A program made the translations under genes and the position numbers. Below are positions 1-64,000 of a DNA stretch of 64,000 nucleotides, piece by piece. Every line of letters starts with the position of its first letter. Position 1 is the stretch's first letter. Under the pieces are notes generated by a model. It did no database searches, was not told the origin of the DNA, and worked only from the letters and a program-made list of their open reading frames with translations. Origin of the DNA: Hirudinaria manillensis. Lineage: Eukaryota; Annelida; Clitellata; Hirudinida; Hirudinidae. The stretch is from assembly GCA_034509925.1 (NCBI GenBank), contig CM067538.1, positions 5,480,278 through 5,544,277 of the forward strand, in the 5' to 3' direction.

Positions 1-2230
1 TAAGGAAGTCATCTTTTATTTTTTTTTTAATTTTGAAATTATTTTTAACAATTCTTTTTGCAACTAAACTGCTTTCATGATTTTAGTGGTAAGCAACAAA
101 ATAAAACAAGATTTAAATTGCATTATTATTAGATTTTTTTTTATTATCCACGAAGAACCTTGATTGTTCTGTTCGCATGCCTTGCAGATAGCAAAGAGTC
201 GTCAATGATAAATCATCTTTAATTAATATCTGATTTATTAATTTTTTCCTTTAATGCCTTATACTCAAGATGCCAATTTTGAAGGCATTTTACCTTTCGT
301 AGGAAACGTAATAACCGAGTACCGAAAATTCGAAAGAAATAAAGGTGCGCCTGGAATTAAATTCAGGTGGAGATGGACGATGGAGAGGATTTCGAGAAAT
401 AATTCATGAGGGAAACAATAACCGGACTCGTGGCTGAGTAGGACGTGATGCCATCCCCAATCCATCGGTCAACGAACCAATTGTACAGGCCTGCGTCTGC
501 AATACTTGTTGTACCGCACACGATCTCTGATTCCGCAGAAGCGCCCCTCGCTATTTGGAATTTCAGCCGAGTAAATTTGTAGCCGATCCCGATTTAATAG
601 TTTAATTACTATTGCTGGAGATAATTACTTTACCTATTCTATAAATTAGATTCTTTACGCTTCGACGATAAACTCGTAATTTTTGAGGTCCTACTCAGGG
701 CAGAACGAAATATTAATTAATTATTTATTTGACTCTGTGATGTAATGGTCATTTGGATAATCATTGGAAAGGCATTTAAGTGACCCAATTAACCATTAAT
801 AAACAAAGTTAAGCATCAACGGGCGTCTAACTTCTATCATTCCCATTTCGTTACTTTTTCATAAAAGGACATTGAGGAGATCCAGGACGTGTGGCGTCGT
901 AAAGTTGGATTCTCTTCCGGACTGGAACGCTAGGTTGTTCCTTCAAATTTATTACTCGGAATTCCTTATAAGAATTCCTTTACTAATTCCCATCGAGAGA
1001 CATTAGCCCGGCTCGATAGCTCGGGTTGGGACAAACAGGGTCGTGTCTAATGCACTTCGACCTTTGAATGTTCACAGGGATGCAGGGATTCGCGAGGAAG
1101 AAAATTTGTAGAGGATGGAAAGGGAAATGACAGATCCAGGAAGGAGAGAGAGAGAAAAAAAGAGATAGATAGGAGAGGGAGAGGGGGAGCATACGCTGTG
1201 AGATTGTACCCCAAGAGTGGATGTTATGTGCACGGGAGTCAAATACAAAAGCAGGGTGCTCCGTGGAACAGGCAGCCTTTTATTTCACTCACCAGTGCTT
1301 TCTCCGACATCCTTGGACATCGTGTGCGTTCCCATGCCAACGTAGACTCCTAGAGGATGTCTGGCAATCGTGGTGTCTCATTATTGTGGCAGCTTGTTGT
1401 TTAACATTATTGGTTTCTGGACAGACTGAAAGGGAGAGTTTAAAAACGTGATTCGAGGTAACTGAATAGATGCTGTCGGGAACGTAATCAGCTGTAGGAA
1501 ATTTTATTTAATTGTGAGAAAATCGTCGCACGAATTGAGTGAAGAAATGGATGCATGTTTGTGTAAAGAGTGAATGTGGAACTGAAGGTGGAGTCCAACG
1601 TTTATTTACCTATTTATTTATCTTTTACATTATTTTTCAACATCCCCACGTAGAATTGAATCATCAGAGATGCGAGACCAGGATGGATGTTTGATCCGAA
1701 CGTCCTGACGAAGCAGATGCAAGGTCATGACTCTCTCGTTCCTTGCGGACGTCACCTCTGCTGGACTTGCGTGTGTCATCAACATCCGACATTGTCGCGC
1801 CGATGCTCAGCATACTTTACGATAAACGCAAAACATAAACAAGAATTTAATGGAATAATGAAATAATAAACGGACAATCAATATATAAACCGATGATTGC
1901 ATTCAATAGTCTGCATAAATGGCGTTATTCGCTCGAAATTCCGACGAAGTTTCAAATTCTTGCGACTCGAAGCAGAATTTCCATGGAAGATTATATGCCG
2001 GTCTCCATCGCGAGGCGTCCACCTCCTCTCTCCCCCTCTGCAGCATCTCACTGGAAGACATCCTCGACACCCTTCGTATTTAAGGCGCGGTTAGTAAGGG
2101 ACTCCGTAGCCTCAAAGATTCCAGTGCTCCATGAAAATGCTGAAACTCTCTCACCGATGAGGTTAGCGTTCATGTTTCGAGCGTAAAATCTTGATGGAGT
2201 GAATCCATCCATTCGTTCGTTCGTTCGTTC

Positions 2231-2257
2231 AATCAATGCATCTGCAGTGCATTGATT
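2231..2257. repeat. Short perfect inverted repeat (hairpin)
   Basis: AATCAATGCA at 2231-2240 is exactly complementary to TGCATTGATT at 2248-2257, leaving a 7-base loop. It directly follows a TTCG microsatellite. No promoter or RNA-gene context is visible, so the function is unknown. Confidence 0.6.
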
Positions 2258-3116
2258 CAATTGCAATCACGTGGCTCAAGCGCATGCCAGCGATGAATGC
2301 CGAGCTGGTGACTTGGCACGTGATTGACCTCTAAGGGTCAGGCCTTTTCCTTACACAGGTGCAAAATTCTTTTTTTTGTTCAACGAGGGATGCTTAGCGG
2401 TGAGAATAAATTTATTTAATTTTATTATGTGTTTATTTATTTATTTACATATTTTTTTACATCTTCTCCAATTAACTGGGGAGAGAGGTTTGTGTTTGCA
2501 AGGGATGGTCTTATGCAAACACGTCAATTTGTGTGCTGACAACCGGCGTGCAGATGGACGCTGTATTGTGGGTACTCTGGCTGACCGTGCGGGGGTAGAC
2601 TCTAGGTGTCTTAGAACAGCTTTCCTTCCTTTAGGAAACTTTAATCGTTTATTATCGTAATAATAATCGCAATATTTTAGAAATTAATTTTTTATTCTTC
2701 GCCCGAGTACCGTTAAAGTAACCGAATTGAAGGGAATGACCTAGTCGTAAAATAAGATAAATAGTTTCATAAAAATAAAAAATAAAAACGATAAAATAAA
2801 TCAAGATGCGTATCTTGAAATCGCGAATGAACCACGGAGAAAGTATATAAGACTGATTTTCGTTCCCTGGAAGCGTTTAGCAAAAAAAAAATTGCAAAAA
2901 TTGCGTCAGACTTCGTCGCAAAAGGCAGTCGAACGAGCCAGGAAACATAAAACAAATTTCACTATTTAGTAGGACACAAAGCGAAGGTGACAAATTCACG
3001 TGAAATGGAAGAAAATGCGAGACGAAGAAGGAAGTGGGAAGTTGTTCTGGAGATGGAAAATAAGTTGGAAGTGAGAATAGATGGTCAGCCTGGAAAGATG
3101 GTTGGTCTTAGAAAGG

Positions 3117-3180
3117 GTGGATGGATGGATGAACGGATAGACGCGTGGACGGATGGGTGGATGGATATGGATGGGTAGAC
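3117..3180. repeat. Degenerate GGAT/GGAC tetranucleotide repeat
   Basis: The tetranucleotides GGAT, GGAC and GGGT recur over about 60 bases with substitutions, typical of an ageing microsatellite. Nothing suggests that the overlapping short frames are coding. Confidence 0.7.
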
Positions 3181-3820
3181 GGACAGACGGAGAGGAAGAC
3201 GCGTCCTAGCAAAGGCAAATACACGTTCGTGATGGACCTGTGATATAGGATGATGTATGGGTCTGAGCCCTAGTGAGTCGATCGATATGGCGCTGCAACA
3301 TGGAGGAGGAGAGATGCTGAGAGAGGTGAAGAGAGGGTTGGCACTTCTTGGACATGTTTGGAGTTTTCGCGCGGAGATGGAACCTCGTAACATCGGTGTT
3401 TAGGCTTTCCGTTCCGAACTTTCTGATTGGATGCCTTCCTGTGTCTCTCATTGTCTCTGTTTCTCTTTCTCCGTGGCAATCTAGTTATCCTAGATTGTGG
3501 TGAATTTTATGAGCTTTATAAATGCGCATTAATTGGGATGGCGGTGTTTTATATTTATGTAAGTGTATTACGTGTATAAGTAACGTTAAATGTACAAGCC
3601 GTTTACTGAGTGTAATACTAATTAATATTTGCGTCTATTAAATTGCTAAATCAAATTTAAAAAAAGAAGCAAACGTTAATCTGTAATTTAAATGAAAATT
3701 TATTTTTGAGTTGCGTATTTATTTCCTTCATCTTCAGAAACATCTACTTGGTAATGGTGAGCCATAAAACCGAGCGCAAGTCATAATTTTCCATCGTCTG
3801 CAATTCTCCTCTGAAAAGTC

Positions 3821-4586
3821 ATGTCAGACATAGCCATAGGATGTTCCCTATCGTCTGTGTTGGCATTAGCACCTGAACCATCAACGTCATCGTCACCGTC
3901 ATCAGCATCATCGCTTTCATCGTCATCATCAGCCTCATCAGCATCGTCATCAACAACTTCATCAGCGTCGTCATCTTCGGCTGTAACTGGTCAGCCTCAA
4001 AAACTTCTCGTCTCTGCACCTTTGTTCTTCTCTTCATTATCGTCATCGTTACCATTATCATCATCGTCGGCATCAGCATCATCATCATCAGCGACATCGT
4101 CGTCGTTGTCGTCATCTGCCGCACTCCTATCCTCCATAGCTAGGAGTTTGGAAACCGCACAAAACATCCATCTGCCACTCATCCAGAATTTCAGCTTCCA
4201 TGCCGTTCCGCTTTCGTCTGCATCTGCGCTAGCGCTCGGGGGATGTTCATTTTCGGCGCTACTGTCGTCGCCAGCGCCAACTTCTCTGTCGGCATCGGCC
4301 TCTTTTTCGACGTCTTTTGCTTGTCCGCTGTCATCTTCTCTGGATGTGGACTTCCAGCAAGACGGCAAAAGGCAACATTCCGTCATTAATTTGAGCCTTC
4401 CGAAAGCAGACAGACTTCATCACAATCCAGTCCATGTTCTTCAAGAACCGGGATCTGCGAACTGCAAACATCAACAGCTGCAGCAACAACAACAACAAGT
4501 ACAGCAACAACTGCAACAACAACATCATCCCTCCAGAGTTCTCCAGAAAAGAAAGCGAACGGCTCCAACACGCTATCCAATAGTCA
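3821..4586 (+). CDS. Possible upstream Ser/Thr/Gln-rich coding exon of NOL4-like gene
   Basis: A 271-codon open frame (3821-4636) has long serine runs encoded by TCA/TCG/TCC triplets (about 3890-4130) followed by a glutamine run near 4480-4530. It lies directly upstream of clear NOL4-like exons, and the first certain downstream exon (5004) also begins with a Ser-rich segment. Against it, TCATCG-type triplets also occur in introns elsewhere in this window, the opposite strand is open too, and I cannot find a phase-0 donor of good quality: a candidate near 4585 is phase 1 in this frame. A second frame over about 4400-4585 is Thr/Ser-rich and could be the true one. Treat this as a candidate exon with unresolved borders. 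Confidence 0.3.
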
Positions 4587-5003
4587 GTAAATTCCCTAAG
4601 ACTTATACTTGTCTTTCGCGCGTTGTTGAAGCTTAGTTTTTTTTTATATTCCATTGATTTCCATACGAGAAATTTAACAACAATATTATTATTATTAATA
4701 TCATTATCTTTTGGAATAAAACTGGTTTTGTTTATCTATTTAATTTTTATCCAACATCGTAGCAGGGCCATAAAAAGACTCTTTTCATCCATGGATTTAA
4801 TTTTGTTGAATAAAATATGAAACAAGAGAAAAAAAGGAAAAACTAAATGGGATAAGATTTATTTTCGCAATTAGAATAGCATTCGACGAGGTCTAAGAAG
4901 CAAATATTTTTAGGAATTTCTATCGAACGATGACGACAACGGTTGGTGAAAAATATCTGCCAATTAATGCGTTTTAATCGAACGTTGACTTTTTTTTTTA
5001 AAG

Positions 5004-7510
5004 GATATTGGAACAGAAACTGCTGGCGAAAGCATTGCAACGCCATCACTATCATCATCATCGTCATCGTCGTCGTCAACCCAGTCGTCGATTTCAGTGT
5101 CCTTTGCTGCTTCCACACCTTTCCCATTCGCATCGTCGTCATCGTCTTCGTCTTCCTCCTCATCTCCATCTTCCATCGCGTCTTCCATGGCTACGAACGG
5201 AGGTCTCCACCAGCTTCTTCCAGGTTCCGATGCCAACATCGACGACGAGGACGACAACGAAGATGACCAAGACAAATTCCTCTCGAAAAACTATGATCCC
5301 GAGAGGCTCAAGGCATTTAACGTGCGTTTGAAAAGTTTTCAGAGTTTTATCAAATTCTCTGAATGGACTTTAACGATAAGAGGGAGATTGGGTGTGGATA
5401 GGAGAGGGGAGTTAATGGACTGCCCTTGTCCGCCATTGACGATCAGCCTGAAAAAGAGGGGTTACGGTAAAACGTTTAAGGCAGCAAACAACATCCATCA
5501 AATCTATTCCATCGCTTTCCTCTAAAATCGTGGGTCATTTGTCAATTACTCGATTTTCCGTCAATCTGTAGCCTAGACTCGTTCACCAAACAACAATTTT
5601 CAATGCTCTTCCAGATGTTCGTCAGGCTTTTCGTCGACGAAAACCTGGATCGGGTGGCTCCGATATCGAAGCAACCAAAGGAAAAGATACAGGCAATCAT
5701 AGAAGCCTGTGACAGGCAATTTCCAGAGTTTAAGAATAGATCGAGAAAGCGCATAAGAACTTACCTCAAGTCTTGTCGAAGGATCAAGAAGACAAAGGGC
5801 GCCTGCGACGATATTAAACAGGTAAAGCACGATCATCTAATGACATCAGGATAATTAACCAAGTTAATTAACAAAATATTAGATTCCAACAACTGTCAGC
5901 TAGAAATTTCCTTACTGTAAGATGTAATCATTTCATAGATAGGCATAAATAACAAAACATCAATTTCAATTTAGAATTCCAGAGCACATTGAATGCAAAA
6001 AAAAAAAATAGAATAGAAAAATGAGCGAAAAACAAAGCAAACAAATCGTAGGAGAAGAATTTTAAACCCGAAAATAAACCACATTCAGGCCAAATCGACG
6101 ATGCCCCATTTGACTTCGGCAGCGGCGGAAGCCATCTTAGCACAGGCCTGTGAAAATGAGAGCAACAATGCTAAAAGAATGAGGATAGGTCTCGAACCGT
6201 TGACGGTCAATTTATTTTCTTTTCCAATTTCTGGTTTTATTTCTGAGTTTTCCATTTGAAAATTCAAAAAGCCAAAGATGCTCGATGCTAATCTCCCGAA
6301 GGAGTTAGGTTTGGCTAAATCGGTTGATCCAGATAATGGCTGCTTGTTAATTACAGTTATTTAATGTGCCATATTCTTTTCATCTCTTTGCCAACGTTCC
6401 TAGCTTTAACAATATAATCTTATCGTTGCAAACATTTTCATTGAAATCATATTGCCGGTCGCTTAACTCTTTCCCTGATCGTCTTTTCCTTGATTTTAAA
6501 AGGCTGAGCAAATGCAAGCTTCTTGCCTGCTCGGATCGAACGGTCAACAACTTTTGACTTCAGGATTACAATCTGCTTCATCCAATCATTCCAAGACTCC
6601 TCCGATGGCGCATTCGGCTTACGGTCTGCCATGCAACTACTCGACGTGCAGGACGAATGGCGGATGTACGCAGTACACGCAGGCAAGTAGTACAAGTTGC
6701 TACTTCAAGACGTCAACTTCGAACACAGGAGATCTGATGGTCGTTCAAAAAGTGGAGACGGACTTGGACGACCACCAAACCATGAAGACAGAACCGGTGA
6801 GCGACCAAGTTCCTCCGATGCAACCGCCATCTGCTCATAGGTCGCCCGTGGCTGATCGGCCCAAGGATCCCTTGACGAACTACCATGCCATATCTTCACC
6901 TACTTCCATATTTGTCGCACCTGCTCAGACCAATCCTCTCTTTTCCTTCACAAACTTCAGTTTCCCGTCGGCCACTGTGGGATCGCAGGCTCTTTACAGA
7001 GATTTGACAGCCGACAAGAGCAGGCAAACTAATGTCATGTTCGCATCTACTGGAGTTCTGTGCATGTCACGACCTCAACATCAGCAACAGCAGCAGCCCA
7101 CTCCGCAGATTACTCATTCGTGTCATCATTATCCGGATAATTTCATGGATCAAGGACAACTGGGTATTACCAATTGTTTTAAATTTATTAATTTATCAAA
7201 TATTGAATAGCAACGATAGCAGTCAAACAGCGAAAAACATTTTCCAGTTCCAACTGATTTGAGCATGAAAACCCAAAGACGCCACCAGCAAACATCTCAA
7301 TTCTCCCATCCTTCCACTTTTAACTACTCCAGCGGAATAATGCCAAATCCATTCCAGTCCACGCCCACCATAAGGATCCGACTGACGGCAGACGAGATAG
7401 CAACAATCAAGCAACTGATCGTGGGCTACAGAGAATCTGCCGCGTTTCTTTACAGATCGGCAGAAGAACTCCAACAACTAATCAATACAAACACTAATCC
7501 TCACCTTTAG
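5004..7510 (+). CDS. NOL4: Nucleolar protein 4-like (NOL4/NOL4L family), 3' part
   Basis: This is the C-terminal two thirds of a NOL4-family nuclear protein; family members are poorly characterised nucleolar or transcription-associated proteins. Exons read here: 5004-5321, 5615-5821, 6089-6205, 6503-7163 and 7248-7510 (stop), all in continuous phase. The first begins with polyserine and an acidic stretch and ends RLKAFN. The second holds the family signature: [13 protein letters not shown], then [11 protein letters not shown], then [13 protein letters not shown]. The third has [16 protein letters not shown] followed by AKRMR. The fourth is a low-complexity Ser/Pro/Gln linker. The last starts PTDLSMK and ends with the conserved [15 protein letters not shown] block. 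The donor after 6205 (GTCAAT) is weak. The N-terminal NOL4 region was not found in the window. Family assignment is firm; gene completeness is not. Confidence 0.88.
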
Positions 7511-8459
7511 TTTGCTAGAATCATGTCAGGGTCGTGTACATCACCGTCATAACATTACAAACGTAGTTATCGTAACAATAGCGATTTGATGTCTAGATTT
7601 TCCTCAAAACTTTCTCAAAATACTAAGATCAAATTTGTATCAGTTTTGTTTCTGGCGTAATCCGGCAGCTTTATGAGGGCTAAAAGACATTTTGACCAAT
7701 TTTGAAAAATCAAACAATACCGAAAAAATAAAGAAATAAGATGTATTGTTATACTTGAAAGTTCTAACAATAAACATATTTTAGACACTGTAATCACGAC
7801 ATTGTTTCCACATCAAATTAACTTAATATTTAGCAAATTGAATTAAAAAAAAGTTTATTATTAACAAATAAATGAAAGGAGATACGATGAAATGAGGTTT
7901 ACTTTAGATGAAAATAATATAATTATAACGTTATAACGTGTCTCTATTTATGGAAACATCAAATCTGATCAAGGAATTTAAAAAATTGAGCGCCAAACGT
8001 TGGTCTTGGAAGTGGCATTTTCATCTTCAGCGCTTTCCTTTGACCTTTGGCCAGCGCATTCCACGTTGGTTGATATTGGGATAGCAACGATTTCACGAAA
8101 ATTATAAATAACTAATTAAATTGATGACTTTATATAGCGCTCCTTCTAGTCACTTAATATCACTCATGTTGTTTAATAAGTGCAGTTTTAATTATATAAT
8201 TAATTAATTAATTTAATATTATTGAAATTGGGCAGCGAATATTAAATAATTTACTGATATCGTGTAGAAATAATAAAATTTTAATAAATTAATTAAAATT
8301 AAATTTAAATTATTCTCGCTCGCATTATATACAGACTCTTTTTTATTCCAAGAGAAAGCTTCAACAAAGTCGACAGGTTACAACAACGAAGCCAGAAATA
8401 TCGCCTTCTCTTCACTGAACTTAGCAATCTCATTAAAAGTTGTATAAAATTTTTATAAA
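7511..8459. other. Intergenic, NOL4-like 3' UTR to PRPF6 5' region
   Basis: AT-rich sequence with no open frame of interest. An AATAAA near 7726 is a candidate polyadenylation signal for the NOL4-like gene. Tracts of ATTA/TTAA near 8200-8310 precede the PRPF6 start. I see no clear TATA box or other promoter element. Confidence 0.5.
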
Positions 8460-11234
8460 ATGCAGACCGATAAATTCGAACTTTCCCGGAGGAAGGAAAG
8501 GTTCATTGGCGTTTCTGCGCCACTCGGGTACGTACCTGGTCTAGGAAGAGGGGCCACTGGCTTCACGACTCGTTCGGATATTGGGCCTGCCCGAGAAATG
8601 GGAGACGCTCCAGAAGAGAGGAATAATAATCAGGTCAAGAAAAGAAAGGCAGACGATGAAGAAGATAATGACGATAATCTTAACGAAGTAAACTATGATG
8701 ATTTTGAAGGATACGGGGGAAATATTTGTGCCAAGGATCCCTATGATAAAGATGACGAGGAAGCCGATGAGATCTACTTCAGCATTGACGAAAGATTGGA
8801 CGAGAGAAGAAGGGATAGGAGAGAAAAAAGATTGAAAGTAGAACTGGAGAAGTACAGAGAGGAACGACCAAAAATACAGCAGATATTCATGGGCGCCAAA
8901 AAGGAGCTTTCGACTGTCAGTGTAGAGGAATGGAATAACTTGCCGGAAGTCGGCGACGCTAGAAATAAAAAAGCGAGAAATCCAAGAGCCGAAAAATACA
9001 CTCCCGTTCCTGATTCTATTCTGAGCATGAACTTAGACATGACATCTACATCCACGACACTCGGCTTAAGAGAACAGTTGTTTGGGGGAATGAAATCGTC
9101 AGTTCCCGGGACCTTTACACAAGGAATTGAATTAGGCGATTTAAGAGAAGCCCGAAATAAACTCCTGAACAGCAAACTTTCGCAAATAGGCGATTCTCTT
9201 TCAGGACAAACTGTTGTCGATCCAAACGGCTACCTCACCTCACTTGCATCCACGAATGCATCGAACATTGACGACATTAATAAAGGCAGGCTGTTATTTA
9301 AAAGCATTCTACAAACTAACCCCATGAGAGCCGATGCCTGGTTATCTTCAGCTAATCTGGAGGAAGTAGCAGGTAAATTACAGGCCGCAAGAAATATCAT
9401 AATGGCCGGATGCGAAAAATGTCCCAAGAGTGAAGATTTATGGATTGCAGCTGCAAGACTTTTGCAGGGTGATCAGAGGAAAGCGGCGGTCCTTGAAGGT
9501 CTTAGAAATTTACCAGAATCAGTTCGACTTTGGAAGAAATATGCTGACATGGAGGCCAAAGTTACTGATAAAAGAGCCGTTTACAGGAAAGCTTTAGAAA
9601 ATGTTTCTGTCTCTGTTGAACTATGGAAAGCGGCAATAGATTTAGAAGAGGAGGACAATGCCAAAATTATGTTGAACAGAGCAGTCGAATGCTGTCCATA
9701 CAATACTGAGTTTTGGATAGCCCTCTGCAGACTTGAAACGTATGACAGGGCGAAAGATGTCTTAAACAGAGCGAGAAACAAGATTCCAACGGAGAAGCAG
9801 ATTTGGATCGCTGCTGCAGAGTTAGAAGAAAGGCAAGGAAACATCGAGAAAGTTGAATTGATAATCCAAAAAGCTCTCAAGTCACTGGGAGCAAACGGTA
9901 TCGAAATAAAAAGAGAGCAATGGTTCGAGGAAGCTGAACGTGCAGAGAGGGACAAATGCATCGAGACATGCAAAGCCATCATCAGAAACGTTGCTGTTAT
10001 TGGCGTGGACGAAGTAGACAAGAGGGAGACTTGGATTAGCGATGCCAAAGATTTTGCAGGAAGAGAATCGATCGAGTGTGCTAGGGAAATGTACAATCAT
10101 GTCATCAAACTTTTCCAGCGAGACGAAGAGATATGGATTGAGGCAATTGAATTCGAGAAAATGTATGGAACGAGTGAATATGAGGATAAACTCTATCAAA
10201 CGGCAGTTTTACATTGTCCGAAATCCGAAACATTATGGTTGATGGCTGCCAAATTTAAGTGGAAATCTGGCGATATGAAGAGTGCCAGGAACATTCTCTC
10301 GCTTTCTTTCGATGCTAATCCGAAAAGTGAATCGATTTGGTTAGCCGCGGTAAAACTAGCATGGGAAAATGACGAATATGAGACTTCTAGAGTACTTCTT
10401 CAAAGAGCTCGACAGGCGACACCGAGTGAGAGAGTATTTATGAAATCCGTCAAATTGGAATGGTACCTGGGAGAAATCGAGAAAGCAAAGTCCTTACTAG
10501 AGGATTCCTTAGAACGGTATCCAACTTTTGCGAAATTATGGATGATGAAAGGTCAATTGGAGGATCAAGCTGGAAACCTGGAGATGACAAAGAAAGCGTA
10601 TCAGCAAGGACTCAAGAAGTGTCCAGATTCTGTTCCACTTTGGTTGCTTCTTGCACGAAAAGAAGAAAAAACTGGATTGTTGATAAGGGCAAGAGCAGTT
10701 CTAGAAAATGCAAGAAAGAAAATCTCTAAAGAACCTCAACTGTGGCTGGAGGCAGTGAGACTCGAAAGCAGGGGAAAATTTAAAGACGCCGCTTTGAGAT
10801 TGATGGCCATGGCTCTCCAGGAATGCCCCAAATCAGGAATTTTGTGGGCGGAATCTATCTTCTTGGGAACCCGACTAGAAAGAAAAACTAAAAGCGCAAG
10901 TGCTTTAGAAGCTTGCGGTAACAACGATGTACATGTAATTCTCGCTGCAGCCAAATACGTCTGGTCAGAGAGGAAGCTCGATAAGGCGAGAAAATGGCTC
11001 AAAAGAGCTGTCGAGATTGATGCAAATTTTGGCGATGCTTGGGCATTTTACTATAAATTTGAAACTATTCATGGAAAAGCCAGCCATACAGATGAAATAA
11101 TGAAAAACTGCGTGAAGGCTGAGCCCAGAGAAGGAGAATATTGGTGTGCAGTCTCTAAAGACATCAAGAATTGGAAGTTAAAAACAGAAGCCATTCTACC
11201 CCTTGTGGCACAAATGGTGCCAGTACCCCAATAA
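8460..11234 (+). CDS. PRPF6: Pre-mRNA-processing factor 6 (U5 snRNP HAT-repeat protein), intronless
   Basis: A single open frame of 924 codons matches PRPF6/Prp6 over its whole length (human protein about 940). In this family the protein bridges U5 and U4/U6 snRNPs in the tri-snRNP in the nucleus. The N-terminal PRP1 domain is clear: APLGYVPGLGRGATGFTTRSD near residues 20-45, the acidic YDKDDEEADEIY stretch near 100, and GQTVVDP near 250. From about residue 270 a long series of HAT repeats follows, with recurrent LW..A/E.....A motifs such as FMKSVKLEW and GLKKCPDSVPLW. The C-terminus has the conserved GDAWAFYYKFE and WCAVSKDI blocks. The start at 8460 is the first ATG in frame. An AATAAA lies about 20 bases after the stop. 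The absence of introns is unusual beside heavily interrupted neighbours; a retrogene origin is possible, but the frame is intact. Confidence 0.97.
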   Translation: MQTDKFELSRRKERFIGVSAPLGYVPGLGRGATGFTTRSDIGPAREMGDAPEERNNNQVKKRKADDEEDNDDNLNEVNYDDFEGYGGNICAKDPYDKDDEEADEIYFSIDERLDERRRDRREKRLKVELEKYREERPKIQQIFMGAKKELSTVSVEEWNNLPEVGDARNKKARNPRAEKYTPVPDSILSMNLDMTSTSTTLGLREQLFGGMKSSVPGTFTQGIELGDLREARNKLLNSKLSQIGDSLSGQTVVDPNGYLTSLASTNASNIDDINKGRLLFKSILQTNPMRADAWLSSANLEEVAGKLQAARNIIMAGCEKCPKSEDLWIAAARLLQGDQRKAAVLEGLRNLPESVRLWKKYADMEAKVTDKRAVYRKALENVSVSVELWKAAIDLEEEDNAKIMLNRAVECCPYNTEFWIALCRLETYDRAKDVLNRARNKIPTEKQIWIAAAELEERQGNIEKVELIIQKALKSLGANGIEIKREQWFEEAERAERDKCIETCKAIIRNVAVIGVDEVDKRETWISDAKDFAGRESIECAREMYNHVIKLFQRDEEIWIEAIEFEKMYGTSEYEDKLYQTAVLHCPKSETLWLMAAKFKWKSGDMKSARNILSLSFDANPKSESIWLAAVKLAWENDEYETSRVLLQRARQATPSERVFMKSVKLEWYLGEIEKAKSLLEDSLERYPTFAKLWMMKGQLEDQAGNLEMTKKAYQQGLKKCPDSVPLWLLLARKEEKTGLLIRARAVLENARKKISKEPQLWLEAVRLESRGKFKDAALRLMAMALQECPKSGILWAESIFLGTRLERKTKSASALEACGNNDVHVILAAAKYVWSERKLDKARKWLKRAVEIDANFGDAWAFYYKFETIHGKASHTDEIMKNCVKAEPREGEYWCAVSKDIKNWKLKTEAILPLVAQMVPVPQ

Positions 11235-13765
11235 GCTTCTGAATTGTTTTTTGTAATAAATCATACAATCAATTTTTATCTGAATGCATTTTACATTTCT
11301 GAAAACCAGTTGTATATAATTTCTAGCTTAAATATTTTCATTTATAAAACGAATCAGATAAATATAAATAAGAGAATAAAGATATATAATTTTAAAAAAA
11401 TTGACAAAAGTTTAATCCATTTAATTAAAGTTTTAGAGAGATTTCAAATCATGATTGAAACGACCCTCAATCATTTTTCCATTAGAAGTACTTGTAGGTA
11501 TACATTACACAATTATTAATTTGGATTTTTCATTCTTTATTATTTCGAGCTTTTAATTCTATTTTAAAGATTCAGTTAAATTGATAAATAAAGCAATGGA
11601 TGAATCAAGATTTGGCGAAATCTCACCAGCTGAAGACTGAGAGGTCGATGTATTTAATAGTATTTATATTTAAGAGTATTTATATTTCATTTAATGAATC
11701 ATTAATGAACAATGGTATTGCAAATGTGAGTCCAACAGTACAAATGGAAATGCTCGTGGCAACAAACAGTTTACAAACTTCAAAGCTTGATGGAGACGAC
11801 TTGCTTATTGAACCCTAGAAATAAGAACTTCAAAAGTTAATCATGTCGTCTAATATGTACTAACATGGAATAAGTTTTAAGTCATTTAAAACGATGCATT
11901 TAAAAATATGAGTTTACGACAATCGAAGCAACAGACCAAGGCCATACGTATGATATCCCATCCTTCCGTCATATTCGTAATGTCACAAATCTCTATGAAT
12001 TTTTCTCTGAATATATTCGTGTCTGAGATTTTATCTGTATTCTTGAAAATCGAAGTTTTGCATGTTAAATTAACAATGTAATTTATTTAGCGCTTCATAA
12101 AGGGATAACATGAAATTTGTTGGCGTATATGAATCAACCTCTTTAATGAAATTAAATTCAAAGAGCGATTTAAATTCGGATTATAATGTTTTTTTTAATA
12201 AGATAAATAAATAAATAAATAGCATTTTACCATCACATGAATGACGCAATCGTCATAAAAGTCAGCAAAATGCAGAGGGAAGTATTTCATGCACATTTCA
12301 TAATTTGGAACATCTTTCATGGAACTTAAACAGGCATCCCAAATCTCATCAATGTCGAGTGCCCAGCACGATGAAGTCAACAAAACCGTTGACAGAACGA
12401 ACTATTATAAATTATGAAAAAGATAAAATTATGTCAGATTTCTCTAATAATTATATAACATTCATCATAAATTAAACATATTTACAACATTTGATTATTA
12501 TTATTATTAATATTTAAATACTTAATATTATACATAATATTACTATTATTATTGCATCCTTATATTCAGGATTATTGCGAACATTGATTATTGAACAATT
12601 TTATTAAGAAATCTTCCAAAGGTTAACTCATTTTCTAGGTATTTACAAAATATAATTATTTATAAATATGTTTATTTAAAAATATCTTTATTAATAAACT
12701 ATTAAGATCTCTAATTAAGAAGAATTTTGAAAATTCAACGATATCTTTTTATTAGCAATTATTCATAATCTCGTAAAAAAATGTAATACTTGATAACATG
12801 AATAAAGTAACAGAATAGGGACAATTTCATGGATATTTCTCACGGCCAGAAAATGATTTGCCAGAATGGCTGACCTTCGGTCCTCAGTCATAGGTATGAG
12901 TGGAGGGTAGCTGTGACCATCCAACGACAAATTTTAATTCGGTACAGAAAATTAAATTCATAAATTTAATAAAAAATGTTTTAATTACATCCAGAAAATT
13001 CTTTTATTTCTTAATATAACTAACATATAATTCTTATTATATTTAATGTATAATTCTTAATATAATTAATATATAATTCTTAATATATTCAATATAATCA
13101 CTTTAAACTATTTTATGTTTAGTGAATATTTACGTTTGCATTCAGTGGGAATATAATAATAAACTTAGAATCACTAAAAGCAATTTCACTCACGATTTCA
13201 ATGAGCCATCTGTTGTTTAATTGTTTGTACGAAATAAAAATAATAAAATAAACAAGAAACACGTCACCAATGATTGCAAATATTCAATTTTCTTCTGCTT
13301 TGACACTGGAATCGATTTTGTCAATCCTTGTCAGCGTTCCGTGGTTTTGATCGTATATAATAATTTTGACTAATTATATTAATATCATACAATTTCTTGT
13401 AAATGAGATTCGTAAATTACTTTCAATACGACGATCATCGAGTGATCGAGTTAACTTCTCTTTATCTTGCTGACTTTATTTATTATTTAATATAATCATT
13501 ACCGTCAAATGCAAGTTAAAAAAAATTATTTGAAGTGATTTAGATTGGTCGAAACATCAACGAGTGATATTTATTTATTCATTTATTGACTTCACTTGGA
13601 AATGAACTTAGACCTGTTTGGTATTTATTAAATATTATGGTATTTAAAAACCATCAACGAAAGGTCATTAAACTTTCGATTTGCAGAGAAACCAATTAGA
13701 GTGGAAAGCTTAAAAGGAAGTCGAGATTTGGTGAACAAGGCATCCTATTCTCGGTATCCCTGAGA
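11235..13765. other. AT-rich intergenic stretch
   Basis: AT-rich DNA between PRPF6 and the tandem gene array. Apart from the candidate minus-strand exons described separately (about 11690-12401), I see only chance frames and ATTA/ATAT runs, for example near 12490-12560 and 13010-13100. No RNA gene or mobile-element coding sequence was recognised. Confidence 0.45.
12231..12401 (-). CDS. Possible exon of a small secreted or membrane protein
   Basis: On the minus strand, a TAG acceptor at 12402-12404 and a GTAAAA donor just below 12231 bracket a 57-codon phase-0 open exon. Its first residues look like the second half of a signal peptide (VLLTSSCWA), followed by an acidic, Cys-containing segment with WDACLSSM, NYEMCMKYFP and YDDCVIHVM. 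Further down the same strand a Cys-rich candidate exon (about 11900-11977) and a candidate ending in a hydrophobic C-terminal segment (11690-11813, ending in a stop) could belong to it, but the phases I read for those two do not join cleanly. No first exon with a start codon was identified. I do not recognise the family. Confidence 0.28.
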
Positions 13766-13829
13766 ATGGGTTATTCAAAGCTCTGGTTACTTTTCTTGCT
13801 GGCGAATAGTTTCTCCTTTGCCACAAAAG
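13766..13829 (+). CDS. Signal-peptide leader exon of the D8C-VWD array
   Basis: ATG at 13766 opens 21 codons: a hydrophobic core (LWLLFLLANSF) ending FATK, then a phase-1 GTAAAC donor after 13829. This is a typical cleavable signal peptide for entry to the secretory pathway. The next phase-1 acceptor is the first module exon at 14294. No equivalent leader exon precedes copies 2 (18978) or 3 (23708), so either those copies share this leader by splicing or they are not independently secreted. Confidence 0.7.
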
Positions 13830-16800
13830 GTAAACATTGTTCAGACTTTTATTTTTTGTACTAGAAACTCTTTCTGATGGGGCTGGTCATTATAATATTA
13901 TAATGGGGCTGATATTTCTTTATCTTTGTAATAATATATAAAAAATAGATTGATTCGAGACCGTTTTGAAGAATGTGATTAGATTTTTGCGGTTCATTAG
14001 ACCGAGATCAAAAGGAATTACGCTGCAATTGTTTTATTTAATAAATAAGTCTTAATTAATTAACCTGAATCTAATGTATAATTTTTTTTACATGGAGAGT
14101 GAGGATTAATGCTTATGTGATAAACCTTCCATTGATTGGCATAATGTGAAATTCTTCTATAATCCGGGTCATTTTGAGATGTATTTCTAAAATTTCTAGG
14201 TTTATTTTCAAAATTGAATCCAATAAAAATCTGAATACAAAGCAATTTTTAAACAGTATATTTACTAATTAATAATATACAAAACCGTTCCAGATGAATG
14301 TGATTCTGCTGAAAATATTTCAAATCCTAAACGATCACCCGAGTTTATAAACACGCCCAACTCTCTGGAACTTTGTGATTCACAACTTCAACAAGGTTGC
14401 AAATTAATAGTTCACATTTTAATTATTTTATAATGCTCGAATTTTCTACGCAACGATAATGAAAAATGAATTTATGTAGCGCCGCAAACGTGAAATTTGT
14501 GACACCTGCCAAAAAATCGTTAACTTATAAATAACGCAGAAACAAGAATAAATTCGAGGCTTAATTTCTTTAATATTTAATTATTTTTGCAAATTCAAAT
14601 GTAAACTTTAAAAATGTAAAAAAAAAACTGAATGTAAATCAGGCAAATGGTACAACCTCGGTGGAAAGATCACAGGGAGTTGCGTGGAATTCAACAGGTG
14701 CAGCACCTTTGCGGGAATTTGGTACCAAGGAAATTTTCCCACAGGTAACGGAAGCGTGAAATAACATCTGCAAAAAAAAACTTATAAATACCGACGCCTT
14801 TCGTCAGGAACCGAAATTGTCTCGGGAAGAGTTTGCGCAAGGATCAGCAATTCAAGTTGCTGTGGTTGGAGTGGAACTATTAAAGTTAAAAAGTGTCGAG
14901 CAGGATTTGTATATCAGCTTGCAGTACCCCAAAAGTGTCCCATGTCATATTGTGTTGGGGAAACTTCCCCCTGCCCTCGGGACCAGGTGTATCACAGAAA
15001 TACTGGAACGTGCTTAAGTAAGAATGTGAATTCCAATCAAAACTGTTTAATTTCTTTTAAATATTTATTAACAATTCATTAACCCAATCAGTTCTATTAC
15101 ATGCCTAATGATGATGTTAATAATGAATAAGTTAGACAGTTTAATTATCTTATTTTTAAATTTTCTTAAATTACTCAAACATAGATATTCTCCAGTTGGA
15201 AAAGCCAATCCTGAGCCGGCCCTACATCTCTGCTTACAAATTTTATGGAACGTTCAATGCTACCATGTTCTCGATTGACTGCCAATTGAATTCAAATACA
15301 GCTGGTTTTGTCCCCGGTGCTAAACTCAAAGTTGAGGTGTCGTTCAAGATGAATGACCTGGAAGTAGCCAAGATTGTGAGTGATTACCCAGTCAGTAAGG
15401 TAACTCTGGAAGAAACGTATCTTTATGGACAGATTGGAAAAACGGTTAATAAAAATATTTTCTTAACATTCTGAGCAGATGATCAAAAATATAGCTGGTA
15501 TTGGTAATATATGTTTATAATATAATAATCGATTAATATAAATTTCAATTGAAAACATAGTATCATTATATAAAAAAATACATCAAGTAATCATTCATAT
15601 GTATATCAATTTGCTAATGAAATCCCAGATGTAAGGCTTAACTTCTTAAGTCGTGATCAGTGAAATATCGGATTTGATGCTATTGAACAAGGAATGCTAT
15701 TGGAGGTGGTTAACGTAATAGAATCTCATTAGAAGGATAAAATATGTTTGATTGTCGACTCTTGAAATATCAATAACCCAATTACTGCAGCTCACTAGTG
15801 AAGCTCAGTTATTTTACGAATTTCTCGACGGATCAGTTACGACAAAAACCGTAGCCGTAAAGAGTTCCGGATTTTTCTTTGGAATTGAGGCCATCGTACG
15901 TTCCATAAGTTATTGCTATAATTATTTATTATTATACATATTTTTTAATTTTATAATTTACAATAATTATATTTTTTATGCCACAAATTGTTTATCTCAT
16001 CCCTTTTCCCATAATTCAATTTTCAATTCGCGATTTCTTCCAACAAGTGACCAAATTGCTAATCGCATACACATGTGGCAGGTTGAACGTCGCTGAGGAA
16101 TTATTAATTTTCCTATCATTTTCAATTTAGGATTCGAGTGGGGTCGTCATGAAAGAAATTGTTTTGAATCAGGGAGTCACCAAAGAGATTTATTTTAGAT
16201 CCACGTTTCCAATAACTTTTGGTCACTGCGTCAAGTCAGACAGTTGCCTCGTCCAGAAATACTTGTTTGTTACTGAAGCTATTAAAATTGGTGTGAATCA
16301 AAACGAATGCCAAGTCCATTTTGATAATCCGTTCGGTATCTTGGTATCTAAGTCCTCCAATTCGATCAGAATTAAAGCCAAAATTACTCTGGGAATTGAA
16401 CATTCAAGAGATATGCTAGCCTTTAAGCCTTATTTTCACATCTTCAGTGGCACAATTTTCCAGGGATGTATTATTCCCCCAATTGTGGTTTGCAATTTAT
16501 TCATATTTATAACTCACGTTTATAATTCATGCAATTATCAGACTATTCTAAGAGTAACATGTAACATTTTGTAACGTGGTAATAGTCGTTAAATTTTTCC
16601 CAATCTAAGCCATGAATTAAAGACACGAAAAAATATTTATATAAAAAATACATTAGATATGCATGCACATAAATAAATGTAATGAATGAATATTTAAACC
16701 TGCACGAACGTTAATGATTGATTCTTTTTCAATTCGAATTTTCAACCGGAAAAAGATGATCGTCAGGGAGACTTCAAAGCAACCCACATGCCATTCAACA

Positions 16801-18792
16801 GGAGATCCGCATTTCTTGTCGTTCCAGTAAATAATTGAATTATTAATTATAAACAGTACATAATCGCTTACAAAATTAAAATGTTTCAGCGGCGTGGCTT
16901 TTAGTAATTACCTGGCTGGAGACTTCAACCTGTTGTCTTGCAGAGACAGAACTTTCCAGGTGACTTTTCTCTTTTTTGACTTGAATCTAAGACGTGAACC
17001 GTCTATCGTGAATCATTGTCTTAAAAGCAAATGACGTTTTTAGCCGAAATCACAGTCAAATTATTCCTCGATTATTTAGATTCAGGTTCGCCAAGTGTTT
17101 TGCTATCGTCGAATTTCTTGCAACTGTGGGATGATTGCCCGGGAAGGTTTGAATATTAATTTACTCGATCGAGATTTTAGTTAATGTTTGATTTTTAACT
17201 GACTTTGAAAGAAACAAAATTGGGAAAATAATTTTTTGTTATAAAAATGTTATCTTAAATTATATTAAAATAAAATAAACTCATTCATTAAAAAGGGAAT
17301 AATCTGATTGGAATCAATAGTTGCGATTACCGAAAGATTCCGTACATAATCCAGATAATGAGAGACAAAGTCAACCCAACTGCTTCTATTAAAAAAATAA
17401 ATGGGCAGTACCACGTAAGTTCTAGGATCAAGTAACTAACATTTCAAATGTCTTTAAAATTCCGAAGAAGGTATTTATCAATCATGACAAAGAACTTACA
17501 GACCATGTTTCAACCCTTGAATTTTATATTAGCTTATAGAAATTATTAATAATTATTAGTAAATAGAGATTGTTTTCTGCAGATTAAATTTCCATCCGGT
17601 ATCGCCATTAAAGTCGCTTTTTTTCACGAAGCTGCAAGGAAGGCAACATATTTGAACATTTACGTCTCGGGTTTAAAACATGAAATATATGGAGGCATAT
17701 GTTCAGCTACCACAAAGCCTGCGAACTTCAATACTTATAGGTGGCGGCTTTAAGCTTTTAAAAAGCATTCTACTCAACCTTTGGTTTCCAGGTCTCAAGT
17801 TGTAATTAATTTCAGGATAACTGAAGCGAACAGCTTCTTTAAAGGCTATTTGCCCCCTTGCGTGAACGAAGTTAATAATTTCCCTCGGTGTAAATGCACT
17901 GGTAATGGCGGTAACAACGTATCGGTTGTATGCGAATTCAATCAAGGACAGCAAGATTTTGAAATGGTGAAATTTGAAAACATCTGCAACGTAAACATTG
18001 AAGCTCGTCATGTCGCAACATCTTCCCAAGGACTTACCTTGCAAGACATCTTCAAAGACGTGGATCACAGCAGAGATGATGAAGCCGTACGTGAATTAAC
18101 AACCATAATTATAATTTAATTATCCGTTGTACAATTAGTACGGCCCCGTTTTTCAGTAAATCCGATTGTAGAAATTAATTTTATTATCTCGGCAACACAT
18201 TCACAAACTTGAGTCATCCGATTTCAGTTTACGTGATTACGTTTGATTGTAGCCTGGAGAATTTGAAGCCATGCCAGTAAATGAGGCACAAGGCCACTGC
18301 TCCAGAGTTTTGCATAAGTCGCATTTTTTGAGCAAATGTGCTCAGTTCCTTGGCAATAAACACCAAGTTATTGAAAATAACTGCTTATATGACGTCAAGG
18401 TATTTTAACTGTTTTCTAAAATTATATTTTGAATAATTTTGTAAGTTTGATTAAGTAAAATTAGGATAAAGATTTGACAAGTCACATTGCTAAATCAAGC
18501 TAAACATTACCAGTATTCATTAAGTTCAAGAAAATGTTGTAATGTTCCTTAAGTTCCTTAAATCATCTTTTCTAAATAATTCATGAAGCTGTCTGGGAGC
18601 GCCGAAATCGCTGAAACTTACCTCGACGTTTACGAAGATGTTTGCAGGACAACAATGGCCAAAGAAGTGTCAATCGTGGACGGTGAAAAGTCTCCAGAAA
18701 GTAAAGATATCGCTGCTATTTTAGTTGAAATTGACTCCCACTATGATCAAAGACAGCTTCATTGTGACAAACCTTGGGAAGGTCCTGATTGA
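13766..18792 (+). CDS. D8C-VWD-C8 secreted protein, tandem copy 1 (with signal peptide)
   Basis: Exons read: 13766-13829, 14294-14395, 14643-14744, 14808-15017, 15185-15399, 15791-15895, 16131 to about 16553, about 16756-16826, 16890-16959, 17086-17146, 17296-17414, 17583-17740, 17816-18086, 18253-18399 and 18589-18792. With these borders the frame is continuous, about 773 residues. After the signal peptide comes a D8C domain like that of uromodulin and GP2: WYNLGG, then SCCGWSGTIKVKKC, then a Cys-rich end. A middle segment (exons from 15185 to 16553) is unrecognised. Then GDPHFLSF plus GVAFSNYLAGDFNLLSC open a VWD domain, continuing CNCGMIAREG and ending IYGGICS. A Cys-rich region with PRCKC and NNCLYDVK resembles C8. 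The join 16553/16756 is the least certain. A stop at 18790 is followed by AATAAA (18816). It is probably extracellular; its function is unknown. Confidence 0.75.
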
Positions 18793-18977
18793 AAATTATT
18801 TTAACTTCTTTTTTAAATAAACATTATTATCAGTCATTATTACTATATATTAATATATAATTATTATCATAAGTTATTAATAAGTTTATTTTCTGAATTG
18901 AATCCAATAAAAATCTGAATACTAAGCTATGTTTAATCAGTATATTTACTAATTAATAATATACAAAACCGTTCCAG

Positions 18978-21900
18978 ATGAATGTGATTCTGCTGAAAAA
19001 ATTTCAAATCCTAAACGATCACCCGAGTTTATAAACACGCCCAACTCTCTGGAACTTTGTGATTCACAACTTCAAGAAGGTTGCAAATTAATAGTTCACA
19101 TTTTAATTATTTTATAATGCTCGAATTTTCTACGCAACGATAATGAAAAATGAATTTATGTAGCGCCGCAAACGTGAAATTTGTGACACCTGCCAAAAAA
19201 TCGTTAACTTATAAATAACGTAGAAACAAGAATAAATTCGAGGCTTAATTTCTTTAATGTTTAATTATTTTTGCAAATTCAAATGTAAACTTTAAAAATG
19301 TAAAAAAAAACTGAATGTAAATCAGGCAAATGGTACAACCTCGGTGGAAAGATCACAGGGAGTTGCGTGGAATTCAACAGGTGCAGCACCTTTGCGGGAA
19401 TTTGGTACCAAGGAAATTTTCCCACAGGTAACGGAAGCGTGAAATAACATCTGCAAAAAAAAACTTATAAATACCGACGCCTTTCGTCAGGAACCGAAAT
19501 TGTCTCGGGAAGAGTTTGCGCAAAGATCGACAATTCAAGTTGCTGTGGTTGGAGTGGAACTATTAAAGTTAAAAAGTGTCGAGCAGGATTTGTATATCAG
19601 CTTGCAGTACCCCAAAAGTGTCCCATGTCATATTGTGTTGGGGAAACTTTCCCCTGCCCTCGGGACCAGGTGTATCACAGAAATACTGGAACGTGCTTAA
19701 GTAAGAATGTGAATTCCAATCAAAACTGCTTAATTTGTTTTATATATTTATTAACAATTCATTAACCCAATCAGTTCTATTACATGCCTTATGATGATGT
19801 TAATAATGAATAAGTTGGACAGTTTAATTATCTTATTTTTAAATTTTCTTAAATTACTCAAACATAGATATTCCCCAGTTGGAAAAGCCAATCCTGAGCC
19901 ATCCCTACATCTCTGCTTACAAATTTTATGGAACGTTCAATGCTACCATGTTCTCGGTTGACTGCCAATTGAATTCAAATACAGTTGGTTCTGTCCCCGG
20001 TGCTAAACTCAAAGTTGAGGTGTCGTTCAAGATGAATGACCTGGAAGTAGCCAAGATTGTGAGTGATTACCCAGTCAGTAAGGTAACTCTGGAAGAAACG
20101 TATCTTTATGGACAGATTGGAAAAACGGTTAATAAAAATATTTTCTTAACATTCTGAGCAGATGATCAAAAATATAGCTGGTATTGGTAATATATGTTTA
20201 TAATATAATAAACGATTAATATAATAATCGATTAATATAAATTTCAATTGAAAACATAGATAATATAATTATATAAAGTATAGATAGTATAATTATATAA
20301 AAAAATACATCAAGTAATCATTCATATGTATATCAATTTGCTAATGAAATCCCAGATGAAAGGCTTAACTTCTTAAGTCGTGATCAGTGAAATATAGGAT
20401 TTGATGCTATTGAACAAGGAATGCTATTGGACGTGGTTAACGTAATAGAATCTCATTAGAAGGATAAAATATGTTTGATTGTCGACTCTTGAAATATCAA
20501 TAACCCAATTACTGCAGCTCACTAGTGAAGCTCAGTTGTTTTACGAATTTCACGACGGATCAGTTACGACAAAAACCGTAGCCGTAAAGAGTTCCGGATT
20601 TTTCTTTGGAATTGAGGCCATCGTACGTTCCATAAGTTATTGCTATAATTATTTATTATTATACATATTTTTTAATTTTATAATTTACAATAATTATATT
20701 TTTAAGCCACAAATTGTTTATCTCATCCCTTTTCACATAATTCAATTTTCAATTCGCGATTTCTTCCAACAAGTGACCAAATTGCTAATCGCATACACAT
20801 GTGGCAGGTTGAACGTCGCTGAGGAATTATTAATTTTCGTCTCATTTTCAATTTAGGATTCGAGTGGAGTCGTCATGAAAGAAATTGTTTTGAATCAGGG
20901 AGTCACCAAAGAGATTTATTTTAGATCCACGTTTCCAATAACTTTTGGTCACTGCGTCAAGTCAGACAGGTGCCTCGTCCAGAAATACTTGTTTGTTACT
21001 GAAGCTATTAAAATTGGTGTGAACCAAAACGAATGCCAAGTCCATTTTGATAATCCGTTCGGTATCTTGGTATCTAAGTCCTCCAATTCGATCAGAATTA
21101 AAGCCAAAATTACTCTGGGAATTGAACATTCAAGAGATATGCTAGCCTTTAAGCCTTATTTTCACATCTTCAGTGGCACAATTTTCCAGGGATGTATTAT
21201 TCCCCCAATTGTGGTTTGCAATTTATTCATATTTATAACTCACGTTTATAATTCATGCAATTATCAGACTATTCTAAGAGTAACATGTAACATTTTGTAA
21301 CGTGGTAATAGTCGTTAAATTTTTCCCAATCTAAGCCATGAATTAAAGACACGAAAAAATATTTATATAAAAAATACATTAGATATGCATGCACATAAAT
21401 AAATGTAATGAATGAATATTTAAACCTGCACGAACGTTAATGATTGATTCTTTTTCAATTCGAATTTTCAACCGGAAAAAGATGATCGTCAGGGAGACTT
21501 CAAAGCAACCCACATGCCATTCAACAGGAGATCCGCATTTCTTGTCGTTCCAGTAAATAATTGAATTATTAATTATAAACAGTACATAATCGCTTACAAA
21601 ATTAAAATGTTTCAGCGGCGTGGCTTTTAGTAATTACCTGGCTGGAGACTTCAACCTGTTGTCTTGCAGAGACAGAACTTTCCAGGTGACATTTCTCATT
21701 TTTGACTTGAATCTAAGACGTGAACCGTCTATCGTGAATCGTTGTCTTAAAAGCAAATGACGTTTTTAGCCGAAATCACAGTCAAATTATTCCTTGATTA
21801 TTTAGATTCAGGTTCGCCAAGTGTTTTGCTATCGTCGAATTTCTTGCAACTGTGGGATGATTGCCCGGGAAGGTTTGAATATTAATTTACTCGATCGAGA

Positions 21901-23521
21901 TTTTAGTTAATGTTTGATTTTTAACTGACCTTGAAAGAAACAAAAGTGGGAAAATAATTTTTTGCTATAAAAATGTTATCTTAAATTTTATTAAAATAAA
22001 ATAAACTCATTCATTAAAAAGGGAATAATCTGATTGGAATCAATAGTTGCGATTACCGAAAGATTCCGTACATAATCCAGATGATGAGAGACAACGTCAA
22101 CCCAACTGCTTCTATTAAAAAAATAAATGGGCAGTATCACGTAAGTTCTAGGATCAAGTAACTAACATTTCAAATGTCTTTATAATTCCAAAGAAGGTAT
22201 TTATCATTCATGACAAAGAACTTACAGACCATGTTTCAACCCTTGAATTTTATATTAGCTTATAGAAATTATTAATAATTATTAGTAAATAGAGATTGTT
22301 TTCTGCAGATTAAATTTCCATCCGGAATCGCCATTAAAGTCGCCTTTTTTCACGAAGCTGCAAGGAAGGCAACATATCTGAACATTTACGTCTCGGGTTT
22401 AAAACATGAAATATATGGAGGCATATGTTCAGCTACCACAAAGCCTGCGAACTTCAATGCTTACAGGTGGAGGCTTTAAGCTTTTAAAAAGCATTCTACT
22501 CAACCTTTGGTTTCCAGGTCTCAAGTTGTAATTAATTCAATAATTTCAGGATAACTAAAGCGAACAGCTTCTTTAAAGGCTATTTGCCCTCTTGCGTGAA
22601 CGAAGTTTATAATTTTCCTCGGTGCAAATGCGCTGGTAAAGGCGGTAACAACGTATCGGTTGTGTGCGAATTCAATCAAGGACAGCAAGATTTTGAAATG
22701 GTGAAATTTGAAAACATCTGCAACGTAAACAAGGGAAGTACAATTGATGAAGCTCATCATGTCGCAACCTCTTCCCAAGGACTTACCTTGGAAGACATCT
22801 TCGAAGACGTGGATCACAGCAGAGATGATGAAGCCGTACGTGAATTAACAACCATAATTATAATTTAATTATCCGTTGTACAATTAGTACAGCCCCGTTT
22901 TTCAGTAAATCCGATTGTAGAAATTAATTTTATTAGCTCGGCAACACATTCACAAACTTGAGTCATCCGATTTCAGTTTACGTGATTACGTTTGATTGTA
23001 GCCTGGAGAATTTGAAGCCATGCCATTAAATGAGGCACAAGGCCACTGCTCCAGAGTTTTGCATAAGTCGCATTTTTTGAGCAAATGTGCTCAGTTCCTT
23101 GGCGATAAACACCAAGTTATTGAAAATAACTGCTTATATGACGTCAAGGTATTTTAACTGTTTTCTAAAATTATATTTTGAATAATTTTTGTACGATTAA
23201 GTAAAATTAGGATTAAGATTTGACATGTCACATTGCTAAATCAAGCTAAACATTACCAGTATTCATTAAGTTCCTTAAATCATCTTTTCTAAATAATTCA
23301 CGAAGCTGTCTGGGAGCGCCGAAATCGCTGAAACTTACCTCGACGTTTACGAAGATGTTTGCAGGACAACAATGGCCAAAGAAGTGTCAATCATGAACGG
23401 TGAAAAGTCTCCAGAAAGTAAAGATATCGCTGCTATTTTAGTTCAAATTGACTCCCACTATGATCAAAGACAGCTTCATTGTGACAAACCTTGGGAAGGC
23501 CCTATCAAAGGTCCTGATTGA
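18978..23521 (+). CDS. D8C-VWD-C8 module, tandem copy 2 (no own signal peptide)
   Basis: All fourteen module exons of copy 1 are present with intact frame and splice sites, offset by about 4684-4720 bases: D8C exons around 19327-19701, middle exons to about 21279, VWD exons around 21480-22460, and Cys-rich exons from 22556 to the stop at 23519. The first module exon begins in phase 1 after a TTCCAG acceptor (18977), but no signal-peptide exon lies between copy 1's stop and this point. In the penultimate region the linker reads NVNKGSTIDEAHH. The last exon ends with three extra codons compared with copy 1. The polyadenylation hexamer equivalent to that of copies 1 and 3 is changed to AATAAG (23546). 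Coding integrity argues against a pseudogene; transcription status is unknown. Confidence 0.7.
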
Positions 23522-23707
23522 AAATTATTTTAACTGCTTTTTTTAAATAAGCATTATTATCAGTCATTATTACTATATATTAATATATAATTATTATCAT
23601 AAGTTATTAATAGTTTTATTTTCTGAATTGAATCCAATAAAAATCTGAATAGTAAGCTATGTTTAATCAGTATATTTACTAATTAATAATATACAAAACC
23701 GTTCCAG

Positions 23708-26700
23708 ATGAATGTGATTCTGCTGAAAAAATTTCAAATCCTAAACGATCACCCGAGTTTATAAACACGCCCAACTCTCTGGAACTTTGTGATTCACAAC
23801 TTCAAGAAGGTTGCAAATTAATAGTTCACATTTTAATTATTTTATAATGCTCGAATTTTCTACGCAACGATAATGAAAAATGAATTTATGTAGCGCCGCA
23901 AACGTGAAATTTGTGACACCTGCCAAAAAATCGTTAACTTATAAATAACGTAGAAACAAGAATAAATTCGAGGCTTAATTTCTTTAATGTTTAATTATTT
24001 TTGCAAATTCAAATGTAAACTTTAAAAATGTAAAAAAAAAACTGAATGTAAATCAGGCAAATGGTACAACCTCGGTGGAAAGATCACAGGGAGTTGCGTG
24101 GAATTCAACAGGTGCAGCACCTTTGCGGGAATTTGGTACCAAGGAAATTTTCCCACAGGTAACGGAAGCGTGAAATAACATCTGCAAAAAAAAACTTATA
24201 AATACCGACGCCTTTCGTCAGGAACCGAAATTGTCTCGGGAAGAGTTTGCGCAAAGATCGACAATTCAAGTTGCTGTGGTTGGAGTGGAACTATTAAAGT
24301 TAAAAAGTGTCGAGCAGGATTTGTATATCAGCTTGCAGTACCCCAAAAGTGTCCCATGTCATATTGTGTTGGGGAAACTTTCCCCTGCCCTCGGGACCAG
24401 GTGTATCACAGAAATACTGGAACGTGCTTAAGTAAGAATGTGAATTCCAATCAAAACTGCTTAATTTGTTTTATATATTTATTAACAATTCATTAACCCA
24501 ATCAGTTCTATTACATGCCTTATGATGATTTTAATAATGAATAAGTTGGACAGTTTAATTATCTTATTTTTAAATTTTCTTAAATTACTCAAACATAGAT
24601 ATTCCCCAGTTGGAAAAGCCAATCCTGAGCCATCCCTACATCTCTGCTTACAAATTTTATGGAACGTTCAATGCTACCATGTTCTCGGTTGACTGCCAAT
24701 TGAATTCAAATACAGTTGGTTCTGTCCCCGGTGCTAAACTCAAAGTTGAGGTGTCGTTCAAGATGAATGACCTGGAAGTAGCCAAGATTGTGAGTGATTA
24801 CCCAGTCAGTAAGGTAACTCTGGAAGAAACGTATCTTTATGGACAGATTGGAAAAACGGTTAATAAAAATATTTTCTTAACATTCTGAGCAGATGATCAA
24901 AAATATAGCTGGTATTGGTAATATATGTTTATAATATAATAATCGATTAATATATATTTCAATTGAAAACATAGTATCATTATATAAAAAATACATCAAG
25001 TAATCATTCATATGTATATCAATTTGCTAATGAAATCCCAGATGTAAGGCTTAACTTCTTAAGTCGTGATCAGTGAAATATCGGATTTGATGCTATTGAA
25101 CAAGGAATGCTATTGGACGTGGTTAACGTAATAGAATCTCATTAGAATGATAAAATATGTTTGATTGTCGACTCTTGAAATATCAATAACCCAATTACTG
25201 CAGCTCACTAGTGAAGCTCGGTTGTTTTACAAATACCACGATGGATCAGTTACGACAAAAACCGTAGCCGTAAAGAGTTCCGGATTTTTCTTTGGAATTG
25301 AGGCCATCGTACGTTCCATAAGTTATTGCTATAATTATTTATTATTATACATATTTTTTTAATTTTATAATTTACAATAATTATATTTTTTATGCCACAA
25401 ATTGTTTATCTCATCCCTTTTCCCATAATTCAATTTTCAATTCGCGATTTCTTCCAACAAGTGACCAAATTGCTAATCGCATACACATGTGGCAAGTTGA
25501 ACGTCGCTGAGGAATTATTAATTTTCCTCTCATTTTCAATTTAGGATTCGAGTGGGGTCGTCATGAAAGAAATTGTTTTGAATCAGGGAGTCACCAAAGA
25601 GATTTATTTTAGATCCACGTTTCCAATAACTTTTGGTCACTGCGTCAAGTCAGACAGGTGCCTCGTCCAGAAATACTTGTTTGTTACTGAAGCTATTAAA
25701 ATTGGTGTGAATCAAAACGAATGCCAAGTCCATTTTGATAATCCGTTCGGTATCTTGGTATCTAAGTCCTCCAATTCGATCAGAATTAAAGCCAAAATTA
25801 CTCTGGGAATTGAACATTCAAGAGATATGCTAGCCTTTAAGCCTTATTTTCACATCTTCAGTGGCACAATTTTCCAGGGATGTATTATTCCCCCAATTGT
25901 GGTTTGCAATTTATTCATATTTATAACTCACGTTTATAATTCATGCAATTATCAGACTATTCTAAGAGTAACATGAAACATTTTGTAACGTGGTAATAGT
26001 CGTTAAATTTTTCCCAATCTAAGCCATGCCTTAAAGACACGAAAAAATATTTATATAAAAAATACATTAGATATGCATGCACATAAATAAATGTATTGAA
26101 TGAATATTTAAACCTGCACGAACGTTAATGATTGATTCTTTTTCAATTCGAATTTTCAACCGGAAAAAGATGATCGTCAGGGAGACTTCAAAGCAACCCA
26201 CATGCCATTCAACAGGAGATCCGCATTTCTTGTCGTTCCAGTAAATAATTGAATTATTAATTATAAACAGTACATAATCGCTTACAAAATTAAAATGTTT
26301 CAGCGGCGTGGCTTTTAGTAATTACCAGGTTGGAGACTTCAACCTGTTGTCTTGCAGAGACAGAACTTTCCAGGTGACTTTTCTCATTTTTGACTTGAAT
26401 CTAAGACGTGAACCGTCTATCGTGAATCATTGTCTTAAAAGCAAATGACGTTTTTAGCCGAAATCACAGTCAAATTATTCCTCGATTATTTAGATTCAGG
26501 TTCGCCAAGTGTTTTGCTATCGTCGAATTTCTTGCAACTGTGGGATGATTGCCCGGGAAGGTTTGAATATTAATTTACTCGATCGAGATTTTAGTTAATG
26601 TTTGATTTTTAACTGACTTTGAAAGAAACAAAATTGGGAAAATAATTTTTTGCTATAAAAATGTTATCTTAAATTATATTAAAATAAAATAAACTCATTC

Positions 26701-28247
26701 ATTAAAAAGGGAATAATCTGATTGGAATCAATAGTTGCGATTACCGAAAGATTCCGTACATAATCCAGATGATGAGAGACAATGTCAACCCAACTGCTTC
26801 TATTAAAAAAATAAATGGGCAGTACCACGTAAGTTCTAAGATCAAGTAACTAACATTTCAAATGTCTTTAAAATTCCGAAGAAGGTATTTATCAATCATG
26901 ACAAAGAACTTATAGACCATGTTTCAACCCTTGAATTTTATATTAGCTTATAGAAATTATTAATAATTATTAGTAAATAGAGATTGTTTTCTGCAGATTA
27001 AATTTCCATCCGGAATCGCCATTAAAGTCGCCTTTTTTCACGAAGCTGCAAGGAAGGCAACATATTTGAACATTTACGTATCGGGTTTAAAACATGAAAT
27101 ATATGGAGGCATATGTTCAGCTACCACAAAGCCTGCGAACTTCAATGCTTACAGGTGGCGGCTTTAAGCTTTTAAAATGCATTCTACTCAACCTTTGGTT
27201 TCCAGGTCTCAAGTTGTAATTAATTCAATAATTTCAGGATAACTAAAGAGAACAGCTTCTTTAAAGGCTATTTGCCCCCTTGCGTGAACGAAGTTTATAA
27301 TTTCCCTCGGTGCAAATGCGCTGGTAAAGGCGGTAACAACGTATCGGTTGTATGCGAATTCAATCAAGGACAGCAAGATTTTGAAATGGTGAAATTTGAA
27401 AACATCTGCAACGTAAACAAGAGACGGAAGAGGAGTACAATGGATGTAGCTCATCATTTCGCAACCTCTTCCCAAGGACTTACCTTGGAAGACATCTTCA
27501 AAGACGTGGATCACATCAGAGATGATGAAGCCGTACGTGAATTAACAACCATAATTATAATTTAATTATCCGTTGTACAATTAGTACGGCCCCGCTTTTC
27601 AGTAAATCCGATTGTAGAAATTAATTTTATTAGCTCGGCAACACATTCACAAACTTGAGTCATCCGATTTCAGTTTACGTGATTACGTTTGATTGTAGCC
27701 TGGAGCATTTGAAGCCATGCCAGTAAATGAGGCACAAGGCCACTGCTCCAGAGTTTTGCAGAAGTCGCATTTTTTGAGCATATGTGCTCAGTTCCTTGGC
27801 GATAAACACCAAGTTATTGAAAATAACTGCTTATATGACGTCAAGGTATTTTAACTGTTTTCTAAAATTATATTTTGAATAATTTGTGTACGATTAAGTA
27901 AAATTAGGATTAAGATTTGACAAGTCACATTGCTAAATCAAGCTAAACATTACCAGTATTCTTTAAGTTCAAGAAAATGTTGTAATGTTCCTTAAGTTCC
28001 TTAAATCATCTTTTCTAAATAATTCACGAAGCTGTCTGGGAACGCCGCAATCGCTGCAACTTACCTCGACATTTACGAAGATGTTTGCAGGACAACAATA
28101 GCCAAAGAAGTGTCAATCGTGGACGGTGAAAAGTCTCCAGAAAGTAAAGATATCGCTGCTATGTTAGATGAAATGGACTCCAACTATGCTGAAAGACAGC
28201 TTCATTGTGACAAACCTTGGGAAGGCCCTATCATAGGTCCTGGTTGA
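23708..28247 (+). CDS. D8C-VWD-C8 module, tandem copy 3 (furin-like site in linker)
   Basis: The third intact module begins at a phase-1 acceptor (23707) and ends at a stop at 28245. The domain order is as in the other copies: D8C (about 24056-24432), middle exons (24600-25973), VWD (about 26170-27160), Cys-rich/C8-like (27237-28247). It shares with copy 2 the changes in the D8C and following exons. Its private changes are concentrated in the 3' half: the linker after ICNVN reads KRRKRSTMD, a basic cluster matching the R-X-K/R-R furin consensus (codons 27419-27433), and the last exon has several substitutions (NAAIAATYLDI, DEMDSNY). AATAAA follows the stop at 28272. It has no leader exon of its own. 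Function unknown. Confidence 0.7.
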
Positions 28248-28359
28248 AAATTATTTTAACTGCTTTTTTTAAATAAACATTATTATCTGTCATTATTACT
28301 ATATATTAATATATAATTATTATCATAAGTTATTAATATTGCATAATATTTCCATTTAG

Positions 28360-28466
28360 ATTCGTTAATTCAAGCGTTGCTCAAGAAATTGAAGACGTCT
28401 CACGTTCTCATTTTCTCTGGAACAATTTTGGTAGCAGGGAGCGTACTCACGGGCCTTCTGCATTGA
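28360..28466 (+). CDS. Orphan terminal exon with a C-terminal membrane-like segment
   Basis: After copy 3, a TTTAG acceptor (28355-28359) opens a phase-1 frame of 34 codons ending in TGA at 28464. It encodes a short basic stretch (KKLKT) followed by about 20 hydrophobic residues (HVLIFSGTILVAGSVLTGLL) at the extreme C-terminus, as in a tail membrane anchor or GPI-type signal. Phase 1 is the same phase at which each module starts, so this exon could replace a further module. It has no counterpart after copies 1 or 2. A second reading frame (phase 2) is also open here, so the call is tentative. Confidence 0.4.
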
Positions 28467-29559
28467 AGCGATCAGAATTTGGAAACGCTATGGACTTGAA
28501 AATTATAAACATCATTCCCATTAATCGGAGATGGATAAATAAATTAAATAATTATGAACAAATAAATCGGATTTGATCAACTTTCGTCTCTTCGGTTTTC
28601 CGCAATTGGGATCACGGTTATAGGGATAGTGGAGCGCCAGAGAACATTATCTACATACGTATATGCATGTAGAGATAAATTTGAAATAACAATGTTCCAT
28701 GCGGTTATTGAGAACAAAGATGTAGTTTAGTTCGTAAGGCATTAATGATGGTCTTATCCAGTTCTAAATTAGAACAAAAAGCATTTCTTCAACTGGCACT
28801 GAATTGTAATAAATATATTCTTGCCAGCTGGGAGTATCCTCTATGTCTTTTCAACTTCGCTTCCAAAAGGCAGTGGATTTTTTCCTCTGCTTGGTCAGTC
28901 TTTTACAAGCTCAAAATAAGTTTCTACAACAAAGGCTGTACTGGATTGGAGTATCTGGCCTAAAAGATGAAATTTGCCGAAACCTATATCAGTGTGACAC
29001 CATCCTTAGAAAGTTATGAATATATTGCATTGAATCTCCTGTAAAATCAGTCGCGACTTAGAATTTAAAAATCGGCTTAGATTCAAATCGGCTGGCTCGG
29101 ATCGGAGGCTCCAGATTTACTCCCATACCATCAAGTCGTTACTAAACTATGTGTCAGACGTCTGATCAATTTCATGATTATAAAATGTTGCAAATCTTAA
29201 ATATTCTTTGGATAGTCATTTTATCATGATTGCGGCAACTGCTGGGGTCTCTGCAGCGAAATGTGCATAAGTCAGATTTAAGTGACAGGCTTTTCCAGTT
29301 GTATATATCTGCTAAATAATATTGAAATTAGTTATGTTAGGAAATAGACTGTAGTTAGCAATACGATCATTCGATATACTATGTAACGAATCACCGCTTG
29401 TCCAATAAATCTTTTATCGCCATCTTTGTTGTAGTTTTGAAAAGATTCGTGATTCTTGCATAGTGTCATGATCGGCTATCGTGTTGCCGTATATACTTGT
29501 TTTGGTCCGTCTGCTTATTAGTTTTGTGGGAGAAGAAAGTTAAATTATTTTTTAGTTTG
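28467..29559. other. Intergenic, upstream of the CTD phosphatase gene
   Basis: No convincing coding sequence. A 72-codon frame at 28745-28963 lacks domain signals and good splice context. The approximately 500 bases before 29560 probably include the promoter and 5' UTR of the phosphatase gene, but I see no TATA box or other defined element. Confidence 0.4.
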
Positions 29560-32500
29560 ATGGACGCACAGTCCATCATAACTCAGGCAAGTCGTGATGA
29601 GGACGTCAGTTCGGCCTCATGTCTCGATAAAGGTTGGATTTAATTTAATCTTTAAGTCTCGGATGATGTCTTGTTTTTGCTTTAGACCGTTTCGTTGCTT
29701 TGTTCGAGTCACTTTGTTGCAATATAAAATCCTTGCAGAGCAGAAATGAGCTGTTTTGGTTACTTTAGCTGTTGGTTTAGACTTCTAATAAATGGAGACA
29801 GGCCCTAAATTGTTTTCTGAGCTTCTCGAGTGTTTTGTTTGTTTTATAAAATAAAATGGTAAATATTACTTTTATTTAAGCTTTGTAACAACTTTTTGAT
29901 TGGGTTTTTTGGCTAAGTTTTTATTAAATGTTAACAGTAGAAGAAATAACAAGAAAAGAAGTATTTTAAAATCTAATATTTTATGTTAACCATTCTGATA
30001 TTATCTTTCATGGAAGGTCTGTAAAAACTCTAAATTATTTAATCTTCTTTCATAATCATCCTTTTGACTAAATATTTACTGATATGATAGAAAATCTCTA
30101 ATTATTTTGGGTCATAATGAGAGTTGGTGAGAGTTCCAATTATAAAAATCAAATTAAGTCAAAACTGCACATAATATTGACCTTGCTATGATCCCTTATT
30201 GCTGAAGGAGAACTTAAGCTTATAAATTTATATGTGCATCTTCATGTTTCATAAATTTGGTCTTTGGAGTGATGCTTATTTTTCACTAGAGCTGTAAAAT
30301 TAAATGATTAAGTAAATTAAAAAGAATAATTAATTAATTAAGCAGCATTAATTATTGCTAGTTAGGTATAAATATATGGGTGTTCAAGTCCTTAGTGGTC
30401 TAAGACTTTACTTAATTTTATTTTTTATTATTAATAAATTAATTAGTTTTTTTTAATTATTTTTGGAATTTCACAGCCAGTAGCATCTTTTTCAATTATC
30501 CAATATGAGGTTCCAGTCTACATGCTTAGGAGGAAATCTTGATTGCTATGATTTGAACAGACCATAAAATGAGTCTGGCATCTTAAATTAAAGTAAAACT
30601 AATAAATTTATCTGAAGAAAAAAATATGAATGTGTTAAAAGAATACCATACTTTTTGTCTAAGTTGTCTTTGTATCTTGTCCCTCAAGGGGATAGAATTT
30701 TTAATGATAATGTTAAAGGAAGTCATCATTGGAATTATATTTTTATTTATTTATTCATTTTTTTAGTTATTTTATTTGCCCATTGGAGATTAAAAATAAC
30801 AAACCAGATTAATGCAAATTTTGAGGAATAATCTTTTGATTCATATCACTTAAGACTTAAATTCTTTGGAATACTCTCGTAGGCATGCCACGTCTGACAC
30901 AGCTTTCAGTTGTTTTTCTACATTTGAGCTGATAAAATGATCAATTCTGTGTTTATTTATTTATTTCTCAATCCTTTGCATGCTCAGAGAATTTTTATAA
31001 TCAAGGTTTTTATTAAGATTTATGATTACAAAAAAAAACTGGCTGCATGGTAGATGAACAGCTATGTAGAGGCTCTGACTGGGTCATTTTCCTAATCTCA
31101 TCACTAGATGTTGTATTGAAAGTAATTCTCCATCCATTTCCATTGGATGACTGCCACTTGACCCAGTTTGTCCGATATGTAGATGGATGGATGGATGATG
31201 ATGATGATGTCCATTCAGAATTCCTGGAGAGCTCCTTTTTTCCTCACTCATTAATTCAAAGCTCCTCTTGCTATTTTGTGTGGCTGATGAAGATTATTAT
31301 GCTGTAGAAAAATCACTTGGAGCACTTGCTCTTTCAAATGAAGCATATTTTACAATTAGCATTCAGATATTTGTAATTTCATTATTGATTATTTAACTTA
31401 ATTGTTGGAACCAACAATGACCTGTTGCCAGCAATGAGTTCTTTTGAGACTAATGCTTCTCCAAATGTTTAAAGGTTTATTATCATTGCTTTGGTCTGAT
31501 CGCTATATTTGTTTGTATAGATTGTAGGAATTTCAGAATTTCACTCTATGTCTTATTCCTTAGATCAGAATTGCTTTGCTTGCATTTTGTACGATTCTTC
31601 AAATCAGGAAGTTTTGTAGCTGCATTCATTCTATTCAGACTATGGATGTTCATTTGTTATTATGATTCAGAACTGGCTGAACTCAGTGTTGTGCTGAAGT
31701 GTTGAGTGATTTTAACAACAACAACAATAATTGTTGATTGTTGTTTGTTGCCTGCAATTCATCCTCCAATTAAGATTCATCTTTTTAAGTCACTTGGTTC
31801 AGTTAAAGTACTTTCACGACTAAATCGTTATCTGGAACCGTTCCATGTCACCATTGACTAAATCTTATTTATTTATTTATTTACTTAATTATTGTTTTAA
31901 AATTAATTCATTCATTCATTTTGATCAATTGTAGTTCCAGAAACGAAGAGCAGCCACAGATCCGGAAGCCTGCTCAGCAGACTCTTTTGTTGCTTCCGGC
32001 CTCCAATCACCCAGTCGATATCCTCTGCACCCCCCTCAACACAGGAGGAGGAAAGCAGGAGGCCCAGGGTCCAGGCTCACACGGTCCGTTGACTTTGTGT
32101 ATTTGATATGCAATGCTGCACTCAATATATATATATTATTTATTTATTTATTTAGTATTGTGATGTTAATGTTTATTATTATTGTTGCTATATAAGAGTT
32201 ATGAAGGATTAATTGATTGTGCTAATTAAATGTTCTTGTGGAGTGATGCTGCCAGCACATGGTTGAAATGCCTGTTGGTTGCTTTATGAATGTTATCGTT
32301 TCATAGCTGCTGTTGGCTGCTTATTACCCATTGGGAATGAAATCATAATTAAATTGAACCAAAATTATCATATTTTGAATTTATTCTATTAACTCATAAT
32401 AAGCCATTATTATAATTGCTATTATCATCATCATCACATTATCTTCTGTGTTTTTAGTTATCAGTTCTATTTTTGATTGTCATTTTTGAGTGTCAGCTGG

Positions 32501-35500
32501 ATCCTTCATTGCCAAACTCAGCCATGATGTATGCATAGGACACTCAAAACATGCCCTCATACCATACAAACCCCTGTGGCAGAGTATTCTCTGATTTAGA
32601 TGTTAAATATCACTGAGGTTAAATCAAGTTGTTGCATATTCAAAGAGAATTAATTTATTCTTTAAATTAAATTGTATCTATTGACATTCATGATTGACTG
32701 AAAGAGAGGCACATCATTATTGGCTGTGCTCAACATCATCTTCAATGTCTCAGTGCTCTCAAACTACTTTTCACTATTTGCACTGGCTTGCCATAGAGAA
32801 TATGCAAATTAGATCAACCATTTTGTGCTTGCTCAGATCAATGTTGAACAAAACTGTTGTCCTTCTGAACCGACTTGGCATAATTTTGTGAAATTTTTGT
32901 GTACCTTGGATAGATCTCGAATTGTCAAGGTGGACGGACAGACGGGATGTGTCTTTGTGTGGAATGAATGATATACAGAATTTTCTCACACAGTTTGGAA
33001 TTCAGGCATCATAAATTACTCACTGGCATGTAGATTTTTGTCATTGTCATTAACCTCCATTATTAGTTGGGGAAATTTGTGGTTAATGAATTAATGACAT
33101 TAGTAATAATAACAATAATAATAAAAACTTAAAATATCTAAATGATTGTGCTAATTAAATGTGCACCGTAGTTCTTAAGTAATTTGTCTATAAGTTTATG
33201 CCCTTATAATTAATATTCAGAAGATTTATATTCAAGAGACAAGTAGAGTAGTTAGTAAATGGTTTGTTAAACCAACACTTGTCTGAAATCCTAGCAGCCA
33301 CAACAGCTCATTTACCCATCCATCAGTCTATCCACAAGCCCATTCCTCCACTCAATGTTTATCTACCTAGATGATTACAAATGATGAACATTTCTTCTGA
33401 GTTTTGGCATTTCATGCAGGTGCTCCAATCAATCTAACCAAGGTGGTCCTGGAAGTCTTTGGTTATTAATTGGCCTGCATTCAGTTACACTCAGAACTGC
33501 ATTAAGCTTTTATCTTGGTTATATCAAAATAATGAAATAGTTTTTTTTTAATTGTATTTATGTGTGTATATGTGTTGAATCTAAACTGAGTATCAGTCTA
33601 GTAATGAGTAAAGATAGACTCAGCTGGAAGCTGCTATTGCTAACTAATCATTTGCCTTTGCAACGTCCATCCGCATCTTTGAAGGCCTTGAAATCTCGTG
33701 CAGTTTGAATTAAAAATCATTTGAAATTAATTTTGAGAGTAATTTTGGAGTTATTTAATTATTTATTCTGATGAACATTGCATGTTTTGTTTGTTGTTTT
33801 GTTTGCAGAACTATCTGCTGAAGCCAGTATCGGAAAAGTACAAGGACAAAAAGTGTGTAGTCATTGATTTGGACGAGACACTGGTTCATAGCTCCTTCCA
33901 GGTTAAGATTTGTTTGTTTTTTATAAATTTTTTTGTTATAAGTTCTCAAAAATGACATTTTACTCTTAAGATGATACCATTTCATATGAAGATTAAAATT
34001 GATTGATTAATTTCACGATTATTATTATTATTACTATTACTATTAAAATTATTTAAACATATATTGTATGCTTATGAGGGCTTGTTATTTTTAACATTAA
34101 AACTAGGCATCATTCCTCTCTTTCTGAGGCTGTTAAGAAGATAGTAGCATGTGTGTATGTGTGTGTGCGTGCATGTGTGTGTGCATGTGTGTGCGTGCGT
34201 GCGTGTGTGAACACGTGTTTGGTGTTTGTTATTAGAAGCATCCAATGGTGTTTCATAACATTGGATGTTGTTGCTAAGATGGCTAGAAATAGCAACCCTC
34301 CTCAGTGGATGTCAACATCATCGTCGTCGTCGTCATCAATGCCAATGAATTAACTGTTTGCTTCATCATTAACTAAATTATTTATATTATTAATTAATAA
34401 AAAACTTTATTATTGGTGATAATTGGAATTTAAAAATAGTGATAAAATTGGGACTGTGATTGCAAATTAAATCAACAACATTTTTTTTTATTTCTTCACA
34501 CAGCCAGTCAAGAATGCAGACTTTATCATACCCGTAGAGATAGATGGAACCATACATCAGGTAATCATCATTATCATAATCTCAAGTTAACATCATCATC
34601 ATCATCATCGCTTCCATTAAAGGTTATCACTGCCTCAATTCAGTGAATCACCTTGTCACTAGGGCATATTATCTTTTGTTTTATTTGACTGTTACCAAGA
34701 GCATAGGGTAGGCTGGTGTTTTGGTTCTGATTTTTTTTTTGTGGCTGTTTATGATTATCAGGTGATAGGTCATAGGGCCGGTGAGAACCGAGAGTAGACA
34801 TTTTTGTTTTTTGGAATGCTTAGGTCTAGGTCAGACTAAAGTAGGATGCAAAAAGAATGCTCCTTGAGTTGCTCTGGAATGATGATATCAGAAGTCAATT
34901 GGTTCTAAAAAAAATTCCCGATCTATTTAGTTTTTTATTTATTTATATTTTTTGAGATTCCATCAGACCATCATAGATCTTCTCTTTATCATCAATCATG
35001 CTTATTACTAGTTGGGACTTTTCTGTCAGCATAATTTCAGTTAATTAATTATTCATGAATGTACACCATATTATGCATGCATAATGAACCAGGGTCTCTC
35101 TTGTTTATCAGATTTCAACATTAGATGCACCAGCTTTTTTTTTTAATTTTTTAATTTTTCCATTTCATATTACAATGAAGCTGTACTGGTTTATGTCAAG
35201 CTGTACTGGTGTACTAAGTCATTGATTGTAGGTTCAAATTCTGCAAACTAGTCTTTGCTATTGACATGCATAAATTAATTAATTTCCTCCAATGTAATTT
35301 GCCATTTTTGATTTCAGGTCTACGTCCTGAAGAGGCCTTACGTAGAGGAGTTTCTGAGGAAAATGGGAGAAATGTTTGAGTGCGTTCTGTTCACTGCAAG
35401 CCTTGGCAAGGTGAGTTGGGAGGTGAAATCCCTCTCCTATAGACAAGAATGTGTTCGTCAGACTTGTTAGATTTCTTTCCCCCATTTTTTTTTAAATATC

Positions 35501-36450
35501 GGTTTTGCTTTTTGCACTCCTCCGTTTATCTGTTCGGTCTATCTTGGGTGTTGGAAAGTTTTTCTGTCTTCAATTGTCTAATGATTGATTGCCATTTTAT
35601 TTATTTTTTTTTTAATCCTCCTTAAATACCTACACCTCCATGGACAATGATGATGTGTAGCCTGAAAATCTCATTAAATGCCTATGACATAATCGTCAGC
35701 ACCATCATCTTCATCGTCATCATCATTATCATTATCATCATTGCCTTCATCAGCAACAACCTGTTGAAATAAAAAACAGGCAACATCTTTCTATACTCCT
35801 CAATTTCCCGCCTTTACATCTTCACCAGCTGCCCAAAGCAGACGACTATTTTGATTTCATTTTTGGGCTTTGAATGCCTGAAATATTTTATTTTTGTTTT
35901 ATTTTATCGGACCAACGTTTGATCAGCTTGCACTCCCAATGAGTGCTTGGGTTGGAGTTTGGGTAGGGTTGGGTTGTGAAGAGCATCAATCGATGATAAA
36001 GATACCTTCTCCTTCACTTATTCACATGTTTTTCTTTTCTTTATTTTTTATTTTTATTTATTTTTTTGTTTAAACATTTAAACACACGTCCTGCAAAAAC
36101 CGGAGAGACAATCTGCCAAACGAATTCATCTCGAAACGCGTGAATATTCATGACAGTCGATCGAACGAATCACGGCTTTAAAACACTCATCGGTTTTCTA
36201 TTTTATGTTAATTTCAAATTACTCGATTGTCAAATCAAAAGGAGTCGTTCTTGATGATCGATCAAAGAAGTTTAAAAACGGAGATAATTTTGGAGAGAAT
36301 TTGTAAATTGTCGGAGGTCGGGTAGTGTCAGATCCTCTTCGGTCTCGCTCCGTCACTCACGACTCGTTTTGTAGTCGGTCTTTTTTTAAGACTTGTAAAT
36401 TGATTTCGTTTTAAGCTTTTCATGTCAAACTTTAGTTTATTTTTAATCAT

Positions 36451-36485
<35 letters not shown>

Positions 36486-39400
36486 TGTTATTATTTCATG
36501 TTTCCAGTTAGAACTTGAACAGTGTAATGGACTTTGATCTCCTTTGGCGATGATTGAAGAAGAAAGAATTAATTTTCATGGAATTAAGGGGAATCAAATG
36601 ACTTCTCGTGTCATGCTTTCCGTGCGTGTGTGTGCGTAATGCCTCCAGAAATAATGTAGAGATTATTTTGTTTAAATTATGTTTAATAAATTAATAAATT
36701 AAACAAATTTGGAAAGCATGAAATTAAGAAATAGATCAAAATAATCATTTTCTAGCTATAGTCTGCTTGGAAAGGTGCCATTTTGGCATGCTCACTACCA
36801 ACATCCACTACGTTAAATCCATTTGATGATAATTAGAAAATGTTAAGTGACTTAATTAAAACTTAATTACTAGTTAATCAAATAATTAAATGAGCAGCAA
36901 TTAGCCTCTAAATCAAAACATCGCTTATCCCTTTCCTTAAAAATGCTATCTTCCTGCATTCTTCATCATCATCAATAACATTTTGATCATCAACATCAAT
37001 TGAGAATTCTATCCAGGATGTGGCTAAAGTGCAGAAACTTCACAAAAATTCAGTCCCTCATCGCTATTTAGTGTTGTTGTTGTTGTTGTTGTGATTGCTG
37101 TTGTTGTTGTTGCTGTTGTCAGTGGTCAAGGCACTTGTTTTACTTGTTAATGGTTTTGATGGGCATCCGTTCAGCCTACATCCGTCTTTGGAAACCATCA
37201 ACTTTGTAATCTTGATGAGTAACCCTTAGTCATCCTCATACTCATCCTCATCAGGACTTCTGAGCTTTTAATTAGATGTAATGATGACTGATAATTCCAC
37301 TAAGATCTTCTGATTCTATTAAAGCATTTATTGACTTGTTTTCTGGCTGCGTTTATCTGGGTCGTTGAACCAGTTTCTTTTCAATAGAGTGTCCAATCAG
37401 TGCCTCACCAGAGTGTCTCCTCGTGTTTATAATCACCAACATCATTATCATCATCACCGTCTGAACTTGGAATGGATTTGAGTGACCAAAAACTGAAACT
37501 ACATGGTAATGAAAAGAAGCCTTTAACCCTAGCAGTTTATAAGTAATAGCCTTGTTGATCCCAAATGTGAAACAATTACTTAACCTATTAAATTATGAAT
37601 TATTATTATTATTATTATTAATTTATTATTTGTTAAAGATTGCCGTGTTACTTTATTGGTGTTGTTGGATAGTAAATTGATCTGTAAAACTTTATAGTAA
37701 TTGGCAGGGTCAGTTGGAAAAGCAAGCAAACAATATTATATGGTGCTGGTTTGAGATATAATTTAATTATAAAACATTATTATTATTATTATTATTATTA
37801 TTGTTGTTGTTATTATTATTTATTATTATGTCCTTGTGATTGCAATGCATTATTGTACAAATCCTTCTTCTTCTAAACTTTTAACTGCACATGCTTCAAG
37901 TAAGGTTTAATTTAATTAGATCAAAAGCAGACAGTCTTTCCGATTCATCTGGAACCTTCCAAAAAGGCTTCCTAATTAATTAATCAAGTCTTTATTAATC
38001 CTGTTTATAATAAAGTTTTTTTTTATCATAATTAATGAGAGTTGATGAAATGGATGTAATTAAATAATTTGAATGCTTATTATGATACTCTTATTATAAT
38101 TATTCTTATTATTCAATGTTATTATGATAATTATAAGAGCATCATAATAATCATTTTGTGTTGCTTTTGGCTTAGCTGATCATCAATGTCTTGTCTAAGA
38201 ATTTCCTTTAATTGCATTAACATTTGTAAATCAAGATTTAAACCCACCGCAAAAAAGTGCAACTAGCCGCTTTTTTTTATAATTGTTTGTGTAATTACAT
38301 AATTTTTTTATAATTCCTTTTGCAAAATCACCGACCAATCATCATCGTCGTCGATGTCGTCGTCTTCATAATTTTAATCCCTTCTTCAGTATGCTGATCC
38401 CGTCACAGACTTACTGGACAAGTGGAGCGTCTTCCAGGCTCGACTCTTCAGAGAGTCCTGCGTCTTCCACAAAGGCAACTACGTCAAGGTTTGTAATGTA
38501 AATTGGCCATCACACACATACACACACACACATACACACACACACACGTACATACGTACACAGGATGGTGAATCCACAATAATTGGCACTCAATAACTCA
38601 GCCACAAAGTTGGCGTGCCACTCTTGTTCTGGCAGGTCAATTAGCTTTTTTGGCAATTATTTTCTTATTGTCATCTCAATTAGCTTGCAGAGCATGGATG
38701 GAGAGAACACTGCAGACATATGTGTGGCACTTTGCTTTGGTTTTTATATTATTTTATATTTAATCAGACGATTGATTGATCCTTCATTTTCCAATCCTTG
38801 GAAAACAAAATGCTTACATGGAAACAGGAAACGAAAAAAAAAAAACAATATCACAAAAACACTTTCAGTCCGATTGCTTTTGCCACTTCAAACTTTATAA
38901 ATTTATTGATCAATCTCAATAGCATTCAATTCTCAAAGGTCATTGAATATTAATTATTAACATATTATCAACACCTTAATATTAATATTACATTAACACC
39001 TGTCAATTGATTGGACAGAGTTGGTCTTCCGTTTAATTATTCATGCCTTATGCATCTTATTGAAGGACTTGAGCAGACTAGGAAGAGATTTGGACAAGAT
39101 CGTCATCGTGGACAATTCCCCGATGTCTTATCTCTTTCATCCCAGGAATGCCGTTAGTTTTTTTTTTATTTTTTCATTCTCGCATTTAGACTTCATTTTA
39201 AATTTTAAAGGAGAAAAGTTTTAATTTTAAAAAATTGTTTAAAAAGCAGAAATTTTCCTGTAAAAAGAGGTGGGTCTCTTGGCGATGATTGTGATAATTA
39301 TCGAAATATTGTTGGTGTTGCTGCAAGTTGTCAAGCAGAGTTATTATATCCGACTGCAAGGTGTGAAGTGATTCACTTCCTAAAAGTTTTTATTTCCGGT

Positions 39401-40039
39401 CGTGCACTCGTAAGAAAGCCGTCAACAAAAAATAATTCAGAATGATTTCAATTTTAAATTATTTTTTTTTTACTAATTTATTAGGTTCCTGTCGTCTCTT
39501 GGTTCGATGATCCTACGGACAGGGAGCTCTTGGATCTGGTGCCATTCTTTGAAGAGTTATCAAAGGTTGAGGACATTTACACCTTCCTGGCCAATTCTCG
39601 TCTCCCCGTCGGCCTGAACTCGGCGCGCCGTTCGACCGAGAGCTACCCCGGCCTCCCCCAAAGCTTCCATCCGTCTGCCGGAATCCCTGCTCTCGACGCC
39701 ACCTTCTCTCCTCCTCCGTCGCTCCCCGTCTCCCGGGAGAGGGACCTCTCGAGTTCCGCCCACGAGAGCTTGCAGTCGTTCGGGGATCGGTCGAGTCGGA
39801 CGAACCATCAGAACAACGTCGTCCCCTTGCAACATTTCACCAGCCAGCAGAGCCTGGTGCTTCGGGTGCCCAGCACGCTCCCTCGGACCCACCCGAGTAC
39901 CCTTCAGGCACAGCAGAACAGGAGCTCCCTCCATCAGCAGATCAACGCCAGGCAGGTACTGACCAATCATCTCGTCTCGCCTTCGCAGAGGCAGTCCGGC
40001 AGCAACAGCTCCGTTCAGATTTCTGCGAACCACCACTAG
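29560..40039 (+). CDS. CTDSPL: SCP-type RNA polymerase II CTD small phosphatase with long C-terminal tail
   Basis: Exons: 29560-29632, 31935-32083, 33809-33901, 34504-34560, 35318-35410, 38390-38488, 39066-39152 and 39485-40039. They join in phase to 401 residues. In this family the protein is a haloacid-dehalogenase-fold, Mg-dependent Ser phosphatase acting on the polymerase II CTD and silencing neuronal genes. The N-terminus has SIITQ and [10 protein letters not shown], as in vertebrate SCP1-3. The DLDET catalytic motif is at residues 94-98 (D94 nucleophile, D96 acid/base). Also present are [60 protein letters not shown] and SWFDD. Vertebrate SCPs end soon after the VEDIYT-like helix (about residue 250). 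Here about 145 further residues, rich in Ser, Pro and Gln, continue in the last exon to the stop. The donor after 32083 is weak. Which SCP paralogue it represents cannot be settled by eye. Confidence 0.93.
34149..34208. repeat. GT-rich microsatellite in CTD phosphatase intron
   Basis: An imperfect TG dinucleotide tract with CG interruptions lies inside the third intron of the phosphatase gene. The overlapping frames are repeat translations. Confidence 0.8.
36449..36486. repeat. (ATTT)n microsatellite
   Basis: About nine perfect TTTA units lie in the large 35411-38389 intron of the phosphatase gene. Similar shorter runs recur throughout the window. Confidence 0.85.
37072..37118. repeat. GTT/GCT trinucleotide repeat
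   Basis: An interrupted GTT trinucleotide run in the same phosphatase intron, with no coding context. Confidence 0.8.
38076..38153. repeat. Imperfect AT-rich inverted repeat in phosphatase intron
   Basis: About 25 bases around 38080-38106 (containing TTATGATACTCTTATTATAA) are the near-complement of about 25 bases around 38127-38151 (ATAATTATAAGAGCATCATA), separated by about 20 bases. A long stem-loop could form in RNA or DNA. No known microRNA seed is recognised. Confidence 0.45.
38511..38562. repeat. CA-rich microsatellite after phosphatase exon 6
   Basis: A CA dinucleotide tract with TA and GTA interruptions begins about 20 bases after the exon 6 donor (38489). No function is indicated. 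Confidence 0.8.
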
Positions 40040-42711
40040 CCTCCGCTGTTGTCATCCTTCGAACAGAGATGCAATTTATCCTGCAATCAATTGTGTGAAT
40101 AAGTTATTATTATTATTATTATTTTTATTACTTTCATTACTACTATTATTACTATTATTATTACTTCTTTGGCTTTTCATTATTCATTAATTTTTCTATC
40201 CTCAAAACGTAACGGCTAACGTGCTTACCTAATTGTCCATCAATTCGTCTTAAGTCGGATCTGACTTTGGCATCACTTGGCAGGTAGGTTGTGGTAACCA
40301 ATCATTGTTAGGTTGTCTTTCCCTCCTCCTCCTCCTCCTCCTCTCTTGAGAGAGGAAGACGGGTTTCTCGGCACAGGCATCCGTCGCTTTTTTTGTCTTA
40401 ACTGTTTGGCTCTTCTATCGTGATGTAGAAGTGATGCTCGTCTCCAGAGGTCGCTGATATCACGCTCTGTCGTTCTTTATTCTTCCATTAATTAATTTAT
40501 TTATTTATTATTATTATTATTATTAGTTATTATTGATATTTTCATTGTCTTGGATACAATCGCGATTATAAATGATCCACATTTCACGGGCCACATTTTG
40601 TGTTCTTCATTCGAGCCTTGCTTATTAAAGATGTAAGTGTGAATATTAGTTTCAAACTCTGTCTGCTTGCTGATTAATTACTGTTGCTTACCTTGGTTCA
40701 ACTTTCGTCTGCTGATGGCATTGGTGATGAGGACGACGACAACAACGACGATGGTGATGATGATGATTCTTATTATGACAAGAGTATAAGTATTTGATTA
40801 TTTTGAGAACATTTTTTTGTAATCAGGTGTCTTTTCTAAATTGCAATCATGTCTTTGACAAAGTTTTGAAACTTTGCTTTTCCAAAATCTTAAGTCTCAA
40901 TTTTTGACCGTCGATTTTATCGGATCATGGATATTAATTTTTACACGGTTTTATCGGCTTTTCTCGTTCTTATCACAATTAATTAATTGATTGATTAATT
41001 AATTAATTAATTAACCAATTGCAAACGGATCGGTTGTCGCGAGGTTCGGGCTTTGAGCAGAGTTTTTAGGTCGGACGTCGTCCGAAAGACTTGTCGCGTT
41101 ATGCAAAGCTGCGGATCGCAAACAGTGCCTTAAGACACGCACGTGGAGAGACGGAGAGACTGTTTCAAAGTTTTTGAAGTCAATTCTAAGACTCTGATTG
41201 CAAACTCTTCCTTCCCCCCCCCCCCTTTGAAGGACACTGCTATTTAGAATTTCTTCTACGTCGTTGGAGGCATCATTCGACGATTTTTCCCCAAAATTTT
41301 TTCTGCGTGAACATGTCTCGCCGGGATGGACGGACGTCCTCTTCATTTGAAACGATTGTCGTCGCTCGTTAGTTCAAGCCAGGTGCTTCTTATCTCCGTC
41401 GTTGTCGTTGTTTTCCATCCTACGTTTCCTGACGACGACTGTCTGTAAAAAGCTGGCGGCACAGGTGCACCTCGAGGTGCCACCTGCAATCTCCAAACCC
41501 GAGGGAAGGTTTCCTCTTCCGAGCGAGCTTTAAAGACGATTTGCTGAACGTTTTTTTGAGTTTCGGTTGCTCAGAAGTTTTTTGGTCCACTGGTTGTTAA
41601 TTTATTTCTATTTCGATGACATTTCAATTCTTTGATCGTCCGGTGAATTGCTCTTCATTCTCAGAAAGTCTGTTCGCAGGGAGTTTGCCTAGTTAATTCG
41701 CCCGGCCATTAATTTTTATTTTATTTTTTTTTCTTTTCTTTTCTTGATTGATTGCGTTAGGACTTCTGAGATTAAAAGCATAACTTCACTTGGACCATTA
41801 GAATTTTGTCTGGCTTGATGCTACGGGCATAATAGATGATCATCGAACTTTGTATCTGCTTCTTTCAATTGCGTTTGCTGTCCTCCTGATGGCGTTCTGT
41901 CTGTCCGATCTTATTTTCAAATTATGGATGTCGGTCGTTGCAACATAGGATTTTAAACGGACTTGTAATTTGCGATTTCTGTAAATATTTAGAATTGAAA
42001 GGCTTTTCACATACATGCTCTATTGTAGATATACATACATACATAAACGCGCAAACATACAAAAACATGCAAACGCCGCGATTGAAAATCATGTTTGCCT
42101 GACTGACCATTTTGGTTCTATGCTGTAGAAATGTGTTGAACATGGAACTGAAGTATAACTAGAAGTAAAAGCTTGTTGCGTTTCTATGACAACTTGATTT
42201 TGGAGGGGGGCCTGATGCAACTTGTGGCATCTATTGGCCTAGGTGGGTGTCCTAAACTCATCATATCATTTTGGATAGCCGCGTGCCCATGTTCTGGCGT
42301 GGGGAACGCCCTGCTGATAACATGGAAATGTTAGCCCTTGGAGCTTCGCTGATGGGCACTAGCTCGTCAAAAAGCTATGGCCCGAACGATAGTGCACACG
42401 CTAATAGATAAAGGAATTTTTTTTTAAATTGCTATTGCTTTATTTAACAAATATACGCGCTATACTGATATGCGAAAATTTTTATACGAAATAATTATTT
42501 TACACTCATACATTATTTATTATTCTGTATCCTAAAAAAGGGGGTTAACATTTTTGCGTAAATAAGTAATGATAGATATTATATATTTTATTTTAATTAA
42601 TAAATTTATTCCAACATTCGTTGGAAGACATGATAAGAAAACCACTCAAAATATTTTTCTGCCTATTATCGCTTTTAATCTTGTGTTGGTGTGTGGGGTA
42701 TTTTCGCAGAA
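40040..42711. other. 3' UTR and intergenic region
   Basis: Downstream of the phosphatase stop the DNA is AT-rich with ATT trinucleotide runs (40105-40165, 40507-40525), a short TCC run (40326-40342) and a polyC tract (41215-41224). A more complex, less AT-rich patch at about 42190-42410 has no open frame I can place and could be an old repeat copy. No gene is recognised in this stretch. Confidence 0.45.
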
Positions 42712-43569
42712 ATGAAGCTCCTAACTCATAATATGCTCACGTCCAGCATCATAAAAGGTGTCAAAAAGGGATTTCCACTTAAATTATCGGTTAGTGAATG
42801 TCAACGTAAATGTTTTTTACAACGTGAAATAACGTTGCAATTAAGTAAAGTTAATATTGCTGCGAAGAGTTAGCAATTACGACAAGGATAAAATAAACAT
42901 TAGTGACATCGAAATTTTCCAGGCATCCGAAGTAAAGATTCAATCAGTCGATTTCAATCCTGATTTCATCAAACGAATGATTGGAAGACTTGAATGGGGG
43001 GCTCTTTACCAAGCTGCAGATTCAGTAAGACATTTTATTAGCTTTTCATTGATTTGTTCAGTTTACTAAACAGTGTTACTTCTAATTTGGGATTATTGAA
43101 AAATGTTTGAAGCTTAAATATTTACAAATTCTTTGAAGGATATTGGTGGATTAGATAATTTGAATAAAGTGTGTTGAAATACAAACATTTCTTGAAAGCA
43201 CATTATTGAGTTAATAAATCCTGTTTAATGACTTTTTAATTGACGTTGCCAGATTGGCCAAGCATCAGAATTACCAAAAGATATACCAGAAAATTATGAA
43301 AGCAACGAGCCATTTCTGAAACAGGCTCACCACACACTTATGGAGGTCTGATGATTTCTTTGTTGTCGTCCATTTGTATAATTTGTATTGCAAATATTAT
43401 CGTCATTTGGTTTGATCTAAAATTAATCTTATTAATTAAAGTTATTGACATTCATATTGAAATCCAGATCGAGATTGAAGAAGGTTTTTTGGAGTGCCCT
43501 GAAACTGGCCGTCAGTTTCCCATCAATAAAGGCATCCCAAACATGTTGCTGAATGAAGATGAATTGTAA
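42712..43569 (+). CDS. TRMT112: Multifunctional methyltransferase subunit TRMT112
   Basis: Exons 42712-42789, 42923-43024, 43253-43345 and 43468-43569 give 124 residues, the usual family length (human about 125). In the family, Trm112 is the small zinc-binding activator of several methyltransferases acting on tRNA, rRNA, protein (eRF1) and RNA m6A. The start MKLLTHNML matches the conserved N-terminus; VDFNPDFI and [12 protein letters not shown] follow. The last exon carries [12 protein letters not shown] and GIPNMLL, the conserved zinc-region core. The usual N-terminal zinc cysteine positions are not obvious, as in many animal members. The donor of exon 3 (GTCTGA) is weak but phase and conservation support it. 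AATAAA lies about 50 bases after the stop (43622). It stands in the same direction as NRF1, about 1 kb upstream. Confidence 0.95.
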
Positions 43570-44540
43570 CTGGAACTCAATTGTTTTTTGCGGAGTAATT
43601 GTCATAGACTTTTAATCTTTGAATAAATCACTTCAATTTAGTGTGGATCATTGTGAATCAATACGGTGTTCATTGATAATTTGAAAATGTTGTGTTCTTA
43701 GATTGTTATTCTTAATACAGATTTTTCCAAATGATGATAATTTATTAAAAATCCCCTTTGGAATACAATCTTTTTGACGCATTTGGCGGTCAAATCGGAA
43801 ATGGGCCAAAAAGCGCTTTCTTTCTGAAGTTTGAGATTCTTTCCGAATGTAAATCGTGCCTTTGCTGAACGCATCAGTGAATAATTGTGGAATGATGGTT
43901 GATGGGCAATGATTTGGGCTAGATGCTCTGGGTCTATTAATTTGAATCGTAATTATTTCGAGTCCAAAGTTAAAATTTTCTGCCTTCGAAAAGTTGGGTT
44001 TCGCAAATTTGTCGCTGGTTGAATTTAAAGTTCACTTAATTAAATAATTCGACCTTACATTTTAAACAGTCTTGCTAAAATTTAATGAAAATGTCAGGAT
44101 TTCAAGAGAAAATTTAAATCGTGCAAAGGTATCGTATTAAGTTTTGTTTTAAAATGCAGTTCCGTGTTAAGCTGGGGCTCCCATAACGATATGTAAATAC
44201 GATTCAAGGCGATGAGGTACCATTTGATTTGTCGACATTTGTTTAATTTTTTTTTCCTTACCTTCCCATCGATCACAGCTGAGAATACATGCCCTTTAAT
44301 CGAAGTTTCTAGGACAGGCGCAATGCTTTGTTCGTTTATTGCGCAAAATCCGGCGCAGACTCAGTGGGCTCTCTCGATTAACGTCCATTTTCGTGTGTTT
44401 TGTCCATCTTATCGCGTCGGGTTGCTCCGAATTGACCCCAGGAACGCTGCAAAACCATAAATGTTTAGCTTTTTTCGTGTGGCGGTTACGATTTTGAGAG
44501 TTGAGAGCCTGCGTTTTCACTCATCTTTGCCACTGCCAGC
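43570..44540. other. TRMT112 3' UTR and NRF1 upstream region
   Basis: No recognised coding sequence. It carries the TRMT112 polyadenylation signal near 43622. The NRF1 5' exon or promoter probably lies in the right-hand part, but I cannot define it. The frames at 44212-44712 are in a different phase from NRF1 and are not supported. Confidence 0.4.
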
Positions 44541-44669
44541 AACTATTGCAGCGATGTCTGTCAACATTGTGAAGCCAGCAGTCGTCTGCTTGTATATGAT
44601 GCAGATGAAAATAAATTGCAAGGCTGCCCCACGTTATGTTTTAGTGGCCTACTGGACAACAGCCACGGC

Positions 44670-47403
44670 ATGTACGTCCTTAGTAATGTCGGAAACATCC
44701 AAGACACCATGAGCGAAGCCAGTTCAATGGATGGGACTGGGATGTTTGCTGATAGCAATGCAACAATAAATCCAATCACTGACGAAGTAACTGCTCAACT
44801 TGCAAATGCTGGTTGGTAGTGTCATATATTGACCTTTGCATGTTTTGTAATACTGAAGTGTTGCATTGTGTTAATCATTTGTCATTTGTTAGGACCAGTA
44901 GGGGTAGCTGCTGCAGCAGCCATATCCACGAGGAAAAACCGCAAGCGTCCTCATTCATTTGAAATAAATCCCAGTATTCGCAAGAGGCAACAAACAAGAT
45001 TGTTAAGGTTTGTGGTTTAACAGTAAGACTGTTAATGAGTTGCATCTTGATAAGTATTTTTTAGCATTCTAGAATTAGAATTAGATGATATATGTTTTGA
45101 GTTACTATTTGGAGTTTGTGGCCCAAACAATGTAATTATTGCATCACAGAAAATTATTGGCCACATTGTCCGAGTACACAACACGAGTCGGACAACAGGC
45201 CGTGATTTTGTGCTGCACTCCTGGCAAAAGTCAGAATCCAATGTACTTCAGAGTATTTGGTTCCCAGCCCCTAGAAACAGTCGTAAGTTTAATGCGTTTC
45301 TCAAGTGTTTAATCTTAAGCATAAAAGTTTTGGATTGATGTTGGCACTAAAGTTAGCCCTAGAAGGATTGATTTCAGATCACACTCATGGAAGATGATCG
45401 TGTTTTTCACATACATGTTTTTCTTATTCCATAAATTCTCTTGACATTCATTGGATTTGCAATGATTACCAGCGAAACTGTTTTGAACTCACAGATGAAG
45501 TCGCAGAAGAATAACATTCTCTCAGAGTTGGATCAGAAGTTGGCCCTCCAGGCACCATGCAAGACTTCAGTGGAAGATGGAACCAAGCATGAACTGCCCC
45601 TTCCAAACGTCGACGGTATTCCTACCCCGATCGATAAAATGACCCAAGTAATTATTGCAAAATTATTTTATTTTTTTTATTAATTTTATTTGTGCTCTGG
45701 ATGTCTTCTTGGTGATATGATAATTATTATTCATTAAGTAATTAACCTTGGTAATTGATCAGTCATTGTTTGCATTGTTGATCGTTAATTGTTAATAATA
45801 GGTTATCACTTAAATTCATCAACATCTCCAGGCCCAATTGAGGATGTTCATTCCAGAAATGTTGAAATTCTCCACCTGCAGAAGCAAACCGGGTTGGAAC
45901 AAACCCGAGTACAAGCCCCCCTGGTGGCCTCCCGAGGCACCCTGGGCCAACGTCCGATGTGATATGAGAACAGAAGAACAGAAAAAACAAGTTGGTTTAA
46001 TTACAGCTCAAAATGTTAGTTAATTATGTTAGTAATGTATGTAATAATTATTTTAATATATTGAATTAATTAAGTAGAGAGCATATTATTCTTTAAAGGA
46101 TGTTCTTAACATCGGATTCATTGAGGCCATTTCTTGCTCAGATGTCATGGACGGACGTGCTAAGAAATATCGTGCTGAGCTGCTACCATTACCATGGCAG
46201 ACAGGACCTTCTGCCGTCCTTCAAAGAAGACAGCGTCTCGGACGAGCAGTCTCTCAACGACAACAACACCAACACGTCCGACGGGGTCAACCAGGTCGTG
46301 CAGGGCAACTGCAACAACAACAACAGCTACGAGCTGAGCGTAATCGAGAACGGTGGCCACCAGCCTCAAGCTTTAAACCTGTGGCAGACCCTGAGTGAAG
46401 GTGGATTGTCTCTCGTCCACCTGGATCCGGCCTGCACGGATGCCTCTCTACTCCAGTTGGTGACTTTTCCTGACGGCTCCCAGGCTCAAGTCCTCAACTC
46501 GGTCGGTTGGACTTTCCTTTTTTATTTTTGGAACTCAGATGATCATTTTTCATCTGATATTTTTAACCTCACATTGTCCATAATGCTCTCAAGTTTAAGT
46601 GGCGACCTGGTACATTCAAAACTGATGCCAGGGTTTCGTTATTAAAAATGATAAATTTAATTAATCTTGAAGTTGGTGATAAAATTTATTTATTTTTATT
46701 TATTTAAGCTTTGTTTTAAGCATAATTTTTAATCCTATTAGATGAATATTTGCCCCCTGTTATTGTCAGTATATTTAAATTCAACATCCATTTTAATTTG
46801 TCCATTTCAGTCTAATGTTAGTGAAAGTTCAAACATCACAGTTGACACTTTTTCTGATCCGAACTTTAATGGCACGGATGAAGTTCAATTCCTCATTAAG
46901 TCTGAATCAGGTTAAAACTTTGAGTGGATGCTCAATAGATGTATCTCTAAGATATTAAAATAGCAATTAATGTTCCATTAATATATCCTGCAGGATATTT
47001 AATCTAAGAATTTGTTTGTTAATTACAAGGAGGAAAGAATTGATACGACTCCGTGTGAGCTTTCATGTTTTCTTGAACGACTGTCATTTCATTTCCAGGC
47101 TACCAGTTGATACCGATATATCAGCAACCCACGCAAGTCGAGATGCCTCAGTCCGCCGAACCTCTGGTGATCGAGCCGAGCTACGAACATTCTCTGACGC
47201 ACGAAGAAGCTTCGACACGAGTCGAAAACGTCGTCCTCGAATCTCGCCCGTCGACGACGGACGGCGTTCGGAACGCGAAAGCCTTCGTCGCCGGCTCGGC
47301 AGGGAGGCCTGCCGTCAAGTCGCCCAGGTTTTCTGCCTTACCCTTGAAGACGAATCCCTTGATGAAGATTAAGTTTGAACGCAGAGCAAACAATTCAAAT
47401 TAA
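44670..47403 (+). CDS. NRF1: Nuclear respiratory factor 1 / erect wing transcription factor
   Basis: Exons 44670-44811, 44893-45007, 45150-45282, 45495-45647, 45832-45990, 46142-46501, 46811-46910 and 47099-47403 join in phase to 488 residues. In the family, NRF1 is a dimeric activator binding GC-rich TGCGCATGCGCA-type sites and controlling mitochondrial and growth genes; the fly orthologue is ewg. Visible conserved blocks are TDEVTAQLA.AGPVGVAAAAA, an NLS (KNRKRP), SIRKRQQTRLLRKL, YTTRVGQQAVILCCTPGK, DKMTQAQLRMFIPEMLK, KPGWNK, PWWPPEAPWANVR, RTEEQKKQMSW and the following helix ending GRQDLL. The C-terminal activation region is poorly conserved and Asn/Ser-rich. The frame is open upstream of the chosen ATG to at least about 44552, after possible acceptors, so a 5' exon or longer N-terminus is possible. 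The donor after 46501 (GTCGGT) is weak. Confidence 0.94.
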
Positions 47404-47637
47404 TTATTTTATCGAAGATGAATTAAAACATTCGATCGTATTTTGTTTTAATTTTTTTTTTGTTTTTCTTTTTTCGGTGAGCATGGTGAGTGAGTGTGCT
47501 TTGGTTGCCTTTTTAATAATTCAGCACGAAGTCTGAACGTTTGCCAAGCGGCTCCTGTTGCTTGTTTTGGCGTTGAATCGTTTTCATAGTGTGGCATTCT
47601 TTCCTTTTGGTGTTCTCGGAGAATATTATTTGAAAAG

Positions 47638-49274
47638 ATGGAGAACGATCTGGCCGTACAAGCAGAAGCCATGCTTCAGAGGGTGTTTTGCGAAAAGCTG
47701 TCGGAAGGTGACAGGAATTTAGTGCAGAGTTGGTTGACGAGCAAGTTGACCATGGAAAGATGTGGATGGAAGAAAAAGTTGCAGGTTAGTTTCTCGGGGT
47801 GGAATGGGGTTAGATGGGGCGTTGTCCAAGATGGTGGCTGTTACTAGCCAGCAAGGTGACGCGAATTTGTGTAGTGGTTCGTTAGTATCGCTAAGGGAAA
47901 TAACCTATCTGATCTGAAAATCTGCTCGAGCGTCTTCGTATTGACGCGTTAAGGATGCCCTGAAGATGGTAGATGCCGAGCGTCGGAAATGCGTCGATGC
48001 CAACGCCTTCATAGCCAGACTCTACGTGGACATGGTGAAAATCTTGCCACCTTATTTGAGAATCAGGAATGGAAAGAAAGAACCCATGGAGGAATTTGTA
48101 GACTTGAGGAACTACAGATTGAAAGAAGTTCAGTGCATGTGGAAAACGATTTCTAGGATCTTTCAGTCGAGAACCAGTGCTGATTTGGGTTAGTTATATA
48201 TTGCGACTGGAAATTAATCGTTCTTTGTTTAATTTAATTAAATATTAAAGTATAATAAATAGTAACAAAGGATAACTTATAACAAAAATTATGTTATAAT
48301 TATGTAGTTATTGCACATCAATTGCATATTATGCAATGTTAATATTATAATAACACATTATATCATAATATAAATTAGAATATTATAAGACAATAACATA
48401 CGAGTTATTATTACCACAAAGCTCGCAACGTCAATGTTCAAGATAATAGCTCAAACAATTTTAATCTGCTTGACATCTCTCTATCCATCTCCTAGCAAGC
48501 AGAGAGAACATCAACTTAAATTCTCATGAGGTGCAACCAGACTTCCAAATCAGAGTTGACGACAGCAGAGGAAGAGGCACTCACCTTGAGCTCATTTCAC
48601 CTGTCTCATTTCCATGCGGAAGTGACGGATCTGGATCGCCGAACTTACATAAAACGGACATAAAGAGGTTGTCAAGTTTAGAAGCTCCCCAGATAATAGG
48701 ACATTCTAAAACACTGTCCCTGCTCAGCAACACCCGTCCACCTCTGAGCAAATCACTTTCCCTTACCTGCCCAGAGAATGATAAGATATCAGAGGCTGTG
48801 GAAGGGCCTATAGCCAGGCTGAGCATCACCTCCATTGCTCCGCTACCGAAGGTGAATGTAGACTCGTTTAAGGCTCCAAACCAGAGGATAGTCAGACAAA
48901 AACCCCTCGAAGGTTTCACTTTCTTTACCAATTCGGACTCCAATTCAAGTGCAGACAGCTATTACGGTGAAAAAGGACAGCTATCAGACATCGATAGATC
49001 GAAAAACAACTGCTCCGTTCAAGAATCCTTGCATGCTGACCGAGGTGGTTTTGTATTTGATAGTAACGATAATACCGAAGTTAGAAGCTTCTTACGCATA
49101 GAGACCGCAACTGGCTGTCCAAACACGGCAAGTAGCTGCAAATCAACAAGAGTTCAAAAGAAGTTAACGTTTAAAAATGAACCTAACAATGCTGCCACCA
49201 ATGCAGACAACTTTAAAGTCCTGAGGAAAAAACGGAACAGATTCAAGAAATCAACAAAAATCGCTCAGTCTTGA
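47638..49274 (+). CDS. Unrecognised three-exon protein, 386 residues
   Basis: Exons 47638-47784, 47954-48188 and 48496-49274 join in phase with good donors (GTTAGT twice) and acceptors. I do not recognise the family. Residues 1-127 look folded and largely helical: MENDLAVQAEAMLQRVF, a KLTMERCGWKKKL stretch, DANAFIARLYVDMVKILPPYL, and LKEVQCMWKTISRIF. The remaining 260 residues are Ser/Asn-rich, polar and probably disordered, ending in a basic cluster (KKRNRFKKSTK) that could act as a nuclear signal. The start is 234 bases after the NRF1 stop, and the stop is 15 bases from the stop of the convergent HDDC2 gene. Consistent phase and codon-level order support a real gene; function is unknown. 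Confidence 0.7.
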
Positions 49275-49289
49275 ACCAAAGTATTTTAT

Positions 49290-50594
49290 TTAAAGATTTT
49301 CTTCTTCTGACTGTTTGTTATTAGAAGCAACTTTGGAAGAGTCCCCATTGGAGGAATCTACCCGACATCGCCTCAGTTCGTACAAATGTTCTACCCACTG
49401 CTTGACTTGTTCATTCTCGAATACACCTTTGAAGTTAATAACAATATTAATTAAGTCAATTTACAAGTTAATAAAAATATTAATGAAGTCAATTTACAAG
49501 TGCAAGTTAAAAACCAAGTATCTTTGGAATAAAATAAATTTACGATTATAATCTAAAATGAACCTTTGGTGGAATCAAAAAATTCTTGGAGTTGCAGATT
49601 ATTTTGAGACGTTTCATACTCATGGGCCTGAAGGATCATGTCAAACTTGTCAAGGTCTTTCACAAACCTTGCTTCTGCTGTTTTCTGATCTTCGTATTCC
49701 TGCAAAAGTTTCAGTAATTTCGTGGAATGTTAACAATGATGGACAAGTGTTTTGAACTGCCATCCAATATCGTAATTAGAGGTACAATGTGGCACATGCT
49801 AAAGCCTCAAATTGGCATGAGGTCTCGTCAAAATTAAAATGGAAAATTTAGTTAATTCATTCCAATAAACAAACCATGAATTGCATGGCAATGAAAAGAA
49901 AACGAAAAAAGTTAACAAAAACCACAAAAAGATCTTTATGATATTGTATTCATAAATTGTATTTTAAAATAATGGTCCGTTTTTTTTTTAACCTTCCAGA
50001 GGTTGTGAAGTTCATGCCCTATTTCAGAGTTCACCAAAGTTTGAATGTGCAACATCCCATCCTGGAAAATAATATGATATAAGCTTTTGTAGGTTTACAA
50101 TAAAGTTTGCCTTGTAACCTTTTCCATTTGGTGCTTGTCTTCCTTGCTGATTCCATCAACTGGTGTGATGTCACCAACAATACTCTCAGCCAAGTCATGG
50201 ACCAACGATATTTTGATACACCTGAAATAAGATGTATTATTTAAAAGTGATTAGATGCTTAGTGAAACCAAATAATGAGGTTTAAATAAGCGTACGTCAG
50301 CTAAGTAAGAAAGCAAATTTACTTCTCGCGATTAAGACTAGAGCTTGGTTCTATGAGAAATGACATCATAGCCATTCTGTACATGTGGTCTGCAATGCTT
50401 TCTGGTTTATTAACACCTCTTTTCACCCATCCAGTTCGTTCGGTAGACTGCAAGTTATGCCAAACAAGGTTTTTAAACAAATGACATTGGGAGTAAACTA
50501 ATACATGAACAGTCGTATGGCAAACAACCTTTAGCTTTCCTAAAAGAAGCATAAATTCAAACAACTTGGGAAGCGACTCTTTTACGTGAGGCAT
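49290..50594 (-). CDS. HDDC2: HD domain-containing protein 2 (5'-deoxynucleotidase family)
   Basis: Exons on the minus strand, in order: 50594-50529, 50447-50323, 50221-50119, 50061-49993, 49699-49564 and 49426-49290. They give 211 residues (human about 204). The family hydrolyses deoxynucleoside 5'-monophosphates (YfbR-like HD phosphohydrolases). The HD-domain metal ligands are visible: [17 protein letters not shown] (first His), and [14 protein letters not shown] (HD pair and later Asp). These are followed by [35 protein letters not shown] and a divergent Ser/Asn/Glu-rich tail. The start ATG is the in-frame one before the conserved [11 protein letters not shown] helix. An AATAAA overlaps the stop region (about 49284-49290 on the plus strand), so the mRNA probably ends within the neighbouring gene's last exon. 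It is divergently placed about 770 bases from the TRIM gene. Confidence 0.95.
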
Positions 50595-51362
50595 GTTGCT
50601 CAACTGACTAACCAAAACAATGACGATTACTAAAAGTGACTTGGCTCTACACAAGATTGTTATCTTTTAGTAATTCAAAATGAAATCAAGGTATTGATGA
50701 GTAAAAAAGTCTTTTCAATAGTAAAAAAGGAATCTGATCCAAATGCCTTTTATGTGCTTCGGGCTTGCCATTATTATTGGTAAGAATTTGTATTATAATT
50801 AATTGTAAATTTAATAAATTTATAAGATATAACTGTCAAATGCAGACGTCCAATTCTATAATCTTGCAATGTATTTGCTTCATTTCTAACTTTTAGTAAG
50901 CGGTATTTTTTGTGTCCACTCTAACATTTCGACTGTTGAGGGATCTAGCATTTGACTAATGTTTTAATTAATGTCTTTAATTTATAATGAAGTCGTCTAT
51001 TCATTCAGATGACTTAAAGTAAATAAAAAATCAAATTTACTTAAACAGTCTTTTTAATAACTGATTCATAAAACTACTACTAATTGGAGTATAAAATTAA
51101 ATAAAACCATTTTAGAGTATTAGTTTGTAAACAAAGCATTCCATCCTAATCATGTTATAACTAACAAGTTCATATCCAATCATGCTAGTTGTGCGTGTGC
51201 GTAGGTTCCTTAGCAGTCCGTGCGAAATATAAACAAGTTCTGAGCATATTTTCGCATATTTACCTCTGTACCGCCGCTATGCGTTGATTTCGATTTGCGC
51301 TTTGGATTTACAGGTTCGTGTAGATATTCCTTTTATTTTCCCGAGTACACATTCGAGTGGTT
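50595..51362. other. Divergent intergenic region between HDDC2 and TRIM gene
   Basis: About 770 bases separate the head-to-head starts of HDDC2 (minus) and the TRIM gene (plus), and the interval must hold both promoters. The right end (51190-51360) is less AT-rich. I see no confident TATA box or initiator. Confidence 0.4.
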
Positions 51363-54300
51363 ATGGCGTTCAATTTTGAGCTGATGGAAGAGGAACTTAC
51401 TTGTCCCGTATGTTTGGAGCTATATAGGGACCCTCTTATGCTTCCTTGTTCCCATAGTCTCTGCAAAAAGTGTCTTGCAGAGATTTTGAATAAAAACGAT
51501 TCACAGAACGGTGAGCTAAATTTGTTGAAACCAAATTATATCAGGTTGCTAATTCCAACTTTGTTTTGTGTTACCTGTTTTAGCGAGTGCTTTCCACTGC
51601 CCGTCTTGTCGAAGTTCAGTTAACATTACCCAAGACAGTATATCATCACTTCCCAAGAATCTTGTCTTAGAAAACATTGTTGTCAGATACACAGAGGAGA
51701 GAAATAAGTTGGCCAGGCGTTCTTTGCTTTTGGACTCTTGGACATTTGCAGATCCAGGATCTTCGTCATCTCCTAGAGCTTCAGGATCTCCATCGATTCC
51801 ATGTGTTTCATCCTGCATGACCCCTACTTTCTGTGAGCTTTGTGATCCACTGAACGTGCCCACCAAGGCAGTTCTGGCCTGCGCTCAGTGCGACGTAACC
51901 TACTGTCAGGCTTGCTTCTCAAAGGTTGATGCATTGAAATTAATATTCAAGTCGAGGCCATATTTTGACTTTCATTAATGATTTCTCTTTCAGTATCATC
52001 CGAACAGAGGTGCTCTGGCGAGACACAAGATCAAGAACTTGTCATCAAATTCGAAGAATCACCGCAACTCCGTACACATTCAGAACCACTCGTTCCTAAA
52101 CAAAACCAATGCGTCCGTCTCTGCCAAGCAGTCCACCAGTGCCACCCTGGACAATTCCTCATCCACGGTGCTGGCAACCGGGCCGTCCAACTCCGCCACA
52201 AACTGCTCGGACCACAAGTCGGAACCTTCCACCATGTTTTGCGATAGATGTAAAATCCTCGTCTGCCACGTTTGCGTCTGTGACGGCGAAGGAAGACACT
52301 CCGGGCACAAGATGCTCACCCTCGAAACTGCAATGAATTCAACCACGGTGAGATGATGATGATGCTTTGTTGTTTTTATTTTATGATATTTTATTTTATA
52401 TTTTTTTTGTTGTATATTTATTTGATATTTGTCCAAAAAGTGTAATGAATTCAAATTGATGCAGTAGAGGCATAATTATTATTTCTAAAATAGCATTTTT
52501 TTATTGTTGTTTGTTGTTGTGACAAAAAAAGTAATTGAAAGATATTGGCTAAAAGGCACTTACGTTTACAGTAATTCATTCACGAGTATCTTATCTTATT
52601 TGAACCGAAACATATATCTCTCCTAGAAACAAAGTCCACGAAATGAATACTTTGTGATGAGCAGTTTCTGTTTTGTTTTCATACCTCCCCTCGAGACCTC
52701 CCCTTCCCGAATGTTTTTTGCTTTCTTTCGAAATAGACAACAAAGTAACGTTTTTGACAGTCTTTAAGGATCTCAAGCAATCTCTGTCCCCTGTCATTTC
52801 AAACTCCATGGATGTATGGCTGCATGAAATAGTATGCTACCTTCAAAAATAACCAAAAAAAAACCTTAAAAAATGTCACCAGAGATGATATTTATGATTC
52901 TGAGATGTGTAGAGAAAAAACAGTGAAAGGCTAATTAAGATTGTTGAGACCACGATTGTTAATTGAGACATATTTTCCTTTCTGGTGAAGCAAATCTTCC
53001 TAATTGGTTGCACACCTCATAGACTGGTCATGCCAACATGTGGGCCCATTAAAGGCCTACAGATGACGTTTTGGAACGCACCTAAACACTGCTCATTAAG
53101 TCCATCCAGAGTTTTTGGCTGCAATCCATTTCATGGTCACTCTCCCCAGTCTGCCCCCAGGGTGGGTTTCAATACCCCGGTGACATGTGACTGTGTGTCT
53201 GACATTTATTGAAGCAAACTATTTAACTAACATTTGGCTTTGCAATTCATTGTCTGATGTTATCCTTTTGTGAATGTTTTGTTAAAGTTATGGATTATTA
53301 TGAAAAGATATCTATTATTGTATTCTGATTATTTGCAGATACCGGTAATGATTGTCTTTAGCTTATCAATCACGCGTTTAAAAGTCAATCATTGTGGTAT
53401 GGTAGATATTTTATTTATCTTTGGCTATCTGTTCGTTATTTATTGCGCCAAGTCGGAGTATGAGTACTCAGAAGTCAAACTTTTGTAAACCTTAAATCAA
53501 AACAAACATAGGTCTAAATGCAGATAAAGGAAAGAACACACGCATTTTTACTGCTATCATATTTCAGAGGAAGTAAAAACTATGCCCACGCCGGGTGATT
53601 TAGTACTCCTACGTAGTGGTGAAACTATGATCCGGAAAGTTTTATAGCTAAAAATAATTTAAAAAAAAAAGGAAATCTCTTTTCCAAACGAGAGAGTCAA
53701 TCCATCGAAATAAGAGACTTTCATTTTATTATCGAAAGGTCATTAAATTGACCGCCTCTTTCCAACGCTGTAACAAATCCTTTGCGCTTGGAAAACATTG
53801 GCGTTTATGCCTTTAGAGTTGCGTTCGACATGCCTCTCGTTAACCTTTTTATGGCTCTTTCATGGCTCAAACCGTTCTGTATTTTCTCCCTCTCTCGCTC
53901 TATTTGTACAGGTGATTTTTGTTTAATTTATTACCTGCCAACAAATATTATGGTCGCCGTGCAAGGGGCGAAGCGTGGATTTCAGTGTGGCTCTAAAATT
54001 ATGAAGCGCTTCGCCTCGGGTCGTGCGGTGCATTCGAAAAATATTCTTGTTGCCATCGGCAGCGAGGTAAAATTTCTCGATCTTTCTGATTGTATCTGAT
54101 CGAATATCTTTGATATTGTCTACGTTACGTCCAGGAAACCCTGTTTTCAATTCATACCGGTAACCGTAGCAACTTACACGGCGAGGACGAGATATGATTT
54201 TGAAAGTAGGGTTGTGAACGAAGTTTTATTTTTCATCAATTGTAGATGATTTTTTTGCCATCAAAGCGACCACGAACGCGATTCAATAAACGCCTTTCGA

Positions 54301-56701
54301 ATGGCTCTGCGCAGGTTGCAAAAATTAAATTTATTCCAGCGAAAATTGGCATTGCCGATTCCTGGTAACGCCTGGCAAGATAATCTTAAATCCCCACAAA
54401 GACGTTATGGTGTATCGTTAAAAGAGAGAATCTTTCTGAGAAATTCAGAAAAAGGAGGCGATGATATTCCAAGGTGATGATATTTATTTTGGACAGGAGC
54501 TGAGCGCGAAATGGAAAGAGAGGCATTCTGCGCGCCATCAGATTAAAAGCCTCCTCTCGGCTCCAGCACCACTCACTCCGTCGCTCAATCCATCTAGCGC
54601 CGACCTCGTGATAATTGTGAACTTTCGAATGAACGAGCATCAATCGAAAAGACTGTCGGGAGAAAGAGAATATATAGGTGGAGGACTTTCTCTTTGTTTA
54701 ATTAAGAGAAATCCTTCTTCTTTGAAGTATTAATCAGTTCCTTGCTTTCTTGTGATCGCGAGAGATTCTCTCGACTCCTCTCGTTCTGTACTCCTTTATG
54801 TTCTCCTCGATGTCGTGCCTCTGTCTGTCTGTCTAAGCTGTCTGTGTGCCTGTAGTCTGTTTAATATTACGAGTCTCGACTTTTCCATGCCGGAGTTTCC
54901 GTTCTCAGAAAGTACTTCAACAGGCGAACGGAAGTAGAGAAAAACAAATTCCGAACTCCCGCGGCTCTCGAGAGTCTCCGCGTCCGATTGACGTCAACAG
55001 TTTGAAGGGATTGTACTTAAAGGGAATCGAAATGAGTTTTCCCGACAGGATTTTAAAGAAAATGTTTTAAATCTTTTTAAATCCTGGAATGTTTAATCTC
55101 CCAAATATTGCATGGAAGCGTTGGATAATCTCTTGTTTTTTTTGGGTGGAGGGGAAGGAAAACAAATCTACAGCCTTAAACTCGAAGTGTAGATGGATTG
55201 ATTGACGGATGGATCGATGTTGAATTAATTAATTAATTCGTAGATGACGAAACGGATGCTTCCTCTCTTCAATCAGTGACGCATGGAATGTCTCATTGTT
55301 GTCGGAATTTATCGAGACGATGGCTAATGAATATTAATGAGTCTGCCCAATCAGTACTCACTCACTCACTCACTCACTCACTCACTCACTCACTCACTCA
55401 CTCACTCACTCACTCACTCACTCACTCACTCACTCAGTCAGTCACTCACTCAAGTCACCCACTTCTCTTGAGATTGTAAAGAGCATGCTAAACGACTTTC
55501 GCTTCACGCGTCAAAGTGAGATGCACCAAGCTTTCCACGGGCAGGCAATGCATCACTTGAAATTCCTAAATCGAATTGAATTTCCAGCTGGAATGCGGCA
55601 GTCTGGCTGGAAAGGCAAGTATCCATTCCGATATTGCTACTGGAGGCGATTTGGATGTTGCGATGGACTCGTGTATAATCGTGTGTCACTCGCTACTGAA
55701 CTGGTAGCGCTCTATCGATTAAGCAGTAACTCATATCCATCTGGCGCTAGCTACGCGGTACTGGGGCTCAGATGGCTGGAAAATTTGTGGTATTTGAAGC
55801 GTATTGGATACCCAGCGATATCGATGGGGATAGCTGGAATTGAATGGCATTGATATAATCAGATAATTAACCAGTAATGATTATTAATACATATTAAACG
55901 TTATATTGTTTCATTTTGCTTATATTATTTTAGATTACTTTAGACTTGAAGAGGATAAATAAACATCGTTAGGCATTATTAAGCGGAAAAGTTAGTTAAT
56001 GGACTGGCAACCATGAACACGCGGCTTAACGAAAGATAACTTTAAACTCCATCATTTTGGAGATTAAGTAAGGAAATATTATTTAATCCGCCCCAAAAGC
56101 TACTCTTGAATTTAGCGATATTAAGAGCTCTCTCGTGCTTTTAGCGGGGTAACTAGAGACGCCTGGTGTGTGGTCCACTTGTGAAGCTATTTTCCATTCC
56201 CATCCATTTGATCCGTTCCAATCCATCTCCTTTCCGAATCTTTATGGTCATCGAATAATTTTCCATCTCCGTGGGCATTTAAGACGGAGTTGCTGGAGTT
56301 CTGCAGTTATCTCCATATCCGAAGCGCGTGTAGGTCAAACGGATAGCACTTTGTTTGCGAATGTAGCAGTGATAGCCAGACAGCCCCCTATCGATAACGG
56401 TTCTTGTTTTCTCGATGTTTTTTATAGCTTGCTCCTAAGTGCTTTATTATTATTGGCACGCGTAAGGATTACGTTGTGGATGGATGGATGGGTTGATGGA
56501 GGTGGATGAATGGATGGGTGGATGGCTGGAGGGGACAGAGAGGGATGGAGGACCCTTTAGACTCTTTAAAACCCCTTGATGTGATTGCTTGACGTTTAAG
56601 GAATCTCAGGATTGTCGTCTGCTTTGAAATGGAATTTAAACAAAATTCTTTCATGTTTTTTGCAAACGGTAAAGTGCTCTGTTAACTAAATGCTTGTGAT
56701 G

Positions 56702-56799
<98 letters not shown>

Positions 56800-58866
56800 C
56801 AATGGTTTAATAGTGGCAATATTATATTATAATAGTTAATAAATATTATTAGTTTATCATTATCTCATTGTGTTTTTTTCTTTACAATTTGTTTTTGTTT
56901 GTGGCGCAAGATTATCAACAGCATTTGTTACGCCATTTTTGTCGGATTTAATCCGTTGTTGGTAAATAAATATCTTCAGGGCTGCTTATCAAGCGAATCT
57001 TTCGCGATAATTTAGGATTTTCTCGATCTTATCTCTCATATTTCTTCGACTTTATCATCGTCAACGTCATCGTCATCATTATCGTCTCGTTCATCGTCGT
57101 CGTCATTATTATCATCATCATCATCGTCGTCGTCGTCGTCTTGCTTTCCATGAACTGGCGTCCGTTTAATCAACGCTTCAATTAAGTTCATTAAGGTCAA
57201 CTAATTACTCCGTAATTACTGCCTACCAGTTGGCAGTCCGCTCTGCTCCAGGCGGATTCATAACTTCCGGTGCTCGTAAAGTTTTAATGGAATTTCTAAC
57301 GATGCCTTTGCTCAGCTGATTAGATGGGGTTTTTTTTTTGTTTCTTTGTTGTTGCATGGTCATGTTATGACTTCTGTGACTTGCTTGTTATGACTGTTAA
57401 GTTGCTTAGTGACGTTACCAGGCTACAGACCACAACTTATGGCACTATCGAGTTTCAATTCTCTCGAGCCATTGTTAAATTTCTTTGGTAAATAAATAAA
57501 TAAACAAATAAATAAATAAATGAATGAATAAATAAATAAACAAATAAATAAATAAAAATACGGACGCCTCTGAGTAGTAATTGTCTTTGTCTAATAACGT
57601 TTGAAGTTTAACTGTCCTATCGAATTCGACTTGCACAAAGGGCAGTCCTGGTGGTGATAGTGATAAGTGAGTTAACGGCACGTGTTACTGAAGATTTATC
57701 ATGATAAAAAAGCTTCTGTGTTTGTCCGTGAGCTGCCATTACGGACGTTTAGATATGCCTGCGGTCACCTGCTGGAAAAGCTGGAAAAAAAGAGGCGTGC
57801 CTGTTCGCTCACCACGGTGGCTCTTAAACCGAATGACGTTCTGTTTTGTTTACATTTTCGAAGGATTCGGAAATTGCTGTCATCCATCATCCCGTTCTCT
57901 CGCTCCCTTATCGCCGATTTATCGTTGTTTTAGGTTTTCTTGATCGCGGAATGAGGATAAGCTGGGGTATTTGTTTCCAAACCTCGATATCATCATCGTC
58001 GTTACGTCATCATCGCCGTCGTCGTCATTATCATCATCTTCGTCGTAGTCGTCTTCATCATCATCGTGCATTTCAAATTCGGAATCAGAAATCTTCCATC
58101 TTGGCCTGCAACGGTTCATTAATGCGGAAAATTCGTTCGTGTCTGGAGGAATGGAATATTTATTTATTTGTTTATATATTTATTTATTTACTTATTTATT
58201 TCTCCTTTTGTTGTGTCTTTGTACTGCCAACATAATTAAGTCTACAATAGTGATTTAACGAGGCTTAATTTAATTTGATTTTGCATAAATTACACCCTCA
58301 TTATAATAATTATTATAATTACCGTGACTGAGGGCAGAGGCATAATTGATATTCAAACTTTAGCTAGCTGAACAACTATGGCAATATTTCGATAATCTTT
58401 TTTATATTATTATAACCAACAATATTTATGTATTTATTTATTAATTAAGTTATTATAATCAATTAATAATGATAATTGTTATTATTTTTAGAACCTGGCC
58501 AATCACACGAAAGAGCAGTGCGAGACGATCGTGTCCATGCTGAAGGAGAAGCAGCTCAAGATGACCCAGTTTTCGAGCGAAATTAAAGTGATTTTAATGC
58601 ACTTTATTCATTAATCAATCAATATTAGTCTCTCTTTTTTAATGCCAATAATGGTCTGAAATTTATGAATATATGGATTTAAATTTAAAACGAATATTAA
58701 GAATGCACTCGTAATATTATAATTATATATTTTTAAGTTATAATTTCAACCGGGTGTGAGATAAATCATCATAATTTGAGTCTTATAACTCGATAGCCGT
58801 GCCCCGTCCTTTGATCCGTCAGCGCTTAAATAGTCCATAAATCAGGGTATGCACTTGTGAGTGAGT

Positions 58867-58909
<43 letters not shown>

Positions 58910-61081
58910 AGAGAGAGAGATGGAAGGATAAATAAATGGGTTGTCCTTGTTCTGATGATGACGATGAAGACGATGTCCTTGAATTATTATTATTTTAAAT
59001 AATTAATTAATTACGTTTCTTTTCGTAAGGAAGTTTCATTATTAGTTTAATAATATTAATTTATTCATCCGTCTCCATCCTCTGTGTGACCTTGAACTTA
59101 CTGCTACTCTCCATGTACTGGACGTCCGGTTATATTAACTATTAGTTAGAACAAATATTGCAAAGTTAAAGATTTATTAATTAGAAGAGAAATAATTATT
59201 CTAATACTTCTTATAATTAATAATAATAACAATAATAATAATAAAATCGTCTTCTAATGATAATCCTTCCCATCCAGGATCTCCACAAGTCCGCCTGCGG
59301 TCGGATAGAGCAGCAGTTCCGGCGCTTCGTGGAGGACTTGACCGGCGCCATAGAGGAGGAAAAGAGGCTGACCCTGAAGAGGATGGACGAGGCCAGGGGG
59401 CGTCTCGCCCGAAGGACCGAGTCCCACCGGATGGAGAGCGAGAGGTGCATCGCGGACCTGACCGAGGTGGCCGCCTCCTGCTCCGACGTCTCTGGCGAGG
59501 GACGCACCGAGGTCCTGACCAGGGCCGCCCTCCTACACCCCGTCATACATCGGTTCAAGAAGAATAGGAAAGAGTGGGACTATTGAAATGCTTTAACAAT
59601 GTTAAATGCTTAACCTCTTATTATCATTTAATATCACTCGATGCTTTGGTACTTTCTGTTGTTTTTTGTTTTCTGTATTTTAGTCTTTGGTCTTAAAAAT
59701 ATTAGGAGCAGGTTTAACAAATCAGAAGTTAATTCTGCAAGTTTCTTTGAATTGTGTGATATGATGAGGTTCCTAAATAGTTAGCTCCAAGTAATAAGTA
59801 TTTATTAACTACTATTGCCTTTTAAAATTTAATTTAATTAATTAAAACTTAAATAATTAATTAATTAATTAAAAAACCTTGAAGGCCATTAAGAGCTCTG
59901 GTGAGCATTGCTTGAATTCAGTCAACTGACTTGTCTCCTTGTTGCAGGGTGTCTTTGCTGAGAAAGAGATGTGATAATTTACTCAAAGACAAGTCTGGCA
60001 GACTGCTCTTTCTCTCTGGCACGGAGCACTTCAGGAAGCGAGTGGACAAGTTGCTCACCTGGTTCTTAGGTTGTTCTGAATTTGATTAAAAAGCTCTTTT
60101 TCTTGTGATTATTATTATAATTATTATTATTTATTTATTTATTTATTTTGGGGTATAATATGGTGACAAAAATCTTTTTCCACCCAATTATTTCTTAAAT
60201 TATTGTTTTAACCCTATCCTACCTTCCAAACCAATTTATTTTATTTATTTATTTATTTATTTATTTGACAAAACCAAATAAAAATAATGATTCTTAATGC
60301 CACATATTTAATTTATTATATTATAATATATAAAAGCTTAACAAAGGAGTTTTTTTTCTTTTCTTTCCTGCCAGATGATGGACTGAGCGGTGGTGATACA
60401 ATCGTACCCAAGATATCCACTTCTCCCATTCATCAGACGAACTTCGTGTCGGCAGCAGAGGCCTGCCCCCTCGCCGCTCACAGGGCGTTCAAGCAGCCCA
60501 CGGCCAGGTGCCTCACCACGTGGGGAGGCGACGCTGCAGGCATCACCACCTACACCGGCGAACCCGTGCAGAAGCAGTGCAGTTGGACGGTCACGATAGA
60601 GCACAACCCCCTCTCTTCCTCCTATCCGGACGGCCAATTACTCTCCACAGCAGGCAATTCTACTGCCCAGTCTTTCCATTCCGGCTCCTACCTGTTCGGG
60701 GCCGGAATATCGGACGACCCGCTGTCCATCAGGGACCCCGTCGGAATGTCCACCTCGTCCAGGGGCATAGCTTGCATCGGGGGTTCCATATATTTCTGCA
60801 CCAAGTCCGACCACCAGTCCCAGGACTCGAATCCAAAGCCTACCTGCACCTACCTGACGAGACTCGAGTCCCTGCCCATTTCCCTGACGCTGGCGCTGAG
60901 AATCGATTCTCCGGATGCCACCATACTCAGCTACAAGATGACGTCGTTGGCCCCCGACGGCAGGAGGGTCTTGTCCCTGGTCGGCAGGAAAATCATCAGG
61001 GACCTGGTGCCCGGCAGCAAACTCTACCCCGTCTTCACGGTCACCTCAAAGGTCAAGATTCTCTTTCCGACCTACATCTGA
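51363..61081 (+). CDS. TRIM9/67-like RING E3 ligase with divergent SPRY-like C-terminus
   Basis: Exons 51363-51510, 51584-51924, 51994-52347, 58492-58587, 59278-59573, 59948-60069 and 60375-61081 join in phase to 687 residues. The RING (C14-C58) reads [22 protein letters not shown] and later [18 protein letters not shown] and the B-box 1 (CELC ... [13 protein letters not shown] ... YHPNRG) most resemble TRIM9/TRIM67. A Ser/Thr/Asn-rich linker precedes B-box 2 (CSDH ... [14 protein letters not shown] ... GRHSGHK). Exons 4-6 are charged and helical, forming the coiled coil. The last exon lacks a recognisable FN3 domain; its end (WTVTIE, YLFGAGI, then SKLYPVFTV and KVKILF) resembles a divergent SPRY fold. 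Exons 5 and 7 are much more GC-rich than exons 1-3. Proteins of this class act as cytoplasmic, often microtubule- or neurite-linked ubiquitin ligases. A 6.1 kb repeat-rich intron separates exons 3 and 4, so an additional exon could be missing. Confidence 0.82.
55356..55452. repeat. (CTCA)n tetranucleotide microsatellite
   Basis: About twenty near-perfect ACTC units lie in TRIM intron 3, ending in slightly degenerate units. Confidence 0.92.
56702..56799. repeat. (AAT)n trinucleotide microsatellite
   Basis: About 98 bases of essentially perfect AAT triplets, the longest pure microsatellite in the window. Confidence 0.95.
57056..57143. repeat. TCA/TCG trinucleotide-rich tract
   Basis: Interspersed TCA and TCG triplets in TRIM intron 3. 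The same composition recurs at about 57990-58070 and, apparently inside coding sequence, in the NOL4-like gene. Confidence 0.85.
57487..57557. repeat. (AAAT)n microsatellite
   Basis: About seventeen AAAT-type units with AAAC and AATG variants. Confidence 0.9.
58857..58921. repeat. GAGT/GA microsatellite
   Basis: Short GAGT units pass into a (GA)n tract broken by two GATG interruptions, between TRIM exons 4 and 5. Confidence 0.9.
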
Positions 61082-62760
61082 CCTCCGTTTGAGGTAGCGG
61101 AAAGTCCGATCGGATTTGTCGTTGTCGTCGTCGTCGTTGTTGATTTCAGAGTCTTGTTTTGTTTTTTTTTAATTTTCTTTTTTGTTGTAAGATTAAGTAA
61201 CTTTTTTTGTCTTCTTATTTTACAATTTATGCTTTTATTTTAAGATTTTATGCTTTAATTTTGAATGTCAGCCAGGCATTATGTTAACAATATTTGTTAT
61301 ATCTGATAATGGTGATGATGATGATTATGATGAAGTTATTGCTAAGTCTGTTTCCTAGTCTTCTCAGGGAGATTCCTGTGCATCCTTATTATTTCATTTT
61401 TATATGATTTTTTTATACGTTGTCTGATTGATTGATTGATTGACCAGTTGATTGATTGATTGATTGATTGGATGTTTCCTTGGGTTGCAGCTTATTTAAT
61501 CCTATGCACGTTATAAGCAATGATGCTGGCATCTTAAAGTTACAGCAGCACTCAAGCCTAAATCACTTATGATGTAATCCAGATGCATTGTTTGTTTACT
61601 CAAGGCCATAGGCTATCCACGTTGTCAGCTAAAGAAGGATAATGTTGTTGTTGTTGTTGTTGGTGGTGTATTCATTCATTCATTCATTCATTCATTCATT
61701 CATTCAAGATTTTTTTTTTTTTGGAATCTCCTTTGAGAACTCAGAGTTCTATACTTATCCTTTTTTGATACGGGTATCCAGTCTCTTTTATTTATCTTAT
61801 TTGACTGATGTCGGAATGAATTATTTACGTTGCATGCTCAGCTGGAGTTATTTCTCTTCTTCTTGTATCCTTCTGTTAATCAATTTGCTTAGATCAGCTG
61901 TACTTTTTGAAGAGGATTTGGTCAGCAATTCGGAAATCACTTTATTTCGTATTATTTAATTATGAATTAAATTTTTTGGAATTTAACGCTTACGGAATTG
62001 CGCCGATGGTTATATAATAATGTGCTTGTTCGGTAATAGCGGAGGTTGCAGTTATCCTGCTCAGTATGTGTGTCTGCTCTGATGCCCAGCGAAAGATGTA
62101 TTGATAGCATTTATTCACTTTTGGCTTCGTTGTTTCTGTATATTTGTTCAGTAAATATCATGTTTCTATTTTCATCGGAATTTGCTAAACTTTTTTATAT
62201 TATTATATTGGGATAATGAATTATTTATCGGCTTATACAGGTTAACATTGCATTTGAATTTATACGCCCCTTTGGTCAAATTAACGGCACTAATGGCTAG
62301 ACCCCAGAAGTACTTGATAGGTACAATTCTACTCATATTATTAATAACATTTAAGAATTAGCGAGATGCGGTTAATGTGGTGAGTTCAGTCGATCAAGTT
62401 AGGGTAGATCTGGTCTGTTTCATTTGAATTGATGGTCTGGAGGTATAGTAAATTACACATAGGTTGCCTGAAGGTGTAAACAAGGTTTGGAGTGATTGGT
62501 CAGAGTGCATCGAGGTGTGGAGTACTGTTTTATTGTTTTAGGACGGCTAGGATTGCAAAGACATATTAATAAAAGCATTTTTAAAATGTGGCTTATAAGC
62601 TATATCTTTGATATTTTAATTGTGAGAAACTGATTAGATCAAATGCTTAGAGCCTGCTGAATAGACTGCGCAATGAGAATTCCGTTCACTTTTAAACCGT
62701 CTTTATAAGCTGTTTACTACTTTGATTCCTGGTCGCTGTTTCGCTTGCTACCTTGGAAGC
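61082..62760. other. TRIM 3' flank and upstream region of the galactosyltransferase
   Basis: No gene was recognised. It contains GATT runs (61428-61470) and an ATTC run (61669-61706). The 105-codon frame spanning the ATTC run is not supported. The frame of the galactosyltransferase is open a little upstream of its ATG but has no earlier ATG. Confidence 0.5.
61669..61706. repeat. (ATTC)n microsatellite
   Basis: About nine ATTC units in the intergenic region between the TRIM and galactosyltransferase genes. Confidence 0.9.
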
Positions 62761-63936
62761 ATGTTAACGAAATTTTTTGGAAAGAAACACGTTCAATTGT
62801 TTGTGAAAACATTAGCCGCTTTGGTAGTTATTTACATTACATTATTAATCTTACATTCATTGAACTGCTCCAAAATGTCAACAATTGACAAAGCAGAAGA
62901 AAATGATGATTCAATACCGGCAAGAATTAAAATAGGGCTTCCGGATAAAGAAGGCAGAGTACAATTTTTTGCTTCGTTCGATTCTAAAGATCTCCTTCGG
63001 ATATGGAACAAGAGGCCCAAAAAACTTCCCCCACCTACACCCATTCCAGCCAAGGCTCCTGTAATAAATTACAACCTTTATAATGATAGCCTCTGTAAAA
63101 ACAACAAGATTGATTGGATCATTTACATAATATCATCGCCTGAAGAGTTTTCAAGAAGGAAATTACTAAGAGAAACTTGGGCCAATGTAAATTTGCTGAA
63201 GTCCGATTCTTTGCGAGTCATATTTCTCATGGGTACCACTTCAGATCAAGCTGTACAAGAGAAGTTAGTTACAGAGCAGAACAAGCATAAAGATATAGTC
63301 CAAGGAGACTTTTTGGACACATTGAAGACAAAATCTCTCAAAGCATTGTTGGGAATGAAGTGGATATCAGAATTTTGTAGCCATGCTAAATATGCCTTAA
63401 AAGCCAATGATGTATCTTTTGTGAATATATTTGGAATAATGGCACTGATTGATAACAACCTTGTGACCAATCAGACCATTATGTGTTCATTATGGGATGA
63501 AAATCAAATGCCCATACAGAGAGACTCCAGCAAATGTGGGTCTTGGTGTGTCAAGGCAGATGAATTTCCTGGCAAGGCATTTTTTCCAAAGTACTGTGCT
63601 GGGGTTGGATATCTAACTACGGTGGCATTGTTGAAAGAAATGTACAAGGCTTCTTTCAGTTCAATTTTCTTCTGGATCGAAGATGTTTATGTTACCGGAG
63701 TTCTGTCAAAAAACCTCAAGGAACCCGTGGACTTTATAAACATTCAAAGCAGATTTGCATTCGACAACGAATTGTTCAAGTCTCAATATTTAGACAGCAA
63801 GAACTCCGTTGAATTGTTTCTCAGTGAAATAACGGATCAAAAATTGTTTCGACAACTTTGGAAGGCTCTCCTCAACAAATTATCTCCAAAATGGTTCAGC
63901 CTCCTCTCGGATACTGCCATGTCGATTGATGTCTAG
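62761..63936 (+). CDS. Beta-1,3-galactosyltransferase-like GT31 protein with altered DxD motif
   Basis: A single-exon frame of 391 residues from ATG 62761. It is a type II membrane protein: short basic cytoplasmic end (KFFGKKH), then a membrane segment at about residues 12-35 (LAALVVIYITLLIL), a stem, and the luminal catalytic domain. GT31 hallmarks are RRKLLRETW (132-140), VIFLMGTT, GDFLDTLKTKSLKAL, FPKYCAGVGYL, and IEDVYVTGVL (E307, D308). In the family these Golgi enzymes transfer Gal or GlcNAc from UDP-sugars. Where the family has the metal-binding DDD motif followed by x-F-V-N, this protein has N216-D217-V218 before SFVN, so catalysis may be lost or changed. The absence of introns is common in vertebrate members. 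The precise acceptor class (B3GALT versus B3GNT) cannot be assigned. Confidence 0.9.
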   Translation: MLTKFFGKKHVQLFVKTLAALVVIYITLLILHSLNCSKMSTIDKAEENDDSIPARIKIGLPDKEGRVQFFASFDSKDLLRIWNKRPKKLPPPTPIPAKAPVINYNLYNDSLCKNNKIDWIIYIISSPEEFSRRKLLRETWANVNLLKSDSLRVIFLMGTTSDQAVQEKLVTEQNKHKDIVQGDFLDTLKTKSLKALLGMKWISEFCSHAKYALKANDVSFVNIFGIMALIDNNLVTNQTIMCSLWDENQMPIQRDSSKCGSWCVKADEFPGKAFFPKYCAGVGYLTTVALLKEMYKASFSSIFFWIEDVYVTGVLSKNLKEPVDFINIQSRFAFDNELFKSQYLDSKNSVELFLSEITDQKLFRQLWKALLNKLSPKWFSLLSDTAMSIDV

Positions 63937-64000
63937 AATATCTAGCTTGCTAACTTGCATCATTCTGAATGGCTACTTATTTTTGTGGTAACTGGTGAGG
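63937..64000. other. Short 3' flank at window end
   Basis: Only 64 bases follow the galactosyltransferase stop; no polyadenylation signal is visible before the window ends. Confidence 0.5.

Follow-up and report, generated by a model that had tools for sequence, protein, structure and literature searches.

Three tandem VWDE-derived ectodomain modules between one leader exon and one tail exon in Hirudinaria manillensis: a candidate intragenic array

The window analyzed here, a 64,000 nt stretch of Hirudinaria manillensis contig CM067538.1, raises the question of whether three adjoining and nearly identical blocks of exons are parts of one gene, and how they would be joined. The locus holds three tandem 4.7-kb units with 14 coding exons each and phase 1 at both ends, and self-BLAST and comparison of the copies place unit identity at ~97-98%, introns included. 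Exon borders of copy 1 were picked at GT-AG sites, and the gene models were built from sequence alone. The features are as follows.

13766..13829, + strand: E1, leader (signal-peptide) exon with a phase-1 end and donor AAG|GTAAAC; MGYSKLWLLFLLANSFSFATK
14197..18882, + strand: tandem unit 1 (self-BLAST), which starts within intron 1 and ends within the last intron
14294..18781, + strand: module 1, E2-E15, borders supported by paralogs
14294-14395, 14643-14744, 14808-15017, 15185-15444, 15791-15895, + strand: module 1, E2-E6
16131-16487, 16756-16826, 16890-16959, 17080-17146, 17296-17414, + strand: module 1, E7-E11
17583-17740, 17816-18086, 18253-18399, 18589-18781, + strand: module 1, E12-E15
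18782..18977, + strand: inter-module intron 1/2, 196 bp, with no leader exon
18881-23612, + strand: tandem unit 2 (self-BLAST)
18978..23510, + strand: module 2, E2-E15, first exon 18978-19079 and last exon 23306-23510
23511..23707, + strand: inter-module intron 2/3, 197 bp, with the same duplication joint as intron 1/2
23611-28338, + strand: tandem unit 3 (self-BLAST)
23708..28236, + strand: module 3, E2-E15, first exon 23708-23809 and last exon 28032-28236
27422..27433, + strand: furin-type RRKR in E13, found in module 3 only among the three modules; coordinates counted by hand
28360..28466, + strand: tail exon with a phase-1 start, DSLIQALLKKLKTSHVLIFSGTILVAGSVLTGLLH-stop, and a hydrophobic C-terminus resembling a GPI signal or membrane tail

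Joined in order, E1, the three modules and the tail form an open frame 2310 codons long with just one stop, whichever set of the candidate donors discussed below is used, which agrees with the intact frames that a preliminary description had reported for all three copies. Module lengths are 2232, 2259 and 2268 nt, each divisible by 3, and the last exon of module 3 runs to 28242 if the donor CTG|GTTGAA is used. The E2 acceptors at 14294, 18978 and 23708 are all in phase 1, also as first described. A symmetrical unit, one leader, one tail and a continuous predicted frame are thus present, as in an intragenic module array. We give somewhat better than even credence to the following reading: a single VWDE-derived gene whose 14-exon ectodomain block was tripled internally, and whose modules would be spliced neighbour to neighbour into a multi-module protein with a GPI-like anchor, with a short secreted form besides.

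Copies 2 and 3 might instead be separate genes, each with its own unseen first exon inside the preceding copy. Leaders are short and a scan for them is simple, and no evidence in support of such genes was found. Both duplication breakpoints are intronic according to self-BLAST, one in intron 1 and one in the last intron, and neither the leader nor a promoter was therefore passed on to copies 2 and 3. A scan of the + strand found no leader-like exon in 16500-18977 or in 21000-23707 (the last 150 bases of each stretch lying outside the scan), under criteria that recover the known E1 and yield a mean of 2.5 candidates per 2.5 kb of the window. A list of ATG codons covers those 150-base ends, and each inter-module gap has a single ATG, reading MFNQYIY. 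The earlier statement that a leader with a phase-1 end precedes copy 1 only is therefore borne out for the gaps and for about 2.5 kb upstream of them, and separate genes were rejected as very improbable.

Near-identical tandem units are difficult to assemble, and the triplication could in principle be an artefact of assembly. However, the copies are about 2% diverged, and every copy carries private substitutions and indels. That this divergence exceeds consensus error is a judgement, on which we rejected an assembly duplicate as the least credible of the alternatives.

The exon after copy 3, reported beforehand as a phase-1 exon with a hydrophobic C-terminus, is indeed found at 28360-28466. 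Aligned to the tails of paralogous genes it scored 98 against that of G4 and 64 against that of G1 (0 of 5000 shuffles each), with a weaker score of 31 against that of G2 (45 of 5000 shuffles); among 794 other AG acceptors of the window's + strand the highest score was 41. A chance open reading frame is ruled out by these scores, and on sequence comparison the tail is homologous to the paralog tails. The maximum Kyte-Doolittle value over 17 residues is 1.96 in the window tail and 2.27, 2.11 and 2.00 in those of G1, G2 and G4, small residues and a spacer being judged by eye.

These paralogs, located on C13 about 320 kb away, repeat the exon series, phases, leaders and tails of the window gene, although no tail was seen for G5; the search demanded the same phases, so that agreement in phase and border is partly built in. 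G1 and G2 read as intact 16-exon genes consisting of leader, module and tail (the G1 model needs a GC donor at E4), and G3+G4 reads as an intact 27-exon gene of leader, two modules and tail, with one predicted open frame of 1478 aa. E1 has counterparts of like kind and phase in G1, G2 and G3, recognized by eye and then joined to the models. In G5, E12 is disrupted, and inspection by eye of the next 1.5 kb revealed no tail. Protein identity of G1-G4 to window module 3 is 56-61%, and these genes have one or two modules, not three; module counts from genome searches are lower bounds, the best candidates having been scored. The one-module and two-module genes explain the anatomy of the window, and with them the shared leader and shared membrane-type tail of the preliminary description are supported.

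That description left two options, a long chained protein or a leader spliced to any module. A precedent in this genome was found for the chain only, in G3+G4; there, E15 of the first module is fused in frame with a remnant of E4, and this single fused exon is no proof that an E15-to-E2 splice works. Choice among cassettes, in which the leader would be joined to the E2 of any one copy with the tail reaching copy 3 only, fits the phases (the end of E1 and the three E2 starts are all phase 1), the in-frame stop that each copy has a few bases past its last donor, and the position of the best last donor in copy 3, adjoining the tail. It requires 14 or 28 exons to be skipped en bloc, for which no precedent was found, and the paralog models have no such layout and include a two-module gene instead. 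We regard cassette choice as improbable.

The splice sites between modules bear on the chain. AG|GTCC sites are located at 18782, 23511 and 28237, and their presence before the stops of all three copies, noted previously, stands; the argument built on them is weak, as the site is a very poor donor. Compared with 79 family donors taken from these gene models, pseudogene-like G5 included, AG|GTCC outscores two in copies 1 and 2 and none in copy 3, and C at donor position +3 occurs in 1 of the 79. In copy 3 a stronger in-phase donor, CTG|GTTGAA (outscoring 7 of 79), lies 6 bp further on; the corresponding sequence in copies 1 and 2 is ATTGAA. An in-phase AAA|GTAAAG within E15, common to the three copies, outscores 4 of 79 and would end E15 at 18700 in copy 1 and at 23417 in copy 2. 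In the MAFFT columns it is AG|GTCCTG, and not CTG|GTTGAA, that lines up with the G1 and G2 donors, but alignment at the end of E15 is ambiguous, and the inherited donor may be one or the other. If intron 1/2 is left unspliced an in-frame stop follows at 18790-18792. Given such weak donors between modules, it is likely that a short secreted product, terminated by this first stop, is made too. AATAAA motifs lie in the gaps, at 18816 and 18906 in gap 1/2, and transcripts could therefore end at module 1; with 25 AATAAA in the array as a whole, those in the gaps are weak evidence.

Taken further, these weak donors, the absence from copies 1 and 2 of the better copy-3 site and the AATAAA at 18816 would also suit a gene in which only the leader and module 1 are translated, as a secreted protein of 768 aa stopping at 18790-18792, with modules 2 and 3 and the tail as recent leftovers that have not decayed. 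The ratios of dN/dS between copies (0.67, 1.38 and 0.78) are near 1, which leaves amino-acid constraint without support and is compatible with such leftovers. Against this, none of the 70 exonic substitutions creates a stop, compared with an expectation of 4.7 (P about 0.008), and no frame-breaking indel occurs in exons where about 8 are expected (P about 3e-4). All three exon indels are multiples of 3, whereas of the 11 distinct indels in introns 9 are not; the latter were collapsed by hand with shared gaps counted once, and of the two that keep the frame one is located at an alignment end. The tail exon is likewise intact and homologous to paralog tails. We consider translation of module 1 alone an unlikely alternative. 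The earlier claim that all modules are used draws moderate support from the missing stops and frame-breaking indels, but not from dN/dS.

In the preferred reading of one chained product, an initial tandem duplication followed by unequal exchange would have produced the three copies. Transcription would start once, upstream of E1, and each E15, spliced at a phase-1 site to the E2 that follows, would help to build a multi-module chain of up to about 2310 residues with a GPI-like anchor. Some transcripts would probably run into the stop after E15 of module 1 and encode a single-module protein, 768 residues long, that is secreted and lacks the anchor. The length of the anchored ectodomain would then depend on the array, and the balance between short secreted and long anchored forms on splicing at E15. 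Copy 2 has a mosaic make-up, its first ~1.2 kb differing by 0.2-0.5% from copy 3 and by 2.3-2.5% from copy 1 (permutation 1/5000). In a tree of 10 rows out of 13 modules and genes (G5, C7_2 and the gene at C6:6.2 Mb left out), the window copies group together (100/100) apart from G3 and G4, and G3 joins G4 with moderate support (91/89, below the star assigned by the tool). This grouping points to separate duplications for the window array and the G3+G4 pair.

The modules had been labelled D8C-VWD-C8 and matched to no named protein. Domain searches upheld the first label near the N-terminus (D8C, also D10C; PF23283, E 6.6e-12 and 2e-10), which was found in 6 of the 8 members of alignment A1, the remaining two having no D8C exons; A1 leaves out window copies 1 and 2, G5, C7_2 and the C6:6.2 Mb gene. 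VWD (PF00094) is weak, matching 2 of 8 members with a best E of 0.018, the window protein not among them, and a GDPH segment matches FCGBP at E 4e-5 over the whole sequence with no single stretch passing alone. The C8 label was dropped, since no Pfam match to C8 was listed at E up to 5 in the 8 members or in the E14-E15 segments tested; the VWF/mucin-type assembly, with C8 after VWD, was thus not found in the window family. Uromodulin and GP2 are GPI-anchored proteins. D8C and the stretch preceding it match the profile of their family (E about 2e-16), yet no ZP module was matched by Pfam among the 8 members.

A named protein that does fit is VWDE. Its likeness lies in an N-terminal D8C/D10C, a GDPH/VWD-type segment and a segment with cysteines (E14) preceding the C-terminal part, and an alignment of D8C/D10C among VWDE, UMOD, GP2 and OIT3 is described in a figure legend of PMC8930769. 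The window protein differs in that its VWD is too diverged for Pfam, that it has no EGF match, E15 ending in a stop or the tail, and that a hydrophobic GPI-like tail exon follows E15; with no EGF match, it is called VWDE-derived and not VWDE. Relatives on other contigs of this genome have the exon series in common (C6_2 and C7_1 from E2, C6_1 from E5), and after E15 C6_1 and C6_2 run into EGF (E about 3e-5), while C7_1 runs into a weak EGF-like stretch without Pfam support (best EGF E 1.4). These three come from automatic exon modelling, some of their ends are doubtful, and they have long branches in the tree. The more distant C6:6.2 Mb gene contains a D8C-like segment (tblastn E 9e-13), VWD (E 1.2e-6), RRRKR and EGF (E 8e-6). 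By sequence comparison the window architecture is VWDE-derived, with the EGF region kept in the C6 relatives and a GPI-like tail in the window lineage.

At the RRKR of module 3, E13 is 24 nt shorter in module 1 and 9 nt shorter in module 2. Basic sites are found in relatives as RRKRS in G1 and RRRKRG in the C6:6.2 Mb gene. In G3+G4, examined by eye, the first module has KVKR and KWKR and the second only LKR, so an anchor-proximal pattern of furin-type sites is not general. A more tentative, and on balance doubtful, extension of the chain model is that of a length-tunable surface protein, in which the block was multiplied twice separately, copy number would vary between individuals, the choice between weak donor and stop would decide between secreted and anchored forms, and the chain would stay whole because the two inner modules no longer carry the furin-type site, which the anchor-proximal module retains.

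In LPA kringle IV-2 and DMBT1 SRCR a symmetrical multi-exon unit is repeated head to tail within one gene, and unequal exchange alters its copy number. The window array is similar in these symmetrical, head-to-tail, intragenic units; unlike them, its unit is nearly a whole ectodomain (14 exons, ~750 aa) between leader and tail exons, and carries a stop a few bases past its last donor. Intragenic module amplification is well known, so the locus is a good example and not a new principle. Paper searches on intragenic or domain-repeat duplication, and on VWDE with GPI anchoring and expansion, brought up no account of an equivalent, which does not prove that there is none. If the chain is made, a growing protein would have a whole multi-domain ectodomain as its repeated unit, in a VWDE lineage that swapped its EGF region for a membrane anchor. 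The birth of such an array would be legible in one genome, from one-module genes through an exon-fused two-module gene to the three-module gene, which still has its original introns and exchange between its copies.

Rfam gave no matches in the window and NCBIfam nothing useful. Short DNA matches were located at C6:1836698 and C1:7965617.

The window gene is built from three tandem units of about 4.7 kb, placed head-to-tail between a single leader exon and a single tail exon. The window lies at C13:5480278-5544277. The features of the locus, and of a paralogous cluster on the same contig (C13), are as follows:

13766-13829, plus strand, leader exon (E1), upstream of copy 1 only
14197-18882, plus strand, tandem unit 1
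18881-23612, plus strand, tandem unit 2
23611-28338, plus strand, tandem unit 3
17816-18086, 22550-22835 and 27238-27532, plus strand, exon E13 of copies 1, 2 and 3, whose length differs in frame between copies at a furin-type site
28360-28466, plus strand, tail exon, downstream of copy 3
C13:5135600-5171525, minus strand, five paralogous modules in a cluster (G1-G5), found by genome search

The units are about 97-98% identical, with introns as similar as exons. Each is modeled with 14 exons (E2-E15), the borders of which we set at GT-AG sites in copy 1; when these were transferred by alignment, copies 2 and 3 were found to retain GT and AG at all 13 internal introns. The two breakpoints of the duplication fall in introns, with the unit starting within intron 1 and ending within the last intron, 21 bases from the tail exon. 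Because of this, E1 and its promoter were never passed to copies 2 and 3. A scan of the inter-module gaps and of about 2.5 kb upstream found no leader-like exon, and the locus anatomy, including the leader before copy 1 only that was proposed in the preliminary description, is confirmed and explained. Arrays of modules within one gene are already known from LPA and DMBT1, and the window gene is a variant of this kind of array.

The phase-1 module starts and phase-1 tail exon noted earlier also hold. E1 has a phase-1 end and the tail a phase-1 start, and all three modules are phase 1 at both ends with lengths that are multiples of three. Joining E1, the three modules and the tail gives a single ORF with one stop, of 2309 residues via the GTCC donors, 2311 if copy 3 uses its better-scoring last donor, or 2253 if copies 1 and 2 use their internal GTAAAG donors.

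Searches of the genome (148 Mb, 23 contigs), from which module counts are lower bounds, revealed at least five further modules on C13, on the opposite strand and about 320 kb from the window. Homologous open exons were found in these paralogs when searched under the same phases as the window module. G1 (810 aa) and G2 (815 aa) are 16-exon predicted genes, each with a leader, a single module and a tail. G3 and G4 together form a predicted gene of 27 exons (1478 aa, one stop), in which a leader and a complete module are followed by a second module, from which E2, E3 and the greater part of E4 are missing, and by a tail. At the junction, E15 of the first module is fused in frame with the E4 remnant. 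In G5, E12 is disrupted, and inspection by eye showed no tail in the next 1.5 kb; the copy looks like a pseudogene. In a tree the three window copies group together (100/100), separate from G3 and G4, which pair with moderate support (91/89). A second module between a retained leader and a retained tail thus arose twice, separately.

It had been suggested that the leader could be spliced to any module, or that a long chained protein is made. Given the two-module G3+G4 gene, the predicted chaining is likelier than cassette choice, in which the leader would be spliced onto one of the three modules. Chaining would need a donor close to the end of each E15. The AG|GTCC site offered previously as a splice argument, though found in all three copies, is among the worst when compared with 79 donors of the family, outscoring two of these in copies 1 and 2 and none in copy 3. 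An in-phase AAA|GTAAAG within E15 is better (4/79). CTG|GTTGAA, present in copy 3 only, outscores 7/79, while copies 1 and 2 have ATTGAA there, so the tail junction is better served than the module junctions. A weak donor is not necessarily a dead one, since the very poor E12 donor of copy 1 (TAG|GTGGCG) is needed if that module is made. From the sequence we would expect a mixture of products: a secreted protein with one module (768 residues, ending at 18792), plus longer chains. Non-standard donors in the family models include GC at E4 of G1, GTC at E12 of both G1 and C7_1 (a relative on contig C7), and the copy-1 E12 site just named.

Intact frames and copy-specific stops had been taken to argue that all modules are used. 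The frames are indeed kept: none of 70 exonic substitutions creates a stop, against 4.7 expected from the intron spectrum (P ~0.008), and the three exon indels between copies (24, 9 and 12 nt) are all in frame. Of 11 distinct intron indels, in contrast, 9 would break a reading frame. With indels collapsed by hand, the expectation in the absence of constraint is about 8 frame-breaking indels in exons, and none is found (P ~3e-4). Residue constraint did not emerge, dN/dS between copies being 0.67, 1.38 and 0.78, with replacement changes near neutral. We infer that frames kept without visible residue constraint are what a chain would produce, where any break would also forfeit all that lies beyond it. 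In copy 2 the first 1.2 kb differs from copy 3 by 0.2-0.5% and the remainder is less alike (permutation 1/5000). Such a mosaic is of the kind left by unequal exchange or conversion, so that unit copy number may vary in the population. RRKRS in E13 is present in module 3 and G1, and modules 1 and 2 carry a shorter E13 without it. This fits a chain left uncut between modules; we give it little weight because G3+G4 lacks the basic-site pattern of the window modules (by eye).

The exon with a hydrophobic C-terminus reported after copy 3 stands. The tails of G4 (score 98, 0/5000 shuffles) and G1 (score 64, 0/5000) are homologs of the window tail; the G2 tail matches more weakly (score 31, 45/5000), and the best score among 794 other plus-strand acceptor sites in the window was 41. 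By hydropathy the tails end in hydrophobic stretches. They lack a cytoplasmic part, and small residues and a spacer come before the hydrophobic end. The tails resemble GPI signals, a reading that is our own.

Of the D8C-VWD-C8 content first described, D8C is certain; over this region the family profile matches GP2 and uromodulin (E ~2e-16). VWD matches are weak (two of eight family members, best E 0.018), and C8 was not found in the eight members or in the E14-E15 segments tested. The GDPH segment matches FCGBP at E 4e-5 overall, with no individual stretch passing. Relatives on contigs C6 and C7 have the exon series in common with the window module. EGF follows E15 in C6_1 and C6_2 (E ~3e-5), and a stretch that only looks EGF-like does so in C7_1 (best EGF E 1.4); D8C exons were not found in C6_1. 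At C6:6.2 Mb, a gene less closely related carries D8C-like sequence, a VWD match (E 1.2e-6), RRRKR and EGF (E 8e-6). A figure legend aligns the D10C/D8C of VWDE with UMOD, GP2 and OIT3 (PMC8930769), and VWD and EGF are among the described contents of VWDE (PMC9117669). The relatives show this same layout, and the architecture, formerly matched to no named protein, does have a named relative, VWDE. The window lineage differs in lacking EGFs and ending instead in an anchor-like tail, and for this reason we call it VWDE-derived rather than VWDE. C6_1 and C6_2 (C6:11.1 Mb) and C7_1 (C7:0.09 Mb) are VWDE-like relatives, and downstream open frames of the C6 and C7 relatives finish in hydrophobic stretches (C6A 11951, C7A 9999), possible anchors.

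Other frames in the window match the PRP1/PRPF6, NOL4, NIF phosphatase, NRF1 and galactosyltransferase families and point to an animal genome; the gene names are deduced from the Pfam matches. The PRPF6-like frame (8448-11231, plus strand) is an intronless stop-to-stop frame of 928 codons with PRP1_N and HAT/TPR repeats; if a full gene, it would be unusual at such a size in an animal. A simple-repeat frame with THSL repeats at 55341-55850 is probably a microsatellite.
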